Below, piece after piece: positions 1 to 64,000 of a stretch of 64,000 nucleotides of DNA. Made by a program: the position numbers and the translations under genes. This stretch comes from Salibacteraceae bacterium (GTDB taxonomy: Bacteria; Bacteroidota; Bacteroidia; Flavobacteriales_G; Salibacteraceae): the NCBI GenBank assembly GCA_018401875.1, contig JAGYJZ010000002.1, positions 1-64,000 of the forward strand, read 5' to 3'. Under the pieces are notes generated by a model. That model saw only the letters and a program-made list of their open reading frames with translations, made no database searches and had not been told where the DNA came from. Every line of letters starts with the position of its first letter. Position 1 is the first letter of the stretch.

Positions 1-1
1 A

Positions 2-889
2 GGTTATCATGAGAAATGCAGTAAGAAATTCTTCGGAAAAATGACCCCACCGACCATAGGTTTTACTGAAGATCAAATTCTGGAGCTGGCCGAACAAGTG
101 ATCAAAAGTCAAAAAACAGTAACAGGAGTACAACCAAAACTTTCACTTGGGATTTCGGAAAATTCATCGACACCCGAACGGTTTACTATTGTTGGCCTTT
201 GGGGCGAGTATATTTTAAAGCCTCAAATAAAAACCTATGATAGTTTGCCGGAAATTGAAGACTTGACAATGCACTTAGCAGAAATAAGTAAACTAAAAAC
301 TGTTGAACACTCCCTCATCAGATTAAAGTCAGGCCAATTAGCATACATAACAAAAAGAATAGACCGAAAAAAAGGAGCCAAGTTTCATATGGAAGACATG
401 TGTCAACTAACGGGAAGAATGACCGAACACAAGTATAAAGGATCATACGAGCAAATTGCTAGAGCTATTAATCAACACACGGCAAACCCAGGATTGAATG
501 TCACAGACTTCTTCGAATTGGTTCTATTTAGTTTTCTCACAGGGAACAATGACATGCACCTTAAAAATTTCTCCTTATTAAAGGCAAAATTTGAATATGA
601 CCTGTGTCCGGCATACGACCTTGTTGCGTCCGAACTGGTAGTTGAAGGAGATGATGAAGATTTGGCACTCAACTTAAACGGGAAGAAGTCGAAGATAAAA
701 AGGAAGGATTTTGAAACAGCCATGAAAGGTGCAGGCCTGGACCAAAAAGTTATCGAAAACATATTCAACAAACACAAAAGATTAATTCCTCAATGGATCA
801 ACTTTATCGATCAAAGCTTCTTGAGTGAATCAATGAAGAAAAAATATAAAGAACTGCTCCATCGAAAAGCAATTCAACTGGAGTTTTAA
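2..889 (+). CDS. HipA-family kinase, C-terminal part (HipT-like), 5' end outside window
   Basis: The reading frame stays open to the left edge. The first codons (from base 2) read YHEKCSKKFFG, which matches the small Cys-containing start of stand-alone HipA C-terminal kinases of Bacteroidota, so the ATG at 41 is internal and the true start lies upstream of the window. Visible kinase landmarks are GVQPKLSL (P-loop region), YILKPQ with the ATP-binding lysine, the catalytic stretch GNNDMHLKNFS (about 541-574) and YDLCPAYDL (metal-binding Asp, about 596-622). Characterised HipA/HipT proteins phosphorylate an aminoacyl-tRNA synthetase and act as toxins; a HipB-like regulator and a separate HipN domain would be expected just upstream. 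Family assignment is firm; the toxin role is inferred from the family. Confidence 0.85.
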   Translation, partial: GYHEKCSKKFFGKMTPPTIGFTEDQILELAEQVIKSQKTVTGVQPKLSLGISENSSTPERFTIVGLWGEYILKPQIKTYDSLPEIEDLTMHLAEISKLKTVEHSLIRLKSGQLAYITKRIDRKKGAKFHMEDMCQLTGRMTEHKYKGSYEQIARAINQHTANPGLNVTDFFELVLFSFLTGNNDMHLKNFSLLKAKFEYDLCPAYDLVASELVVEGDDEDLALNLNGKKSKIKRKDFETAMKGAGLDQKVIENIFNKHKRLIPQWINFIDQSFLSESMKKKYKELLHRKAIQLEF

Positions 890-1122
890 CAGCGAGCCAG
901 ATCAATCTGCATGCTATATGCCCCGTATGACACACAAATTTGGTACACCAACCCACCATTTGATTTTTTTCATAACCGCTGCTGCTATCTACAATTAAAT
1001 GCTAATTTGCTGGCGGAATGGCAGGTATGCTGATGGGGGTAAAATAGATCACTGCGGTTATTGGATATGGTTGTTATCGTTATATCGAGTTGGCATTCAT
1101 TTAAAAATAAAAGAAAAGGACA

Positions 1123-1518
1123 ATGAACAAGAACCTTTTTATCCTACTTTTCATTTCATCTATTATATCCTCTTGTGATTGTACTTATAGTTATAGCTTA
1201 ATCGCAGAAAATTCAACAGGGACAGATTTAAAGCTTTCCTATAAAGGTGAATCCAATCAAGAGACTGTTGAGAATACTATCACTATACCTAATGGAGAAT
1301 CTATGATGATAATCGAGGATGAGGAAGTGTTTCCAAGTGGAGGATGTCCAGGTACTTCTTGCGAACATTGCATATTTTTTGTCGAGTATTTAGAAGCCTT
1401 CATTCAAGATAGCATCCCAAGTACAATCGGAACTTGTGACTGCAATAAAATTTCATTCACAGAGACAGAGAAACGATCTGGAGAATTCAAAATCAAGTAT
1501 ACTATTGACGATTTTTAA
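1123..1518 (+). CDS. Small cysteine-rich predicted lipoprotein, unknown function
   Basis: 131 codons. A hydrophobic N-terminus ends in ISSC with Cys18 at the expected lipidation site, so a lipoprotein signal peptide is likely. The mature part holds further cysteines in CDC, CPGTSCEHC and CDC patterns, suggesting disulfides or a metal site. I do not recognise a family. It sits alone between the HipA-like kinase and another small secreted protein, with non-coding DNA of about 230 and 176 bp on either side, as in an accessory cassette region. The ATG follows an A-rich leader. Function unknown. Confidence 0.6.
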   Translation: MNKNLFILLFISSIISSCDCTYSYSLIAENSTGTDLKLSYKGESNQETVENTITIPNGESMMIIEDEEVFPSGGCPGTSCEHCIFFVEYLEAFIQDSIPSTIGTCDCNKISFTETEKRSGEFKIKYTIDDF

Positions 1519-1552
1519 AATAAAAAGACCAACGCCAACACCAACTAAGCAA

Positions 1553-1599
1553 ATATGGGGAAGAACATGCTCAACGCAGGGTTTGTTCTTCGGTGTATA
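1553..1599. repeat. Long imperfect inverted repeat (hairpin) between small genes
   Basis: GAAGAAC at 1560-1566 pairs exactly with GTTCTTC at 1585-1591. The pairing extends imperfectly outwards (ATAT on both ends) and inwards (CAAC against GTTTG). A second small palindrome, CGTTTCAT-AA-ATGGAACG, lies at 1640-1657. There is no T-run, so it is not a textbook terminator. The stem-loop could be a recombination or cassette end, or a transcript-stabilising structure. The direct triplet of CCAAC at 6-bp spacing near 1529-1545 is adjacent. Confidence 0.4.
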
Positions 1600-1694
1600 T
1601 TTGGTCACAGGCGACAGGCACGAAGGTTGAAAGGCACTACGTTTCATAAATGGAACGCTCACGAACAAACAAAAACAATCAATCCCCACAAACC

Positions 1695-2048
1695 ATGACA
1701 ACATCAATCAAAACACTCGCATTGCTGGCAGCCGTTGTGCTCATGTATTCATTTACAAACGTGAATTCAGATCAGTTTTATGGAACCTACGGTGTTTCTG
1801 CGTCTGACCCTTCTCAAATCAAATTGATCATCAACGCTGATCACACGTTTTATTACCAAGACTTCTCTGCATCAGACAAGAAAATTGTGAGCGAGGGAAC
1901 TTGGAAACGCGCAGGAAATAAAGTGGTGCTCGAGGACAATGACACCGACCTGAAATTTCATACGATTTGGACATTCCACAACAATGGACAAACAGCAAAA
2001 TCTCGAAAAGGCCTCGCTTTTTATAGGTTGTGTAGGTTGGATGAATAG
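1695..2048 (+). CDS. Small secreted protein, lipocalin-like beta-strand pattern, unknown function
   Basis: The frame is open from 1650, but the ATG at 1695 gives a normal signal peptide (MTTSIKTLALLAAVVL..) and is the preferred start, yielding 117 residues. The mature part has the pattern found in small lipocalin-like or DUF proteins: FYGTYG, a run of alternating hydrophobic strands, then GTWKRAGNKVVLED, resembling the 'GxW' strand of such barrels. Probably periplasmic or surface-exposed. No operon partner: ParD begins about 50 bp downstream. Function unknown. Confidence 0.6.
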   Translation: MTTSIKTLALLAAVVLMYSFTNVNSDQFYGTYGVSASDPSQIKLIINADHTFYYQDFSASDKKIVSEGTWKRAGNKVVLEDNDTDLKFHTIWTFHNNGQTAKSRKGLAFYRLCRLDE

Positions 2049-2097
2049 GATACTTGATAAAGTTACCAATTATTGGTATTATTGAAAAACTTTGGAT

Positions 2098-2355
2098 ATG
2101 AACAAAAACACATCGGTATCATTGGGAATCTACTTTGACGAGTTCGTTCAAGACCGAATAAAAGAAGGAAGATTTAAGAATGTTAGTGAGGTCATTCGTG
2201 CAGGTTTAAGGCTTTTAGAAGAAGAGGAAAGCAAAGTGGCTGCATTAAAAAGTGCAATTCAGAAGGGAGTTGACAGTGGAATTGCACACGATTTTGACCC
2301 TAAAAAGCATCTTGATTCTCTGAAGAATAAGAAGCACTCAAATGGCGAAGTATAA
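2098..2355 (+). CDS. parD: ParD-family antitoxin (type II toxin-antitoxin)
   Basis: 85 residues from the ATG at 2098; the frame opens two codons earlier at a TTG, which is less likely. The N-terminal ribbon-helix-helix pattern (SVSLGIYFDEFVQDRIKEGRFKN followed by VSEVIRAGLRLLEEEE) is typical of the ParD/CC2985 family: it binds its own promoter as a dimer and uses the acidic C-terminal tail to cover the toxin. The stop overlaps the ParE start by 14 bp, the usual translationally coupled antitoxin-first order. No promoter palindrome was recognised with confidence upstream. Confidence 0.9.
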   Translation: MNKNTSVSLGIYFDEFVQDRIKEGRFKNVSEVIRAGLRLLEEEESKVAALKSAIQKGVDSGIAHDFDPKKHLDSLKNKKHSNGEV

Positions 2356-2638
2356 ATTAACTCATAAAGCCGTTGAGGATCTATCGAAAATTTGGGAGTA
2401 CACATTCGAGGTTTGGACTGAAAATCAAGCCGACAAATACTATGAGATGCTGATTTCAAATTGTCAAGAAATTGCCGAAAACCCCCAATCAGGAAGGAAT
2501 TATGAGGGTATTACGCACGGTCTTCTGGGAATGAAATCCAATCGGCACATCATTTTCTATCGTCCTTTGAATGAAGACACTGTTGAAATCACGAGGATTT
2601 TACACGAAAGAATGGACTTAAAAAAGAGATTAAGATAA
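2342..2638 (+). CDS. parE: ParE-family toxin (RelE/ParE superfamily)
   Basis: 98 residues, normal length for the family. The fold signature is present: an N-terminal strand MAKYKLTHKAVEDLSKIWEY (start of the helical hairpin), QADKYYEML, the conserved AENPQSGRNY turn, a strand RHIIFYRP and the C-terminal VEITRILHERMDLKKRL. ParE toxins studied inhibit DNA gyrase, whereas RelE relatives cut mRNA; sequence alone does not settle which. Coupled to ParD by a 14-bp overlap. The gene appears intact. Confidence 0.9.
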   Translation: MAKYKLTHKAVEDLSKIWEYTFEVWTENQADKYYEMLISNCQEIAENPQSGRNYEGITHGLLGMKSNRHIIFYRPLNEDTVEITRILHERMDLKKRLR

Positions 2639-2681
2639 TGAGCATAAAGAAAAACAGTAAGCGAAACAAATGATGGCACTG

Positions 2682-2787
2682 GGTTTCACCAACCACCATT
2701 CTTCGCCTCAATCCACCTCGACATGTACTCTGTGCTTCGCAATGTGTGATGCTGAAGCATTTGCCCAATGAAGTTTTGCTTGAGTAT
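2682..2787 (-). pseudogene. Orphan copy of the glycosyltransferase 3' end (direct repeat with 4010-4103)
   Basis: Bases 2682-2775 align without gaps to 4010-4103 with about five mismatches. Read on the minus strand it still encodes the last part of the neighbouring glycosyltransferase (NFIGQMLQHHTLRSTE.. through IEAKNGG), followed by one extra Trp codon and a TGA at 2686-2688 because the original stop has mutated to TGG. An in-frame TGA at 2791-2793 lies upstream, so only about 34 codons remain and there is no start. It is therefore a gene-tail fragment, not a gene. The lipoprotein gene at 2813-3955 lies exactly between the two copies. Confidence 0.85.
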
Positions 2788-2812
2788 TGTTCATCCCACA
2801 ATACAAAGTTTC

Positions 2813-3955
2813 CTATTCCTTCAAAGTAATCTCCTGATAGCAAAAGCAATTCTTATTTGAACCCTCACTATTGCATTTCCTCGACACGAACAATTGCTGA
2901 CCAATTGCAAATGGCGTGGATTGATTGTCAACGCTGTGGTCTGAATAGATTCGATCTATGAGCGCTGCATCCTGATCGAATAGTTCAAAAATTAGTTGGA
3001 ACTCCTTCGCATAGGGGTCGGCTGAAGAGGCTGCACTTCTGCGCGCAACGCCCACCCTTGCAAAACTCCTTTCGTCCATTGCCACAAAGTCGGAATATTT
3101 AATGGAATATGACATGGTTGCTTTAGCTATCAGCGTATCTCCATCAACACTTGGATTGATCGTCCATAGGATTGGCGCCATGTCAATTTTCTTCAATTCT
3201 TCACTCTCAAAATCACACCTGTAAAGGGCGGTATCAGCAGAATAATTCACGAAAAGTTTGTTATTGACTGAACTCAGATTGCACTTGCTCATCACTTCGT
3301 ATTCATTTCCAAAATCAGGATTTATGAAGTTTAGAATTCTGCCTTCACCACTGCTCAAATCGAATTCGAAAATGAACCGCATTTCGGACGGATATTTTTT
3401 GAACGGATAACCCCACTCGCCTCCTACCAAAAAATACAACTTAGGTGAAATAAAAGCGATGGACTTATCCGTAATCCATGGCGCAGTAAAAAAATAGTTT
3501 TCCATTGTGAATTGATTCAAACGAACCATGCGCAACACACTTTCTGAATTCAACAGCACAAATCCTCTTGCACAAAGCAGCACCACTGAATCGCTGTTCA
3601 CTGCAAAGAGGCCCAAAATATCACCAAAAGACTGAACCTCCATTTTTTGTTCGTTTGAGAGTATAAGTGTTTTCGAACCCGTATTTGAATCAACAAACAC
3701 GATGGAAGTATCTGCCTGAAGAACGACCAAGTTATTGGTGGAAGTCAGCAAATGCGCATTCGACTGACACATCGAAGTTTCATACATCGCAACTCCCTCA
3801 GCACAGATTTCAATGGCTTCAAATTGCACTTCATCTCGTTCGGCATCCTTTATTTCCGCTTGATGTTGAGAACAACTTTGAAGTGTTATCGCCCCAAAAA
3901 AAAGCTTCACAAGCCAACTTGAATATCTACATACTGGAAATGACAAGATTAGCAT
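2813..3955 (-). CDS. Predicted lipoprotein with beta-propeller-like repeats, unknown function
   Basis: 380 codons. The N-terminus has a hydrophobic stretch ending in LQSC (Cys28), a lipoprotein cleavage site, preceded by an unusually long n-region. The rest is rich in short beta strands with recurring patterns such as SIVFVDSNTGSK, GFVLLNSES, IFEFDLSSGEG and ALYRCDFESEELKK, resembling the six-bladed propeller lipoproteins of Bacteroidota (TolB-like or DUF4221-like), but I cannot assign a named family with certainty. It is bracketed by two copies of the glycosyltransferase tail, suggesting it arrived by recombination. Likely anchored in the outer or inner membrane facing the periplasm. Confidence 0.6.
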   Translation of the reverse strand: MLILSFPVCRYSSWLVKLFFGAITLQSCSQHQAEIKDAERDEVQFEAIEICAEGVAMYETSMCQSNAHLLTSTNNLVVLQADTSIVFVDSNTGSKTLILSNEQKMEVQSFGDILGLFAVNSDSVVLLCARGFVLLNSESVLRMVRLNQFTMENYFFTAPWITDKSIAFISPKLYFLVGGEWGYPFKKYPSEMRFIFEFDLSSGEGRILNFINPDFGNEYEVMSKCNLSSVNNKLFVNYSADTALYRCDFESEELKKIDMAPILWTINPSVDGDTLIAKATMSYSIKYSDFVAMDERSFARVGVARRSAASSADPYAKEFQLIFELFDQDAALIDRIYSDHSVDNQSTPFAIGQQLFVSRKCNSEGSNKNCFCYQEITLKE

Positions 3956-4009
3956 GGATTAAAAGTAATGAATCGCGCGTATCAGAAATTGAAACAATCG
4001 AAGTCATTT

Positions 4010-4103
4010 GGTTTCCTCAACCGCCATTCTTCGCCTCAATCCACCTCGACATGTACTCTGTGCTTCGCAATGTGTGGTGCTGAAGCATTTGCCCGATGAA
4101 GTT
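4010..4103 (-). repeat. Direct repeat partner inside the glycosyltransferase 3' end
   Basis: This is the intact copy of the 94-bp direct repeat, covering the last codons of the glycosyltransferase plus its stop codon and seven bases beyond it. Identity with 2682-2775 is about 95 percent by eye, and similarity fades on both sides. The spacing between copies is 1328 bp. Confidence 0.85.
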
Positions 4104-5237
4104 TTTGTTTCGGTGTTGCGATAAACTATTCATCACACCTTCCAATCGATCGATAAAGGAATCGGCATGCAAGTGCTTTTCAAACTGTGATTTTAGAATT
4201 GCGAAACCCTTGTGTTGGCAAACGTTCCATAGTGTTTCATCGCAGTAAAGCTGCACGGCTTTCTCAGCAAATTCACTGTGATCATCGGCTATAAATCCAT
4301 TCCAAGGCAATGCACCGTGCATGGCTTCTGCACCAATCGAAGTGGTAATGCTTGGCGTGCCGCATAGCATTGCATCCAACAGTTTTCCTTTCAATCCTGC
4401 CCCAAAACGCAATGGCGCCAAAAGCACGCGCGCATTGCCAATTGCTTCAACTGCGTCTTCTGCCCTGCCCTTCACCAAAAATCCATTGCTCGGATCGTTC
4501 ATCTCCAAGACTTGCTGTGTGGGGTAAGCACCATAAACGTGCAGTTCTGAATGCGGCAACCGAACGCGAATACGTGGCCATATTTCGGACTTTAAATACT
4601 TTACCGAATCCAGATTGGGCGCGTGATGAAAATTACCGATTGAAATAAAATGCTGGCGTTCAGAAAATGACTTCAACGGTTTTTCATCTTCCACATCAAC
4701 CATGAAAGGCAAGTAATGCAACAAGGCTGCATCCACGTTAAAAACGCGCTGCAACAACTCCATTTCAACAGACGAAATCATCACCGACAGGTCAGAGCGA
4801 TAAATGGCCGCCACTTCACGGATTGCCGTATCAGAGCGCACATCTTCTTCCCGAAATGTTCGCTTTTCTTGAACGGCTAGCTGCCGTGCATAACGCAAGC
4901 AATGCAAATCTTCGGTATCCAATACGCGCAAGGCATTTGGAGTGAATTTCGCCACGCGCCAACCGAATTGCTCTTCTACCATAAAGCGGTCGAAAACAAC
5001 AATATCTGGCGCCAATTCTTGAATCATGGAATCAAACGCGCTGTCGTTGACACTCACGTGATGCTTTTCAACGTCAATGCTTTTCAAATCAACTGCAAAC
5101 GCGCTCTCAGCTGCCGTTGATGCATAGTGCACCGACCAATGGTGCTGCTGAAAAAGTTGAATGATTTGAAGCATCCTGCTGCCCGCTGCCGTTGAATTTG
5201 GCTCTAACCACACCGTGCTGAGAATGAGAACTTTCAA
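4017..5237 (-). CDS. Glycosyltransferase, GT4/GT1-like family
   Basis: 406 residues. N-terminal Rossmann half starting MKVLILSTVWLEPNSTAAGSR (acceptor side); C-terminal donor-binding half with GNFHHAPN (201-208), a strand ELHVYG, and the sugar-nucleotide loop LAPLRFGAGLKGKLLDAM (273-290), followed by CGTPSITTSIGAEAM. These are hallmarks of the Glyco_trans_1_4 family of GT-B enzymes that move a hexose from an activated donor onto a glycan or small acceptor; the acceptor cannot be read from sequence. It is transcribed just downstream of the DUF1599 gene (13 bp apart) and may share its promoter. Its 3' end is duplicated at 2682-2787. Confidence 0.85.
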   Translation of the reverse strand: MKVLILSTVWLEPNSTAAGSRMLQIIQLFQQHHWSVHYASTAAESAFAVDLKSIDVEKHHVSVNDSAFDSMIQELAPDIVVFDRFMVEEQFGWRVAKFTPNALRVLDTEDLHCLRYARQLAVQEKRTFREEDVRSDTAIREVAAIYRSDLSVMISSVEMELLQRVFNVDAALLHYLPFMVDVEDEKPLKSFSERQHFISIGNFHHAPNLDSVKYLKSEIWPRIRVRLPHSELHVYGAYPTQQVLEMNDPSNGFLVKGRAEDAVEAIGNARVLLAPLRFGAGLKGKLLDAMLCGTPSITTSIGAEAMHGALPWNGFIADDHSEFAEKAVQLYCDETLWNVCQHKGFAILKSQFEKHLHADSFIDRLEGVMNSLSQHRNKNFIGQMLQHHTLRSTEYMSRWIEAKNGG

Positions 5238-5249
5238 ATGATCGTAGTA

Positions 5250-5786
5250 TTATTCGTTCAAACGAATCAAGGCAAAAAGCGCGTAGTTCATCATGTCCAT
5301 GTAGTTGGCATCAATGCCCTCACTCATGATGGTTTTGCCTTTGTTGTCTTCAATTTGACGGATGCGAAGAATCTTCATCAGAATTAAATCTGTGAGCGAA
5401 CTCACACGCATATCTCGCCATGCTTCGCCATAGTCGTGGTTTTTTTTGATCATCAAGTCGCGCGTCAACGCGGCCTTTGACTCATACAATTCCACTGCCT
5501 TTTCAGCAGGTAGCTCCATGCCGTCAGCATCGGTCAAATCGAGCTGAATCTGAGCCATGATGCAGTAATTTACAATACCCACAAACTCGTCTTGCACGTC
5601 TTCGCCCACCTTGTTTTCACCGGTTTCTTCGATGGTGCGGATGCGTTGCGCCTTGATGAAAATTTGATCTGTCAGCGATTTTGGACGCAGGATGCGCCAA
5701 GCCGTGCCGTAGTCAGCGGTTTTCTTAAAAAAAATGTCCCTGCATTTTTCCAGCGCTGCATCGTATTGTTTAAGTGTTTGTTCCAT
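5250..5786 (-). CDS. DUF1599 (Nmad1-type) protein with two tandem domains
   Basis: 178 residues made of two related halves. The first has KKTADYGTAWRILRPKSLTDQIFIKAQRIRTIEE, the second KKNHDYGEAWRDMRVSSLTDLILMKILRIRQIED. The repeat of DYGxAWR and SLTD is the signature of DUF1599, which comparative work links to modified-nucleotide metabolism; no biochemical role is established. It is divergent from folP, a neighbourhood often seen in Bacteroidota, and the two upstream regions overlap within about 45 bp. Cytosolic, no signal peptide. Confidence 0.85.
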   Translation of the reverse strand: MEQTLKQYDAALEKCRDIFFKKTADYGTAWRILRPKSLTDQIFIKAQRIRTIEETGENKVGEDVQDEFVGIVNYCIMAQIQLDLTDADGMELPAEKAVELYESKAALTRDLMIKKNHDYGEAWRDMRVSSLTDLILMKILRIRQIEDNKGKTIMSEGIDANYMDMMNYALFALIRLNE

Positions 5787-5830
5787 CTATTTTCGTCACC
5801 GATATGGGCGAGCAAATTACAGCAATTCAA

Positions 5831-6685
5831 ATGAAACACACCATCAACTGCCGCGGCAAATTGATCGACTTCTCCACACCTCAAGTCATGGGCATCATCA
5901 ACGTTACGCCCGACTCGTTTTTTGACGGAGGAAAATACAATTCAGAAAGTGGCATCCTCCAACGCGCTGAATCATTGCTGAACGAAGGAGCGAGCATTCT
6001 TGACGTTGGCGCAATGTCTACCCGACCTAAGTCTGAACTGATTGCCGAATCGGAAGAATTAGAACGCTTGATTCCGGCTGTAAAACTCCTTAGAAAACAC
6101 CATCCTGAAGTCGTGATTTCTGTGGACACGTTTCGCGCAAGCATCGCCAAAGCAGCAGTGGAAGCCGGTGTCGACATGATCAACGACATCAGCGGAGGAA
6201 CGCTGGATAGCAGCATGTTTTCGACCATCGCCCAATTGCAAGTGCCTTACATTTTGATGCACATCCAAGGTACGCCTCAAACCATGCAAGACAATCCACA
6301 GTACAAGAATGTAACCCGTGAAGTATTGAGCGACCTGAGCAAGAAAGCCCATGAATTGAAGCTTTTAGGTGTGCACGATGTGATTATCGACCCGGGATTT
6401 GGATTTGGCAAATCGGTGGAACACAACTTCGAACTGCTCCGCAATCTCAGCCAATTTCAAGTATTGGGTTTGCCAATTTTGGTGGGACTTTCGCGAAAAA
6501 ACATGATCAATCGCACGCTGCAAACGAAACCCGAAAACGCCTTGAACGGAACTACAGCCTTGAATATGGTGGCGTTACAACATGGCGCAGCGATACTCAG
6601 AGTGCACGATGCCAAAGAGGCAATGGACTGCATAAAGTTGCATCGTGCATTATCTAATTCTAATCCTAACTTTGGCGTCTCTTAA
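5831..6685 (+). CDS. folP: Dihydropteroate synthase
   Basis: Condenses 4-aminobenzoate with hydroxymethyl-dihydropterin diphosphate in folate synthesis (the sulfonamide target). Family motifs are complete: MGIINVTPDSFFDGG, the second signature DVGAMSTRP, DINDISGG-type strand (DMINDISGG), and DPGFGFGKS with the pterin-binding lysine region, then LVGLSRKN. The frame is open from 5774 and also has an ATG at 5804; the ATG at 5831 gives the normal spacing to the MGIINVTPDSF motif and is chosen (284 residues). Divergent from the DUF1599 gene; accA follows after 12 bp, so folP, accA, menC and menE are probably cotranscribed. Confidence 0.95.
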   Translation: MKHTINCRGKLIDFSTPQVMGIINVTPDSFFDGGKYNSESGILQRAESLLNEGASILDVGAMSTRPKSELIAESEELERLIPAVKLLRKHHPEVVISVDTFRASIAKAAVEAGVDMINDISGGTLDSSMFSTIAQLQVPYILMHIQGTPQTMQDNPQYKNVTREVLSDLSKKAHELKLLGVHDVIIDPGFGFGKSVEHNFELLRNLSQFQVLGLPILVGLSRKNMINRTLQTKPENALNGTTALNMVALQHGAAILRVHDAKEAMDCIKLHRALSNSNPNFGVS

Positions 6686-6697
6686 AAAGACAAACGT

Positions 6698-7660
6698 ATG
6701 GCAGTTTACCTCGATTTTGAAAAACCGATTCAAGAGCTTCAAGAGCAATTGGATAACATGAAGCAGGTGAAAGAGAAGAGTAAATTAAAGAGTGATGATT
6801 CCATCAAAGAGCTAGAACAACGGCTCATTGAAACCAAAACAGAAATCTATGCGAACTTAACGCCTTGGCAAAAAGTTCAGGTGAGCCGTCACCCCGAAAG
6901 ACCCTATACGCTGGCATACATCAATGCTGTAACAGGCGGTGAATTCATTGAGCTGCATGGCGATAGAGGCGTGCGTGACGACAAAGCAATGGTGGGCGGA
7001 TTCGGCAGCATTGATGGCAAAACATACATGTTTGTAGGTCAACAAAAAGGAATTAATACCAAAATGCGCCAATACCGAAATTTCGGAATGGCAAATCCAG
7101 AAGGCTACAGAAAAGCATTGCGTCTTTTTCGATTAGCAGAAAAATTCAACAAACCCATCGTTTGTTTTATCGACACTCCAGGTGCCTTTCCAGGATTGGA
7201 AGCCGAAGAACGCGGACAAGGCGAAGCCATCGCACGAAACATCTACGAGATGTTTAACCTCAAAGTGCCTGTTATTGCGATCATCATTGGCGAGGGAGCT
7301 TCTGGTGGAGCACTCGGAATTGGTGTTGCCGACAAAGTATTGATGATGGAATACACGTGGTATTCAGTGATTTCTCCTGAATCGTGTTCGTCCATTCTTT
7401 GGCGAAGCTGGGATTACAAAGAACAAGCTGCCGATGCGCTCAAACTCACTGCTGACAACATGCTCAACAACGGTTTGATCGATGGAATCATCAAAGAACC
7501 ACTGGGCGGAGCACACAGCAATCACGTGGAAGCATTTGAGAATGTTAAAGCTGAAATCATCAAGCAATACGATTCACTGAAGCGATTGAAACCCGAAGTG
7601 CGCATAAACAACCGCATCGACAAATACAGCGCGATGGGCGTGTTTGTTGAAGGCGATTAA
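6698..7660 (+). CDS. accA: Acetyl-CoA carboxylase, carboxyltransferase subunit alpha
   Basis: 320 residues, the normal length. An N-terminal coiled-coil-rich segment (about 1-60) precedes the crotonase-like carboxyltransferase domain with [42 protein letters not shown], and [22 protein letters not shown], which form the oxyanion and biotin-binding region. Transfers carboxylate from carboxybiotin to acetyl-CoA for fatty-acid synthesis, together with AccD, AccB and AccC encoded elsewhere. Lies 12 bp after folP and 23-41 bp before menC on the same strand. Confidence 0.97.
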
Positions 7661-7701
7661 TCGACTTTACTTCTCCAGGCTGCATGCAAGGTATCACGGA
7701 A

Positions 7702-8751
7702 ATGAAAAACGCATACTGGAAAAAATACACTCTAAATTTTAGGAAACCGAGCGGCACTTCGCGCGGAGTTTTACTCCAAAAAGTGAGTTACTTCATCATT
7801 GCAGAACGCGACAATTTCACCTATCCTGCCATCGGTGAATGCAGCTTAATTTCAGGATTGAGCCCTGACCCGATGGAAGGCTATGAACAAACGTTGACGG
7901 AAGTATGCCATTGGATCAACGAACAGCGCACCCAACTTCCCGATCTAAGCCTCTTTCCAAGCATTCAATTCGGACTTGAAACCTTTCTTGCCGATGCTGA
8001 GATGAGCGGCAGTAAAATATTTGGCGAAAGTGCATTCACAAAAGGCGATGACGCCATGCTGATTAACGGATTGGTGTGGATGGGCGAACCCGGTTTCATG
8101 ATGGAACAAGTAGCGCAAAAAGTGGCACAGGGATACTCGTGCATCAAGCTAAAAATTGGCGCCATCAATTTCAAGGAAGAAGTGGAGCTGCTGAAAAGCA
8201 TTCGCAATCAATATGGAAATGAACTTGAACTCCGCGTTGACGCCAACGGGGCGTTTCAGGCCGATGAAGCGATGGCCAAACTCGAAACCTTAAGTGCGTT
8301 CAACATCCACTCGATCGAGCAACCGATCATGCCTAATCAATGGGAAAATATGGCGAAACTGTGCCGTGAATCACCCATTCCGATCGCCTTGGACGAAGAG
8401 TTAATAACGGTAACTGATGAAGCCACTCAGGTCGAGATTTTGCAACACATTAAACCGGCATACATCATTTTAAAACCAAGTCTAATTGGTGGGTTAGACA
8501 CATCAAACGGTTGGATTGAAGAAGCAGAGAAAAATGGCATCGGATGGTGGATGACTTCCGCATTGGAAAGTAATATAGGATTAAACGCCATCACACAATT
8601 CACTTATAATAAGGGTGTTAATCTTCCGCAAGGTTTAGGCACAGGTTCGCTGTATTTGAATAACTTCGAATCGCCTCTATACATCAATGGAGAAATGATC
8701 AACTTTGACCCAACACAAACTTGGAACCTGAATCCCCTACTCTATGATTGA
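7702..8751 (+). CDS. menC: o-Succinylbenzoate synthase (enolase superfamily)
   Basis: Dehydrates SHCHC to o-succinylbenzoate in menaquinone synthesis. The start at 7702 (MKNAYWKKY) fits relatives better than the in-frame ATG at 7684. Enolase-superfamily catalytic residues are in place: KLK (about 149-151), metal ligands Asp in RVDANG (about 180), Glu in IEQP (about 206) and LDEE (about 231-232), and the later lysine in ILKPSLIGG. The 3' end overlaps menE by 8 bp. Neighbouring menE makes the MenC call preferable to dipeptide epimerase, to which the family is closely related. Confidence 0.88.
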   Translation: MKNAYWKKYTLNFRKPSGTSRGVLLQKVSYFIIAERDNFTYPAIGECSLISGLSPDPMEGYEQTLTEVCHWINEQRTQLPDLSLFPSIQFGLETFLADAEMSGSKIFGESAFTKGDDAMLINGLVWMGEPGFMMEQVAQKVAQGYSCIKLKIGAINFKEEVELLKSIRNQYGNELELRVDANGAFQADEAMAKLETLSAFNIHSIEQPIMPNQWENMAKLCRESPIPIALDEELITVTDEATQVEILQHIKPAYIILKPSLIGGLDTSNGWIEEAEKNGIGWWMTSALESNIGLNAITQFTYNKGVNLPQGLGTGSLYLNNFESPLYINGEMINFDPTQTWNLNPLLYD

Positions 8752-9868
8752 AGAATCTGCGGAATGGAAAAAATTTAAAACCTTATCGATCGATGGAAAA
8801 AAACGATCGTTACACGAATGGCGCGCCCACGCTCAGCAACAGCTGCAAGAAGGTTATGGAATGGGCGAATTGGAAGAAATCTTAGAGTTCGTTGTCGATT
8901 GGAGCAACACGAAAGATTGGATTCCGGCCCGCACCTCAGGCAGCACCGGCCGACCGAAAAACATCAAAATCAAAAAAGAGCACATCTTGGCGAGCGCACA
9001 ACGCACGCTCAATTTTTTGGATCTAAAACCCAATAATTCAGCCCTTTTGTGCATGCCAAACCGATTCATCGGAGGTAAGATGATGATCGCACGGTCGATT
9101 ATAGGCGCCTTGGATTTGCATATCGCTGAGTCAACTTCACTGCCAGAAATACCCGAAGGAAAAAGCATCGATTTTGCCGCATTGGTGCCGATGCAACTCT
9201 TCAACATCACTGAAAACGAAGAAGCTACATCAAAGTGGAAAAACGTAAAAAAGATCATCGTTGGAGGCGGACAAGTTGACCCACGTTTAGAAGAACGCAC
9301 GAAAAACTGGCCCAACGAGATTTACGAATCTTTTGGCATGACCGAAACCATATCGCACGTGGCGTTGCGCAGGGTAAATGGCACAGAAACGCGCGAGCCT
9401 TTTCGCGTGTTGGAAGGAATCGAAATTGAATCAGACGAACGCGGTTGCTTGGTATTGAAGTCAGAACTTCTTCCTAACAACCCACTGGTGACCAACGACA
9501 TCGTTAAAATTGAAGACGAGAAATCGTTTTTTTGGGTAGGTCGTGCCGACAACATGATCAACAGTGGGGGTGTGAAAATCATCCCTGAAGTGATCGAAAA
9601 ATTGGCGAAACCGATGCTCAACACAAAGTTCTTCTTTGCCGGTTTACCCGATGAAAAATTGGGCGAACGCGTGGTGCTCGTCATCGAAGGACAACCCTTG
9701 AGCACTAATGATCAAGCTGAACTCGAAGAAGACTTGCGTGTGGCATTGCACAAATACGAAATGCCGAAAGACATCCACTACCTCGATGCATTCGAAGAAA
9801 CCGAGAATGGTAAGCTGAATCGCAAGAACACAATCAAAGAGCTAAAAAAGAAATTAGCGAGCGTTTAA
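8744..9868 (+). CDS. menE: o-Succinylbenzoate-CoA ligase
   Basis: 374 residues, an AMP-forming ligase shorter than typical acyl-CoA synthetases, as usual for Bacteroidota MenE. Motifs: the phosphate loop TSGSTGRPKNIKIKKEH, the adenine motif YESFGMTET, FFWVGRADNMINSGGVKI (A8 hinge) and the C-terminal catalytic lysine region ETENGKLNRKN. Activates o-succinylbenzoate to its CoA ester for MenB. It overlaps menC by 8 bp. It converges with proline dehydrogenase six bases downstream, with a T-run in between that may serve both transcripts. Confidence 0.92.
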   Translation: MIEESAEWKKFKTLSIDGKKRSLHEWRAHAQQQLQEGYGMGELEEILEFVVDWSNTKDWIPARTSGSTGRPKNIKIKKEHILASAQRTLNFLDLKPNNSALLCMPNRFIGGKMMIARSIIGALDLHIAESTSLPEIPEGKSIDFAALVPMQLFNITENEEATSKWKNVKKIIVGGGQVDPRLEERTKNWPNEIYESFGMTETISHVALRRVNGTETREPFRVLEGIEIESDERGCLVLKSELLPNNPLVTNDIVKIEDEKSFFWVGRADNMINSGGVKIIPEVIEKLAKPMLNTKFFFAGLPDEKLGERVVLVIEGQPLSTNDQAELEEDLRVALHKYEMPKDIHYLDAFEETENGKLNRKNTIKELKKKLASV

Positions 9869-9874
9869 ATTTTT

Positions 9875-11089
9875 TTACACTTCAAACGACTCGTGACGTC
9901 TGCGCCTTCGTTCGTTTACGATCATCGAAAACTCTTTTCCCATTTGTCCTGCAATGGCAGAATTTTCCTTTGCCCTGCGCATGAGGTAAGGCAATGTGGC
10001 TTTCACCGGACCATATGGTAGATACTTCGAGACATTGTATCCTGAAGCCGCTAAGTTGAAACTCATGTAATCGCTCATCCCATACAGTTGCGAGAAATAG
10101 ATGTGCGGATGGTTGTTTTGCAATCCTTTTTGAGCCATCAATTCGGTGAGCAGCATTGAGCTTTCTTCGTTGTGTGTGCCGGCACAGATCTCTACCCAAT
10201 CAATGTTTTCAATGCTCAATTCGAGCGCTGTATTGTAATGATCGTCTGTAACTTGCTTAGTTGGGTTAATGGGTGTTGGATAACCCATTTCTTTGGCGCG
10301 TGAATTCTCTTTGTCGAGGTAGGCACCGCGCACGATTTTCATCCCAATTTTGAAGTCTTCTCTGCGGCCACGTTCAATCAATTGCTTGTAGTACTCTAAG
10401 CGGTCGTGGCGAAACATTTGAATTGTTTGAAAAATAATCGCCCGCTCCTTATTGTAACGCACCATCATCGATTCTACCAATCGGTCGATCGCATCTTGAA
10501 TCCAGCTTTCTTCGGCATCTACATAAATCGGCACTTGATTGTCATAGGCTGCTTGGCAAATGCGTTCGAAACGCAGGTGCAGGTTTCCTGCTTCTCTTCG
10601 CTCAGAGTCGTTAAGTTCTTTGTTTGACGACAGCTTTTCGAGTAGACTATTCTTCGCTATACCACTCACTTTAATGCACGAAACAGGAATGTTTGAATTC
10701 TCCTTCGCCAACAGAATGATGCGCACAATTTCGGTTTCAGTCTTTCCAAATTCGATCTCTTTGTCTTGCCCTTCTACCGAATAATCGAGGATGGCACCGA
10801 TCTGATTCACTCCCAATTTTTCCACTGCCTTCAGCGATTCAAAGATGGTTTCTCCTCCGCAAAACACGCGAAATACCGTTGGTTTCACCGCCCAACGTAT
10901 GGGCAAATTCCATTTCAACGCCAATTCGGCTAATGCCGTGAAGAATCGGGTGAGTGTTTGGTTGTTCATCATTCTGAAAATCCAGAATGAAAAACGCAAT
11001 TCACTGTCACTCAAATGCGCGAATGCGGTAGAGAAATCCCTAAAACTTAAGGGCGGAAATTCGTTGTTTTCACTTTGCGGTTTGTCCAT
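9875..11089 (-). CDS. Proline dehydrogenase (FAD-dependent)
   Basis: About 404 residues from MDKPQSENN; an in-frame ATG three codons earlier (11098) is possible. The TIM-barrel PRODH landmarks are LKWNLPIRWAVKPTVFRVFCGGE, GAILDYSVEG, a VYVDAEESW-like strand (PIYVDAEESWIQ), KIVRGAYLDKENSRA and the C-terminal YLPYGPVKATLPYLMRRAKEN with the RxxRE-like proline carboxylate site. Oxidises proline to pyrroline-5-carboxylate, feeding electrons to quinone. Stand-alone, without the P5C dehydrogenase domain of PutA. Its start overlaps the 3' end of the upstream M1 peptidase gene by 20 bp, so translation is probably coupled. Confidence 0.93.
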   Translation of the reverse strand: MDKPQSENNEFPPLSFRDFSTAFAHLSDSELRFSFWIFRMMNNQTLTRFFTALAELALKWNLPIRWAVKPTVFRVFCGGETIFESLKAVEKLGVNQIGAILDYSVEGQDKEIEFGKTETEIVRIILLAKENSNIPVSCIKVSGIAKNSLLEKLSSNKELNDSERREAGNLHLRFERICQAAYDNQVPIYVDAEESWIQDAIDRLVESMMVRYNKERAIIFQTIQMFRHDRLEYYKQLIERGRREDFKIGMKIVRGAYLDKENSRAKEMGYPTPINPTKQVTDDHYNTALELSIENIDWVEICAGTHNEESSMLLTELMAQKGLQNNHPHIYFSQLYGMSDYMSFNLAASGYNVSKYLPYGPVKATLPYLMRRAKENSAIAGQMGKEFSMIVNERRRRRHESFEV

Positions 11090-12974
11090 TGCTGTCAAAT
11101 TCTAACAACTCATCTAAGCTGTTGGTTGAAACGGAGTGATAGTTTGGTCGAGCCTGTGCGTAAATCGCGCATGCGCGCTCTAATGTTGGATCGGCCTTTG
11201 CCAAAGCCGAATACATCGGCATCAAGAATTTTCTTCGTCCAACGCGGATTAAAAATGACTCAATTTCGTCATTTGCTGCTGCGTAGTCATTCTCGATTGC
11301 GCGCAAGAACCACTCGGCTGCAATCTCGCTGTTGCCCGACTTTGTAAGTGCGAAGCGTTGGTCCAAATCTTTCAATTTAGACGCACCCACATCTCCTGGC
11401 AAGTGACGCAAAAAATGCAACCATTGGTGCGTGGTCCAATCGATGGTGTCAATAGCATTGGCATTTCCTTCGGCACTCAAGAATAGTTCAACTTGCTTGT
11501 TTACTTGATCAAACAATGCCGATGAAACCGAAATACAGTTTTCCGGCAAACCAGGTCCATACACCCATTCATCGATCTTCAAGGCAGCGTATTGGGCTTG
11601 GTCGTTGAGCAGCAAATCCTCTTTCAAGTGCGTTAAAAACTCTTCGGTAGTAATGGTCTGAAAAGCATTCGAAGCAAAATGTTCATTTAAAAATTGATCG
11701 AATTTTTCTCTCCCTACGTATTCTTCGATGGTGCGCAAAAAGAAGTAGCCTTTTTCATAGGCGATATTGGTCATGCCATCATCCGGATTTCGGCCGAGCA
11801 AATCCAACTTCAAATGGGTATCTTCAGGCTTATCCGTCAAGGCTTTCAACTCCATATCTAAATCTTGCTTTCCGAGCATGGTGAGCATATCAGCGTATGC
11901 TGTTCCGTACACATCTTCCATGATTCTTCGTTCAAAATAAACGGTAAATCCTTCGTTTAACCAGAAATCGTCCCACGTGCGGTTGGTCACTAAATTACCG
12001 CTCCAACTGTGTGCCAATTCGTGCGCCACCAAAGCCGTTAGCGATTTATCACCGGCCAAAATGGTTGGCGTGGCAAATGTCAATCGCGGATTTTCCATGC
12101 CACCAAACGGGAAGCTCGGTGGCAACACCAGCACGTCATACTGATCCCACGCGTATTTGCCGTAAATTTTCTCGGCCGACTCCAACATTTTCTGCATGTC
12201 TTCAAACTCAAAGGCGGTGGCTTGCACCATGCTCGGTTCGGCATACACACCTGTGCTTTCGCCTACTTTTCTAAATTCAAGATCGCCCACGGCCAACGCC
12301 ATTAAATAACTCGGAATGGGTTGATTCATAGTGAAATGATACACGCCTGAAGAATCAATTGCTGTAGGGTTGGAAGCGCTCATCACGGCCATCAATCCCG
12401 AGGGAACGGTGACGGTAGCTTCATAGGTGTAGCGTATGCCCGGACTGTCTTGACAAGGAATCCATGTACGCGCCAAAATCGCCTGCGATTGGGTAAATAA
12501 AAACGGATGAACTTTTCCAGCAGTTTGCTGCGGATTAAGCCATTGCAGCGCTTCCGCTCCTTCGGTAGTAGAATAATCGATGCGCACTTGCTTCGTGTTT
12601 GGGGCAATGGCCACTTCCAACGGCTGGCCTAAAAAAGGCACTTCCGGGCCGATCCACCAATCTTTCGTTTCTGCGCTGTCAACAAACACTTTTTCAATGG
12701 TCAGGTTGCGGATATCAAACACAATCCGCTTCGCGTCTGAAGCCGTTTCAATGTCATAGATGGCACTGGCTTTCAGCTGGCGTTGATCAAAATCTACAGT
12801 GGCGATTAAGTTTAAATGATTGACCTGCGCTTCTGCAGGTCGGGCAAAGGAATGGGTCAGGATATTTTCTTCTTTCGCTTTATTCTCTTGGCTCGATTCG
12901 CTCGGCCCACCGCAAGAAATCAAGGCCAACAACGAAATAATTCCGACAACACGGTTCATCATAACACTTTTCAA
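11070..12974 (-). CDS. M1-family metallopeptidase, predicted lipoprotein
   Basis: 634 residues, aminopeptidase N / leukotriene A4 hydrolase type. The signal ends in ALISC (Cys21 by this start; ATGs at 12962 and 12959 give shorter signals), so the enzyme is probably a membrane-anchored lipoprotein. Catalytic signature: GGMENP substrate motif, the zinc site HELAHSW with the third ligand Glu in NEGF, and a downstream Tyr in NIAYEKGYFF. The C-terminal helical region is shorter than in large APN enzymes and resembles the LTA4H type. Presumably trims peptides for import; adjacency to proline dehydrogenase, which it overlaps, suggests a link to peptide or proline catabolism. Confidence 0.93.
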   Translation of the reverse strand: MKSVMMNRVVGIISLLALISCGGPSESSQENKAKEENILTHSFARPAEAQVNHLNLIATVDFDQRQLKASAIYDIETASDAKRIVFDIRNLTIEKVFVDSAETKDWWIGPEVPFLGQPLEVAIAPNTKQVRIDYSTTEGAEALQWLNPQQTAGKVHPFLFTQSQAILARTWIPCQDSPGIRYTYEATVTVPSGLMAVMSASNPTAIDSSGVYHFTMNQPIPSYLMALAVGDLEFRKVGESTGVYAEPSMVQATAFEFEDMQKMLESAEKIYGKYAWDQYDVLVLPPSFPFGGMENPRLTFATPTILAGDKSLTALVAHELAHSWSGNLVTNRTWDDFWLNEGFTVYFERRIMEDVYGTAYADMLTMLGKQDLDMELKALTDKPEDTHLKLDLLGRNPDDGMTNIAYEKGYFFLRTIEEYVGREKFDQFLNEHFASNAFQTITTEEFLTHLKEDLLLNDQAQYAALKIDEWVYGPGLPENCISVSSALFDQVNKQVELFLSAEGNANAIDTIDWTTHQWLHFLRHLPGDVGASKLKDLDQRFALTKSGNSEIAAEWFLRAIENDYAAANDEIESFLIRVGRRKFLMPMYSALAKADPTLERACAIYAQARPNYHSVSTNSLDELLEFDSNGQTAK

Positions 12975-13083
12975 ATTTGAAGACGAAAGTAATGCGCAGA
13001 AATGAGCTCAAGACAATGACATGATCATTCCATCAAAGGAAGTTTTGGCAATGTATGTTGAGAAGTTCGTTAACCCAAATCGA

Positions 13084-14700
13084 CTACAGTTTCATCAATT
13101 TGTAGGAATAGACATCACTTTCCGTTTCAAAATTGATAAAGTAGGCGCCCGCAGGATAAGGCGTCAAATCGATATTTTCAAGCGTGCTGCGCTGCACAAA
13201 AGTCTCCATGCGTTGTCCGATGGCCGAATACAAGGTGGCTTTGGTGCCAACCAAATGTTCATCCACCCTTATTTGAAGCCTGTCTTTAACGGGATTCGGA
13301 AAAAACACAATGCCTTGATCGATGGCATCGTGAAACCCCATGGTGGTGTTGGTGTCTTCTTGATAAATCCTTACGTAGTCGATAATCATCGGACTTTCCG
13401 TAAAGTTTGGGGTGATGGGTTCTTGCATGGCCACATTCAGCAGCAAGTATTGATCGACAATGAAGGGCCAATTTTGCATGTCTTTTGGATCCGGTGCGTA
13501 GGTGTAAAAGACATAGCCGTCAAAGCTGAAGTCCATTTTCTCAGGCGTCCACACCAAGCCATAAGTGTGAAATTCGGTAGAAACATCTTCGTCAACCAAA
13601 CCACCATGATTGATGGTTCCGCCAAACGAAGAAGGAGTGTGCAAGGCACTTTGCACGTAGTTTTGATTGTTACCCCAATGCTCCATGATGTCTATTTCTC
13701 CGCACGCGGGCCAACCTGTTGTTCCGAACTGATCATCCCAAAAGCCACCGTTTTCATTGATGTTTTTTCCGAGCATCCAAATGGCTGGCCAAGTGCCAGC
13801 ACCAAAAGGCAATTGTGCACGCACTTCAACCTTTCCATAGGTAAAAGCAAACTTCGAATTGAGTCGCGCTGAGGTGTATTGCTTCGTTTGTCCTTGATCG
13901 GTAAAACTTTCTTTCTTGGCCATGATGTAGAGCTTTCCATCTTCTACAAAACTGTTTTCAATGCGGTCGGTGTAGTGCTGCACTTCGTTGTTAAACCACG
14001 AATTTCCATTGGGCAACAATGTTTGGTGAAACCATTTCTCGGTGTCGATGGCGCCATCGTTATCAAATTCATCAGACCAAACCAGCAGGTCGTAAACAGG
14101 GTCGGGTTCGGGAAGCGTGATAGTGCCATCATAGACGAAATCATCGATATAGGCAATCACGTGATCGCTGTTGTTTTCGCCATTAACTTGCAGCAAAACA
14201 CGATTGAGGTCATCGCGCACGATAGGGTCAGGTGAGCCGGCATCGAGGTTGATGAAATTGTCGTTTTCAAAATCGAAGGTGACGGTTTGCCATTGATCCA
14301 AAGCGATGGATTTGATGATTTCGGTTTGGGTAGTCCACGGCTCGCCCAAGGTGCCGTCTTGCAATTTGAGTGAAACTTGGTTGGGTTGACTGCCAGTGAT
14401 TGTGGCTGACGGTACGTAAATTTTCAGGCTGAAATTGGCGTTGGCAGCCAAATCAAAATTTGATGGAATATCGAATCGCACGTTGGCATACGCCCCGCCT
14501 TGGTCGTTGTATTGCAGCACAGTGGCCGAAGCATTGGAGGTATTAACGAGCGGATTAGCGAAGGCATCATCCACCAAGCAATCATCGCCCACCCACGCTT
14601 GGATGGTGCCGTTGCCTTCAAAGTCGTCTTCTACGGTTTGCGAAAATGCCGCCACTGAAAGCAGCATTGCAAATGTGAGTGTGAGTAAATATTGATTCAA
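13084..14700 (-). CDS. Secreted GH16 beta-glucanase (laminarinase-like) with T9SS sorting domain
   Basis: 538 residues. Signal peptide ending near AFSQ; an N-terminal beta-sandwich (about 25-195) resembling carbohydrate-binding modules; a GH16 catalytic domain (about 205-445) with LLVWSDEFD, KLYIMAKKES, GTWPAIWMLG and the active-site signature GEIDIMEHWG (nucleophile E335, acid/base E340); and a C-terminal T9SS type A domain beginning FFPNPVKDRLQI. The start codon is TTG, since no ATG lies in frame upstream. GH16 enzymes of this group cleave beta-1,3- or 1,3/1,4-glucans such as laminarin, consistent with a marine algal-polysaccharide user, but substrate is inferred. No SusCD pair is adjacent. 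Confidence 0.93.
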   Translation of the reverse strand: MNQYLLTLTFAMLLSVAAFSQTVEDDFEGNGTIQAWVGDDCLVDDAFANPLVNTSNASATVLQYNDQGGAYANVRFDIPSNFDLAANANFSLKIYVPSATITGSQPNQVSLKLQDGTLGEPWTTQTEIIKSIALDQWQTVTFDFENDNFINLDAGSPDPIVRDDLNRVLLQVNGENNSDHVIAYIDDFVYDGTITLPEPDPVYDLLVWSDEFDNDGAIDTEKWFHQTLLPNGNSWFNNEVQHYTDRIENSFVEDGKLYIMAKKESFTDQGQTKQYTSARLNSKFAFTYGKVEVRAQLPFGAGTWPAIWMLGKNINENGGFWDDQFGTTGWPACGEIDIMEHWGNNQNYVQSALHTPSSFGGTINHGGLVDEDVSTEFHTYGLVWTPEKMDFSFDGYVFYTYAPDPKDMQNWPFIVDQYLLLNVAMQEPITPNFTESPMIIDYVRIYQEDTNTTMGFHDAIDQGIVFFPNPVKDRLQIRVDEHLVGTKATLYSAIGQRMETFVQRSTLENIDLTPYPAGAYFINFETESDVYSYKLMKL

Positions 14701-14978
14701 AATGCGGAGTTTAAAAATGAACTGGCGCTCAAGATATGGTGTTTTTCACTAGAAGAAAAAGAGTGAATACGATCAAAGTAAAAACATCCCTGTTTGGGAA
14801 TATGATGGGAGATGAAAAAAGAGGATTTTGAGGTAGCGCAACTGCAGCATTTCATGATTAAAAGCGACACCTTACATCTGAATTATTAAGCATCATTTCT
14901 CGACAAATTTCATGCGGTGCTGCGATAAGTGAAAAATTAAGCCGTTCTTGGACGTTAGAATGAAGGCATTGCGTTAAC

Positions 14979-16790
14979 ATGGAGTTGTACCTCACACTTG
15001 GAATCATTGTCCTTGGTATTTTCCTTTTCGTAAAGGACTATTTCACGATCGATACGACTTCGCTATTGATCATGGCCATGTTTATCGTAACGGGCATTCT
15101 CAGTCCTGAAGACGGTTTCGCGGGTTTTATTCATCCTGCCACCGTCACACTCGGCTGCATGTTTGTGGTCAGCGCTGCGATTTTTAAAACGGGGATCATT
15201 GACGGATTGAGCACTCGAATTATTAGGCTCGCACGTATCCACTACATCATGGCGCTGATGGTGTTTTGTGTGGTAACGGCCGTGTTATCGGCTTTTATAA
15301 ATGATACAGCTGTAGTAGCCATTATGATTCCAATGGCCTTGGTGGTGTGCAAAGAAACCGGCATAAGTCCATCAAAATTGCTCATCCCAATCTCATTTTC
15401 AGCATGTTTTGGTGGCGCTTGCACGCTCATCGGCACGGGCACCAACATCCTCATCAGCGGCTACGCTCAAAAAAGCGGACTCGATGGTTTTGGCATGTTT
15501 GAATTTGCCCATGCTGCAATGGTGCTCGGTGGCATCGGATTGATCTACCTCTTTTTGATTGCACCATTTTTACTCCCAAAACGCAAAGGCACCAGCGACA
15601 CAGAATTGGTGCGCGAAGCAGAAAAGTATGTCGCAGAAATAAAACTCAACGCAGGCAGTGATGACGCAACTAAAGAGTTAAAATCATCGGCTTTGGTGCG
15701 TGATTTTAAAGCCGAAATCCTGTCCATCAACCGCAATTCTGAGCGCATTGAAAACTTCACACCCGATTTTAAATTCCGAGAAAACGATACCCTAAAATTA
15801 CTGATCAGTCCAAACAACTTGCTAAGCTTAAAACACGCAAATGGCTATGCAGTAAGCGGAGATGATGTGATTCGAGACTTGGAACCCAGCGAACCGACAT
15901 CTGAGCAGTCAACAAGCGACTCTTTGGCCGATTTCAGCAAGCGCATGTATGAGATTTTAATTCCCATCGGCTCTGAACTGGCAGGAAAGTCGATCAAGGA
16001 GTTAAACTTCAGGAGGGCTCACCGGGCGTCAGTATTGGCGATCAGGCATCGAAACGAAACGAAATTTCAACACCTGAATGAAGTCAAACTGAAAGAGGGC
16101 GATTTGCTTTTGGTGTACAGTTCAGAGAAAGATTTAACCCGGCTCACCGCACAAAATCAAGCGATTGTTGTGTCGCACTACGAAAAGAAGCGCATCGATT
16201 ACAAAAAAGCAATACCCGCCTTGCTCATCGCTGCTGGCGTGGTGGGTGCCGCTGCGCTCAACATCACTTCGATTTTAATGGCGGGCATTATCGGTTGTTT
16301 GCTGCTGGTGACCACATCCATTTTAAAACCACAGGAAGCCTATCAAGCCATCGATTGGAAAGTAATTTTTATGATGGCGGGGGTACTTTCGATGGGAATG
16401 GCGCTAGAAAACACCGGTGGTTCTGCGCTTATTTCAGTGGCAATTTTCAACGCCATGGGTGATTTAGACCCACGCATTACGCTGAGTCTGGTGTTCTTAG
16501 TTACATTTCTTTCCACCAATATTCTCTCTAGTCGAGCTTCAGCGGCACTGATGGCCCCGATCGTGATCAGCCTTGCTTCAGCAATGCAAGTGAGTGAGCG
16601 TCCTTTTTTAATTGCGGTGATGTTTGCGTGTGCGTTTACATTTATGACTCCTGTCTGCAATCCAACAAACACCATGGTGTACGCGCCTGGCAATTATACC
16701 TACACCGACTTTTTAAAGGTTGGAACACCGTTGAACATTATCATTTGGATTGCAGCCTCGTTTATTATCCCTCTATTTTTTCCCTTTTAG
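14979..16790 (+). CDS. SLC13/DASS-type anion permease with two cytosolic RCK-C (TrkA-C) domains
   Basis: 603 residues. About eleven hydrophobic segments in two blocks: the first covers residues 1-205 and the second about 410-600. Between them is a soluble region with two TrkA-C-like domains (FKAEILSINRNSERI..NDTLKLLISP and MYEILIPIGSELAGKSIKELNFRR..EGDLLLVYS). SLC13-type motifs are visible as INDTAVVAIMIPMA and GTGTNILISG in the first half and FLSTNILSSRASAALMAP in the second. Probably a sodium-coupled carboxylate or sulfate transporter gated by a ligand bound to the RCK-C pair; the substrate is unknown. DUF202 follows two bases later. Confidence 0.9.
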   Translation: MELYLTLGIIVLGIFLFVKDYFTIDTTSLLIMAMFIVTGILSPEDGFAGFIHPATVTLGCMFVVSAAIFKTGIIDGLSTRIIRLARIHYIMALMVFCVVTAVLSAFINDTAVVAIMIPMALVVCKETGISPSKLLIPISFSACFGGACTLIGTGTNILISGYAQKSGLDGFGMFEFAHAAMVLGGIGLIYLFLIAPFLLPKRKGTSDTELVREAEKYVAEIKLNAGSDDATKELKSSALVRDFKAEILSINRNSERIENFTPDFKFRENDTLKLLISPNNLLSLKHANGYAVSGDDVIRDLEPSEPTSEQSTSDSLADFSKRMYEILIPIGSELAGKSIKELNFRRAHRASVLAIRHRNETKFQHLNEVKLKEGDLLLVYSSEKDLTRLTAQNQAIVVSHYEKKRIDYKKAIPALLIAAGVVGAAALNITSILMAGIIGCLLLVTTSILKPQEAYQAIDWKVIFMMAGVLSMGMALENTGGSALISVAIFNAMGDLDPRITLSLVFLVTFLSTNILSSRASAALMAPIVISLASAMQVSERPFLIAVMFACAFTFMTPVCNPTNTMVYAPGNYTYTDFLKVGTPLNIIIWIAASFIIPLFFPF

Positions 16791-16792
16791 AC

Positions 16793-17140
16793 ATGAAAAA
16801 AATATTCAAAAACCTCACAAAGTTTACGGAAGACTACGAAAACAAAGAAGCGATCATCCTGCGCGATCATCTGGCGATGGAACGCACAAAACTGGCCAAC
16901 GAGCGCACGCTGCTCTCCTACTTGCGCACCTCGCTCTATTTGGTGCTCGGAGGAATCGCATTTCTAGGAATGAAAGATTTTGAGGAAATGCGAAACGTAG
17001 GCTACCTTTCACTCGCGTTAAGTGCATTGCTTTTCGTTATAGGCGTGGTGCGTTTCGTTCAGCTCAGAAAACACATGAAACGCATGTATGAACCGCTATA
17101 TAATGCCTCTTCGGAAGATTCGGAGGCAAGCAAAAGTTAA
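16793..17140 (+). CDS. DUF202 small membrane protein
   Basis: 115 residues from the ATG two bases after the transporter stop; an upstream frame extension overlaps the transporter and is not used. The DUF202 signature is clear: LAMERTKLANERTLLSYLRTSLYLVLGGIAF, followed by a second membrane segment YLSLALSALLFVIGVVRF and a basic tail. The family consists of small integral membrane proteins without a settled function (yeast Vtc1 is a distant relative). Tight coupling to the SLC13 transporter suggests an accessory role. Confidence 0.88.
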   Translation: MKKIFKNLTKFTEDYENKEAIILRDHLAMERTKLANERTLLSYLRTSLYLVLGGIAFLGMKDFEEMRNVGYLSLALSALLFVIGVVRFVQLRKHMKRMYEPLYNASSEDSEASKS

Positions 17141-17291
17141 GTCAAAACAATTATAATCTATCATTCAAACGGATTACGGTAACTGGAGAACACAAGAACC
17201 TTAAACCATTTGGTTAATTTCACATCCGCAGACCCAAGATTTTTGCTCTTAAGAATTTTAATAGTCTGCTCACACATCGAATCAAAGCCCT

Positions 17292-17990
17292 ATGAGCAGA
17301 ATTTTACTGGTTGAAGATGAAGAAAGCGTAGCAGAGCTCATAAAACGAGGTTTGGTTGAAGACTTGTATGAGGTTATCCATGCAAAAGATGGATTGAGTG
17401 GATTGGAAATTTTAGAAAAAGAAGATATAGAACTCGTCATTCTCGACATATTACTGCCAAAAATGAATGGGCTTGAAGTGTGCAGAAAAATCAGAAGCCT
17501 TGGGCACAGAGACTTGCCCATACTTATGCTTACTGCGCTGAACACTCCTGAAAATGTAGTATTAGGGCTCGATAATGGAGCAGACGACTATTTAGGAAAA
17601 CCATTCAAACTTATTGAACTTAAAGCGAGAATTAGAACGCTATTAAGACGAGCAGAAACGAACAGCGCGCAGGGTCAACGGGAATCTGAAGTGTATTCTT
17701 TTGACGACATTGAGTTGAATAATACAACGAAGCAAGTGAGACGTAATGGTCAAGAAATATCTTTAACCTCCACTGAATTTCGGTTATTGTTGATGTTTAT
17801 GAAATATCCGGATAAAGTGCTAACACGAACGGTACTTTTAGATGATATCTGGGGCATCGACTTCGATATTGGAACCAACGTTGTGGACGTTTATGTCAAT
17901 TATTTGCGGAAAAAGCTTGACACTCAGAGTAACAAAAAGGTCATTCACACGGTGGTTGGAATGGGTTATGTATTGAGGGTCATTGAATGA
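17292..17990 (+). CDS. OmpR/PhoB-family response regulator
   Basis: 232 residues. Receiver domain with acidic pair E8-D9, phosphoacceptor D52 (LVILDILLP), the switch Thr in MLTA and the Lys in YLGKPF; then a winged-helix DNA-binding domain (about 130-230) with ISLTSTEFRLLLMFM, VLTRTVLLDDIWG and VDVYVNYLRKKLD, HTVVGMGYVL. It overlaps the kinase gene by 4 bp, so the pair is cotranscribed. The direct-repeat array right after the kinase gene (19359-19428) has the geometry this family recognises and is proposed as its target. Confidence 0.96.
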   Translation: MSRILLVEDEESVAELIKRGLVEDLYEVIHAKDGLSGLEILEKEDIELVILDILLPKMNGLEVCRKIRSLGHRDLPILMLTALNTPENVVLGLDNGADDYLGKPFKLIELKARIRTLLRRAETNSAQGQRESEVYSFDDIELNNTTKQVRRNGQEISLTSTEFRLLLMFMKYPDKVLTRTVLLDDIWGIDFDIGTNVVDVYVNYLRKKLDTQSNKKVIHTVVGMGYVLRVIE

Positions 17991-19363
17991 AAGCACAAAA
18001 TAAAATAATCATTTTATTGATCAGCACATTTCTGATTTACACTCTACTTTTTAGTGGCTTCATCTATTATTCAATTTCCAATTATGTATTTACTGATTTT
18101 TACAAGCGTCTTGAAATCAGAGCTGTAACAACAGCGAAAATCGTTTTAGAAGACCCGCTTCAAAGTCAGTCATTAAAGACAATTAGCAAAGAGTATTTAG
18201 AACGTCTCCCCAATCAGAAAGAGCACATTTTTCCAATAGAAAACGGTTTGGTAAAGGAAGAAGTAATTGGAGACATGCTTCCAAAATCTTTCGTTAATAC
18301 GGTATTAAAAGACGGACAAGGAACGTACAAATGGCAAGATGAGTTTCATGCTGGCATTAGGTACAAATTATCAGATGGCAGTAAAGAGTACATTGTCATC
18401 GTGTCGGCTGAAAACTACTTCACGACACACCACATGAGCTATTTACGAAATCTATTATTGACTTCGTTTGCATATGCACTATTGCTCATTGTAGCAACAT
18501 CTTTATTTATTTCTAAATCAATTATAAAACCGCTGAACAACATCATAGGTGAGGTGAAAAAAATTAGTTCAGAAAATCTTCATCTCAGGCTAGATCCAAA
18601 AGACAGTGCAGATGTTTTAAACAACTTAACATCAACATTCAATGACATGTTGAACAGATTAGAAACATCCTTTGAAACTCAGAAAAACTTCATCAGTAAT
18701 GCTTCGCATGAACTCAACACTCCGTTAACTGCCATTATAGGTGAGGCAGATTATGCACTATCGAAAGAGCGATCTAACGATGACTATAAACTTGCGTTAA
18801 CCAAAGTGATGGAACAAGCAGATAAGTTGGATCAAAAGACAAAGGCGCTTTTAATGCTCGCCCAAACAGGATTTAATGGGAAGTCACAAAAGTTTGATAA
18901 AGTGCGTGTTGATCAGCTAATACTTGACGTAAAAGAAACAGTACAAAACATCAACTCTGATTTCAAGGTGACTATTGATTTCAGTCTTTTACCTGAAAGT
19001 CCTGAGAAGTTAAAAGTGCGCGGGAATGAGCAACTGTTGCGTTTGGCAATAACAAACATTGTTATGAATGGTTGCAAATATTCAGACAGTCAACCTGTGC
19101 TAGTAGCGTTAGGAGCATCAGATTCGTATGTGATTGTAATCGTTCGTGACGCTGGAATTGGAATTCCTGAAAACGAATTAAAATATATTTACGACCCCTA
19201 TTTTAGAGCATCCAACACAAGCATGTATGAAGGGTACGGAATTGGGTTGCCATTGAGTAGAAATATCATTTTAATGCACGATGGACAATTGAATGTTTCT
19301 TCTTCGCAAAACAGGGGAACGACTGTGGAAATTAGGTTACCGCTCGGAAATTACACCCTCTAA
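17987..19363 (+). CDS. Sensor histidine kinase (two-membrane-segment, HAMP)
   Basis: 458 residues. Membrane segment at about 7-29, an extracytoplasmic sensor region of about 125 residues, a second membrane segment at about 157-178, a HAMP linker (SKSIIKPLNNIIGEVKK), then the dimerisation helix with the phosphorylated H241 in NASHELNTPLTAI. ATPase boxes: N (NIVMNGCKYSD), G1 (DAGIGIPENE), F-like YDPYFRAS and G2 (GYGIGLPLSRN). Partner of the upstream response regulator (4-bp overlap). The signal sensed cannot be read from the sensor region. Confidence 0.95.
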   Translation: MKAQNKIIILLISTFLIYTLLFSGFIYYSISNYVFTDFYKRLEIRAVTTAKIVLEDPLQSQSLKTISKEYLERLPNQKEHIFPIENGLVKEEVIGDMLPKSFVNTVLKDGQGTYKWQDEFHAGIRYKLSDGSKEYIVIVSAENYFTTHHMSYLRNLLLTSFAYALLLIVATSLFISKSIIKPLNNIIGEVKKISSENLHLRLDPKDSADVLNNLTSTFNDMLNRLETSFETQKNFISNASHELNTPLTAIIGEADYALSKERSNDDYKLALTKVMEQADKLDQKTKALLMLAQTGFNGKSQKFDKVRVDQLILDVKETVQNINSDFKVTIDFSLLPESPEKLKVRGNEQLLRLAITNIVMNGCKYSDSQPVLVALGASDSYVIVIVRDAGIGIPENELKYIYDPYFRASNTSMYEGYGIGLPLSRNIILMHDGQLNVSSSQNRGTTVEIRLPLGNYTL

Positions 19364-19428
19364 TCACTTTTTAATCTTTTCTCAAAAAGTCTAATGACAA
19401 TCTAATCTGGCTCTAATAGAGGCCTAAT
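19359..19428 (+). promoter_or_regulatory. Six YTAAT direct repeats, four at exact 11-bp spacing (predicted response-regulator operator)
   Basis: Hexamers TCTAAT start at 19359, 19390, 19401 and 19412; close variants TTTAAT and CCTAAT start at 19370 and 19423. Starts 19390-19401-19412-19423 and 19359-19370 are spaced exactly 11 bp, one helical turn, and the two groups are 20 bp apart. OmpR/PhoB-type regulators bind tandem half-sites at 10-11 bp spacing. The array lies directly after a gene pair encoding such a regulator and its kinase, and ends 10 bp before a consensus -7 box, the placement expected for an activator site replacing the -33 element. Confidence 0.75.
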
Positions 19429-19438
19429 GAGGTCGAAA

Positions 19439-19446
19439 TAGCTTTG
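19439..19446 (+). promoter_or_regulatory. Promoter -7 box TAGCTTTG
   Basis: Perfect match to the Bacteroidota -7 consensus TAnnTTTG, 16 bp before the ATG at 19463. No TTG -33 element is found at normal distance; that position is occupied by the CTAAT repeats, suggesting activator dependence. Confidence 0.65.
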
Positions 19447-19462
19447 CTGAAAATCTATTTCC

Positions 19463-19978
19463 ATGAATAGCGCAAGAAAAATTCTGGTTCCAACCGACTT
19501 TTCGGTGAGGTCATTGATGTTAGTTCCTGAAACAATTGAAAAAGCTAAAAACGAACGAATTGAGATTCTGCTATTACACGCCATTGTTCAATCATCTTCT
19601 ATTACTGATCTTTTATTTTTTTCAGAGGCTCAGTTTTTAAAAACCGCACAATCTGACGAATTTACAGATGCTTGCCGATTGATTCAAAACAAATATGATC
19701 AGCAACTTAAATCAATCTACCCACGCATTTTTATTGGCAATAATCAGTCGAATTTCAATAAGTTTTTGAACGCAAATAAAATCGAAGAAGCCATCATCAT
19801 GAACAAGTTCGAAATGAACTTCAAATCAAAACAAAGTTTTGATCCAAGCAATCTGCTGAAGAAAAGTCAGGTTAAATTAAACGAAATACAATGGCACCAG
19901 AGCACTGCTATCACCCATCAGCCCACGGGATCGCTTTCTGATCTGTTCTTTTCAAGAATTATTACAGCACAAAAATGA
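19463..19978 (+). CDS. Divergent universal-stress-protein-like (UspA) protein
   Basis: 171 residues. The start MNSARKILVPTDFS followed by SLMLVPETIEKAK and EILLLHAI matches the first strand-helix-strand of the UspA fold. The second half is divergent and lacks the usual GxxGxxG-S ATP-binding loop near the C-terminus, so nucleotide binding is doubtful. First gene after the predicted operator and promoter; its stop overlaps the next gene by 4 bp. Likely a cytosolic stress-responsive protein controlled by the upstream two-component system. Confidence 0.6.
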   Translation: MNSARKILVPTDFSVRSLMLVPETIEKAKNERIEILLLHAIVQSSSITDLLFFSEAQFLKTAQSDEFTDACRLIQNKYDQQLKSIYPRIFIGNNQSNFNKFLNANKIEEAIIMNKFEMNFKSKQSFDPSNLLKKSQVKLNEIQWHQSTAITHQPTGSLSDLFFSRIITAQK

Positions 19979-20445
19979 GATTAATCGTAGTTTCAATATT
20001 TCTCTTAGTATCAATAATTTTATCGAGTGCATTCATCGTGAGTGAAAGTTCGAGCCCAGAAGATTTAATTATTGGGAAATGGGAAGAAGTATCATGGGAA
20101 TATGAGCGCATCAATAACCATTATGGAACATTCGATTCAGAATTTGACGAACATCAACAAAGTGAAATAAGGCAAAACCTCCTTGTTCACGAAGCCGAAA
20201 TCTGGCATTTTGAAAAAGGAGGAAAGCTCTCGTTGACCAATACAGACCAAACAAAAAGGCACGTTCAATGGACGGCAAAAGGTAGAGGGCACATCCTCGA
20301 ACTAAATTACGAAGACGCCTTTCTCGAAGATTATCATATTCAAGATATTACGAAAGACAGCATGGTCATACACTTCAACTTTGACCTTCAAGTGCGAGGT
20401 ATTGTTAAACTGACTTTTGCTAAACTCCAAGAAAAAAATGCTTAG
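19975..20445 (+). CDS. Predicted exported lipocalin-like protein, unknown function
   Basis: 156 residues with an N-terminal hydrophobic segment (RLIVVSIFLLVSIILSSAFIV) that is a signal peptide or anchor. The mature part begins LIIGKWEEVSWEYE and continues with strands such as AEIWHFEKGGKLSL and GHILELNYED, the GxW pattern of lipocalin-like Bacteroidota proteins. Translationally coupled on both sides: 4-bp overlap with the Usp-like gene and 8 bp with the DUF1275 gene. Function unknown. Confidence 0.65.
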   Translation: MRLIVVSIFLLVSIILSSAFIVSESSSPEDLIIGKWEEVSWEYERINNHYGTFDSEFDEHQQSEIRQNLLVHEAEIWHFEKGGKLSLTNTDQTKRHVQWTAKGRGHILELNYEDAFLEDYHIQDITKDSMVIHFNFDLQVRGIVKLTFAKLQEKNA

Positions 20446-21217
20446 GAAATTTAGTGAATTTAGGAGCTATTCTGATAATCTAAGACTCGGATCAATCACA
20501 GCCTTTTCAGCTGGGATGGTCAATGTAATTTCCGTTATTGCATTCTTTGCATTTACTTCAAATGTAACAGGCCATTACGCCATACTTGCCCAAGAAATTT
20601 CAAAAGGTAACTGGTATCAAGCCGCTGTTGTTTTACTTTGGGTCTCTCTATTTTTAGGGGGTAGTTTTGTCTCAAACCTCATCGTAATTCACAGTTCTAG
20701 TCTGTTAGGGCGATATCTTTCACATGCAATACCAATATCAATGGAAATTCTCTGTTTATTAAGTGTTGGCTTGTATATGCAACATTACTACACCCAAACT
20801 TTACAAGAAACAGAAATGCTAGTGGGAATAATGCTATTTGCAATGGGAATTCAAAACGGCCTCACTGCAAGCATTTCAAATTTCAGCGTAAAAACAACGC
20901 ATCTTACAGGACTTACCACCGATTTAGGCATATTGTTTTCTATGTTTACCAAGAAAAAATATCGGAACGACATCAACCTTGTAAAAAGAGCTAAACTTTT
21001 AATAATCATAGCCAGTATGTATATGTTGGGAGGTGTGATTTCGGGCTATCTCTATATAAATATAGGTTACAAGACCTTCTATATTGTTTGTTGCGTTTTG
21101 GTTGGAATAATACTCTATGACTTCTATCATATCAGCTTATTAAAACTCAATCTCAGAAAGCAGAACAAAGCGAACAGTTTATCCCAAAAAGAAATTTACA
21201 ACATTGGCAATAGCTAA
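20438..21217 (+). CDS. DUF1275 (YoaK-type) membrane protein
   Basis: 259 residues from the ATG at 20438; the frame opens earlier at 20417, but that would overlap the previous gene further. About six membrane segments. Characteristic DUF1275 pattern: LGSITAFSAGMVNVISVIAFFAFTSNVTGH in the first helices, MGIQNGLTASISNFSVKTTHLTGLTTDLG in the middle, and a pair of helices at the end. The family is widespread, of unknown function, and some members are suspected transporters. Third gene of the proposed regulon downstream of the two-component system. Confidence 0.85.
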   Translation: MLRKFSEFRSYSDNLRLGSITAFSAGMVNVISVIAFFAFTSNVTGHYAILAQEISKGNWYQAAVVLLWVSLFLGGSFVSNLIVIHSSSLLGRYLSHAIPISMEILCLLSVGLYMQHYYTQTLQETEMLVGIMLFAMGIQNGLTASISNFSVKTTHLTGLTTDLGILFSMFTKKKYRNDINLVKRAKLLIIIASMYMLGGVISGYLYINIGYKTFYIVCCVLVGIILYDFYHISLLKLNLRKQNKANSLSQKEIYNIGNS

Positions 21218-21421
21218 TGGCTTTAGCGTCAAACTTCATTTACTTCTTGACCATTTGAGCTTCAATCTAATTTTTTTGATCATACTTTTTAATTACTTGG
21301 GTTTTACCAATAGCTTAAATCACGCAACCATAAATCGGTTGAAGTGACTTTACTATTTTCATGAGTTGTTATTTTTTGTTGTAAACCGGGTAACACAGAA
21401 AAACCTTCGGAAATCGAACTA

Positions 21422-21429
21422 TACATTTG
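21422..21429 (+). promoter_or_regulatory. Promoter -7 box TACATTTG close to a GTG start
   Basis: Perfect TAnnTTTG only 4 bp before the GTG at 21434. If it is used, transcription would begin at or just inside the annotated start, giving a leaderless message or a start at the internal ATG at 21485. No TTG element is found at a normal -33 distance. Confidence 0.45.
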
Positions 21430-21433
21430 CTGC

Positions 21434-21820
21434 GTGATTCATTTTTTAAGAAATCGAACTTTTGTAAAGCTCCTTTGGGGATTCATGGGACTGTATTTGC
21501 TCAATATTAGTGTAGATACGCGCGATGCATACCCCGCCTATATAGCAGAAGACTTATCAATTAATGATCAAGAAAGTATCGTTGAATTGGTGGTGGAGAC
21601 GTTTTTAGGCTATGGCAACGTCATCAAAGAGTATGATGACCCTGATTCACAAGACCACAACAAACGCTCCAACATTAAACCTGATCTCTATGCACAAATA
21701 GGCACTGAAATAGGCAAAATGAATGTCTCCACTTCAATAAAAGGCCAAAAAACAGGTCGCCTCAATGCATATTTATCTGGAGGTTTTTATCAACTCGATT
21801 CTCCTCCACCCAAAGTCTGA
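21434..21820 (+). CDS. Small exported or membrane-anchored protein of unknown function, partner of the next gene
   Basis: 128 residues from a GTG; a hydrophobic segment (FVKLLWGFMGLYLLNISV) near the N-terminus could be a signal peptide or anchor, followed by an acidic soluble part with EDLSINDQESIVELVVETFLGY and a DDPDSQDHNK stretch. The ATG at 21485 is an alternative start but would remove most of the hydrophobic segment. I recall similar small proteins preceding HAEPLFIDLIRDLGARKGE-type barrel proteins in other Bacteroidota, but the function is not known. It lies 79 bp before that gene on the same strand. Confidence 0.6.
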   Translation: MIHFLRNRTFVKLLWGFMGLYLLNISVDTRDAYPAYIAEDLSINDQESIVELVVETFLGYGNVIKEYDDPDSQDHNKRSNIKPDLYAQIGTEIGKMNVSTSIKGQKTGRLNAYLSGGFYQLDSPPPKV

Positions 21821-21899
21821 TTTGTTTTCCCGATAGCCATCATCGACCTCTATTGCATTGGTCGTTCATGTTTTATTCATCCTCTAAACAAACCAAACA

Positions 21900-22772
21900 A
21901 TGAAAATCAAACATATGTTAGTGCTGCTCTCAGCACTGGCAGCAACTGTGCATGCGGCTGCACAAATCACAGACGCTGAAAAAGACAGCCTTTACATCGA
22001 ACAAGTTGAAAACCTCACAAACCCAGATAAGGTATTGCATGCCGAACCGCTCTTTATAGATCTCATTAGAGATCTCGGAGCTAGAAAAGGCGAAAAAGAA
22101 TGGAACTTCGGACTAGGAATTACAGATAAATTAAAATTTGACTCTTACGAAGCGCTTGTAGAATACGAATGGGCTCCAATCGACAGGCTAGGGTTGGAGG
22201 TAGAATTGCCTTTTACGATTTACACGCCTGTAAATGGAACCGAGCCCGAAAACCTTCCATCCAATCGACTCAATAGTTTAAAAGTTGCAACGCAGTGGTC
22301 GTTCTTTGTGAATGAGAAGATCGCAACTTCAATGGCGATTGGCTACATCAACGAGTTTGTAATGTCTGACTTTAGGAATTTCGGAAACCCTTTGGTAAAA
22401 GGAAATGTCTACAACCCATTTTTGGTCATGGCAAAACGCTGGGGAACCAATTTTCACTCGTTGATCTATACCGGGCCGATGATTGAGCAAAACTTCAAAA
22501 CCAATCAATTCCAAACAACCTATGACATCAATACCAATGTCCACTACATGATTCCAGGAACGCGGAATTTCATTGGCATCGAGTTCAATAAAACCTTTGC
22601 CGAAGAGGACTTCGACATGACTATTCGGCCACAAATGCGCTTGGGAATAACTGAGAACTTATTGATTGGAATCGTTGCCGGAATTCCAGTGAGCCGAGAA
22701 GATGAACGCATGAGTTCATTTGTGCGGCTGATTTGGGAACCCAGTCATCACAAAAAATCATCGACACATTGA
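21900..22772 (+). CDS. Predicted outer-membrane beta-barrel protein (HAEPLFIDL family)
   Basis: 290 residues. Signal peptide (MKIKHMLVLLSALAATVHAAAQ), then a conserved plug-like segment HAEPLFIDLIRDLGARKGE, followed by alternating amphipathic strands (KLKFDSYEALVEYEWAPIDRLGLEVELPF..) up to a C-terminal strand MSSFVRLIWE. This is a recurrent Bacteroidota family of small barrels without an assigned role. The strongly conserved N-terminal stretch, rather than the barrel, is its hallmark. Probably works with the small protein encoded just upstream. Confidence 0.7.
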   Translation: MKIKHMLVLLSALAATVHAAAQITDAEKDSLYIEQVENLTNPDKVLHAEPLFIDLIRDLGARKGEKEWNFGLGITDKLKFDSYEALVEYEWAPIDRLGLEVELPFTIYTPVNGTEPENLPSNRLNSLKVATQWSFFVNEKIATSMAIGYINEFVMSDFRNFGNPLVKGNVYNPFLVMAKRWGTNFHSLIYTGPMIEQNFKTNQFQTTYDINTNVHYMIPGTRNFIGIEFNKTFAEEDFDMTIRPQMRLGITENLLIGIVAGIPVSREDERMSSFVRLIWEPSHHKKSSTH

Positions 22773-23085
22773 GACTAAGAATTCAACACGTCAAGGCGAC
22801 CATTTAAGTACATAATTAAACCCTTAGACTCTATCGCAATTTAACATCCTCCAAATATAACTTCTCATTTAAAATTTACCTTCGCGCTGAAAAACGAGTT
22901 CACTTTTCACAGTTAATTCGAAAAATTAAAGCAAAAGAAAAACTCGCAAATCAAACACCATCAGTATTTTAAGGCTGCATTCTTTAAAATGATCGAATTC
23001 GAAAGGATGAATAATTCTAGGAATTCGTTCGAAAATGCGTTTCAGTTAAACCAAATAACTTTTGGCGAGGAAAGATCGTCATTCC
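22773..23085. other. Intergenic region with a promoter-like box and a long leader
   Basis: Gene-free stretch. It contains TACCTTCG at 22877-22884, a variant of the -7 box also found before carB (43037). If it is the promoter, the following gene has a leader of about 195 bases. The leader is AT-rich, and I saw no convincing hairpin or open reading frame; the downstream frame is open from a TTG at 23062, which is not preferred over the ATG at 23086. Confidence 0.45.
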
Positions 23086-24975
23086 ATGAGAAATACGATA
23101 AAATATAGTCTTCACATTAGCATCAATCTGCTCCTAGTCTGCTGTGTTTTGTTATCAGCGCACGAAACAGTTGCGCAGAGCCAAGACAAACCGGTGCAGA
23201 TAAAGTGGGGCGACTATGAGGGCTATGCAACTTATGAATATACGGTGAATGGAAAAGACACGATACTCGATGGAGATTTTGAGTTTAACGGGCCAATTCT
23301 AGACACATTTACAGCAGCGCAGCGCACCTACTTCTCGATGAAGGGCCATTTCTCAAAAAACAAGCCTGCGGATGATTGGCAGTTTAACCGAACCAACGTA
23401 TCGGGCTTGAACAAAACAACATTCAATGAAAATTTTCTTAGAATCAATACCGTAGCGAAAAAACATCAAATCAGCGGTTCATTTAATTCAAATAAGGCAA
23501 GCTCAAATTGGAGACACGATATCATCTCAATTGCAGATGGACAAAATGCTGGTACTATTTTTACCGCTGAAATCCAAGAACGAAGAGATAATAATAAATT
23601 ATTATCCATAGAGTCGTCTGACTGCCAACTCTCTGGACGCATTAACAAAACCAACCTTGCCGACAGCACTTGGAAATGGCTTCAAAAGAATGACACCACA
23701 TACGTGCAATGGCAATTTGAAAAAGGACTTTTAATTGAGGTGTCGAATAAAGAAAAGTCATGGTCGGTTGATGACAAAGAGGAAACATTAGCAGCATCAA
23801 AAATCAATACAGTTCCTTTAAATCAGGAGTACATTGATGTACTAACATTAAAGCTTGGATTAGTCGATGATAATATTTCCAATAAAGTGTGCATCTCAGT
23901 GCTACACGCACTAGATTCATTGGAAAAAGTTAGAAAAGAATTTTTTGAAACGCTCAATCAAAGCTACTCTACTCCGCTCACTTTTAGGCTTCCTTATTTT
24001 GAGCTTTCAGACTCAGAAACCATAAAGCTAGATTCCATTGCTTCATTTTACGCTTTGATGGATTCTCTCTTTAGTGAGGTCTATGGAATTAAAGAACCAG
24101 CATTGTTTAAAAAGAATTTTCCAGAGGTAGTTCCTTTACTCGATACTATCAATTTACTATACTCGATTGAGTTCAAAGCGGTAGAAAAAATCAACAGCTT
24201 AAATAACTCAGGAGTTATCTCATATTTTAATCGTGATCGACTCGCAAGGTATGTGCTGAGTAAAAATCAACCGTTGAACACTGCACAGCGGGATTCTTTA
24301 TTCAACCTGCAAACCTTCATCAATCATAATAAGCTTGCGCTTCTTCAATTGAAAGGCTTGAAAGAGCGGATAATGACTCTCAATGACATCCGACAAAAGC
24401 AAAAATCATTGCTCGCTCTTGAGAAAAAGATGCTCGATAAAAACGAGATTTTCAAAATCGCCATTGATTCTGCATTGCTGGTCACCCCGCAGAAATACAC
24501 CGATGGCTTGAATGCAATTCAATCGTTTAGAGATAGCTTAACACAGCAATATTGGCGCGCGCCCTCGGCACTTGAAAAACTTATAATAGCTGAAAAAAAC
24601 TTGACCTGTTTCGACAATCTATTGGCACTCACCCATTTGATGTATAAACAACCCGAAGAGGAGCGAAAAATCACCCAACTTTACACAGAATCAGCCTTTA
24701 ATTTATTTACATCCACTGATATTGAGTATGTGGCAAAAAAGCGAATTGTTTCAGCGTACAGCGAGCGATTAATTCCATATTTCTACAACACACTTTTACC
24801 AGAAATTTCCTGCGAAAATGTGACCACCGCTTACAGCATCATTTCAAAATCTGCGCTGAGGATGCAAGAATTAAAGGAAGAAGAGACACAAGAGATTGAA
24901 AAAAAACTTGCTAAACGTTTATCGAATTCTGAAATATTAAGTGTTTTAGGAGTAACCCAGGATTTAGAAAAATGA
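23086..24975 (+). CDS. Large secreted protein with N-terminal MORN-like repeats and helical C-terminus, unknown function
   Basis: 629 residues from the ATG, with a signal peptide (INLLLVCCVLLSAHETVAQ). Residues about 60-220 contain three irregular repeats of the form G-x-F ... K/N-x(2-4)-W (MKGHFSKNKPADDWQF, ISGSFNSNKASSNW, LSGRINKTNLADSTW) that resemble MORN or antitoxin-like toast-rack repeats. The remaining 400 residues are charged and mostly helical. No enzyme motif is visible. The stop overlaps the next gene by 4 bp, so it is cotranscribed with a DUF2490 barrel. Probably periplasmic. Confidence 0.65.
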   Translation: MRNTIKYSLHISINLLLVCCVLLSAHETVAQSQDKPVQIKWGDYEGYATYEYTVNGKDTILDGDFEFNGPILDTFTAAQRTYFSMKGHFSKNKPADDWQFNRTNVSGLNKTTFNENFLRINTVAKKHQISGSFNSNKASSNWRHDIISIADGQNAGTIFTAEIQERRDNNKLLSIESSDCQLSGRINKTNLADSTWKWLQKNDTTYVQWQFEKGLLIEVSNKEKSWSVDDKEETLAASKINTVPLNQEYIDVLTLKLGLVDDNISNKVCISVLHALDSLEKVRKEFFETLNQSYSTPLTFRLPYFELSDSETIKLDSIASFYALMDSLFSEVYGIKEPALFKKNFPEVVPLLDTINLLYSIEFKAVEKINSLNNSGVISYFNRDRLARYVLSKNQPLNTAQRDSLFNLQTFINHNKLALLQLKGLKERIMTLNDIRQKQKSLLALEKKMLDKNEIFKIAIDSALLVTPQKYTDGLNAIQSFRDSLTQQYWRAPSALEKLIIAEKNLTCFDNLLALTHLMYKQPEEERKITQLYTESAFNLFTSTDIEYVAKKRIVSAYSERLIPYFYNTLLPEISCENVTTAYSIISKSALRMQELKEEETQEIEKKLAKRLSNSEILSVLGVTQDLEK

Positions 24976-25787
24976 AGCACGCTTTACTCCTTTTTGCGCT
25001 AAAATTCTTTGCGGTTGTAATTTTTGTTGGCGCGCTTCATAGCAGCGTTAAAGCTCAAGCACAATTTAGCGAACCCTCTTCATTACTTTGGGTAAATACC
25101 TACGGCAATGTTAAACTTACCGAAAAGTTGTTTTTTGACACGCAAATCCATTTTCGATTTCAAGAAACTGCAAATGTTCCCATGGTGGGCCAATGGGCTC
25201 AATTTTATAGTCGTCAAGGCTTAGGCTATGTCTTTTCGAAAAGTTTTAATGCTACTGCAGGAGTGGTTTTTCGGTTGAATAACAACGTCAATGGAGTTGC
25301 TCTTAACGAGTTGAATAACACCAATGAGTACCGAATCTGGCATCAATATCAATTTGCTATGCCAATGCAAGGTTTGTATGTCTACCACAGAATTAGACTA
25401 GAACACCGATGGTCAAAGGGTTTTGAAAAAGACAGCGAATATTTTTTCAGAAACAGATTCAGGTACATGCTGAACATTAAAATACCAATCAACAACAATA
25501 AACTTGAGGAAAAGACATTCTACATCGCACCCGAAACCGAATTGATCATGCAAAGTGGTAAAGTAGTGGGTGGCAGTCCACTCGAAGATTTACGTCTGCA
25601 CGCATCTTTTGGTTATATACTCAATCGAAATCTGATTGTAGCTTCTGGTTTAATGTACACTTTTGGTCAAGACTTAATCGATGGAACACAATACAGACAA
25701 AGATTAATTTTGAGGTTGCACGTATATTACTTCTTGGATTTTAAGAAGCTGAAGAAACCAAGTCTTCCATTCGAGTTTTTGTATTAA
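24972..25787 (+). CDS. DUF2490 family predicted outer-membrane protein
   Basis: 271 residues with a signal peptide (FALKFFAVVIFVGALHSSVKAQ). The mature part shows repeated amphipathic strands with the DUF2490 pattern: SLLWVNTYGNVKLTEKLFFDTQIHFR, NEYRIWHQYQF, YHRIRLEHRW and FRNRFRYMLNIKIP, ending in RLILRLHVYYFLDF. The family is widespread in Bacteroidota and presumed to form a small barrel; its role is unknown. Coupled by a 4-bp overlap with the preceding large secreted protein. Confidence 0.8.
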   Translation: MKHALLLFALKFFAVVIFVGALHSSVKAQAQFSEPSSLLWVNTYGNVKLTEKLFFDTQIHFRFQETANVPMVGQWAQFYSRQGLGYVFSKSFNATAGVVFRLNNNVNGVALNELNNTNEYRIWHQYQFAMPMQGLYVYHRIRLEHRWSKGFEKDSEYFFRNRFRYMLNIKIPINNNKLEEKTFYIAPETELIMQSGKVVGGSPLEDLRLHASFGYILNRNLIVASGLMYTFGQDLIDGTQYRQRLILRLHVYYFLDFKKLKKPSLPFEFLY

Positions 25788-25796
25788 CGCATTTGT

Positions 25797-25825
25797 ATTT
25801 GGAGCATGTTAGAATGCCTCCAAAC
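25797..25825 (+). terminator. Hairpin after the DUF2490 gene, possible terminator
   Basis: TTTGGAG-CAT and ATGC-CTCCAAA form a stem with a one-base bulge and a loop of about six bases, starting 10 bp after the stop. There is no T-run, so it may be a transcript-end stabilising structure rather than a strong intrinsic terminator. Confidence 0.4.
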
Positions 25826-25922
25826 GCGAACCAACGCATATTTGATTAAAAAGTAATATTCGCTTGGTTGCCAATTTAAATGAAAGCGCGACTCTTGGAT
25901 GAAATTATTGAGCCACTAACAA

Positions 25923-26834
25923 ATGAATAAAGGCATCATATTAATTACCGCGATGATTATTATTCAAGCCTGCTCTGACCAGCCAAAAAGCATCGACCTT
26001 CAAGGACATCGAGGATATAGAGGATTGTATCCTGAAAATACTGTTCAGGGCTTTATTGCTGCGTTAGACGCTGGAGTAAGCACCTTGGAAATGGATGTTG
26101 TCATTTCTAAAGACAAACAAGTTGTGGTTTCTCACGAACCGTATTTCTCGCATGAAATTTCTACTGATCCAAATGGATTGGAAATTTCAGAAAAGGATGA
26201 GAAAAACCACAACATCTATCAACTTACTTATGATGAAATAGAAAAGTACGATGTTGGGCTTCGCGCGCATCCTCGATTTCCAAACCAGATAAAAGTGGCC
26301 GCTTCAAAACCCTTATTGGCAAATGTGATTATTGAATCGGAAAAACACGTTGCTAAGCACCACTTAAAGAAACCTCATTACAATATAGAAATCAAAAGGA
26401 ATCCTGAATTTGACGAAGTGTTTCACCCGGGAGTTCAAGAATTTGCTCAATTGGTAGTCGATCAAATCAATGAGGCCACTATTTCGGATCGAGTGTGCAT
26501 TCAGTCTTTCGACATTGGCACACTGCAAGAGGTCAAAAAAATTGCTCCTGAAATAACGCTTGCGCTGCTCATTGAAAATGCTTTACCCTTCAATGAAAAC
26601 ATCAACCGACTTGGCTTTAGTCCTGACATTTATAGTCCATATTTTGAATTAGTTGATGAAAAATTAGTGCATGATTGCCACCAAAACAACATCCGAATTA
26701 TTCCTTGGACCGTAAATGAAGAAGCAGCTGTTTTGAAAATGATAGATCTTAAGGTAGATGGGGTAATTACGGACTTTCCCGCTAGAGTGAGAGAAATATT
26801 GCACCAATATTCTATTTCTGTTCTCAAAGAATAA
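25923..26834 (+). CDS. Glycerophosphodiester phosphodiesterase, predicted lipoprotein
   Basis: 303 residues. Lipoprotein signal ending IIQAC (Cys17). GDPD TIM-barrel motifs are complete: GHRGYRGLYPENT (catalytic His and Arg, metal Glu partner), LEMDVVISKDKQVVVSHEP (metal-binding E/D and second catalytic His), HYNIEIKRNPE, and the C-terminal IIPWTVNEEAAVLKMIDLKVDGVITDFP. Hydrolyses glycerophosphodiesters to glycerol-3-phosphate and an alcohol, here outside the cytosol. It appears monocistronic: the next gene starts about 70 bp on. Confidence 0.92.
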   Translation: MNKGIILITAMIIIQACSDQPKSIDLQGHRGYRGLYPENTVQGFIAALDAGVSTLEMDVVISKDKQVVVSHEPYFSHEISTDPNGLEISEKDEKNHNIYQLTYDEIEKYDVGLRAHPRFPNQIKVAASKPLLANVIIESEKHVAKHHLKKPHYNIEIKRNPEFDEVFHPGVQEFAQLVVDQINEATISDRVCIQSFDIGTLQEVKKIAPEITLALLIENALPFNENINRLGFSPDIYSPYFELVDEKLVHDCHQNNIRIIPWTVNEEAAVLKMIDLKVDGVITDFPARVREILHQYSISVLKE

Positions 26835-26905
26835 AGCATCGTTATATGTTGACCTTTGGAGGATCAATGCAAGTTGCATTCTAACCCATTAAAACCCATA
26901 TTCAC

Positions 26906-27670
26906 TTGAACAAAAAAATTAGCATACTCGGTTGCGGCTGGCTCGGAATGGCTTTGGGTATTAAGCTTATTAAGGAAGGGCACCGGGTTTATGGTTCTAC
27001 CACCTCACCGCACAAAATGGGTGAGCTGGAGTCAAAGGGCATCGCACCATATTTATTGGCCATCGGTCAAGAAAATGATCGTTTGGCCGAGTTCCTAGAG
27101 TCGGACGTGCTCGTGATCGCCATTCCTTCCAAAAACAAGGAAGGCTTCCAGCATTTAATCCGTGCCATAGAACAATCGACATTGCGAAAGGTGGTGTTTG
27201 TGAGTTCAACTTCGGTGTATCCCAGCACCAATTCCATTGTTACGGAAGAAACAGCAACCATTCCTTCGCCTCTTGTTGAAATTGAACGCTTGTTTACGAG
27301 CAACACTCAATTTCAATCCACCATCCTGCGCTTTGGAGGGTTGTTTGGCTATGATCGAAAACCGGGGAACTTTTTCAAGCCGGGCAAAGTCATCGATCAT
27401 CCTGAAGGATTCGTAAACATGATTCATCAAGACGATTGCGTAAGCATCATCCAACAGATCATCGCACAAGAGGTGTGGAACGAAACGTTCAATGCCTGCA
27501 GCACGAGCCATCCAACCAGAAGGGATTATTACCTCAACGAGGCTCAAAAAGTGGGACGAAGTGATCTTCAGTTTAACGAGCAATCAGAGAACATTTACAA
27601 GATCGTAAGCAGTGAAAAATTGAAGAACATGTTAAATTACTCCTTCAAATTTGAAGACCTTATGCAATAG
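26906..27670 (+). CDS. NAD(P)-binding epimerase-like protein (YeeZ type)
   Basis: 254 residues from a TTG; no in-frame ATG lies upstream. Rossmann signature KISILGCGWLGMALGIKLIKEGHRVYGSTTS, then VLVIAIPSKNKEG, VVFVSSTSVYPSTNSIVTEE (the Ser/Tyr pair of extended short-chain dehydrogenases, here SSTSVYP), and LRFGGLFGYDRKPGNFF. The typical YxxxK is not clearly present, so catalysis as a sugar-nucleotide epimerase is doubtful. Members are annotated as YeeZ-like or NAD-dependent epimerases without known substrate. Confidence 0.75.
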   Translation: MNKKISILGCGWLGMALGIKLIKEGHRVYGSTTSPHKMGELESKGIAPYLLAIGQENDRLAEFLESDVLVIAIPSKNKEGFQHLIRAIEQSTLRKVVFVSSTSVYPSTNSIVTEETATIPSPLVEIERLFTSNTQFQSTILRFGGLFGYDRKPGNFFKPGKVIDHPEGFVNMIHQDDCVSIIQQIIAQEVWNETFNACSTSHPTRRDYYLNEAQKVGRSDLQFNEQSENIYKIVSSEKLKNMLNYSFKFEDLMQ

Positions 27671-27723
27671 CGGTTTATAAAAATCTTTGGGAGCAAATGT
27701 TATTTTCATGAATCCCAACAAAA

Positions 27724-29010
27724 CTATTTCACTGAGAATTTTTCGATATCTATTTTGCCATCATGAGATTGGAACTTTAAAAAATACATACCCTTAGAGA
27801 ACGCTGAAACATCAAGTGCAGCTCGAACCCCTTCATAGTTAAATCGGGCCACAGACTGCCCTGAGGCCGATAAAACTTGGCATGTTCCACTTCGCTTTTC
27901 ATTGAACTCAACCACCAATTGATCAGACGCTGGATTTGGGTATAACTTCAGTCCTGAATATTCTTGAAACTCGTCCACATTGAGCACATCACCTTGATAC
28001 TCGTAAAGATTTCCGTCATGATCGGTTACCCAACCTCTTTCGGTGCTGACAAATTTTACATTGTGGGTACGAGATGTTATGTTTCCCGGCATATGCTGCC
28101 AAGTCTCTCCAAAATTTGAAGAAAACACCACCCCTGAATCGCCTGTTACGATATAATTACCGGGATCACCATCGACACCTTTGGCATATTCCATTAATGC
28201 GAAATCAAATGGTAAAGTATCGCGTTGCCATGTCTTCCCTCCATCCTCGGTAATAATATAATCACTAATACCGCCAATTTGAGATATAATGCCATTGTTA
28301 TGGTCTTTAAAGGCAATTTGTGGTAGGTTGTTAATATTAATTGGCAGGTCATATACTTCCCAATTTTCACCCGCGTTATCTGAATAGAATAATCGATTAG
28401 CATACGTTAGAAACCAAATAGACTTACCAACTACTTCATATCCATTTTCATAGCCAAGTTCAAACTGTTGGACCTCAGGAATATTCGCAGAATCTACAAG
28501 AGTCCATGAATCTCCTCCATCAGAAGTTCGGTAGATTCTAAAACCACTGTGCCAGGCATCTCCCATGCACAATCCATCATTCTCATTAAAAAAAACTACC
28601 CAGTTAGCAAAACCCCATTCCTCGCCAAAGTTAAAGTCTACATCCGGCACCGTATCCCACGTTACTCCTTGATCAACAGTATGCAGTAACACACCTCCCA
28701 ATGAGTCACGATACAATGTCACATAAGCTTCATTGCACGATTTAGCATAGATTGAAGTGATATTTAGACAATCAAACCCACAATTTGCGAACGTACCTGA
28801 CGTTAAATCACCGTTTGCGTCCATTACCTGAAACAGATTCTTTGCTGACATATTGATGTATCGTCCTAATGCGAACCACGTGCAACCATCTTCAGTATCA
28901 GAAATGAAATTGACAACTTTATCTGGATGTCCATTTTGATAGACATTCCACGTTTGAGAAGAAAGCAACAGCGGAAACAGGAGTCCTAAAATCAATAGCG
29001 TAGTTTTCAT
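27724..29010 (-). CDS. Secreted YCF48/BNR-type propeller protein with T9SS sorting domain
   Basis: 428 residues. Signal peptide (KTTLLILGLLFPLLLSSQT), then repeated photosynthesis-system-assembly-like or BNR repeats: HTVDQGVTWDT, RTSDGGDSWTLVDS, YSDNAGENWEVYD, ITEDGGKTWQRDT, FSSNFGETWQHMPG (S/T-x-D/N-x-G-x-T/S-W pattern). The C-terminal 80 residues are a T9SS type A domain (LKLYPNPASDQLVVEF .. GMYFLKFQS). Predicted to be secreted and attached to the surface; the ligand is unknown. Confidence 0.9.
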   Translation of the reverse strand: MKTTLLILGLLFPLLLSSQTWNVYQNGHPDKVVNFISDTEDGCTWFALGRYINMSAKNLFQVMDANGDLTSGTFANCGFDCLNITSIYAKSCNEAYVTLYRDSLGGVLLHTVDQGVTWDTVPDVDFNFGEEWGFANWVVFFNENDGLCMGDAWHSGFRIYRTSDGGDSWTLVDSANIPEVQQFELGYENGYEVVGKSIWFLTYANRLFYSDNAGENWEVYDLPININNLPQIAFKDHNNGIISQIGGISDYIITEDGGKTWQRDTLPFDFALMEYAKGVDGDPGNYIVTGDSGVVFSSNFGETWQHMPGNITSRTHNVKFVSTERGWVTDHDGNLYEYQGDVLNVDEFQEYSGLKLYPNPASDQLVVEFNEKRSGTCQVLSASGQSVARFNYEGVRAALDVSAFSKGMYFLKFQSHDGKIDIEKFSVK

Positions 29011-29080
29011 GCTGCTAATTTATTGCAATAGCTTTCACATGGATCATGCATTTAGAATTCGGTATTACGCGGATTACTAC

Positions 29081-30463
29081 TTAAAAAATCTTCCCAGGAT
29101 TCAACAAGCCCTTTGGATCAAATACCTTTTTAATTGAACGCATAAGTTCGAGGTGTGATGGAGAGAACATGATGTCCATATAATCGCGCTGCACCAAACC
29201 AATGCCGTGTTCGCCAGAGATGGTTCCACCTAATTTTTTGACGCGCTCAAACAGTTCACGAATGCCAACTTTCACGGTCTTGTTCCAGTCTTCTTCACAC
29301 ATTTCATCGCGCAAGATATTGACGTGTAAATTGCCATCGCCTGCGTGGCCATAACACACACTTCTGAAACCGTAAAGTTTGCCCACTTCCTTCACTGCCT
29401 TCAACAACGCTGGCAATTCAAAGCGCGGCACCACCGTGTCTTCTTCCTTGTAAATCGACTGTGCTTTCACGGCTTCTCCTACCCTTCTGCGCAACTTCCA
29501 CAATTGGTCTTTCTGGGTTTGTTCTTCGGCAAAAAGCACTTCACCCGCTTCGAATTGAGCTACCACTTCTGAAATGCACTCGCAATCGGCCATCAAAGTA
29601 TCCAGATCATTTCCATCTACTTCAATCAGCAAATGCGCTTGATCGTCAGCAGCCAACGGCACGGGTTCTTCACCGATGAAATCCATGGCATACACAATGG
29701 CATCGCGCTCCATAAATTCCATTCCTGACGGAGTAATACCCTCACGAAAAATGGCACTCACCGCCTCGCAAGCTTTTTCAGCCGATCTGAAGGGCACCAG
29801 CATCAGCAAGTCGTGCTTGGGATGCGGAATCAAGCGCATCACGATTTTGGTGATGACACCCAGCGTTCCTTCACTGCCCACGATGAGCTGAGTGAGGTTA
29901 TATCCTGTGCTATTTTTCAAGGTGTTGGCTCCCGTCCAAATGATTTCACCCGACATCAACACCACTTCCAAATTGAGCACATAGTCTTTGGTGACACCGT
30001 ATTTCACAGCCTTTGGCCCGCCAGAATTCTCACTCACATTGCCACCGATAAAGCAACTTCCTCGGCTTGCTGGATCGGGCGGATACATCAGTCCTTTTTC
30101 ACGAACAGAATCCTGAAATACTTGAGTAATCACACCAGGTTCAACCGTGGCTTGCAGATTCTGCTCGTCAATACGGATAATCTGATTGAAGCGCTCCATG
30201 CTCAATCCGATGCCTTGATGAATTGACAGCGCTCCACCACTCAAACCTGTGCGTGCACCAATGGGTGTGACCGAAATTTCATGCTTGCTCGCCAATTTAA
30301 GAATAGCCGAAACTTCTTCCGGAGTGCGGGGTTTCACCACAATGGCAGGAGGAAAACTGAGGTCTTCAGTTTCGTCATGACCGTATTCTTTCCGCGTCTC
30401 CTCGTCAGAAAAAACAAATTCTTTTCCAACGATTTTAATCAGTTCAGCCTCTACGTGATTCAT
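29081..30463 (-). CDS. FAD-linked 2-hydroxy-acid oxidase (GlcD / D-lactate dehydrogenase type)
   Basis: 460 residues. FAD-binding_4 domain with VKPRTPEEVSAILKLA, the flavin loops TPIGARTGLSGGAL, YPPDPASRGSCFIGGNVSENSGGPKAVKYG and VGSEGTLGVITKIVMRL; the C-terminal FAD-oxidase domain has CYGHAGDGNLHVNIL (metal-binding H-x-G-D-G-N-x-H) and GTISGEHGIGLVQRDYM with GLLNPGKIF at the end. Oxidises D-lactate, glycolate or a similar 2-hydroxy acid; the substrate is undetermined. Single gene, divergent from the DPP-IV gene. Confidence 0.93.
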   Translation of the reverse strand: MNHVEAELIKIVGKEFVFSDEETRKEYGHDETEDLSFPPAIVVKPRTPEEVSAILKLASKHEISVTPIGARTGLSGGALSIHQGIGLSMERFNQIIRIDEQNLQATVEPGVITQVFQDSVREKGLMYPPDPASRGSCFIGGNVSENSGGPKAVKYGVTKDYVLNLEVVLMSGEIIWTGANTLKNSTGYNLTQLIVGSEGTLGVITKIVMRLIPHPKHDLLMLVPFRSAEKACEAVSAIFREGITPSGMEFMERDAIVYAMDFIGEEPVPLAADDQAHLLIEVDGNDLDTLMADCECISEVVAQFEAGEVLFAEEQTQKDQLWKLRRRVGEAVKAQSIYKEEDTVVPRFELPALLKAVKEVGKLYGFRSVCYGHAGDGNLHVNILRDEMCEEDWNKTVKVGIRELFERVKKLGGTISGEHGIGLVQRDYMDIMFSPSHLELMRSIKKVFDPKGLLNPGKIF

Positions 30464-30591
30464 AAATCAATATTAGCGAACGCCCTGAGACGCGCGATTC
30501 TTCACCCGTCAAATTTTGAACAATTGCCGATCTGTTCACCACAATTTTCAACACAAAAGGCAAAGGGCATCTAAAACCTCGCACATTTATA

Positions 30592-30599
30592 TACTTTCG
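30592..30599 (+). promoter_or_regulatory. Promoter-like -7 box TACTTTCG before the DPP-IV gene
   Basis: TAnnTTCG variant 24 bp before the ATG at 30624. The C at position 7 recurs in boxes before carB and the gene at 23086, suggesting a local consensus TAnnTTyG. No clear -33 TTG. Confidence 0.4.
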
Positions 30600-30623
30600 G
30601 CTCTTTCTCAAACGATATTAACT

Positions 30624-32795
30624 ATGATTCTAAGAAGTACGATTGCCCTCTCGCTGGTTTTGTTCACCTTAAGTGCTGTAGCACAAGAGCTCACCTTAGA
30701 GGACATTTGGAAAAGTGGAAAATACCAGCAAAAATCGGTGTACGGAATCCGATCAATGAACGATGGCAAACACTATACTACCCTCGATCGCAGTGAAAAC
30801 GGATTGAGCATCAACAAATACAGCTACGAATCGGGCGAAATGGTTTCAACCATTTACAGCCTCAACGATCTAAAAACATCCATCGGAAAGGAGGAAGCAG
30901 CATTTGAAAGCTACAGTTTTTCTGACGATGAAAAAATGCTTTTGCTGAGCTTCGATGTAGAACACATCTACCGCCATTCTACGAAAGAACACTATTACCT
31001 CATCGACCTTGGCACCAATCAAGCACGACAGCTAAGCACAGGAGAAAAACAACGCCACGCCAGCATTTCGCCCGACAATAAAAACGTGGCCTATGTGCAA
31101 GGAAACGACCTCTTCATCCAAGAAATAGCCACAGGAAAAATCACAACCGTGACCAATGATGGCGCGTTCAACAACATCATCAACGGATATGCCGACTGGG
31201 TGTATGAAGAAGAATTTTCATTTGATAAAGCCTTCGCTTGGGCGCCCGATGGCAGCAAATTGGCCTATTACCGATTCGATGAGAGTGCGGTGAAGCAATT
31301 CCACATGCCCGTTTTCAATGGCTTGTATCCTGAAGACTATACCTACAAGTATCCGAAAGCCGGTGAAGACAATTCGAAAGTCGAAATCAAAGTGTATGAT
31401 TTGGCATCGAAAGAAACCAAAACGCCAGATTTAGGAAGCTACGAATACATTCCGCGCATCGAATGGACTGAGAGTTCAAGCTTAATGGCCATCAGCATTA
31501 TGCCACGACTCCAAAATCAACTTGAAATAATCCTCTACGAAATATCGGAAGGCTCTACCAAAAGCATCTACAAAGAATCGAGCGACACCTACATCGAAAT
31601 CAACGATGATCTGACTTTTTTGGAAGACAACGCAGGTTTCATCATGCGCAGCGAGAAAGATGGCTTCAACCACTTGTATAAATACGCCATGAACGGTAAA
31701 AACGAAGTTCAACTGACCAAAGGAAATTGGGAAGTGAACAGTGTTTTAGGAGTGGATTCGCGCAACGCCATCATCTACTTCACCGCGCATCGCACAGCGC
31801 CCTATAACCAAGAAGTGTATTCGGTATCGCTCAATGGAGGCGAGCCAAAACTGCTTAGTCCGGAGAACGGCATAAGCCGAGCAGTGTTTAGCAATTCACA
31901 TGATTATTACATCTTGTATCACAGCCTGGCCAACGAGCCGATGAAGGTGAGTTTGCACGCCTCAGCGGGCAATGAAATCCGCGTGTTGGAAACCAACGAA
32001 GACTTGAAATCAAAGCTGGACGCGTTGAAGCTTTCAGAAAAAGAATTCTTCCAATTCAAAACCAGTGAAGGCACCGAATTAAACGGTTGGATGATCAAGC
32101 CAGCAAATTTTAACGCTTCTAAAAAATATCCTGTGTTGATGTATGTGTATGGTGGACCGGGATCTCAAACGGTGACGAACACTTTTGGCGGCAACGACTT
32201 GTGGCACCATTTCATGGCTCAAAAAGGCTACATCATTGTCTCGATTGACAATCGTGGCACAGGAGCCCGAGGAAAAGATTTCAGAACACAAACCTATCGT
32301 CAACTGGGGAAATACGAAACCATCGACCAAATTGAAGGCGCGCGATGGCTTGGCAAGCAGAGCTATGTAGATGCCTCGCGGATCGGCATTTGGGGTTGGA
32401 GCTATGGCGGATACATGAGCAGCCTGTGCTTATCGAAAGGAGCCAGCGAATTTAAAGCTGCAGTGGCTGTGGCACCCGTGAGCAACTGGCGCTTTTACGA
32501 CAATATTTATACCGAGCGCTACATGGGATTGCCGCAAGACAATGCCGATGGATATGACGATAATTCGCCCATCAATCACGTAGATAAAATAGAAGGAAAC
32601 TACTTGCTCGTGCACGGCACAGCTGACGATAACGTGCATTTTCAAAATGCCGTTGAAATGGTAGATGCATTGATCGCGGCTGACAAACAGTTTGATTTCT
32701 ATATTTACCCCGACCGAAACCATGGAATTTATGGTGGAAACACACGTTACCACCTGTTTACTAAGATTACGAATTTTATTACCGATAACCTCTAA
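30624..32795 (+). CDS. Dipeptidyl-peptidase IV (S9B family)
   Basis: 723 residues from the ATG at 30624; the frame is open further upstream but without a signal peptide. Signal peptide (RSTIALSLVLFTLSAVAQ), an N-terminal propeller domain with the substrate-anchoring DWVYEEEF motif, and a C-terminal alpha/beta hydrolase with GWSYGGYMS (nucleophile Ser593), the Asp in TADDNVHFQNA and the His in DRNHGIYGG. Removes X-Pro or X-Ala dipeptides from N-termini in the periplasm. The POT peptide transporter gene follows 18 bp later, so di- and tripeptides released here are likely imported by it. Confidence 0.95.
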   Translation: MILRSTIALSLVLFTLSAVAQELTLEDIWKSGKYQQKSVYGIRSMNDGKHYTTLDRSENGLSINKYSYESGEMVSTIYSLNDLKTSIGKEEAAFESYSFSDDEKMLLLSFDVEHIYRHSTKEHYYLIDLGTNQARQLSTGEKQRHASISPDNKNVAYVQGNDLFIQEIATGKITTVTNDGAFNNIINGYADWVYEEEFSFDKAFAWAPDGSKLAYYRFDESAVKQFHMPVFNGLYPEDYTYKYPKAGEDNSKVEIKVYDLASKETKTPDLGSYEYIPRIEWTESSSLMAISIMPRLQNQLEIILYEISEGSTKSIYKESSDTYIEINDDLTFLEDNAGFIMRSEKDGFNHLYKYAMNGKNEVQLTKGNWEVNSVLGVDSRNAIIYFTAHRTAPYNQEVYSVSLNGGEPKLLSPENGISRAVFSNSHDYYILYHSLANEPMKVSLHASAGNEIRVLETNEDLKSKLDALKLSEKEFFQFKTSEGTELNGWMIKPANFNASKKYPVLMYVYGGPGSQTVTNTFGGNDLWHHFMAQKGYIIVSIDNRGTGARGKDFRTQTYRQLGKYETIDQIEGARWLGKQSYVDASRIGIWGWSYGGYMSSLCLSKGASEFKAAVAVAPVSNWRFYDNIYTERYMGLPQDNADGYDDNSPINHVDKIEGNYLLVHGTADDNVHFQNAVEMVDALIAADKQFDFYIYPDRNHGIYGGNTRYHLFTKITNFITDNL

Positions 32796-32813
32796 ACACT
32801 AATAACAAACTCT

Positions 32814-34769
32814 ATGAGCGAAGTAAAAACCGGCCATCCCGATGGTTTAATGACCCTCTTCTTTTCAGAAATGTGGGAACGTTTCTGTTATTATGGAATG
32901 AGAACCCTGTTAACCTTGTATCTCGTTAAATCATTGATGAAAGGTGACGCTGAAGCATCACTCATCTATGGTGCTTATACCGGTTTAGTGTACGCGGCCC
33001 CGATTCTCGGTGGACGCATGGCCGATCAGTATTTGGGTTACAAATACGCGGTTATTTTAGGTGCATTATTGATGGCTCTAGGCGAATTCTTAATCCTAGG
33101 CGGCAACGAGTTTTTCTTGTACGCAGGTATGGGAGCATTGATCGTTGGTAACGGTTATTTCAAGGCGAACATTTCCACCATTGTTGGCAAACTTTACGAA
33201 GACGATGACCCACGCAGGGATTCAGGATTCACCATTTTCTACATCGGCATCAACATCGGTGCTTTATTGGCTACCACGGTTGTGGCTTATGTAGGAGAAA
33301 CCTATGGTTTTGACAAAGGATTTGGATTGGCGGGCATTGGTATGTTGCTCGGAACATTCATTTTTTGGTCGGGTAGAAAAAAATATGCTGCTGCTCCTGG
33401 ACTTGAATACACCGAAGAAGGAAAGAAAAAAGTGGTGGGACCATTCAACATGATACAGCTGATCACTGTAGGTTCATTCGCCTTAATTCCATTGTGCTAT
33501 GTGCTGATTTTAAATAATGAATGGTTGAATCTTATTTTTCTGGGTCTATTTATTCTTATAGCAATTAGCCTTATTAAGGCTGGTATAAACGAGGATAAGT
33601 CTATGGGTACATCAATATGGAAAGATCGTATGATCTCTCTCCTAATCTTCATGGTGATCAACATTACCTTTTGGGCTTGTTTCGAACAAGCAGGAACATC
33701 ACTCACTCTATTTGCGGACAGAAATGTAGATAGAGAAATACTAGGTTGGGAAATGCCTGCTTCAATGACGCAATTTTTCAATCCATTTTTTATCATAGTT
33801 TTCGGTTCATTATTTTCAATGATGTGGATTAAATTATCTTCAATTGGAAAGAACCCCAATATCCCGATGAAATTTGCTTTTGGCATTATTCAATTAGCCT
33901 TAGGTTTCCTATTAACTTATGTTGGACTCATTTTATCGGAAAACAATCTTGTTCCACTATTTATTGTCATGTTCCTTTATATGCTCCACACCACAGGTGA
34001 ATTATTTCTTTCACCAATTGGTTTATCAATGGTTACCAAATTATCACCTAAAAAAATGGCTGGAACTGCAATGGGAGCGTGGTTTTTAAGTTTTGCAATA
34101 GCAAACCTTCTCGGAGGTCAAATTGCAGCGTTAACAGGAAGTGGACATGGTGGAAATTCGAATGAAAGTGAGGGGTTTTCACCTGAAACAACCATCGAAG
34201 AAGCTTTATCTCAGATTGGAGATAAAGATTTAGAAACGTGGCCTTCCTTTTATGAAGCTCCAGAAGATTTAGAAGTATCATCAAAAGAAAGAAAAGAAAT
34301 AGAAATTGCTCAAAATATAACCCTTTCAAAGTACCAAAGCATAAAAGAATGGGTCATAATGAGAAACAGCCTAGAAAATGATATTTCGCTGAGTGAATAC
34401 ATGAATAGTAAAACTGATCAGGTCCAAATCGTTGACGCTAATAGTTGGATTAATAATGAAGATTGGGAAGGCCTGAGAAGCCGCTACGCAGAATTAGTGT
34501 ATTCGGATTTTAGTTTATCAGAAAAAGAACGACCAATGAGTCTATCCGATTGGGGTTACTACAAAGGAGGGCTCGAGGAGCTGACCGATACTTATGCTGA
34601 TGTACCACTCCAAGAGGCAATTCTTGTCCAAATGGAAAATGTTCAAGAATCTAGATTAAACAAGTATGTTAGCGTATTTACCACAATTGGAATGGTTCTT
34701 CTAGTAATCGCGTTTATCATTATTCTACTTAATAAGAAACTCGAGAAGCTGATGCACGGTGTAAAATAA
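32814..34769 (+). CDS. POT-family proton-coupled peptide transporter with a large hydrophilic insertion
   Basis: 651 residues, longer than the 450-550 usual for bacterial POTs. Motifs of the family: MWERFCYYGMRTLLTLYL (ExxERFxYYG), GGRMADQYLGYKYAVILGALLMALGE, FYIGINIGALLATTVVAYVGE, FWACFEQAGTSLTLFADRN and ELFLSPIGLSMVTKLSPKK. Around residues 445-605 there is a hydrophilic insertion of about 160 residues before the last membrane helix. Base composition turns visibly more AT-rich from about 33500 to the gene end, and a second copy of the last 13 codons is found at 37391, so the 3' part may have been replaced by a foreign allele. Imports di- and tripeptides. Confidence 0.93.
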   Translation: MSEVKTGHPDGLMTLFFSEMWERFCYYGMRTLLTLYLVKSLMKGDAEASLIYGAYTGLVYAAPILGGRMADQYLGYKYAVILGALLMALGEFLILGGNEFFLYAGMGALIVGNGYFKANISTIVGKLYEDDDPRRDSGFTIFYIGINIGALLATTVVAYVGETYGFDKGFGLAGIGMLLGTFIFWSGRKKYAAAPGLEYTEEGKKKVVGPFNMIQLITVGSFALIPLCYVLILNNEWLNLIFLGLFILIAISLIKAGINEDKSMGTSIWKDRMISLLIFMVINITFWACFEQAGTSLTLFADRNVDREILGWEMPASMTQFFNPFFIIVFGSLFSMMWIKLSSIGKNPNIPMKFAFGIIQLALGFLLTYVGLILSENNLVPLFIVMFLYMLHTTGELFLSPIGLSMVTKLSPKKMAGTAMGAWFLSFAIANLLGGQIAALTGSGHGGNSNESEGFSPETTIEEALSQIGDKDLETWPSFYEAPEDLEVSSKERKEIEIAQNITLSKYQSIKEWVIMRNSLENDISLSEYMNSKTDQVQIVDANSWINNEDWEGLRSRYAELVYSDFSLSEKERPMSLSDWGYYKGGLEELTDTYADVPLQEAILVQMENVQESRLNKYVSVFTTIGMVLLVIAFIIILLNKKLEKLMHGVK

Positions 34770-34870
34770 ACACATCCATCATACTAGCATTGCAAGAAGG
34801 CAGCTGTTAACCTCGGTGCAGCTGCCTTCTTTCGTTTTAAAACGTCACTAAGTCATAACTTTACGCCATG
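34731..34870 (+). repeat. Direct repeat copy A: POT gene tail, terminator and promoter up to ATG
   Basis: About 140 bp that align with 37391-37533. Matching blocks are the codons NKxLEKLMHGVK, the terminator stem, TTTTAAAAC, and the box TAACTTTACGCCATG. In this copy the ATG (34868-34870) is followed at once by TAA, so the thioredoxin gene that follows copy B is absent. Similarity stops after the ATG. Confidence 0.85.
34794..34838 (+). terminator. Intrinsic terminator after the POT gene
   Basis: A perfect 13-bp stem, AAGAAGGCAGCTG (34794-34806) with CAGCTGCCTTCTT (34819-34831), loop of 12 bases, followed by TCGTTTT. It is positioned 24 bp after the stop. A homologous, slightly mismatched copy lies at 37454-37493. 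Confidence 0.85.
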
Positions 34871-34919
34871 TAAGTGACTCCCGCACACGCGAACCTGCAC
34901 CTAATTATTTTCCAACATC

Positions 34920-35657
34920 TTGAGATTAATTCAATTTCAGCTCGATACATCAAAACAAATTAAAGTAATAGTGCTGTTTTCTTTTGCACTAATGCAAGCT
35001 AGAGCGATTTCTCAAGAAGCAATTATAGGTCATCAAAATTCAATTGAAGTTTATTGTCCGGTTTACTTTTCATTTGATCGTTTGCCAATTGTAGTCGCTC
35101 CAATGGTCTTTTCGAGAGTGAGAACAACAATCACGGCTATAGGGTTGAACTACACAAGAACCGTAAACACAAGGTTGTCGGTTTCATCTAGTCTTGAGTT
35201 CTTTGACTACTACGATGATGCATTTGTTATAAAAAAGAAGACTTCCGACCTAAACACAGACATTGGGTCTGTGCTTGGGAGAACCCATATCCTGACTAAA
35301 CTAGGAATCAGTTACAAATTGTTTTCAATTAATTCATTTTCTTCAAGTATAATCGGTGGGATTTCTATGAGATTTGGAAGCGAAACAATTCAATCATCAC
35401 CGTACAGTCCCAATTACATAGATGCAGTAGCAGTAATCAGATCATATTCAGATCCTGGTCTTAACCTAGGTTTTCAAACCCAATATTATTTATCTCCTTC
35501 GTGGAGTCTTTCAGCCTCTTTTAGATACGATCAAATACTGTGGAGAAAAAGTAAAGGTCCTATTAGGTTAAATCCAAGTTTAGCGGGCACTTCACAGAAC
35601 TTTATCACAGCTACTTATGGAGTTCAATACTGTTGGGGCAACATGACCAAAAAATAA
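34920..35657 (+). CDS. Predicted outer-membrane beta-barrel protein, unknown function
   Basis: 245 residues from a TTG; no suitable ATG lies upstream. A signal-like segment (QIKVIVLFSFALMQARAISQ) precedes many short amphipathic strands, for example RLSVSSSLEFFDYYDD, FSSSIIGGISMRFGSE, NLGFQTQYYLSPSWSLSASFRYDQ and FITATYGVQYCW, the pattern of a small barrel. AT-rich compared with neighbours. It is cargo between the two copies of the POT tail repeat, so probably acquired. No recognised family. Confidence 0.55.
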   Translation: MRLIQFQLDTSKQIKVIVLFSFALMQARAISQEAIIGHQNSIEVYCPVYFSFDRLPIVVAPMVFSRVRTTITAIGLNYTRTVNTRLSVSSSLEFFDYYDDAFVIKKKTSDLNTDIGSVLGRTHILTKLGISYKLFSINSFSSSIIGGISMRFGSETIQSSPYSPNYIDAVAVIRSYSDPGLNLGFQTQYYLSPSWSLSASFRYDQILWRKSKGPIRLNPSLAGTSQNFITATYGVQYCWGNMTKK

Positions 35658-35735
35658 GTCTGGAACCTCACTTCAGCGAAAGTAAAAAGTTCAAGGAAGG
35701 ATCGAAAGCCATCGGATTCCTTAGCAGTAGAATTC

Positions 35736-35999
35736 TCAATAATGCCCTTTAGCGGAAAGAATAAAAACGTTGTTTTCATATACCTCGTACACCAAGCGGT
35801 GTTCTTTGTTGATCCTGCGAGACCAACATCCAGAAAAGCCATGTTTCAAGGCTTCGGGTTTTCCTGTTCCAGTAAATGGATGCCCTGCAAGTTCCTCCAA
35901 GAGTTTTAGCAGTTTATTGAGCACCACTTTGTTTCCTGCATTTTTGTGAGCTTCAATATCTGCTTAGGCCTTATCAGTAAAATCCAAATGGTAGACCAT
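35736..35999 (-). pseudogene. Txe/YoeB-family toxin gene inactivated by a nonsense codon
   Basis: From an ATG at 35999 the frame reads MVYHLDFTDKA, then TAA at 35966-35964 where relatives have Gln (CAA), then continues without interruption as ADIEAHKNAGNKVVLNKLLKLLEEL .. GTGKPEALKHGFSGCWSRRINKEHRLVYEV .. AKGHY to the normal stop. The Txe/YoeB signature (GTGKPE, SRRINxEHRLVY, and the C-terminal CHY-like GHY) is complete, total 87 codons. A single C-to-T change explains the loss. The antitoxin gene directly upstream (one base between stop and ATG) is intact. An internal GTG restart (63 residues) would lack the first strand and helix. Confidence 0.88.
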
Positions 36000-36000
36000 A

Positions 36001-36222
36001 CTACAAGCCCAAAAACTCTTTTAAATCTTCCTTTTTTACCCGTGTTGTTTTCCCTTCTTTGGCCTGCTTGCTGCTTTCTTCGACCTTCGCCACAAAATCA
36101 GGATTATAAGGTTGCTCTTTGCTCACTTCAAACTTTATCTTGAGTGCTTTGATAAAGGCCATCAGCGCATTTTCCTGCTCTTTCGTCTCTGGATGGATGA
36201 TGAATGTGTTCTCTGCTTCCAT
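36001..36222 (-). CDS. DUF2683-like antitoxin of the broken YoeB module
   Basis: 73 residues from the ATG at 36222; a start at 36231 adds three residues. The sequence MEAENTFIIHPETKEQENALMAFIKALKIKFEV, then PYNPDFVAKVEESSKQAKEGKTTRVKKEDLKEFLGL, has the layout of the small antitoxins that precede Txe/YoeB toxins in Bacteroidota: a short N-terminal segment, a helix, and a basic-acidic C-terminal toxin-binding tail. The toxin start follows the stop by one base. It appears intact while its toxin carries a stop codon, so it may be a relic or still a repressor or protective antitoxin. Confidence 0.75.
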   Translation of the reverse strand: MEAENTFIIHPETKEQENALMAFIKALKIKFEVSKEQPYNPDFVAKVEESSKQAKEGKTTRVKKEDLKEFLGL

Positions 36223-36280
36223 GTACAGCAAATATATAAACCTTAAAATTCGGTTCTCATAGCAATTCTGAAAAACAACC

Positions 36281-36444
36281 CGCTCGCTTGAACTTGCAGT
36301 CCGTGCGCCTTACCTATTTGTTTTCCATCTTCTTGATATCAATTCTATATCCATAAGAGCACTTCGCTCTGCATAATTTCTTGCTGAGCTATGCATGTAA
36401 TCTTTAGGAAACTCAACCAATCCATCTTTCACTGGATTTTAATG
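36281..36444 (-). mobile_element. Decayed end of a REP-associated transposase element
   Basis: This stretch aligns with 36721-36885, one end of the intact element to its right. It has a degraded copy of the terminal repeat (ACTTGCAGTCCGTGCG kept, outer part changed) and, on the minus strand, the last codons of a related transposase: NPVKDGLVEFPKDYMHSSARNYAERSALMD .. WKTNR then stop. The rest of the gene and the other end are missing. It is the main content of the gene-poor stretch 36223-36550. Confidence 0.85.
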
Positions 36445-36550
36445 GCGACAACTAACACCAACCACACCCTAAAATGTTAATTTCAAGTACTTTGCGATTT
36501 TTTAAATTATTTTGCACTACAATCTACACAGCCAAACCTACTTTCTATCT

Positions 36551-36823
36551 ATGAAAAATATGTTTTTTCTTTTGGTATTGCTGGTTTGCGTGGAGCTTTC
36601 TTGGGCGCAAGAACCTTTAACTGTGAATGCTGGATCTGACACAAATTTTTGTGGAAGTTTAGAACTTCAAAATGAATTTACACCCTTTCATTTGAATGCA
36701 AGTGTTGAGGGGGGCACACCCGCTAGCGCGGACTTGCAGTCCGTGCGCCTCACCTTATCGTCTTCCACCTTCTTGATATCAATTCAATATCCATCAGTGC
36801 ACTCCGCTCTGCATAACTCCTAG
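36551..36823 (+). pseudogene. 5' fragment of a secreted PKD-type protein gene cut by the RAYT element
   Basis: From the ATG at 36551 the frame encodes a signal peptide (KNMFFLLVLLVCVELSWAQ) and EPLTVNAGSDTNFCGS .. FHLNASVEGGTP, the usual beginning of large Bacteroidota surface proteins with PKD-like domains. At 36721 the coding sequence runs into the terminal repeat of the transposase unit, and the remaining 34 codons to the stop at 36823 come from that element. The downstream part of the gene is not found beyond the element (which abuts the POT tail instead), so an insertion was accompanied or followed by loss of the rest. Confidence 0.8.
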
Positions 36824-37386
36824 CTGAACTATACATTTAATCTTCTGGAAATTCTACCAATCCAGCTTTAACCGGATTCCGATGGATGTAATCCAACTTT
36901 GATTCGAGGAAGGCATAGGTTCGAATCTCCTCAGCGTGATATCCATTTTGCCAAACCTTATAGTTCTGATCTCTCTTGAGGTGTGCGCAAGCTTTTGAAA
37001 ATGCTTCGAGCAACCATTCCCTTCTGCTTTCTGGTTTGCTGACGATGCTCTCAATAATCTTCTTACTCGTGTGTGTTTTAAAATCACGCATAATGTCGCT
37101 TAGTTTAACATCTTCAGGTGCTTTGCAAATCATGTGCAAATGGCTTGACATTAAACACCACGCATAGATCTCAAGGCCCTTTTGTGAGCGACAATATTTC
37201 AATGAATACAAAACCACCTCACACAAACTCTTTCTAGTGAAAAGATCAATCCAATTCACAACAGTTATGGTTATAAAGTGTGCTTTATCGTTATCTATTG
37301 CTTTGTACTTATCGGACACACAATAAACGTAAGAATAAAGTTTCAATTAAGGAGTTTATCGCACGGACTGCAAGTCCGCGCTAGCG
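36721..37386 (-). mobile_element. RAYT unit bounded by a perfect 27-bp inverted repeat
   Basis: The ends 36721-36747 and 37360-37386 are exact inverted copies of each other over 27 bases. Each end also contains its own hairpin, CGGACT-TGC-AGTCCG, the form of a REP sequence. Between them lies one gene for a tyrosine (HUH) transposase. REP-associated tyrosine transposases cut and join single-stranded REP hairpins; this arrangement of one gene with two inverted REPs is the expected transposition unit. No target duplication is obvious, as expected for this class. Confidence 0.9.
36837..37319 (-). CDS. REP-associated tyrosine transposase, C-terminally shortened by a nonsense codon
   Basis: Start taken at the GTG at 37319 (VSDKYKAIDNDKAHFITITV), the usual start of this family; the frame is open to a TTG at 37346. 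Family motifs: the beta strand FITITVVNWIDLFTR, the metal-binding HUH motif in CLMSSHLHMIC, KTHTSKKI, and the C-terminal VWQNGYHAEEI .. KLDYIHRNPVKAGLVEFPED. The frame stops at TAA (36837-36839), where the related remnant at 36281-36444 has Tyr. Beyond it, the frame continues (MYSSARSYAERSALMD .. WKTIR) to TGA at 36750-36752, so the protein lost 28 C-terminal residues. Activity is uncertain because the HUH core is intact. Confidence 0.88.
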   Translation of the reverse strand: MSDKYKAIDNDKAHFITITVVNWIDLFTRKSLCEVVLYSLKYCRSQKGLEIYAWCLMSSHLHMICKAPEDVKLSDIMRDFKTHTSKKIIESIVSKPESRREWLLEAFSKACAHLKRDQNYKVWQNGYHAEEIRTYAFLESKLDYIHRNPVKAGLVEFPED

Positions 37387-37390
37387 CATC

Positions 37391-37432
37391 AACAAGCGTC
37401 TAGAAAAATTGATGCACGGTGTGAAACAGTAG
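37391..37432 (+). pseudogene. Orphan 3' tail of a POT transporter gene
   Basis: Thirteen codons and a stop reading NKRLEKLMHGVKQ, matching the end of the POT gene at 34731-34769 (NKKLEKLMHGVK). Preceded directly by the transposase unit, with no start codon. It marks where the original POT gene, or another allele of it, used to end. Confidence 0.85.
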
Positions 37433-37453
37433 TATCTATCTCAGTAGCATCCC

Positions 37454-37493
37454 AAGAAGGCAGTTGTTAATATCGTTTAACAGCTGCCTTCTT
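37454..37493 (+). terminator. Intrinsic terminator of the orphan POT tail
   Basis: Stem AAGAAGGCAGTTGTTAA with TTAACAGCTGCCTTCTT, 17 pairs with one G-T pair, loop TATCGT-like. Homologous to the terminator at 34794-34831; it now insulates the thioredoxin gene from transcription coming through the transposase region. Confidence 0.8.
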
Positions 37494-37518
37494 CGCGTTT
37501 AAAACAGCAATGAAATGA

Positions 37519-37526
37519 TAACTTTA
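37519..37526 (+). promoter_or_regulatory. Promoter-like box TAACTTTA four bases before the thioredoxin ATG
   Basis: Matches TAnnTTT of the Bacteroidota -7 element. With only four bases to the ATG at 37531, the message would be leaderless or nearly so. The same box and ATG occur in copy A at 34856-34870. Confidence 0.4.
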
Positions 37527-37530
37527 CGCC

Positions 37531-38061
37531 ATGAAATTGATTTACACGCTCCTCGCATCCGTTCTTATTAGTGCTAGTGGGTTTTCTCAAAGTGCCGTCA
37601 ATTGGATGAGCTGGGACGAAGCCGTAGCTGCCAACAATAAAAACCCAAAAATGATCTTTGTAGACACCTACACCGACTGGTGCGGTTGGTGCAAGAAGAT
37701 GGATGCCAGCACATTTGCTGATCCGGTGATCGCGAAGTATATGAACGAAAATTATTACTCGATCAAGATGGATGCAGAGATGAAAGACACCATCAACTTT
37801 AATGGATACCAATTCGTAAATCCTAATCCCAACGGAAAACGAAGCACGCATCAGTTGGCGGCATCTTTACTAGACAATAAATTGAGCTATCCGAGCTTTG
37901 TAATCTTGACGCCCACGTTTGAGCGCATGCAAATTTTACCCGGATACAAAGGCGCCAAAGACTTTGAACCGATCATTCGCTATTTTGTAGAAGGCGCTTC
38001 CAAAGGAGTGCAATACGAAGACTACATGAAGGACTTCTCTTCGTTGTACACACAGAACTAA
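37531..38061 (+). CDS. Secreted thioredoxin-fold protein (CGWC active site)
   Basis: 176 residues. Signal peptide (KLIYTLLASVLISASGFSQ) then a thioredoxin-like domain with FVDTYTDWCGWCKKMD, redox cysteines 51 and 54, the downstream cis-Pro in SYPSFVIL, and a C-terminal helix region (FEPIIRYFVEGAS). WCGWCK is typical of DUF255/thioredoxin_7-like periplasmic proteins. Probably reduces or isomerises disulfides in the periplasm. It is separated from upstream genes by a strong terminator; a histone-deacetylase-like gene follows 25 bp later. Confidence 0.88.
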   Translation: MKLIYTLLASVLISASGFSQSAVNWMSWDEAVAANNKNPKMIFVDTYTDWCGWCKKMDASTFADPVIAKYMNENYYSIKMDAEMKDTINFNGYQFVNPNPNGKRSTHQLAASLLDNKLSYPSFVILTPTFERMQILPGYKGAKDFEPIIRYFVEGASKGVQYEDYMKDFSSLYTQN

Positions 38062-38086
38062 ACCACAATTTCACTGTTTCTAGCGC

Positions 38087-38998
38087 ATGTCCATTCCAAT
38101 AGCTTGGTCTGAAATCTATGCGCATCCATTGCCAGAAGGCCACCGCTTTCCGATGGAAAAATACAGCTTGATTCCCCAACAATTGATGCACGAAGGCATC
38201 ATCACGAAAGACCAACTCTTCGCTCCTAGCCCGCTCAAAGAAGAAGACATCCTTCGGGTGCATTGTCAAGAATATTGGGATCGATTAAAGAATTTGAAAC
38301 TTACTCCGAGGGAGCAGCGCGCCAGCGGATTCCCTCACAGTCTGGAGCTCATTTTGAGGGAGACCATCATTTGCAACGGCACCTTGCTCGGGGCGATGGC
38401 CGCACTCAACCACACGCAATGCGCATTCAATGTGGCTGGTGGCACACACCACGCTTACCGCGACCGCGCAGAGGGATTTTGCTTGCTAAACGACATTGCC
38501 ATTGCGTCTGCCTATTTGCTCACAAACACATCGGTAAAACAAATTTTAGTGGTTGACCTTGACGTGCATCAAGGAAATGGAACAGCGAAGATTTTTGAAG
38601 GTGACGATCGCGTATTCACCTTCAGCATGCACGGAGAAAAAAACTACCCGTTCAAAAAAGAGCGCTCTGACCGGGACATCGGATTGCCGAACGGTATTTC
38701 CACTGAAGCTTATCTGGAAATCTTAAAAGAAAACTTAGGAGCATTGATGGATCAGGTAAAACCTGATTTCGTATTCTTTCAATCGGGTGTTGACATCCTT
38801 GAAACCGATAAACTGGGAAAATTGGGCGTAAGCAAAGAAGGCTGCAAGGCGCGCGACAGGATGGTCTTTGAGCAGTGCGTGGAAAGATCGATTCCTATTC
38901 AAGTTTCGATGGGTGGCGGTTATTCGCCTAACATCGCCCACATCGTTGATGCGCATGTCAACACGTTTCGCTTGGCGATGGAAATGTTTGGGTACTAA
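38087..38998 (+). CDS. Histone-deacetylase-family (acetylpolyamine / acetoin-utilisation type) hydrolase
   Basis: 303 residues. HDAC-family landmarks: YSLIPQQLMHEGI, RVHCQEYWDRLKNL, GGTHHAYRDRAEGFCLLNDIAIA (two active-site His), VVDLDVHQGNGTAKIF (zinc-binding Asp and His), FSMHGEKNYPFKKERSDRDIGLP and VSMGGGYSP. In bacteria such enzymes deacylate small amides such as acetylated polyamines; the substrate is not determined here. Cytosolic. Its stop overlaps that of the convergent DUF1684 gene by 4 bp. Confidence 0.93.
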   Translation: MSIPIAWSEIYAHPLPEGHRFPMEKYSLIPQQLMHEGIITKDQLFAPSPLKEEDILRVHCQEYWDRLKNLKLTPREQRASGFPHSLELILRETIICNGTLLGAMAALNHTQCAFNVAGGTHHAYRDRAEGFCLLNDIAIASAYLLTNTSVKQILVVDLDVHQGNGTAKIFEGDDRVFTFSMHGEKNYPFKKERSDRDIGLPNGISTEAYLEILKENLGALMDQVKPDFVFFQSGVDILETDKLGKLGVSKEGCKARDRMVFEQCVERSIPIQVSMGGGYSPNIAHIVDAHVNTFRLAMEMFGY

Positions 38999-39606
38999 TG
39001 CGAAGTGTAATTCTTCTCCCCTGCCTTCACTTCAAAATCAAGTGCATTCGCCTCTGGAGGCAACGGACATGAAAAACCATCACCATAAGCGCAATAAGGA
39101 TTGTAGCAGAGATTAAAATCAAGTTCGATCAATCCACTTTCTGCAGGAATGTCAATATCCAAGTAGCGCCCACCGCCATAGGTTTCGTTTCCGCTGGTGT
39201 GATCTTTAAAGGGAATAAATAAAGAAGGTGGATACTCTGAAACGTAGCCTTCGGGCCATATTCGATTGTAGGCAAACAACGATTCACGCTTCCCATCATG
39301 ATAAATCGTAATCCGGCCATAGACATAAAACTGCTTGGTCTTTCCTGACGAAGTCATCATGCCAAGGGTGTCGCCATTTTCAACAATTGCAAAATCCACC
39401 TCTAAATTCCAAGCCTCATCTATTGGGTAATAGTTTAAATGATCAAATGCTTTCCTATCGGCCTTCTGAAGGGGAGAAAGTTTTTTAGACTTTAGTTCGG
39501 CATCCTTCTCTACACGTAAGTGTTGGATTTTTGCAGTGTAATCATCTTGAGCTTGAATGCTCAGCGTCAAGACAAGCATGGTAAGCACAATCGTTCCTAT
39601 TTTCAT
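38995..39606 (-). CDS. DUF1684 protein, exported
   Basis: 203 residues with a signal peptide (KIGTIVLTMLVLTLSIQAQ). DUF1684 signature: DHLNYYPIDEAWNLEVDF, RLVFAYNRIWP-like segment (ESLFAYNRIWPEGY), PSLFIPFKDHTSGNETYGGGRYLDID, DFNLCYNPYCAYGDGFSCPLPPEANAL and a C-terminal FEVKAGEKNY. The conserved NPYCAY..SCPxPP block suggests a structural or metal-binding site; the function is unknown. A TATGTTCG box lies upstream near 39625 (minus strand). Divergent from the MDR oxidoreductase gene. Confidence 0.9.
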   Translation of the reverse strand: MKIGTIVLTMLVLTLSIQAQDDYTAKIQHLRVEKDAELKSKKLSPLQKADRKAFDHLNYYPIDEAWNLEVDFAIVENGDTLGMMTSSGKTKQFYVYGRITIYHDGKRESLFAYNRIWPEGYVSEYPPSLFIPFKDHTSGNETYGGGRYLDIDIPAESGLIELDFNLCYNPYCAYGDGFSCPLPPEANALDFEVKAGEKNYTSH

Positions 39607-39701
39607 GGATTATACATTTGCACGAACATAGCATTTGATCATCAATTAATGATGACCTTTCACAGCAAACAAGAAAGGCATCCAATAAAAAAAAACTCCA
39701 A

Positions 39702-40664
39702 GTGAAGGCAGCAGTTTATGAAAAGTATGGCCCACCAGAGGTTGTTTCAATTAAAGAAGTAGACACACCATCTCCCAAGCCAGATGAAGTTTTATTGAAA
39801 GTGCATGCCAGCACCGTGAATAGAACAGATGCAGGATTTAGAAGCGCGATATACTTTGTTTCACGCTTCTTTTCAGGCTTGTATCGTCCGAAGCGACAAA
39901 TCCTAGGATGCGATTTTGCAGGTGTAATCGAAGAAGTGGGCAATAACGTACACGACCTCAAAATAGGAGATAAAATCTTTGGTTTCAACGACCAGCATTT
40001 TGGTGGACATGCTGAATACATGACGGTTTCTAAATACGATGCCATCGCACTCAAGCCAAACTCAGCAAGTTATGCTGAAGCAGCCGCGCTCTCTGAAGGC
40101 GCACACTATGCGTTGTGCGACATTCGAGCAGCCAAAGTGAAGGCAGGACAAGATGTAATGGTATATGGAGCCTCAGGCGCCATAGGTTCGGCCGCGGTCC
40201 AGCTATTGAAGAGTATGGGCACTCACGTAACAGCCGTTGCCAACTCAAAAAACATTGAACTGATAAAAAGCATTGGAGCTGACCAAGTCATTGATTATGA
40301 AACACAAGACTTCACTGCAACCACCAAGCGCTTCGATTTTATTTTTGACGCAGTTGGAAAAAGTTCCTTTAGCCAATGCAAGCCCTTGCTCAAACAAAAG
40401 GGGATCTATGTTTCAACCGAATTAGGCAAGAATTTAGAAAACATTTGGTTGTCGATGCTTTTGTCCCTTTCCAAAGGAAGACGAGTGATCTTCCCGATAC
40501 CTTCAACCAAAAAAGAAGACCTAGAATACCTTGCACAGCTTTTTGAGCAAGGAAAGTTCAAACCGGTTATTGATCGCAGCTATCCTCTCGATGACATTGT
40601 GGAAGCCTACCGTTATGTAGAGTCAGGACAAAAAACGGGGAACGTGGTGCTCGATATTCAATAA
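39702..40664 (+). CDS. Zinc-less MDR-family NAD(P)-dependent quinone-oxidoreductase-like enzyme
   Basis: 320 residues from a GTG. Medium-chain dehydrogenase layout: MKAAVYEKYGPPEVVSIKEV, VNRTDAGFR, LGCDFAGVIEEVGNNVHDLKIGDKIFGF, then the cofactor motif VMVYGASGAIGSAAVQLLKSMGTHVTAV (AxGxxG type as in NADPH quinone reductases) and IGADQVIDYETQDF. No structural-zinc cysteine cluster is present. Likely reduces quinones or enones in the cytosol; the substrate is unknown. It converges with the ABC gene, one base apart. Confidence 0.9.
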   Translation: MKAAVYEKYGPPEVVSIKEVDTPSPKPDEVLLKVHASTVNRTDAGFRSAIYFVSRFFSGLYRPKRQILGCDFAGVIEEVGNNVHDLKIGDKIFGFNDQHFGGHAEYMTVSKYDAIALKPNSASYAEAAALSEGAHYALCDIRAAKVKAGQDVMVYGASGAIGSAAVQLLKSMGTHVTAVANSKNIELIKSIGADQVIDYETQDFTATTKRFDFIFDAVGKSSFSQCKPLLKQKGIYVSTELGKNLENIWLSMLLSLSKGRRVIFPIPSTKKEDLEYLAQLFEQGKFKPVIDRSYPLDDIVEAYRYVESGQKTGNVVLDIQ

Positions 40665-41384
40665 TCAAAGCCCTTGAGCGTTCGGTTCACCTGCAAAATA
40701 ATGCTCAAGTTCTTTCAGAGTTGCCGAAGAAGTGTGCAGGTCTTTCACAATGTTCCCCTTCTCGAGGAGGACAATTCGTTCGCACACTTCCGTTACGTGG
40801 TTGATGTCGTGACTCGAAATGAGCATAGTAACTCCGCGGTCGTGCTTTAGCATTTTCAACAACTCCTTTAATCGAATTTGAGTAGATGGATCGAGGTTGG
40901 CGAAAGGCTCATCTAGAATTAAAACCTTAGGATCAAAAAGCAGTGCGGCAGCTATACCGACTTTCTTCTGATTTCCTTTTGATAAGTCGCGAATCAGTTT
41001 TTTACCTCCCAAAATTTCGTCATTAAACAGCGGCTCGAGAATTTCGAGTTTTGCCTTAACATCAGCATCACCAATGCCATGAATAGCGCCAACGAAGTCG
41101 AAATATTCTTCGGGAAGCAAATGCCCAACCAGGAAATTCTCATCCAAATAACTCCCCGTAAAAGACTTCCAATGCTCTGAATTATTTGTCGCCTGACCAT
41201 CAATGTACACGCAACCCGTATTTGATTCTAACAAGTCGAGTGCTGCCCGAAACATGGTTGTTTTTCCAGCCCCATTGTTACCCACAAGCCCAAAACTTTC
41301 ACCTGAATGAATGGTCAGTTCTGGAATGTTTACCGCGGTATACTCACCGTAAGTTTTTGTAAGATTCTGAATCGAAATTTCCAT
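40665..41384 (-). CDS. ABC transporter ATP-binding protein
   Basis: 239 residues. Walker A VGNNGAGKTT (about 34-43), signature LSKGNQKK (134-141), Walker B VLILDEPFANLDP (154-166) and the switch His in SSHDINHV. The C-terminus is short. It follows the DUF5687 membrane protein gene by two bases and is the energising subunit of that exporter. Substrate unknown. Confidence 0.94.
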   Translation of the reverse strand: MEISIQNLTKTYGEYTAVNIPELTIHSGESFGLVGNNGAGKTTMFRAALDLLESNTGCVYIDGQATNNSEHWKSFTGSYLDENFLVGHLLPEEYFDFVGAIHGIGDADVKAKLEILEPLFNDEILGGKKLIRDLSKGNQKKVGIAAALLFDPKVLILDEPFANLDPSTQIRLKELLKMLKHDRGVTMLISSHDINHVTEVCERIVLLEKGNIVKDLHTSSATLKELEHYFAGEPNAQGL

Positions 41385-41386
41385 GA

Positions 41387-42892
41387 TTATTGATTTCTAA
41401 AGTCGTTTGAAATTGAATAACGCTGATTGGTCAACCACTTGGCCAAGAGGGCAATCCAATAGTTAGTTCCAGCCAAAGCGAGAAGTCCGATGGCGCCCAA
41501 TAAAATAACGCCTCCTAAACTTCCCCAAATAAGCGACCCCAATCCGAAAATAGCCATCGGAAGCACCAACACAGGAATCATCATTAAAAACTGGGCGGCT
41601 CCAACGCCTTGCCAATTGAATACCGTGCTTTGTGAAAGGTCGATTTTCTTTGGATTCATTGAGCCGAAAAACATGACCAAGTGGATGCTAAAACCGATGT
41701 TGAATAAGAATACACAAAACAAAACGATCAGCACTTCCCAACCGAAATACGCATAAGGGATGGATAGAATCATCGAGGCACCACTCACGATTGCAAAGAG
41801 TAGAAATTTACTCATGTAATACTCCTTAAACGAAACGTTGCGCGTAAGCACATGATCAAAATGCGAACCTTCCCAACCCAATAAATATTGGCCATAGTTG
41901 AGCATAAACATGCCCGTTATGATAATGCTGAACAGAACGTACATCAGGTAGTTTCCTTCGTATTCTGGATTCGGAAAAACGAGCAATCCGTAACCTAAAA
42001 ACAACAAGGTGATCATCAAAACCGACCGCGGACGTTTGTTGCGCCAGATAAATTTAAACTCGAGTTCTGTGAGTCGGCCAACCAATCCAAACCGCGACAA
42101 AATTCCCTTACCCGTATAAGTTACAGCCGTCTTCTTGTCTTTCGAAAGTTTGCTCAAATACATATTGCCCTTCAAATAGTTGAAGTTGGCTAAATAGGCA
42201 GCTGCGATCAGCACCACAGGAATCAGTGCGCTCAATGGATGTAAAAACAAGCTGTTAAAAAGCCATCCCGATAATGCTAGAAAATCGACCAAATCAAACC
42301 AATCCAGTGCTATTATGGACACTAAACTTACCAGCAGTCCGATGTAAACGCGCGTATCGATATCAGAAGTGCGCTTCAGTAAAAGCAGAAAATAATTGCT
42401 CGCAAAAACGATTGAGGTAAATCCAATGCTCCAACCTAATGATTCAGAAAAAGTGAGGTTTTCAAACAACTCCACCATAAACGGAATGAAAATGAGGAAA
42501 TGCAGCAGATTAAATGGGCTCCAAATACTTTTCACGAGCATGAAATGAACCAATGATGACCGCTTGATTGGAAGGTGTAAATAAGGCTGAACCGCCATTG
42601 CAGGCAATTTCTGCATAAAGTAGCGGATGATGAAGTCGATGAAAAAGTAGTAGAGCAAAAACTGGTTCAACCGCCTCAACACAAAACTTGTTCCGTAGGT
42701 ATTGTAGTCAATATCCTCAAAAGGGACTTTGATAAGAATATCGTCTAAGAACACGCCTAACAAAAGCAGATTAACCGCCAAGTAAAGAAACGTGAAGATC
42801 AAAAACAGGTTGACAATCAGTTTTCGATGCCACAGTGATGAGCGCTTCGATTCCTTAAAATCGAAGGTGATGATGTAGAGCAAAGGATTCAT
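41387..42892 (-). CDS. DUF5687 membrane protein (ABC permease partner)
   Basis: 501 residues with about twelve predicted membrane helices in an ABC-2-like exporter layout. The start MNPLLYIITFDFKESKRSSLW and the segment YFFIDFIIRYFMQKLPAMAVQPYLHLPIKRSSLVHFMLVKSI are the usual hallmarks of DUF5687. Coupled with the ATPase gene (2 bp apart, first gene of the pair). Exported substrate unknown; no peptidase or signal domain is fused. Confidence 0.88.
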   Translation of the reverse strand: MNPLLYIITFDFKESKRSSLWHRKLIVNLFLIFTFLYLAVNLLLLGVFLDDILIKVPFEDIDYNTYGTSFVLRRLNQFLLYYFFIDFIIRYFMQKLPAMAVQPYLHLPIKRSSLVHFMLVKSIWSPFNLLHFLIFIPFMVELFENLTFSESLGWSIGFTSIVFASNYFLLLLKRTSDIDTRVYIGLLVSLVSIIALDWFDLVDFLALSGWLFNSLFLHPLSALIPVVLIAAAYLANFNYLKGNMYLSKLSKDKKTAVTYTGKGILSRFGLVGRLTELEFKFIWRNKRPRSVLMITLLFLGYGLLVFPNPEYEGNYLMYVLFSIIITGMFMLNYGQYLLGWEGSHFDHVLTRNVSFKEYYMSKFLLFAIVSGASMILSIPYAYFGWEVLIVLFCVFLFNIGFSIHLVMFFGSMNPKKIDLSQSTVFNWQGVGAAQFLMMIPVLVLPMAIFGLGSLIWGSLGGVILLGAIGLLALAGTNYWIALLAKWLTNQRYSISNDFRNQ

Positions 42893-43036
42893 AGGTAAAG
42901 CAAAGAATGCTGAAAACTAAAGCAAAATCCATCGAAAAATGATGAGCGGTGAAATTCATTCACAAGTGAGTTATAAACATTCGCACAATTCTTTAACAGG
43001 TTTTCGACATTACCCGATATTTTAAAACTCAGCACC

Positions 43037-43044
43037 TACCTTCG
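43037..43044 (+). promoter_or_regulatory. Promoter-like -7 box TACCTTCG before carB
   Basis: TAnnTTCG variant 35 bp before the carB ATG; the context TACCTTCGCGC is shared with the box at 22877. No PyrR- or ArgR-type site was recognised. Confidence 0.45.
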
Positions 43045-43079
43045 CGCCCAATTCTAGCAATTGAAATCCCACTTGAACT

Positions 43080-45899
43080 ATGCCCAGAGATAAAAGCATT
43101 AAATCGGTCCTGATCATAGGGAGCGGCCCCATCGTTATTGGTCAAGCCTGTGAATTTGATTATTCAGGTACGCAAGCAGCAAAGTCATTGCGAGAAGAAG
43201 GAATAGAAGTGACGTTGATCAACAGCAACCCTGCCACCATCATGACCGACCCGGTCACAGCTGACCACGTTTACCTTAGACCGCTAGAGCCAAAGTACAT
43301 CCGCCAAATTCTTGAAGAACAGCCGCAAATCGATGCAGTGCTTTCGACCATGGGCGGCCAAACGGCATTAAACTTGGCCATTGAATGTGAAAAGCAAGGA
43401 CTATGGTCCGACTATAATGTGCGGATGATTGGAGTGGATATTGACGCTATTGAAATCACCGAAAACCGGGAAGCATTTAGAAAATTACTCGACCGCATAG
43501 ATATTCCCTACGCACCATCAGCCATCGCGCGATCATTTCTCGATGGAAAGGAAGTCGCTCAAAAATTTGGGTTTCCGCTGGTCATCCGTCCATCCTATAC
43601 GTTGGGTGGAACAGGAGCATCATTTGTGCACCGCAAAGAAGACTTCGATAAGCTGTTAGAACGCGGATTACACGCTTCTCCGATTCATGAAGTATTGATC
43701 GACAAAGCACTGTTTGGTTGGAAAGAATTTGAACTTGAGTTGTTGCGCGACAACAACGACAATGTCACCATTATTTGCTCAGTCGAGAACATGGATCCGA
43801 TGGGAATTCACACCGGAGACTCGATCACCGTGGCACCAGCCATGACGCTTTCTGACACGACTTTTCAGCGCATGCGCGACATGGCCATCAAATTGATGCG
43901 CTCAATTGGCGACTTTGCAGGTGGCTGTAACGTTCAATTCGCCATTAGTCCTGACGAGAAAGAAGACATCATCGCCATTGAGATCAATCCGCGTGTAAGT
44001 CGATCTTCTGCCTTGGCCTCAAAAGCTACCGGTTATCCGATCGCAAAAGTGGCTGCTAAATTGGCCATTGGTTACAATTTAGACGAATTGAAAAACCAAA
44101 TTACTGGGAATACCAGTGCGTTTTTTGAACCGACATTAGACTACGTTATCGTAAAAATTCCACGGTGGAATTTCGATAAATTCAAAGGTGCTGACCGCGA
44201 GTTAGGACTTCAAATGAAATCGGTGGGAGAAGTAATGGGCATCGGGCGCTCGTTTCAAGAAGCACTGCAAAAAGCTTGTCAATCCTTAGAAATTAGAAGA
44301 AACGGATTGGGTGCTGACGGAAAAGAATTGAAAGACCAAGACGCTATTCTGCACAGTTTAGCGCACGCCAGTTGGAACCGTTTGTTTCATATTTACGATG
44401 CCATTAAATTGGGAATTCGCTTTGATACGATCTATGATAAAACGAAGATCGACCCTTGGTTTTTGCACCAAATCGATGAACTCATCAGCATCGAGCGCGT
44501 TATTGAAGGCTTCACATTAGACAGTATACCAAAAGAATTGCTTCTCGATGCGAAGCAGCGCGGCTATGCCGACCGTCAAATTGCTCACCTGCTTCGCTGC
44601 CTCGAAAGTAAAGTACGCGAGAAACGAAAAGAATTAGGCATCAACCGAGTTTATAAAGTGGTGGATACGTGTGCGGCAGAATTCGAAGCACAAACACCTT
44701 ATTACTACTCTACGTTTGAAGGCGAAAACGAAAGCGTTCGCTCCGACAAGAAGAAAGTCATCGTTTTAGGCTCAGGTCCAAACCGTATCGGTCAGGGCAT
44801 TGAGTTCGACTATTGTTGTGTGCACGGAGTTTTGGCGGCCAAAGAATGCGGCTACGAAACCATCATGATCAATTGCAATCCTGAAACGGTTTCTACTGAC
44901 TTTGACACAGCCGATAAATTGTATTTCGAACCGGTTTTTTGGGAGCACATTTATGACATCATTGAACACGAGCAACCCGAAGGTGTGATCGTGCAATTGG
45001 GAGGTCAAACAGCACTCAAATTGGCCGAAAAACTAGACCGTTTTGGAATCAAAATTTTTGGCACAAGCTTTAATGCCTTAGACTTGGCTGAAGACCGAGG
45101 AAGATTTTCTGACACGCTAAAAAAACTCAACATACCCTATCCAAAATACGGTGCGGTTGAAACAGCTGAAGAAGCCATTGAACTTTCGCGCGTGTTGGGC
45201 TATCCACTTTTAGTAAGACCAAGCTACGTGCTGGGCGGCCAAGGCATGAAAATCGTGATCAACGAAGAAGAACTCGAAACGCACGTGATCAACATTTTCA
45301 GAGATATGCCAGACAACAACGTGTTGCTCGATCATTTCTTGGAAGGTGCCATAGAAGCCGAAGCCGATGCCATTTGCGATGGTGAAGACACTTACATTAT
45401 CGGAATAATGGAACACATCGAACCAGCAGGAATTCACTCTGGCGATTCCAGTGCAGTGCTTCCAGCCTTCGATTTGAGTGAAAAAGTGCTGAAAGACATT
45501 GAAGATTACACTAAGAAAATTGCTGTTGAGCTGGAAACTGTTGGTCTGATCAACATTCAATTTGCAATAAAAGACGAAGAAGTGTTCGTGATTGAAGCCA
45601 ATCCAAGAGCTTCTCGCACCGTGCCATTTATTGCAAAAGCCTACAGAGAACCGTATGTGAATTATGCCACCAAGGTAATGCTCGGAGAAAAGAAGGTGAA
45701 AGACTTCGACTTTAAACCTTACAAACACGGTTACGCGATCAAGTTGCCCGTTTTCTCATTCGACAAGTTTCAGAACGTATCAAAAGAACTCGGACCAGAA
45801 ATGAAATCAACCGGAGAGGCCATTTACTTCATCGAAGACCTGAAAGACGAATACTTTAAGAAAGTCTATTCAGAGCGTAACCTCTACTTATCGCGATAA
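43080..45899 (+). CDS. carB: Carbamoyl-phosphate synthase large subunit
   Basis: 939 residues. Two homologous ATP-grasp synthetase halves: first with SVLIIGSGPIVIGQACEFDYSG, IRPSYTLGGTGASF, AIEINPRVSRSSALASKATGYPIA; second with VIVLGSGPNRIGQGIEFDYCCVH, VRPSYVLGGQGMKIV and VIEANPRASRTVPFIAKA. Between them is the oligomerisation region. The chain ends soon after the second synthetase half (..YFKKVYSERNLYLSR), so the C-terminal MGS-like allosteric domain of the about 1070-residue E. coli protein is absent, as in several Bacteroidota CarB. Makes carbamoyl phosphate for pyrimidines and arginine with CarA encoded elsewhere. Confidence 0.96.
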   Translation: MPRDKSIKSVLIIGSGPIVIGQACEFDYSGTQAAKSLREEGIEVTLINSNPATIMTDPVTADHVYLRPLEPKYIRQILEEQPQIDAVLSTMGGQTALNLAIECEKQGLWSDYNVRMIGVDIDAIEITENREAFRKLLDRIDIPYAPSAIARSFLDGKEVAQKFGFPLVIRPSYTLGGTGASFVHRKEDFDKLLERGLHASPIHEVLIDKALFGWKEFELELLRDNNDNVTIICSVENMDPMGIHTGDSITVAPAMTLSDTTFQRMRDMAIKLMRSIGDFAGGCNVQFAISPDEKEDIIAIEINPRVSRSSALASKATGYPIAKVAAKLAIGYNLDELKNQITGNTSAFFEPTLDYVIVKIPRWNFDKFKGADRELGLQMKSVGEVMGIGRSFQEALQKACQSLEIRRNGLGADGKELKDQDAILHSLAHASWNRLFHIYDAIKLGIRFDTIYDKTKIDPWFLHQIDELISIERVIEGFTLDSIPKELLLDAKQRGYADRQIAHLLRCLESKVREKRKELGINRVYKVVDTCAAEFEAQTPYYYSTFEGENESVRSDKKKVIVLGSGPNRIGQGIEFDYCCVHGVLAAKECGYETIMINCNPETVSTDFDTADKLYFEPVFWEHIYDIIEHEQPEGVIVQLGGQTALKLAEKLDRFGIKIFGTSFNALDLAEDRGRFSDTLKKLNIPYPKYGAVETAEEAIELSRVLGYPLLVRPSYVLGGQGMKIVINEEELETHVINIFRDMPDNNVLLDHFLEGAIEAEADAICDGEDTYIIGIMEHIEPAGIHSGDSSAVLPAFDLSEKVLKDIEDYTKKIAVELETVGLINIQFAIKDEEVFVIEANPRASRTVPFIAKAYREPYVNYATKVMLGEKKVKDFDFKPYKHGYAIKLPVFSFDKFQNVSKELGPEMKSTGEAIYFIEDLKDEYFKKVYSERNLYLSR

Positions 45900-46157
45900 A
45901 TGGGTTTACTTAGATTTGCGGCTATTGCCTTTCTAATTTACCTGTTATTCAGGTTGATAGTAAGATTTTTACTGCCATGGCTTGCGAAATACTTCGTAAA
46001 AAAGGCAACTCAGAATCTTCAAGATCAAATGAACGCCAAAACCGAAGGTGAAAAAATATACCAAGACGAAAAGGTTGTCATTCGAAAAACAAATCAAAAA
46101 AAGTCGGGCGATTCGAAATCAACCGATGATGAATTTGTAGACTTTGAGGAAGTGTAA
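45900..46157 (+). CDS. DUF4834 small membrane protein
   Basis: 85 residues. The ATG directly follows the carB stop. One N-terminal membrane helix (LLRFAAIAFLIYLLFRLIVRFLLPWLAKYF) then a charged tail with DEKVVIRKTNQKKS and an acidic end DDEFVDFEEV, the layout of DUF4834. In Bacteroidota it often precedes YfhO-like membrane proteins, as here; the function is unknown. Confidence 0.8.
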   Translation: MGLLRFAAIAFLIYLLFRLIVRFLLPWLAKYFVKKATQNLQDQMNAKTEGEKIYQDEKVVIRKTNQKKSGDSKSTDDEFVDFEEV

Positions 46158-46238
46158 GTTTTAAGAATGATTGTCAAATCATCGCGTGTGTCCTGTCTTT
46201 TTTGATTTCTTTGTCTTCACCTAAAAAGATCATTATTC

Positions 46239-48746
46239 ATGGATTGGAAAAAAGCACTTCCGCATCTAGTTGCCGTCATCGCGATGGCTGTTGTAGCCAT
46301 CCTTTACTGTTCGCCTGTATTGCAAGGAAAAATACTTGCACAAGACGATACGATTAAAAGTATATCGCAGTCGAAAGAAAGCAAAGACTACCGCGAAGAA
46401 ACAGGCGAAGAGGCACTTTGGACAACGCGTGTATTCAGTGGAATGACCATATTCCACATCGGTTTGGTGGTTTCAACCAACGTTACTTCCTACATCAAAA
46501 GCGCACTACTCGGTTGGCTTCCTCGAACAGTAAACATCGTTTTCATCACTTTCTTAGGGTTTTATTTGCTACAGATTATCTTGGGTGTTAATCCGTGGCT
46601 CGCCCTGGCAACATCTTTGGCTTATGGCCTTTCGAGCAATTTGATCGTTTCAATTTTAGCGGGCCACAACACAAAAGTGCTTTCCATAGGTTTTCTCGCA
46701 CCGGCAGTTGGCGGGCTTATTTTAGGGCTAAACGGCAAAAAGTTTTTGGGCGCTTTCGTCACCGTGCTTTCCCTGAGTATGATGATCATTAGCAACCACT
46801 ATCAAATCATGTATTATTTCTTTCTCATCGCTTTGGCGATCGGTGCAGTATACCTTTTCTATGCCGTGAAAGAAAAAACGGTAGCCGGCTTACTGAAGAA
46901 TGTGGGATTGTTGGTGGCTGCAGGATTGGTGGCGCTGCTTCCAAACATTGGCAAAGTTTATAACACCTACGAGCACAGTGCAGAGACCATTCGCGGTAAA
47001 AAATCTGAACTCACTGTTTCCAATCAAGGCGGTGAAAACGCTGAGGGAACGGGGCTTGACCGTGATTACGCCATGCGCTGGTCATATGGACCATTGGAGA
47101 CGTTTACCCTTGTCATTCCTTCATTTATGGGTGGCGCTACAGGTGAGGCTTTGCCTGAAGGAGGCAATGTGGAAGAAAGCTTGAAGCGCTACAACCTCAG
47201 TCGACAGCAAAAAGAAGCGATCCTTGATCGTGCCCCAATGTATGTGGGTGAACAACCCTTTTTATTGGGTACAGTTTACTTTGGCGCAGGCTTCATCTTC
47301 TTATTCATTTTCGCGCTCTTTCTCTTTAAAGGCAAAACCCGTGCTTGGGTGTTATCGGTAATCGCCATTTCTTTCATCATTTCGTGGGGTCGGCATTTCG
47401 AATTTATTACTGGTTTCCTCTTCGACTATTTTCCGATGTACAACAAGTTTAGAACTCCTTCGATGGCGTTGGCCATTGCCGGACTGGCTATCCCGCTGTT
47501 TGGAGCCTTGGGTTTGCAAAAGGTGTTGAGCAATAACGTTGATCGCTTGGATTTTCAGAAAGCCTTTAAAATGGCCCTTTATGTGAGTGGTGGCATGATG
47601 GTTTTATTGCTGCTCTACGGTGTTATGAACGATTGGATTGGACCGAAAGACGCACAATACCAAACTAAAAATTCACCGTGGGGCATTGATGAAGTCTATG
47701 ATGCACTCATCGCTGACCGCAAAGGCAGGTATTTATCCGATTGGATGATCAGCACGGTGGTCATGGCGATCACCGCAGGATTGATGTGGCTCCACCAAAA
47801 AGGCAAGATGAGTATGACCGTTGCTGTAATTGTATTGGGTGTTGTTTTCACTGGTGATATGTGGCGTGTGAGCAAGCGCTACCTCGACAACGATGATTTC
47901 ATCACGCAGCGCGAGTGGGATGCGAAATTTGCACCTACACCCGCTGATAAAGCAATTCTGCAAGATAAAGACCCGCACTACCGCGTGCTCAATGCCACAC
48001 TCAATCCTTGGACAGACGGTCAAACGTGTTATTACCACGAAAATATTGGAGGACATCACGCTGCAAAATTGCGCAGGTATCAAGATTTAATTGAAAATGA
48101 ACTTTCCACACAGCTGCAAATCCTAAATAAAGGATTGATGCAAAGCGATCAACGAATTTTACTGAATCCCGATGTAGCCAAGCAAATGCCTGTCTATAAC
48201 ATGCTGAATACGAAATACTACATCATTCAAGACAACAATCCTGGCGGAGTGGCATTGAACCGAGCGGCATGCGGAAATGCATGGTTTGTGGAAGAAGTAA
48301 AACAAGTAAACAGTGCCGATGCAGAGATGTCGTCACTCGCCAATTTTGACCCTCTTAAAACGGCCATCATTCATTCTGATTTTAGCGAGCAGATTTACAC
48401 TTATCAATTTGGAAAATCGGCCGGTGCCAGTATAAAATTGGAAGAAATTACTCCGAAATACCTGAAATATTCATCGAGCAATACCACTGATGGATTGGCT
48501 GTTTTCTCTGAAGTGTATTACCCCGATGGTTGGGAAGCATACATCGATGGTGAACCAGTAGAAATTTATCGGGCGAACTATATTTTGCGCACGATGAAGG
48601 TTCCAGCAGGAAATCATACGATTGAAATGCATTTCAGACCCGCTTCCTTCCAAGCAGGAAAGAATCTATCCCTCGCTGGTTCGGTGATTTTTGCACTTTT
48701 CGCTGCAGGCATGCTATTTCTTTATTTCAAAAAACGAGAAGAATAG
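46239..48746 (+). CDS. YfhO-family large membrane protein (GT-C-like fold)
   Basis: 835 residues. About 11-13 membrane helices: one N-terminal helix (about 8-28), an extracytoplasmic stretch with DDTIKSISQSKESKDY, a block of helices at about 85-255 and 340-540, then a large soluble C-terminal domain (about 550-800) ending in a final helix. Motif ALWTTRVFSGMT and the C-terminal VFSEVYYPDGWEAYIDGEPVEIYRANYILRTMKVPAGNH are typical of YfhO-type proteins, some of which help glycosylate cell-wall or surface polymers with lipid-linked sugars. Four bases precede the glycosyltransferase gene. Confidence 0.88.
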   Translation: MDWKKALPHLVAVIAMAVVAILYCSPVLQGKILAQDDTIKSISQSKESKDYREETGEEALWTTRVFSGMTIFHIGLVVSTNVTSYIKSALLGWLPRTVNIVFITFLGFYLLQIILGVNPWLALATSLAYGLSSNLIVSILAGHNTKVLSIGFLAPAVGGLILGLNGKKFLGAFVTVLSLSMMIISNHYQIMYYFFLIALAIGAVYLFYAVKEKTVAGLLKNVGLLVAAGLVALLPNIGKVYNTYEHSAETIRGKKSELTVSNQGGENAEGTGLDRDYAMRWSYGPLETFTLVIPSFMGGATGEALPEGGNVEESLKRYNLSRQQKEAILDRAPMYVGEQPFLLGTVYFGAGFIFLFIFALFLFKGKTRAWVLSVIAISFIISWGRHFEFITGFLFDYFPMYNKFRTPSMALAIAGLAIPLFGALGLQKVLSNNVDRLDFQKAFKMALYVSGGMMVLLLLYGVMNDWIGPKDAQYQTKNSPWGIDEVYDALIADRKGRYLSDWMISTVVMAITAGLMWLHQKGKMSMTVAVIVLGVVFTGDMWRVSKRYLDNDDFITQREWDAKFAPTPADKAILQDKDPHYRVLNATLNPWTDGQTCYYHENIGGHHAAKLRRYQDLIENELSTQLQILNKGLMQSDQRILLNPDVAKQMPVYNMLNTKYYIIQDNNPGGVALNRAACGNAWFVEEVKQVNSADAEMSSLANFDPLKTAIIHSDFSEQIYTYQFGKSAGASIKLEEITPKYLKYSSSNTTDGLAVFSEVYYPDGWEAYIDGEPVEIYRANYILRTMKVPAGNHTIEMHFRPASFQAGKNLSLAGSVIFALFAAGMLFLYFKKREE

Positions 48747-48749
48747 ACT

Positions 48750-50045
48750 TTGAAAAAAGCGCTGATATTGACCTATTATTGGCCGCCAGGATCAGGTCCG
48801 GGTGTGCAGCGATGGTTGAAGTTCAGCAAGTATTTACCTCAATTTGGAATTCAGCCCACTATCATTACCGTGAAAAATGGCAGCTATCCGAGCACCGATG
48901 CTTCGCTGCTAGCTGATGTTCCTGAAGATTTAATGGTGTATCACACAGCTACGGTAGAACCTTTTGGCGTCTATAATGCCTTGAGAGGTAAAAAGGGCAA
49001 TTCAGTGGAAGTTGGTATGGGAAACTTGAAAGGAAAACCTTCGCTTCTATCCAATGTTGCGAACTATGCGCGGGCTAATTTCTTTGTTCCTGACGCACGC
49101 GTTGGGTGGAATAAGTCAGCGTATAGAAAAGCCTTTTCACTTGTTCGGTCAGAACAGTTCGACTGCGTCATTACTACGGGCCCACCGCACAGTACACATT
49201 TAGTGGGCGAAAAACTGCACCGCGAAACGGGCTTGCCATGGATTGTTGACTTGCGCGACCCTTGGACAAATATCTACTACAACGCATTTCTCAAGCGGAC
49301 AGAAAAAACCAGTAAGAAAGACAAAGCATTGGAAGACCGCGTAGTGGGTTCTGCATCGGCAGTAATTGTTGCATCGCCTGCCATGAAAGATGAATTTCAA
49401 GATCGCACGAAGCGCATCGCATTCATTCCCAATGGCTATGACGAAGAAGATTTTGCATCGATAAAAACCACTCCTCGAGATGGATTTATTTTGGCGTACA
49501 CAGGAAATTTAAAATCAAACCAAAACTGTACTTCGCTGTGGCAAGCTGTGAAAGAATTGGCTGAAGATTCAATTTTTCATTCGAAGTTTAAATTAGAAGT
49601 TACTGGCAATGTTGATGAGAACATTCATCGCGAATGGAAATCAATAGGAATAAATGATATGATTCGCGTGCAAGCGTTTGTGCCGCATCATGAATCGATT
49701 AACATCATGCATTCTTCACACATGTTGTTGCTGCCAATTCCTCAAAGTGCTCAAAACAAGGGTATCATCACTGGAAAAATTTTTGAATACCTTGCCAGCA
49801 GAAGACCGATTTTGAGTGTTGGACCAAAAGATGGCAATGCCGCTGAAATATTATCGTTCTGTGGAAAAGAACCGATGCTTAATTATACAGACAAAGAAGG
49901 GATGAAAACTGCGATTTTAGATGCATTCAATGCCTACATGAATGATCCAAAATTTACCACTTCGGGCAACGAGCATTACAAAACCTATGGACGTCTTGGC
50001 ACAACAGAACAGCTTTCGCAAACTATAAATGCCATCGCACCGTGA
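48750..50045 (+). CDS. Glycosyltransferase, GT4-like
   Basis: 431 residues from a TTG. Opening LILTYYWPPGSGPGVQRWLKFSKYLPQ is the GT4 acceptor-side glycine-rich start; VDLRDPWTN and AVIVASPAMKDEFQ follow, then RIAFIPNGYDEEDF and, in the donor half, LAYTGNLKSNQN, VQAFVPHHESINIMHSSHMLLLPIPQ and KGIITGKIFEYLASRRPILSVGP. Retaining GT-B enzyme of surface-glycan assembly; donor and acceptor unknown. Starts 4 bp after the YfhO gene and shares 4 bp (GTGA) with the formyltransferase gene. Confidence 0.9.
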   Translation: MKKALILTYYWPPGSGPGVQRWLKFSKYLPQFGIQPTIITVKNGSYPSTDASLLADVPEDLMVYHTATVEPFGVYNALRGKKGNSVEVGMGNLKGKPSLLSNVANYARANFFVPDARVGWNKSAYRKAFSLVRSEQFDCVITTGPPHSTHLVGEKLHRETGLPWIVDLRDPWTNIYYNAFLKRTEKTSKKDKALEDRVVGSASAVIVASPAMKDEFQDRTKRIAFIPNGYDEEDFASIKTTPRDGFILAYTGNLKSNQNCTSLWQAVKELAEDSIFHSKFKLEVTGNVDENIHREWKSIGINDMIRVQAFVPHHESINIMHSSHMLLLPIPQSAQNKGIITGKIFEYLASRRPILSVGPKDGNAAEILSFCGKEPMLNYTDKEGMKTAILDAFNAYMNDPKFTTSGNEHYKTYGRLGTTEQLSQTINAIAP

Positions 50046-51334
50046 GAGCATTTGTAATCGGCAGCAAAGAACTCAGTTGCGTCATCTTAGAATCGATGAT
50101 CGAATGCGGCTATGAGGTGCTTGGTGTGTACTCGAGAGACCGTGAAGAAGGAATGAAAACGTGGCATCAACTCGGCCATCGTTCACTCGAACAGCTGACG
50201 ATAGATAAAGGAATTCGTGTGTATGACGGCATGCCAGTGAATTCGAAGAAATCCATCGACCTTCTTTCATCATTGAACCTAGATGTCATCGTCTCCTGCT
50301 TTTGGAGTGAGTTGTTTCAAGAAACCATACTCAACATTCCGAAACTCGGTGTTTTTAATGTTCACACTGCGCTATTGCCAGCCAACAGAGGCTCTCGACC
50401 TGGACCATGGGCAATAATAAACGGAGACAACCAAGCCGGTGTGACCTTGCACAAAATGACCTTAGGAGTGGATGACGGCCCCATCGTTGATCAAATTTCG
50501 TTTGATATTGAGCGGAATGAAACGGCCAAGTCACTCTACGAAAAAGTCAACGCCAATGCCACTGTTTTGATGCGAAAAGCCTTGATCAAATTCAAAGAAA
50601 ACACTTACGTACTCGCGCCTCAAGACGAATCACAGGCCAGCTACCAATTGCGGGGAGAACCTTTCGGTGGACAGGTCAACTTTTTTTGGAGTGAAGATGA
50701 AATTGACCGCTTTAAGCGCGCGATGACCTTTCCTCCATTTAGGGCGTATCGTTTAAGTCCGCACCACGCAAGTAAACCCGAATTGGTCGTGTCTTTTGCG
50801 CATGCCGATGCGGAACGAGAAGGCTCCTATCAACCCTTTACCTTTTTTAACCTCAACCTTTTCAATGAAAGACTCAGTGGCGGCAATCGATGGCAGCGGA
50901 AAGCGTTGAAGACACTCATGGTTAAGGGACATCAAAACGTAGCTAGAATCACTTCAGTAGATGACTTTTCAGCATACCAACCGCTATTAGAATCATTGAA
51001 AATACGCGGGTTTTTGGGTGTGATTGGAAACTCATTTTCGTCCTTTACGGAAACCAATTTAGGACACATTCAACCCCACAGAGCAACGAATGGTATTCTG
51101 AACTTCCCGCTATTTGTGCCGGGTGTAGACTGGAAAAAAATGATCCAGAAAGCACACGAAATCACCGTAAAAAAGAATTGTCCTTTGTACTTGACGATTG
51201 ATGAGAAAGATTTGGTTGACGCGATCACGAAAGCTCAGATCGTACAAGAAGTAATAAAATTAGGCGGCCGATTGGCTAGTATTGACAACGTTTGTAAAGA
51301 ATTTGATACCGAATATGAAAACATCAGCGCTTGA
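50042..51334 (+). CDS. Formyltransferase domain fused to an unrecognised C-terminal domain
   Basis: 430 residues from a GTG. Residues 1 to about 190 are a formyl-transferase (Fmt/ArnA-like) domain with the catalytic N106-x-H108 in GVFNVHTALLP, SRPGPWAIINGD, and D144 in LGVDDGPI, so the active-site triad is intact. Such domains move a formyl group from 10-formyl-THF onto an amino sugar. Residues about 215-430 are a separate domain I do not recognise; its last part (LKIRGFLGVIGNSFSS .. GILNFPLFVPGVDW .. EVIKLGGRLASIDNV) faintly resembles the second half of NodB-type deacetylases. Overlaps the GT gene by 4 bp and the PIG-L gene by 20 bp, so it is part of this operon. Confidence 0.8.
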   Translation: MRAFVIGSKELSCVILESMIECGYEVLGVYSRDREEGMKTWHQLGHRSLEQLTIDKGIRVYDGMPVNSKKSIDLLSSLNLDVIVSCFWSELFQETILNIPKLGVFNVHTALLPANRGSRPGPWAIINGDNQAGVTLHKMTLGVDDGPIVDQISFDIERNETAKSLYEKVNANATVLMRKALIKFKENTYVLAPQDESQASYQLRGEPFGGQVNFFWSEDEIDRFKRAMTFPPFRAYRLSPHHASKPELVVSFAHADAEREGSYQPFTFFNLNLFNERLSGGNRWQRKALKTLMVKGHQNVARITSVDDFSAYQPLLESLKIRGFLGVIGNSFSSFTETNLGHIQPHRATNGILNFPLFVPGVDWKKMIQKAHEITVKKNCPLYLTIDEKDLVDAITKAQIVQEVIKLGGRLASIDNVCKEFDTEYENISA

Positions 51335-51965
51335 ATCATTTGATACTGTCTTAGTCCTCGCTCCACACACCGATGATGGTGAACTGGGCTGTGGAGGAAC
51401 CATCCACAAGCTCAAAGCACTTGGAAAAAAGGTGGTTTATGTGGCGTTTTCAACGTGCGAAGAATCTGTTCCTGAAGGTTTCCCTAAAGATATTTTATCC
51501 CAAGAAGTGCGCTCAGCCACAAAAGCGCTCGGCATACCCGAAAGTGACTTGATCATTCTTGATTATCGCGTGCGTTATTTCACGAGTCATCGGCAAGAGA
51601 TTCTCGAAGAAATGGTACGTCTAAATAAAGCGTTGAAGCCTGATTTGGTGTTTTGTCCGTCAGGTTTTGACATTCACCAAGACCACGGCACGATTCATCA
51701 AGAAGCGAAAAGAGCGTTTAAAAACACGACCATTCTTGGCTACGAGTTCATTTGGAACAACTACCAATTTGCCACGCAGTGTTTTGTGGAATTGAATGAA
51801 GAAGACATGAGCAAGAAAGTAGAAGCAATGGAATGCTACGCGTCACAGTCGAAGCGCTTATATGCAAAAGATAAGTTAATCAGAGGTGTGGCAAATTACC
51901 GAGGACTGCAAGTGCAAGTTGAGTATGCCGAAGCATTTGAGGCGATCAGAATGATTATTCGATGA
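51315..51965 (+). CDS. PIG-L/LmbE-family deacetylase
   Basis: 216 residues from the ATG at 51315; the frame opens at 51282 inside the previous gene. Zinc-site motif APHTDDGELGCGGT (His18, Asp20-Asp21; the common form is PHPDDE, and this variant is frequent in Bacteroidota) and the second His pair in HQDHGTIHQEA. Family enzymes remove the acetyl group of N-acetylglucosamine-type sugars. Next to a formyltransferase, it could expose the amine that is then formylated. Overlaps the sulfotransferase gene by 4 bp. Confidence 0.9.
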   Translation: MKTSALESFDTVLVLAPHTDDGELGCGGTIHKLKALGKKVVYVAFSTCEESVPEGFPKDILSQEVRSATKALGIPESDLIILDYRVRYFTSHRQEILEEMVRLNKALKPDLVFCPSGFDIHQDHGTIHQEAKRAFKNTTILGYEFIWNNYQFATQCFVELNEEDMSKKVEAMECYASQSKRLYAKDKLIRGVANYRGLQVQVEYAEAFEAIRMIIR

Positions 51966-52948
51966 GCGAAAACACGGAAGTCATATACATCACCGGTTCG
52001 GGGCGTTCAGGCACGAACATTTTAAAGAAAATATTCAGCCTGCATCCTGATGTGGCAACCTTGCCTTTTGAGAGTCGGTTTATGGTTGACCCAAAAGGAA
52101 TCATCGATTTTTACAACACCTTTCCCAGCATTTGGTCACCCTATTGGGTCGATTCAAAAATCAAAGAATTGGAGCATTTTCTAACTTCATTATCTTTAAA
52201 CACAGCAGAGAAAGCCGAACGAACGCGGATTGCAAAAGCCACGGACCCCATTGGATTGGGAATCACTCCCCCGCCCTATGCGGGTTGGGAATTGGATACA
52301 TGGATTCCGGGATATAGCCGCTATGTGGAAGAATTAATCAACGCCTTGATCGATTATACGTACCCCGCCATTTGGCCCGGAACCGCGGAAGGAAGGGTGA
52401 ATAATCACATGTACTTTAGCGGTAGAAAAGACAAGTCAGCACTGGCGCCAATGCTTTCTAAGTTTCTTGATCAATGCGTTCAATCGATCGTCAAGCATCA
52501 AAATAAACGCATATTGGTTGACGACAACACACACAGTCTTTTATTTGCCTCAGATGTTTTATCACTCACGCCCAATGCGAAAATGCTCCACATCGTTCGC
52601 GATCCACGTGATGTGATTTCCTCGCTGAAAAAGCAGCGTTGGGCACCGAATGAAGCAAGCGAACTTGTGGTTTGGTACCGTGAATTAATGGCCTGCTGGA
52701 CTGCCCAGAAGACCGCACTCGCGCGCGACCAATTCCTTGAAATGCGCTTCGAGGACTTCATCGGTCAGCCCCAAAAATCGTTGTCTGAAATATGTGCCTT
52801 TCTGGGGGTAACATTTCACGAGGCTATGCTGGACACTGATTTATCAAAGCACAACATCGGCAGGTACAAATCAGAATTAACGTCAGAGGAGGTTGCCCGG
52901 ATTGAAAATGAGCTTTCCCATGTTTTTTCTACCTACAATTACCTATAA
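51962..52948 (+). CDS. Sulfotransferase
   Basis: 328 residues. PAPS 5'-phosphosulfate loop YITGSGRSGTNILKKIF (8-24) and 3'-phosphate motif HIVRDPRDVISSLKKQ, then MRFEDFIGQPQKSLSEICAFLGV, the classical sulfotransferase_3 layout. Transfers sulfate from PAPS to a hydroxyl or amine of a glycan or other metabolite. Last gene of the plus-strand cluster; it is convergent with the amidotransferase gene, three bases apart. Suggests a sulfated surface polymer. Confidence 0.9.
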   Translation: MSENTEVIYITGSGRSGTNILKKIFSLHPDVATLPFESRFMVDPKGIIDFYNTFPSIWSPYWVDSKIKELEHFLTSLSLNTAEKAERTRIAKATDPIGLGITPPPYAGWELDTWIPGYSRYVEELINALIDYTYPAIWPGTAEGRVNNHMYFSGRKDKSALAPMLSKFLDQCVQSIVKHQNKRILVDDNTHSLLFASDVLSLTPNAKMLHIVRDPRDVISSLKKQRWAPNEASELVVWYRELMACWTAQKTALARDQFLEMRFEDFIGQPQKSLSEICAFLGVTFHEAMLDTDLSKHNIGRYKSELTSEEVARIENELSHVFSTYNYL

Positions 52949-52951
52949 GTA

Positions 52952-54094
52952 TCACTTGAGGTTTCTACGCTGTTTGAAGAACCTGTAGACTGGGTTTCGA
53001 GGGTCGAGCAACTTCTTTCTGATCTTTGATTTTAATTCCGTTGCATAATCAAAATGAGATCGAATGGGAAGTGCCATTAGCGCATCAAATTCTTGACTTG
53101 TAAGGTCAAACTTCTTAACCACATAATCGTAATCGAGCTTCAACTGTTCTTCATCATAGGGCGAGTCTTTGAGCACTTCCAAAGCGGTGTCGCGGGGCAA
53201 TAATCCATTGCAGATTTCTGTTGACAAGTGTGCCCTTCGTTTATCAATACCAAACTTCTTTGGCAGAATATAGCCCTGATAAAACCTTGTAAAGACAGAT
53301 TCATGGTGTTTGCCACCGTAAGACTTCCACTTGAGTTCGGCTTGGATGATTTCTTCCACTTTCTCTTGATCAAAACCTACATAATTGAGCGGTGCGAAGG
53401 TTTTTAGCCCTCCTTTCTCCAAAACACTGATTCGTGTGCTGTCGATGGTTGGATACGTCTTTAATGTGCCATTGCCATGCTTTCTGTGAATATCCAGCAG
53501 GTTCTTCTTGTCGATCTTCAAGAATGTCCAAGCTTTTGGAATAATACTTTCTGTATTCCTGTTATAACCTCTGAGCAAATATTGGATATCATTCTCTTCC
53601 GCTGCATTATACAATGCTGCTCTTATCGCATGGTCAGTTGGCACTTCGATGTCAATAACGGAAGCACGTAGATACGCCAACTGCAGTTCCTTAAACTCAT
53701 TCCAGTCAATGACATGCGTATGCAAATCAATGTCGAGGCTAATGATGGTATTGTTGATGTTCTTGACTGCCAGTTTTGAGTTCCAGCCATTGTCAAGATG
53801 GACGGCCAAAGGACGTAAACCATATTCCTTCACAGCCAAATATGCTAAATACGAACTATCGACTCCTCCACTTAGGCCAATAACGCAATCGTATTCCTTG
53901 CCTTTTCCATTCTCCTTTATTTCAGAAATAATTGCATCCAGTTCCGTTTGTAATCCTTTCTCCGCTGATTGCTGATTATCTCGCATAGAGAGGTAATCTG
54001 TGCAATGGTTGCAGTTTCCTTCTGCATTAAATGTGATTTGTGGATCGCTCGTATCCATCACACAGCGCTTACATATTTGATACTTTTTAGCCAT
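52952..54094 (-). CDS. N-acetyl sugar amidotransferase (WbpG/PseA family)
   Basis: 380 residues. Zinc-ribbon start CKRC (Cys8, Cys11) with CNHC (Cys28, Cys31), then the PP-loop ATP pyrophosphatase motif GLSGGVDSSYLAYL (73-86). These enzymes use ATP and ammonia to turn an acetamido group on a surface sugar into an acetamidino group. Ammonia comes from the HisH/HisF pair encoded directly upstream (8-bp overlap with hisF). Acts in the cytosol on a nucleotide-linked sugar. Confidence 0.93.
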   Translation of the reverse strand: MAKKYQICKRCVMDTSDPQITFNAEGNCNHCTDYLSMRDNQQSAEKGLQTELDAIISEIKENGKGKEYDCVIGLSGGVDSSYLAYLAVKEYGLRPLAVHLDNGWNSKLAVKNINNTIISLDIDLHTHVIDWNEFKELQLAYLRASVIDIEVPTDHAIRAALYNAAEENDIQYLLRGYNRNTESIIPKAWTFLKIDKKNLLDIHRKHGNGTLKTYPTIDSTRISVLEKGGLKTFAPLNYVGFDQEKVEEIIQAELKWKSYGGKHHESVFTRFYQGYILPKKFGIDKRRAHLSTEICNGLLPRDTALEVLKDSPYDEEQLKLDYDYVVKKFDLTSQEFDALMALPIRSHFDYATELKSKIRKKLLDPRNPVYRFFKQRRNLK

Positions 54095-54854
54095 TGAATA
54101 CCTCGTTCAAATCTTCTAGTTCAGGGTAATTGATCATCACTGCATTCTTTCGACCAACAAAAACAAACATACTACCGGCAGCAAGCGCAGAAGCTCCTGC
54201 CTTGTGTCCAATAGACAGGTCATGTATTGAGTGGGCGCCACCGCAGGCGATAATTGGAATGGTCGAAATGCTTGAAACTTTTTTAATGAGTCGCTCATCA
54301 TAACCCGCGCGTGAACCATCCTTATGAATGGCGTTAATCATTATTTCACCTGCACCAAATTCTTGTGCCTTTCTTACATGGTCAGCCAAGGTTGATGCAT
54401 TCTCATGCGCTTCACCACCTGCAGAATAAAGCTTGTAATTGCCGCTCTCCTCATCCCACAAAGCATCAATAGAAACGGTAATCGCCTGACTTCCGAAGAT
54501 AGCTGCACCTTTTTCTACCAAAGCTGGATTTCGGTAAAATGCTGTGTTTATTATGACTTTTTCAGCGCCAGCATCGATCATTTTCTTAATGTGATCTAAC
54601 TCGCTGAGGCCTCCACCAACAGCAAAAGGCATGAATGCTTCATCTGAGATATGCTTGACAAACTCTGGGTCGATCGTTCTATTTTCTTTCGAAGCTTGGA
54701 TGTCCAAGAAAATCAATTCATCGGCTTCTGCATCGTTAAAAATCTTGACCGCATTTATCGGGTCGCCTAAATAGCGTGGATCAGCAAAATTTACAGTCTT
54801 CACTAAACCACCATTATGCAGCAGGAGACATGGTATTACACGTGGTCTAAACAT
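54087..54854 (-). CDS. HisF-like ammonia-channel subunit of sugar amidination (not histidine synthesis)
   Basis: 255 residues, TIM barrel of the HisF family. At the position of catalytic Asp11 of true HisF (IACLD) it has Leu11 (VIPCLLLHNGG), while Asp130 in SIDALW is kept; the phosphate sites VGGGLSELDHIKKM and IACGGAHS remain. Loss of Asp11 removes the cyclase chemistry, so this copy presumably only channels ammonia from HisH to the WbpG-type enzyme. Overlaps hisH and the amidotransferase by 8 bp each, giving one translational unit. Confidence 0.92.
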   Translation of the reverse strand: MFRPRVIPCLLLHNGGLVKTVNFADPRYLGDPINAVKIFNDAEADELIFLDIQASKENRTIDPEFVKHISDEAFMPFAVGGGLSELDHIKKMIDAGAEKVIINTAFYRNPALVEKGAAIFGSQAITVSIDALWDEESGNYKLYSAGGEAHENASTLADHVRKAQEFGAGEIMINAIHKDGSRAGYDERLIKKVSSISTIPIIACGGAHSIHDLSIGHKAGASALAAGSMFVFVGRKNAVMINYPELEDLNEVFNG

Positions 54855-55458
54855 GGATGGAAGCGAAGTTTTTGAGCAGTTTCAGTCCTTGTTGATGACT
54901 TTTCTCAGGATGAAATTGGACACCTATGATGTTATCTTTGATGACCGAACTGGTAAAGCGAGTTCCATATTCAGTTTCTGTAAGAACGTTTTCTCGCTGG
55001 GTTGATTCAACGTAGTATGAATGCACAAAGTAAAACTGCTTTTCAGCCGCGATACCATCAAAAATTGGGTGTTCCAACTTTCGATCGATGGTGTTCCAAC
55101 CAATATGAGGAACTTTAAGGTGACCGAGATCTGGGAATTTTTTGGTTTGAGCATCAATCAGCGACAACCCTTCAGCATCGCCTTCTTCACTAAACTTAGA
55201 CAGCAATTGCATGCCTAAACAAATTCCTAGAAAGGGTTTCCTTTTGTCCAAAGTGAGTTCTTTGATCAACTTCACCAAACCCAATTTCTCCAGCTCATTC
55301 ATTCCGTTCTTAAAATGTCCAACTCCTGGTAAAAGAATCTTATCTGCGCTAGCTATTTCATTGTGATCGCTGGTTACAATGCAGGGTTCATCAATCCGCT
55401 TAAAGGCCTTTTCAACAGACCTAAGATTACCCATTTTGTAATTAATTATTGCGATCAT
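54847..55458 (-). CDS. HisH-type glutaminase subunit of the sugar-amidination trio
   Basis: 203 residues, class I glutamine amidotransferase. Nucleophile Cys80 in FLGICLGMQLL, His183 and Glu185 in GVQFHPEKS, and the oxyanion region GVGHF. Releases ammonia from glutamine for the partner HisF-like subunit. Placed first in a three-gene operon with the HisF-like and WbpG-type proteins, so it serves surface-sugar modification rather than histidine synthesis, although a bona fide histidine role cannot be excluded by this gene alone. Confidence 0.93.
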   Translation of the reverse strand: MIAIINYKMGNLRSVEKAFKRIDEPCIVTSDHNEIASADKILLPGVGHFKNGMNELEKLGLVKLIKELTLDKRKPFLGICLGMQLLSKFSEEGDAEGLSLIDAQTKKFPDLGHLKVPHIGWNTIDRKLEHPIFDGIAAEKQFYFVHSYYVESTQRENVLTETEYGTRFTSSVIKDNIIGVQFHPEKSHQQGLKLLKNFASIHV

Positions 55459-55560
55459 TCAGACGTTCTTTCGTTGAAGGTTCGAAAATGATAAAAGATA
55501 AGAAGAGTGACGAAGTTTATTTTCGAAATTGTTGTATATGCTTGATGCTTATCTCATTAC

Positions 55561-55582
55561 AAACAACTACAAATAGTTGTTT
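55561..55582. terminator. Nine-bp hairpin between the T9SS propeller gene and hisH
   Basis: AAACAACTA and TAGTTGTTT are perfect complements with a four-base loop; the right arm ends in a T-run (five Ts) in the plus direction and TTTGT in the minus direction. It is positioned to end the minus-strand transcript of the 55715-56791 gene before hisH. The rest of the 256-bp gap is AT-rich with no other feature seen. Confidence 0.45.
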
Positions 55583-55714
55583 TTCAACATCTTGAATATT
55601 GAATTTTCTTTATTTATCAATGCGCTTCGAGAAAATAACTTAAGCCTGTCAGCGACATAATTAATGATTACCGATCGCACAATAAGTGAAGATACATGAT
55701 GAGAAAAGTTACAA

Positions 55715-56791
55715 CTACATTTTAATTATCTTTCTTGACAACACCTCACCAGAGTCATTCTGTATATTTAAAAAATAAGTTCCCGATTCCCAAATAGACG
55801 TGTCAATTTCTTCGGTGAGACCACAATTACTGCGTCTCAAAACAACTCTGCCCTGCAAATCAAGTACGGAAATCGTGTGCATCGGAAGTTTTGAGCTAAT
55901 ACTTAGCGCTTCGAATGAAGGATTTGGGAAGATTCTATAATCATCAACTTCAACGTTTTCAACGACCGTAGGTACCCCAATACCTGTGTCAGGATTGCAA
56001 ATTCCCGCTAAAATCGCTCCGTTATAGGAGTGTAGCATTTCTAAGGAAGTCCCATCTAAATTTATTTTAAATACTTGATTATTAGAAATGAAGTATAATT
56101 CCTCTAGACTAAGGTTTAGAGACAAAGCCCCTGGTTGTCCCGTTGTACTAACAATTGTTTGAAAATCGCTGCCATCATAATTTATCCGATTGATGGTATT
56201 CGATGATCTATTGGCAAAGTAAATATGTTCTTTTGAAAAGTCCAATTGCAGATCAAATAAGCTTTCGCCATTATCATAAATTGTGGTTACGTTATTAGCA
56301 AGAGAATCAGTCATGTAGATCGCACCGCCTGTGAAGTCGGTCCAAAAAACGTGACCAGTAGTTTCATCAACGTCCAAACCTTGAACAGTTCCAGCACCCA
56401 AAACGAATGTGTCCAAATTACTACCGTCTAGCTCACAAACTTTAATCATATCGTCTCCAGTTTCAGTGAAATATATTCGTCCAGAGCCACTTAATTCAAC
56501 AATATTGAGTTCAGTAGAAACAGATAAAACAGAAGTAACATTCTGTCCATTTAGATCTGATCGTTTCAAAACACCATCCCCTCCTGTCCAATAAAGATTG
56601 GTGTTATCATTATCAAATCTCAGTCGCCTCAGCGCTGTTTGTCCTAGCACCAAAGTATCAACATTTGCCCCAGTATTGTCCGAGGTAAGAATCGCTCCAA
56701 GTGCCCTATCTGCCCAAAATATATTGCTCTGTGCAATATTGGCATTTTGAAATAATAAAATTGCGAAAATGAACAAAACTTGATCCTTCAT
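55715..56791 (-). CDS. Secreted YWTD-type (LDLR class B-like) propeller protein with T9SS sorting domain
   Basis: 358 residues. Signal peptide (KDQVLFIFAILLFQNANIAQ), then about six repeats with the YWTD-like pattern: NIFWADRALGAILTSD, NLYWTGGDGVLKRSDLNGQN, RIYFTETGDDMIKVCELDGSNLD, HVFWTDFTGGAIYMTD, HIYFANRSSNTINRINYDGSDFQT and ELYFISNNQVFKINLDGTSL, i.e. a six-bladed propeller. The last 75 residues are a T9SS type A domain (YRIFPNPSFEALSI .. GTYFLNIQ). Predicted extracellular or surface protein; possibly independent of the surrounding glycan operons. It lies 45 bp after the methyltransferase gene. Confidence 0.9.
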   Translation of the reverse strand: MKDQVLFIFAILLFQNANIAQSNIFWADRALGAILTSDNTGANVDTLVLGQTALRRLRFDNDNTNLYWTGGDGVLKRSDLNGQNVTSVLSVSTELNIVELSGSGRIYFTETGDDMIKVCELDGSNLDTFVLGAGTVQGLDVDETTGHVFWTDFTGGAIYMTDSLANNVTTIYDNGESLFDLQLDFSKEHIYFANRSSNTINRINYDGSDFQTIVSTTGQPGALSLNLSLEELYFISNNQVFKINLDGTSLEMLHSYNGAILAGICNPDTGIGVPTVVENVEVDDYRIFPNPSFEALSISSKLPMHTISVLDLQGRVVLRRSNCGLTEEIDTSIWESGTYFLNIQNDSGEVLSRKIIKM

Positions 56792-56836
56792 ATTGTAATG
56801 GTATATGTGTCGAAAGCAACTATTTAACTTGTCAAG

Positions 56837-57889
56837 CTAACATTTTGATTGTTTTTTTGAGCCTAATGCGGATCTCATTAATTTAAAAAGATTAGATAAT
56901 CTTTTGTTTAACATTTTTAAAATCCCAAAAGGAGAAATGAGATAAAATGTTCTAAATCTTTCTTGATTTCTTAAATACTTCAATGTTTCGAAGTAGTCAT
57001 TTTTGATAGACTGGCTGCATGATTCCTTCTTGAAAATCGATCTAATTTTCTCGTCTCCGTATAACAATTTGAATCCATGCAAACAAAAAATATTAGATAG
57101 CGTATTCAACGAAAAATGAAACGTGTGAGCATTTTGAAAATATTTGAGTAAGTTTTTCTCGTAATTTAAATGTATTGACTTTATACCTGGAACTTCAATG
57201 TAAACAATTGTATTTTCATGACAGATTGCACTTATCATTTCAATTTCACTGTTAGTATCTAAAACGTGCTCCATTACGTGAGAATAAATAATCAAATCAG
57301 GTTTGTGATCCAATTTATAATCAGCAAGCGTGCCGACTTCGATGTCTAGACCATACTTGTCTTTGCCATATTTCACATACTCTTCACCCAGGTCAAAACC
57401 TTTAACGCGCATTCCCTTTTGTCTGAATGCCTCCAAAATACCGCCTGCACCGCAACCTATCTCAAGTACTAATTTGTCTCTATCCAAAAAGATTTCATGA
57501 CTTTCAAGAAGTTTCGCAATTCTTCTGCCATGTTCAACCTCTCTTATGAAAAATGTTTCATTTGCGTGCTCTAACCCACCATACAATTTTCGATATTCTA
57601 CATTGTAGAACGTGTTATATGATTCTTGATTCATTCTTGGGCTTGTAAATACAAAGCCACATTCTCTGCAAATTTTCACATTGTAGAATAATCCATACCT
57701 GTCTTTTTCACTCAGCACATCATTGCTGCTGCTGCCGCAAACTGCGCAATCTACAACCTCAAATTGATATATGCCCGTTTTCACCTTTTTGTCTACCTCA
57801 ACCTTCATGAGTTTTTGAAGTGGATTCAACTTTAATTCGGCAATTCCATCATTTTTAAATCTTCTGAACAAAACCTCTGATTGACTCAT
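56837..57889 (-). CDS. Class I SAM-dependent methyltransferase with N-terminal zinc finger
   Basis: 350 residues. A four-Cys zinc finger (Cys48, Cys51, Cys74, Cys77: CAVC .. CREC) precedes a Methyltransf_23 domain with the SAM motif VLEIGCGAGGILEAF (141-155) and FDLGEEYVKYG, then IIYSHVMEHVLD. This architecture is typical of sugar C-methyltransferases or O-methyltransferases in glycan loci. Last gene of the operon, one base after the flippase stop. AT-rich like the flippase. Substrate unknown. Confidence 0.88.
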   Translation of the reverse strand: MSQSEVLFRRFKNDGIAELKLNPLQKLMKVEVDKKVKTGIYQFEVVDCAVCGSSSNDVLSEKDRYGLFYNVKICRECGFVFTSPRMNQESYNTFYNVEYRKLYGGLEHANETFFIREVEHGRRIAKLLESHEIFLDRDKLVLEIGCGAGGILEAFRQKGMRVKGFDLGEEYVKYGKDKYGLDIEVGTLADYKLDHKPDLIIYSHVMEHVLDTNSEIEMISAICHENTIVYIEVPGIKSIHLNYEKNLLKYFQNAHTFHFSLNTLSNIFCLHGFKLLYGDEKIRSIFKKESCSQSIKNDYFETLKYLRNQERFRTFYLISPFGILKMLNKRLSNLFKLMRSALGSKKQSKC

Positions 57890-57890
57890 T

Positions 57891-59372
57891 TTAACGCTTT
57901 TTAATCAAGTATTTAATATCCAGAACAGCTTTATTGAAATCGCTTGAAACTCTTAATGTGTAATAGCCTAAAAACAATATCACCGATAAAATAGCAGATC
58001 TGAAAAGTATATTTAACAACCCAACATCATTTAGGCGGGGCAGCACGTATGAAATTCCAATTGAAAATAAAATTACAACAACTACCTTAAGATTGTCAAC
58101 TGTGAATCCAGATAATTGTTCCTTTATTTCCAAGTATTTATATTTAACTATGTTGAAAAGAAGTTTGGCCACAAATCCCCCCAATGCCGCACCATAAACA
58201 CCAAAACTCGGAATTAGAAGAAAGTTGAAAACGACTATTAGAACTAGCAATATAACTGAGGAATAGGTGTTAAATGTGTAGTGTTTAGACATTAGTATAA
58301 TGTCACCATTCAAGCCAAAAGCCAAATCAACGATTGCTGATGCTGAAAAGATTAGAATCAAATAAATACCAGACCGATAATCCTTATCTATAAGCTGTAA
58401 AACATCTTCAACACTCCCCCACAACAGGACAAAAATGGCTCCCGAGAGCATAAGATTCAGAAGACAACTCCTCCTGTACAAAACTTCAAGTCCCTTCATA
58501 TCCTTGCGTTTCCACAAAGGAGAAATCATTGGTATGAGAATTCGACCTAAGGACGAAGAGGGGATTGAAACGATCGTGCTTATGTAACTGGCCACCGTGT
58601 ATATAGCAAGAGTCTTGAGGTCTATCAGAAATCCGATGATAATTTTGTCGATGTTGACAATAAGTACAGCACTCACATCATCTAAAATTGAAAAAAAACC
58701 ATACCTCATTATTGGTATTAATACTCGAATCTTATAGAAATATTTATCGACTCCTAACTTCAATTGACCAATTCCAGTCAAATATAAAACAGTGATTAGG
58801 ATTAATATCAAATTGCATGAAAAGTAAAGGTAAATAAATGCATAGAAGCCTACTACATTTTTATAATATAGAATAACGCATAGCAGCCAAAGCAATTTAA
58901 GGACTATGTTATTTAAAAACCCTGTTAAACTAGTTTTATAAAGCGCTTTCAAATAACTATCAAAAACTTTAAAATAAAGTGAGAAGAAACTCACAATTGG
59001 TATAGCGAAGATGAAATCCTGAACTTGCAGAGACTCTTGTGTTGTCGGAATTATATAATCATGAAAAACAAAAAAAATTATAGAAACGACAATAAACCCC
59101 GCTGCAGGAAGCGCCAGCAAAAGCGTAACGAAGTAATGATGTTTACTATCCGAAGTTCTGAAAAAAGGAAAATATTTAACAGCTACACGTTGCACCCCAA
59201 ACGTTGAAAACTGAGTATATACAGCTCCTAATGAGGTTATTAATCTAGTTAAACCAAACTCTTCTTGAGATAGAAAGATTGGAAATAAGATCGCAATATT
59301 TAAGTAGCCAATAACCTGACCTATATAATTAAAGACTGAATTTAAAAAGGCTTGTCTTTTAACTATTCCCAC
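57891..59372 (-). CDS. Wzx-type polysaccharide flippase (MATE/PST superfamily)
   Basis: 493 residues with about 12-14 membrane helices. The opening VKRQAFLNSVFNYIGQVIGYLNIAILFPIFLSQEEFGLTRLI is the Polysacc_synt start, and the repeated halves with polar turns (SIPSSSLGRILIPMISPLWKRKDMKG) fit the O-antigen flippase family. Moves a lipid-linked glycan unit across the inner membrane. Flanked by the aminotransferase (5 bp) and methyltransferase (1 bp) genes. AT-rich, as usual for O-antigen-type flippases. Confidence 0.9.
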   Translation of the reverse strand: MGIVKRQAFLNSVFNYIGQVIGYLNIAILFPIFLSQEEFGLTRLITSLGAVYTQFSTFGVQRVAVKYFPFFRTSDSKHHYFVTLLLALPAAGFIVVSIIFFVFHDYIIPTTQESLQVQDFIFAIPIVSFFSLYFKVFDSYLKALYKTSLTGFLNNIVLKLLWLLCVILYYKNVVGFYAFIYLYFSCNLILILITVLYLTGIGQLKLGVDKYFYKIRVLIPIMRYGFFSILDDVSAVLIVNIDKIIIGFLIDLKTLAIYTVASYISTIVSIPSSSLGRILIPMISPLWKRKDMKGLEVLYRRSCLLNLMLSGAIFVLLWGSVEDVLQLIDKDYRSGIYLILIFSASAIVDLAFGLNGDIILMSKHYTFNTYSSVILLVLIVVFNFLLIPSFGVYGAALGGFVAKLLFNIVKYKYLEIKEQLSGFTVDNLKVVVVILFSIGISYVLPRLNDVGLLNILFRSAILSVILFLGYYTLRVSSDFNKAVLDIKYLIKKR

Positions 59373-59377
59373 GCGAT

Positions 59378-60802
59378 CTAATTATTTATTTTCAATGCCT
59401 TAAACTCTTCAAATGCCTTCACTACCCTAGAAAAATCAACTTGAGCAATAGTTGGTAAATTGAACCCCATTGCTGAAAGATCTTTACTGTTTTTATTGGA
59501 GAGCGCATATCGGCTGTAAATGGGCATTTCGCTCAATGGGTAGAAAAAAGGTCTTACATCTATTCCGTTATTTCTAAGACAACCAAAAAGCTCATCGCGA
59601 TCCACTCCTTGCGCCAAAAGTGCAACAAGCCACGTTACACGTTTGCGCTCCATGAAACGTTCTTGCCACTTCAGAAAGGTAAATTGCTTAAGGGCTTCAA
59701 CATACTTTTCTTCAATGGCATCCCGATCGTTCAAAATTTGGTCAATGCGCTCCAATTGAGCACAACCGATCGCGGCTTGCAGATTGGTCATTCGATAATT
59801 GAATCCAACATGATCGTGCCAGTAGCGTTTCTCTTTGCTCATTCCATGGTCACGCAATACTCGCATGCGATCGTTCAAATCATCATTGCTCGTGAGAACC
59901 ATTCCCCCTTCACCCGTTGTTATAATTTTATTTCCAAAAAAGGAAAACGTGGCCGCATCACCAAAACTTCCGACTTTTTGCCCGCGATACTCTGCGCCAT
60001 GTGCTTCAGCAGCATCTTCAATTACGAATAATTTATGGTCCTTGGCGATTTTCATTATCGCATCCATATCGCACGGCTGGCCATAGACGTGAACAGGAAT
60101 AATGGCTTTTGTTTTATCAGAAACCGCAGCTTTAATAGCGAATGGAGAAATGCACCATGAATGCTCATCTACATCAACGATAACGGGTGTGGCACCGGCA
60201 TGCAACACCGCATTTATGGTAGCCGCAAAGGTCAAATCAGGCACAATAACTTCATCACCTTCGCCAATGCCCATCGCTACGAGCGCCAAATGTATCGCCA
60301 CTGTGCCGTTAGAGACTGCAATCCCATGCTTGGCACCACAATACTCTGAAAAGTCTTTCTCAAAACGATTGATGTACGCCCCTGCACTCGAAATCCAAGT
60401 AGAAAGAAATGCATCGCTCAAATACTTGAATTCGTTGCCGTTGAGTTTTGGTTCGGCCACGGGCATCATTTTCACATGATGATCGTAACGGAAATAATTT
60501 ACCAGTTTACCTTCTGCGTTGAGGATGGGCACAACGCGCACTTTGGTGTCTGTTTTCCGCAAAACCTCTTCAAATCGTTCGTCTTCAGTAGCAAAAACAA
60601 ATGAAGGGTTGATGTCGTCTTTACTCAATGGTTGTTCCAACGACCTTCCATTCAACAGCATTCTTCTGAAATCACCATCGGTAATCACCCCGCACACTTT
60701 CTGCTCTTCATCCACAATAAAAGCTGTGCCAATAGGCTCTTCATTTATAGCTTCCAACAGCCCTCGCATTGAAGCATCATATCGGCAAATCGACTTATCC
60801 AT
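59378..60802 (-). CDS. DegT-family sugar aminotransferase fused to an N-terminal CBS pair
   Basis: 474 residues. Residues 1-115 form two CBS repeats (IGTAFIVDEEQKVCGVITDGDFRR; VRVVPILNAEGKLVNYFRY), here fused to a DegT/DnrJ/EryC1/StrS aminotransferase (about 118-470) with VSNGTVAIHLAL, VVIEDAAEAHGA-like IEDAAEAHGA, and the PLP-binding Lys292 in FSFFGNKIITTGEGGM, the perosamine-synthase-type pocket. Aminates C4 of a keto-sugar nucleotide, using glutamate. CBS pairs elsewhere sense adenine nucleotides, so the fusion may couple sugar amination to energy state. Overlaps the epimerase gene by 8 bp. Confidence 0.9.
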   Translation of the reverse strand: MDKSICRYDASMRGLLEAINEEPIGTAFIVDEEQKVCGVITDGDFRRMLLNGRSLEQPLSKDDINPSFVFATEDERFEEVLRKTDTKVRVVPILNAEGKLVNYFRYDHHVKMMPVAEPKLNGNEFKYLSDAFLSTWISSAGAYINRFEKDFSEYCGAKHGIAVSNGTVAIHLALVAMGIGEGDEVIVPDLTFAATINAVLHAGATPVIVDVDEHSWCISPFAIKAAVSDKTKAIIPVHVYGQPCDMDAIMKIAKDHKLFVIEDAAEAHGAEYRGQKVGSFGDAATFSFFGNKIITTGEGGMVLTSNDDLNDRMRVLRDHGMSKEKRYWHDHVGFNYRMTNLQAAIGCAQLERIDQILNDRDAIEEKYVEALKQFTFLKWQERFMERKRVTWLVALLAQGVDRDELFGCLRNNGIDVRPFFYPLSEMPIYSRYALSNKNSKDLSAMGFNLPTIAQVDFSRVVKAFEEFKALKINN

Positions 60803-61652
60803 GCACTAATCTATTCGTGGTTTCAAAACTACTCTGTAATTGATCTTCTTCAGCATAAACTTCTAGGGTTATAGTCTTGTTCGAAAAGTTAAACCTTGAG
60901 AGTTCATTGAACAAGCTGCTCGACTTACTAAACGGGCTATTGGTATCTGCCAGTCCATTATTATCACTAATGTGAACGTAATCAGTTAAGGGCAAAAATC
61001 GGCTTAGTTCCTCGTGAAAATTCAGGTTAAGTGTATGGCAACTCACTTTTAAATGAGCTACATCAATCAACGGCTTATACATTGGCATCCCTTCAAGCAA
61101 TGAAAGGCCGTCAGATGATGTCATAAAAAACGGATTATAGCGGCCGTAATTCTCATAATTACGAGACGAAATCACATTATTCTCAATATACAAATCAACC
61201 TCAGGAAACTCAGCAGCAATGAGCAATGCATTGGTTTTGAAATGTTCGGAAGCCTCCAATTCATCAAACATCTTGCGCTTCTGGACAGATTTACCTATTT
61301 CAAGCACTGGAATGTCAATCAAAAACCCCGCGTGAAAAGCGTACTTTTTACTTCCTAACTTTTTACTCAATTCAAGTGCGGCCCATACTTGTGATATACT
61401 TAATGCCGAAACCTCAGCATCCAATGAAGCGAGATTTAGTACAAAATCCTTATCGGGCGGAGGAAAATAATTATGGCACAAATAATTCAAACTATACTTA
61501 GCTTGTAACTCCAGTAAATCTTCTTCTAAGTGTATATAAGGCTGAGTGCCACCGCTTAACTCAATGTTTCGATAACCCAGTTGCGCCAGTTTTCGCACTG
61601 AAACGCCAATTTTTTCGGTTTGAATACATGAAGACGAAACGTAGATCATCAC
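60795..61652 (-). CDS. TIM-barrel sugar isomerase/epimerase
   Basis: 285 residues. AP_endonuc_2-type barrel: VSSSCIQTEKIGVSVRKLAQLGYRNIELSGG, the metal and catalytic pattern with YAFHAGFL, DLYIENNVI, IDVAHLKVSCHTL and DYVHISDNNGL. Such enzymes isomerise or epimerise sugar phosphates or related sugars. It sits inside the nonulosonic-acid operon between the aminotransferase and NeuD-like genes (8- and 4-bp overlaps). In that pathway a hydrolysing epimerase normally provides the six-carbon sugar; whether this barrel supplies it is unproven. Confidence 0.85.
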   Translation of the reverse strand: MMIYVSSSCIQTEKIGVSVRKLAQLGYRNIELSGGTQPYIHLEEDLLELQAKYSLNYLCHNYFPPPDKDFVLNLASLDAEVSALSISQVWAALELSKKLGSKKYAFHAGFLIDIPVLEIGKSVQKRKMFDELEASEHFKTNALLIAAEFPEVDLYIENNVISSRNYENYGRYNPFFMTSSDGLSLLEGMPMYKPLIDVAHLKVSCHTLNLNFHEELSRFLPLTDYVHISDNNGLADTNSPFSKSSSLFNELSRFNFSNKTITLEVYAEEDQLQSSFETTNRLVHG

Positions 61653-62263
61653 TTCATTTTTTTTGCTGGATTGCCGATGTATGTTCCCGGTTCTGAGATA
61701 TCTTTAATCACCACCGCTCCTGCTCCGATATTAACTTTACTGGCAATTGAAATTTTATCTCTGACCACCGCTCCTGCTCCGATGAAACACTCGTCTCCGA
61801 TGCGCACACGACCACAAATTAGTGCGCCTACGCTAATATGACAATGATTACCAATTACTGACTCATGCTCGATGATGGCGCCTGCATTGATAATGTTATT
61901 CATTCCCAAGCGCACCAAAGCACTGAGGTAGCTCTTAGCGAAGAATATATTGCTTTGTTCGTATTGAACTGAAGGCTCGATGATGGCCGAAGGATGGACA
62001 ATTGCGGTCCCAAGAACACGAGAGCGATACTGTTCAAAAAACAGCTTCCGGTGCTCATTGCTTCCTATTGCCAATACGAGACTGTGTTTGTTTGACACTT
62101 CGGGGAAAACTCCCTTTAGAGGAACACCTAAAATATTTTCGTGATAGTGCGGATTATAGCTTTCATCATAAACGCCATCAACACTGTAACCAAGTTGCTG
62201 CAATAATTGAATAATCGGTCGCGAATGACCTCCGGCACCGATGATGTTTACTGATTTAGACAT
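61649..62263 (-). CDS. NeuD/PglD-type sugar acetyltransferase (left-handed beta-helix)
   Basis: 204 residues. N-terminal Rossmann part with VNIIGAGGHSRPIIQLL (the usual PglD start), GVYDESYNPHY, LVLAIGSNEHRKLF; then a left-handed parallel beta-helix with hexapeptide repeats (IGNHCHISVGALICGRVRIGDECFIGAGAVVRDKISIASKVNIGAGAVV). The His used for catalysis is in the segment IEHESVIGNHCH. Acetylates the C4 amine of a UDP-sugar or a sialic-type sugar. Overlaps neuB by 8 bp and the epimerase gene by 4 bp. Confidence 0.92.
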   Translation of the reverse strand: MSKSVNIIGAGGHSRPIIQLLQQLGYSVDGVYDESYNPHYHENILGVPLKGVFPEVSNKHSLVLAIGSNEHRKLFFEQYRSRVLGTAIVHPSAIIEPSVQYEQSNIFFAKSYLSALVRLGMNNIINAGAIIEHESVIGNHCHISVGALICGRVRIGDECFIGAGAVVRDKISIASKVNIGAGAVVIKDISEPGTYIGNPAKKMK

Positions 62264-63305
62264 GGATAATATCGTCCTTTATAAACGTTTTAATGGCTGG
62301 GGTTCCCACCACCTTAGAATAATGAATTGGTGAAATACCCACACCCCCGGTGCGTTTAGCGAGTAAATGACTTTCTTGAATGATTTCCCCTTCTTGGATT
62401 GTTTCGGCTGCGACAAGCGCTTTTTGAAGTGACTTTTTGGTGTGTACTTCCGAGGCTGTTGGCTTTTTTTCGAAGCTTCCTAAGTAGCGTTCTACTTGTC
62501 GCACTTTGACAACAAATTCTTTTAGCTCTTCGGGGTCAAGAGACGCTAAATGATCTGGGCCATCGAGTTCTTTATTAATGGTAAAATGCTTTTCCACCAC
62601 TTTAGCACCCATGGGGATGGCGAAAAGCGCTGCACCCAATCCAACACTGTGATCTGAATAACCGATAATGGCATCAAACGTCTCTTTGAACGTTTGAATA
62701 ACATTAAGGTTTGCCTCGTGATCAGCGATTGGGTAATTGGCAGTGCATTGCAGGAGTACTAATTTCTTGTTGATCGGATTAATTTCCTCCAAGGCTAGCG
62801 TGACCTCATTCAAATCGCACATGCCCGTACTCAGAATAATAGGCTTGCCCGTTTGAGCAACTTTTCTCAAAAACAATAAATTGGTTGTATCGGTGGAAGC
62901 AATTTTATACGCATCAACCCCAACTTCTTCGAGTTCCATCAAGCTTTGTTCGTCAAATGGAGTAATCAAGAAAATCAAGTCTTTAGACTCGCAGTAAGCT
63001 TTCAATTCTGAATAAGCATCTTTCTTTAACTCGAGTTTCTTCAGCATTTCAAACTGGCTTTCTGAAGCTGCCGTAGTATTTTTTTGATACGGAGCTTTCT
63101 CCACATTTGAGAGGATTAAATTCTCAGTTCGGAAGGCCTGAAACTTTACAGCATCGACACCTGCATCTGCAGCAATATCAATCAACTGCTTGGCAACGTT
63201 TAAGTCGCCACCATGATTAACACCAGCTTCAGCGATAATAAACGTAGGCGAATTTGAAGAGAGTTGAAAGGATCCTAGCATGAATTGCCGATCGAATGTT
63301 AGCAT
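62256..63305 (-). CDS. neuB: Nonulosonic acid synthase (NeuB/LegI family)
   Basis: 349 residues. NeuB TIM barrel with IIAEAGVNHGGDLNVAKQLIDIAADAGVDAVKFQAF, TPFDEQSLMELEEVGVDAYKIAS, PIILSTGM, LLQCTANYP, IGYSDHSVG and VEKHFTINKELDGPDHLASLDPEEL; followed by the C-terminal SAF (antifreeze-like) domain with RTGGVGISPIH. Condenses phosphoenolpyruvate with a six-carbon amino sugar to a nine-carbon acid (sialic, legionaminic or similar). Lies three bases after the neuA gene. NeuB and LegI cannot be told apart safely by eye. Confidence 0.95.
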   Translation of the reverse strand: MLTFDRQFMLGSFQLSSNSPTFIIAEAGVNHGGDLNVAKQLIDIAADAGVDAVKFQAFRTENLILSNVEKAPYQKNTTAASESQFEMLKKLELKKDAYSELKAYCESKDLIFLITPFDEQSLMELEEVGVDAYKIASTDTTNLLFLRKVAQTGKPIILSTGMCDLNEVTLALEEINPINKKLVLLQCTANYPIADHEANLNVIQTFKETFDAIIGYSDHSVGLGAALFAIPMGAKVVEKHFTINKELDGPDHLASLDPEELKEFVVKVRQVERYLGSFEKKPTASEVHTKKSLQKALVAAETIQEGEIIQESHLLAKRTGGVGISPIHYSKVVGTPAIKTFIKDDIIHV

Positions 63306-63308
63306 AAT

Positions 63309-64000
63309 CTACGCGTTGTTATCATTAAAAATATGAGGCATTGTTTCCATCAAAACTTTCGCCATTTGAAACTGGTAGTCATAATCAATATCCAACGATC
63401 GTATTGCTGGCATTTCATAGGTCAGCATGCGTTCAGTAAAAAATGTTTTTGACGTTCTAAATGCCTGTGAGCGTGCAAGGTAGAAACCACCATTAGGATG
63501 TAAGAAATTTTCTTGGTCCTGGCTTTGCAGTTGGAAGTAAGCACCTGGAACATGCATTTGCACCTGATGGTTTCCCACTTTTTTCAATGCGAGGTTCACA
63601 GGAAACTCATACTCTTTTGAGCTCACTAAAAAGTCAAAGTCAGGATGATCCAATAACCGCTGAACGCCTGACTTGACATCCAATGCTGAGCGAAAAGGGC
63701 ATGTTGGAAGCATTTTACACACAACATCAAACGCTGACCATGAATTCGTTCTATGGAGGTATTCTTCTAAAACTTGGATGGTATTAATGTGGTCAAGCCC
63801 CATCTCTTCAGGTCGAATATCCACTTCTACGCCTTCTGCCTTGGCTACTTTAGCAATTTCTTCGTCATCGGTAGAAAGCACAATTTTGCTAAACACTCCT
63901 GAATTTTGCGCAGCGCGAATGGTATAAGAAATTAAAGGACGGCCACCAATCTCGAGTAGGTTTTTTCTAGGCAACCTTTTTGATCCACCACGAGCAGGAA
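63309..64000 (-). CDS. neuA: Acylneuraminate (nonulosonic acid) cytidylyltransferase, 5' end outside window
   Basis: The visible start at 63974 is a TTG inside a longer frame: the codons before it read PARGGSKRLPRKNLLEIGG, the CTP-binding N-terminus of CMP-sialic-acid-type synthetases (the family start LAIIPARGGSKR), so the gene continues beyond the right edge. Downstream are KIVLSTDDEEIAKVA, CKMLPTCPFRSALDV and a C-terminal SLDIDYDYQFQMAK typical of PseF/NeuA/LegF. Activates the nine-carbon acid as a CMP-sugar for transfer. First gene of the operon seen here. Confidence 0.93.
   Translation of the reverse strand, partial: PARGGSKRLPRKNLLEIGGRPLISYTIRAAQNSGVFSKIVLSTDDEEIAKVAKAEGVEVDIRPEEMGLDHINTIQVLEEYLHRTNSWSAFDVVCKMLPTCPFRSALDVKSGVQRLLDHPDFDFLVSSKEYEFPVNLALKKVGNHQVQMHVPGAYFQLQSQDQENFLHPNGGFYLARSQAFRTSKTFFTERMLTYEMPAIRSLDIDYDYQFQMAKVLMETMPHIFNDNNA

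Follow-up and report, generated by a model that had tools for sequence, protein, structure and literature searches.

The locus lies in the 64-kb stretch of DNA that was analysed (hereafter, the window). It comprises a two-component system, an array of short direct repeats, and three further genes on the same strand. The repeats were also captured by a sequence model, R1, built from 20 related loci that could be aligned without gaps, with the window among them. The features are as follows.

17292-17990, + strand: OmpR/PhoB-type response regulator (RR), the presumed binder of the array (PF00072 and PF00486)
17987-19363, + strand: sensor histidine kinase, the presumed partner of the RR (HAMP, HisKA and HATPase_c)
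19359-19375, + strand: distal pair TCTAAT, TTTAAT, 11 bp apart, overlapping the kinase stop codon (sequence)
19390-19428, + strand: candidate proximal operator, four units TCTAAT, TCTAAT, TCTAAT and CCTAAT in an 11-bp step (sequence and model R1)
19439-19446, + strand: -7 box TAGCTTTG (TAnnTTTG; sequence, with the same offset as in relatives)
19463-19978, + strand: first predicted target gene, Usp-fold protein (AlphaFold model and Foldseek)
19975-20445, + strand: second predicted target gene, lipocalin-like barrel protein (predicted model and Foldseek)
20438-21217, + strand: third predicted target gene, DUF1275 protein (PF06912, E 1.2e-31)

The domain matches bear out the initial annotation, which had placed an OmpR/PhoB-type RR and its kinase just upstream of the repeats. 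The open reading frames, the PF06912 match, and the Foldseek results likewise confirm its three downstream genes (Usp-like, lipocalin-like, and DUF1275), each overlapping its neighbor by a few bases. Neither of the first two products has a Pfam or NCBIfam match. The structural model of the first (pLDDT 83) matches universal stress proteins in Foldseek (best E 6.6e-7, TM about 0.5), and that of the second (pLDDT 79) gives weak matches to lipocalins (best E 4.5e-4, TM 0.47). Pfam and NCBIfam revealed no recognizable metal efflux gene in the operon. The best NCBIfam match of the RR is the heavy-metal subfamily TIGR01387 (CusR/CopR/SilR), at 210.6 bits and below the cut-off of 279.2; that of the kinase is TIGR01386, at 186.5 bits and below the cut-off of 292.55. 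Against PhoB models, the RR scores 209.9 bits with TIGR02154 (cut-off 296.2) and 170.2 with NF053854 (cut-off 270). Upstream of the two-component system (14979-17140) lie a CitMHS-type transporter with TrkA_C domains and a DUF202 protein.

Six YTAAT pentamers start at 19360 (CTAAT), 19371 (TTAAT), and 19391, 19402, 19413 and 19424 (all CTAAT), in steps of 11, 20, 11, 11 and 11 bp. The six copies first reported, four of them at exact 11-bp intervals, are thus found where they were placed. The exact series consists of the last four units, which would form two putative RR dimer sites arranged head to tail. The first two units are a separate pair, out of step with the proximal four because 20 bp separate it from the next unit; it gives a partial R1 match (19359-19380, E 1.1) and may play a part in the operator. 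Two further details of the original description also hold: TAGCTTTG stands 10 bp past the last CTAAT (19424-19428) as a perfect -7 box, and the kinase stop codon TAA (19361-19363) falls within the first CTAAT. An inverted repeat at 19435-19461, with 11-nt arms that are 91% complementary and a 5-nt loop, covers the -7 box together with the sequence just ahead of the first target gene's start codon. Apart from this pair, only short inverted repeats were seen, and a palindromic operator was rejected. No second CTAATN6CTAATN6CTAAT occurs elsewhere in the window's genome (an assembly that is 82% complete). There, R1 finds a single strong site (E 2.9e-9, the window being 1 of the 20 training sequences), and the runner-up has an E value of 0.07.

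Related two-component loci were scored for four TCTAAT units in an 11-bp step (maximum 24, threshold at least 18) between -25 and +300 around the kinase stop. Of the loci whose RR shares at least 43% identity with that of the window, itself included, 30 were examined, and 28 of them have an array of at least 18/24 after the kinase. The scoring leaves out six loci: L047, whose contig ends in the kinase, and L052, L073, L077, L079 and L081, which have no kinase match (RR identity is at least 46% in L047 and L052). None of 14 loci with an RR at 36-43% identity reaches this score. The array is absent behind the kinase in L060 and L064 (RR 45%) and is also absent from the 10.7 kb of L052 (RR 49%, no kinase match beside it), where the best score is 16/24. 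In the 28 array loci, 60 shuffles of each never attained the observed score, and the controls (the opposite strand, the sequence ahead of the RR gene, and 10- or 12-bp steps) reach 17 at most. L070 and L072, both under the identity cut, score 17/24, a value attained by 0 and 1 of their 60 shuffles; the identity boundary is therefore not perfectly sharp. No array was found within 300 bp before the RR genes (L034 has no sequence there to scan). There is thus no sign of autoregulation through an array preceding the RR gene, and we rejected this candidate.

Among further RR loci, taken as the 29 best of a 392-genome draw, the array follows the kinase in 20 (19 of 28 after dropping G435:C5, which appears to be the same genome as training locus L040). 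The remaining 9 of the 29 show no score of at least 18 behind the kinase. Two of these genomes, G071 and G365, carry arrays before remote Usp-like/DUF1275 genes, and a third, G347, carries one before a SulP gene on another contig. Four more (G310, G188, G247 and G406) have R1 matches that are weaker or further downstream of the RR locus, and for G093 and G318:C1:3891299 no R1 match replaces the missing array.

The spacing between the array and the core promoter has a preferred value. With 28 loci registered on the array alone, the pattern TAnnnTTG (at least 4 of 5 letters) occurs at offset 10 in 19, 12 of them perfect; elsewhere between offsets 0 and 33, no position has it in more than 2. At offset 10, it is absent from 9 of the 28. 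The initial annotation had equated this arrangement with PhoB-type activation, the repeats taking the place of the -33 element. The first part is supported by the 11-bp direct repeats and the offset of 10. The second is only partly supported. In 20 loci aligned without gaps, chosen partly for their -7 pattern, TTG or TTTG occurs 19-23 bp before the -7 box in none, at 18 bp in one, and at 17 bp in two. However, a -33 motif is also unidentifiable in F. johnsoniae (PMC7366714), so replacement of the -33 element by the array is unproven.

We next considered how the array is distributed relative to the RR phylogeny. In a tree of RR sequences from which L047 and L052 were left out, a supported clade of 50 rows held 23 array-bearing RRs and 27 that were then unscored; once these had been scored, the array was seen directly behind the kinase in 41 of the 50 and was missing there in 9. 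A neighboring clade of 15 is mixed, with 5 bearing the array, 8 lacking it, and 2 unscored. The recognition helix is near-invariant among array-bearing RRs. At residue 204 of the window RR, tyrosine occupies 55 of 57 rows, and F, A, R or N occupies 15 of 18 array-less rows. That this residue might predict the array is only a hint, as 232 positions of related sequences were scanned, 29 of the 57 rows were then unscored for the array, and L065 has the tyrosine and no array. Within the window's own genus, twelve genomes (78-99% complete) lack both a close RR (best E 1.6e-34 to 4.5e-40) and a DUF1275 match at a 1e-10 threshold; 11 of the 12 also lack an R1 match. The RR, array, and target thus look to have been gained or lost together in this genus.

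The initial annotation had held that its reading would be contradicted if the repeats were kept in relatives lacking the two-component system. Among 60 relatives, 22 encode an RR at or above 43% identity, and R1 finds a match in 18 of these (at the RR-kinase locus in 17); of the 38 others, 1 has a match (G010, a TTTTAAT array). This comparison is partly circular because 12 of the 17 positive RR loci trained R1. A second survey covered 392 evenly drawn and mostly new Bacteroidota genomes; the draw includes G000, G054 and G059 of the first set, plus G435, whose contig C5 (L198) equals that of L040 in length and encodes an identical RR. R1 matches are found in 45 of 53 genomes with an RR at E <=1e-60 versus 12 of 339 others (Fisher p 1.6e-39, only a guide, given the relatedness among the genomes and a threshold chosen once the list had been viewed). 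The first fraction becomes 43 of 51 without G000 and G054, and 42 of 50 without G435 as well. Among the 12 genomes outside the RR group, eight have matches near a weaker RR that was also listed, and a ninth, G061, has its array behind an unlisted RR-kinase pair and before a CzcC-type gene. Eight genomes have a close RR and no R1 match; two of these, G125 and G162, still show arrays by direct scoring.

In total, the draw yielded 82 R1 matches in 56 genomes besides the window's, its own array being excluded. Of these, 55 adjoin a listed RR homologue, 54 on the same strand and 50 at 1.35-1.82 kb past the end of the RR, which is about where the kinase ends. Another 27 are unlinked, 23 of them in genomes with a listed RR; because the list comprises top matches, such arrays may adjoin an RR outside it, as in G061. 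Two RR-array pairs occur in 9 of the 56 genomes among the RRs listed (7 with a 5-kb limit on the distance), and paralogues thus seem to use a common code.

Several individual matches have features of their own. G247 carries seven R1 matches (contigs C1, C6, C16, C23 and C65), three of them clustered in the roughly 1.1 kb that follow a single RR homologue, and possibly has an enlarged regulon; other genomes with matches carry one to three. About six TTTTAAT-like units in an 11-bp step precede a gene with a signal-peptide-like start in G010 (L097, 1470-1540), and about four such units, also in an 11-bp step, lie on the minus strand of G049:C16 (L103, about 1505-1545). No RR open reading frame was seen in the 3-kb stretch around either series, which perhaps represents a sibling operator code of another regulator. 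The G053:C10 match (L099) was inspected along with these two. In G119 (L209), the match is weak (17/24), lies inside a long open reading frame, and may have arisen by chance. Two genomes of one genus, G279 and G371 (L203 and L204), have array-like sites away from listed RR homologues. These adjoin similar genes that by eye resemble MFS transporters, with a NarL-type-regulator-like gene beside them.

In three genomes the array is displaced. In G071 and G365, whose RRs are about 56% identical to that of the window, no array lies behind the kinase. Instead, the array sits 19 kb (G071) or 47 kb (G365) away from the RR. A Usp-like gene starts about 98 bp past it, with DUF1275 next (E 9.7e-28 in G071 and 1.3e-27 in G365). 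The G071 proteins are 32% (Usp-like) and 58% (DUF1275) identical to those of the window. In G347, the array precedes a gene that fuses a SulP transporter to a carbonic anhydrase domain, on another contig from the RR. This single gene (L202 1109-3391, minus strand, G347:C184) contains both PF00916 and PF00484, a fusion that hints at a link between the SulP class and bicarbonate transport. Judged by such comparisons, the array is part of the target operon.

To survey the targets, we classified the first gene past the array at 57 loci (the 28 scored RR-kinase loci and the 29 loci L142-L170), assigning classes by BLAST cluster with Pfam run on examples. It is Usp-like in 23 (22 without L148, a copy of L040), SulP in 11, CzcC-type in 10, CzcB-type in 3, and none of these in 10. 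The operator word is alike in the Usp, SulP, and Czc classes. Within the Usp class, the third unit is the least regular of the four: 6 of 22 arrays have TCTTAT or TCTTAA there, and the window itself has TCTAAT. At three loci, two from Pedobacter (L038 and L039) and one from Pararcticibacter (L040), a different gene follows the Usp-like gene and replaces the lipocalin-like and DUF1275 genes; it encodes a bestrophin in L039 (PF25539, E 1.5e-64), and the three versions cluster by BLAST.

Given these comparisons, we propose that the array is the tandem operator of the neighboring CusR/PhoB-type RR and forms a class-II activated promoter driving the Usp-like/lipocalin-like/DUF1275 operon, a reading to which we assign a probability of about 0.84. 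The kinase would phosphorylate the regulator, whose dimers would bind head to tail along TCTAAT half-sites 11 bp apart, with the four proximal units taking two dimers. The last dimer, 10 bp upstream of the TAnnTTTG -7 box, would contact the primary sigma factor and thereby activate the operon, as PhoB does. We infer binding by this particular RR, the need for phosphorylation, the dimer stoichiometry, and activation rather than repression. The original suggestion that the neighboring RR binds the repeats and activates the downstream genes is supported by the tracking of the RR clade, the single distance to TAnnTTTG in 19 of 28 loci, and the displaced arrays at target genes in two genomes.

Among the alternatives, the one that survives best is that the RR binds the array and represses the operon, with de-repression upon signal, since OmpR-type regulators can activate or repress. 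Nevertheless, the units stop about 10 bp before the -7 box and leave it uncovered in the aligned loci, and class-II activators typically stand at a preferred distance from the core promoter. Repression is unlikely. It is less likely again that another DNA-binding protein or a paralogous RR reads the array, its closeness to this two-component system reflecting operon history. This idea would fit the several genomes in which a similar motif recurs in at least two RR-array pairs, as well as the code common to operons of different classes; where paralogous RRs in one genome have similar arrays, sequence does not assign each array to one RR. Yet the array follows this RR clade across the 392 genomes and adjoins its RR even where the target gene differs.

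A role as a 3' feature of the kinase gene (a terminator, RNA element, or constraint on the coding end) is suggested by the array's position directly behind the kinase stop in most loci, but it is barely credible. Searches revealed neither a terminator-like site in 19300-19500 nor an Rfam family anywhere in the window, the array keeps a preferred distance to the -7 box, and in G071, G365, and G347 it precedes a target gene instead of following the kinase; on these grounds we rejected a terminator or RNA element. Finally, the chance that this A+T-rich motif is a repeat without function is negligible: it recurs in many relatives, shuffles of the loci fail to reproduce it, and 300 shuffles of the 64-kb window that preserved its dinucleotides never placed more than 2 CTAAT in an 11-bp series (2 in 19 shuffles, 1 in 281) compared to the 4 observed, with at most 5 YTAAT per roughly 70 bp (2 of 300) compared to 6.

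If the array is the RR's operator, four TCTAAT units in an 11-bp step, 10 bp before TAnnTTTG, would predict from sequence the targets of a whole uncharacterised RR clade in Bacteroidota. The system would also be a natural case of a regulator-operator pair that is kept while its target genes change, and the apparent sharing of an operator by paralogous regulators would make insulation against cross-talk directly testable. It is conceivable, if doubtful, that several paralogous RRs per cell share one operator code for unrelated operons (Usp/DUF1275, SulP transporter, and Czc-type efflux), making the array a node of a cross-wired envelope-stress network in many Bacteroidota. In that case, specificity would come not from separate operator sequences but from kinase-RR pairing alone or from minor differences, for example in the third unit, which varies more.

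In the literature searched (titles and abstract openings), we recognized no prior description of a TCTAAT box. The kind of operator is already known; the TCTAAT code, its spread, and the swapping of its targets appear undescribed there. Among known regulators, the CusR/CopR/CzcR/SilR family (TIGR01387) provides the best NCBIfam match of the RR, and in relatives the array precedes CzcC- or CzcB-type efflux genes. However, both RR and kinase fall below the family cut-offs, and the window operon has no recognized metal efflux gene. The E. coli CusR box, for its part, is a palindrome-like site.

The closest parallel in architecture is the PHO box, which ends about 10 bp before the -10 element. Its 11-nt direct-repeat units are bound head to tail by PhoB, which contacts the sigma factor, and the E. 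coli unit is of the CTGTCAT type (PMC4415409). The window array also consists of head-to-tail repeats in an 11-bp step, with 10- and 12-bp steps reaching no more than 17/24, and across array loci the core promoter element mostly lies at one close distance (offset 10 in 19 of 28). It is nonetheless not a PHO box proper: the RR falls under the PhoB cut-offs, the unit is TCTAAT and not CTGTCAT (a weak distinction alone, as the consensus varies among species), and the first targets are Usp-like, SulP or Czc-type genes. The core element differs as well, being the Bacteroidota TAnnTTTG. The primary sigma promoter consensus of this phylum combines this -7 element with TTTG at -33 (PMC7366714). Array loci share the -7 pattern at its preferred place; they depart from the consensus upstream, where the 20 aligned loci lack TTG or TTTG at 19-23 bp and the array fills that stretch.
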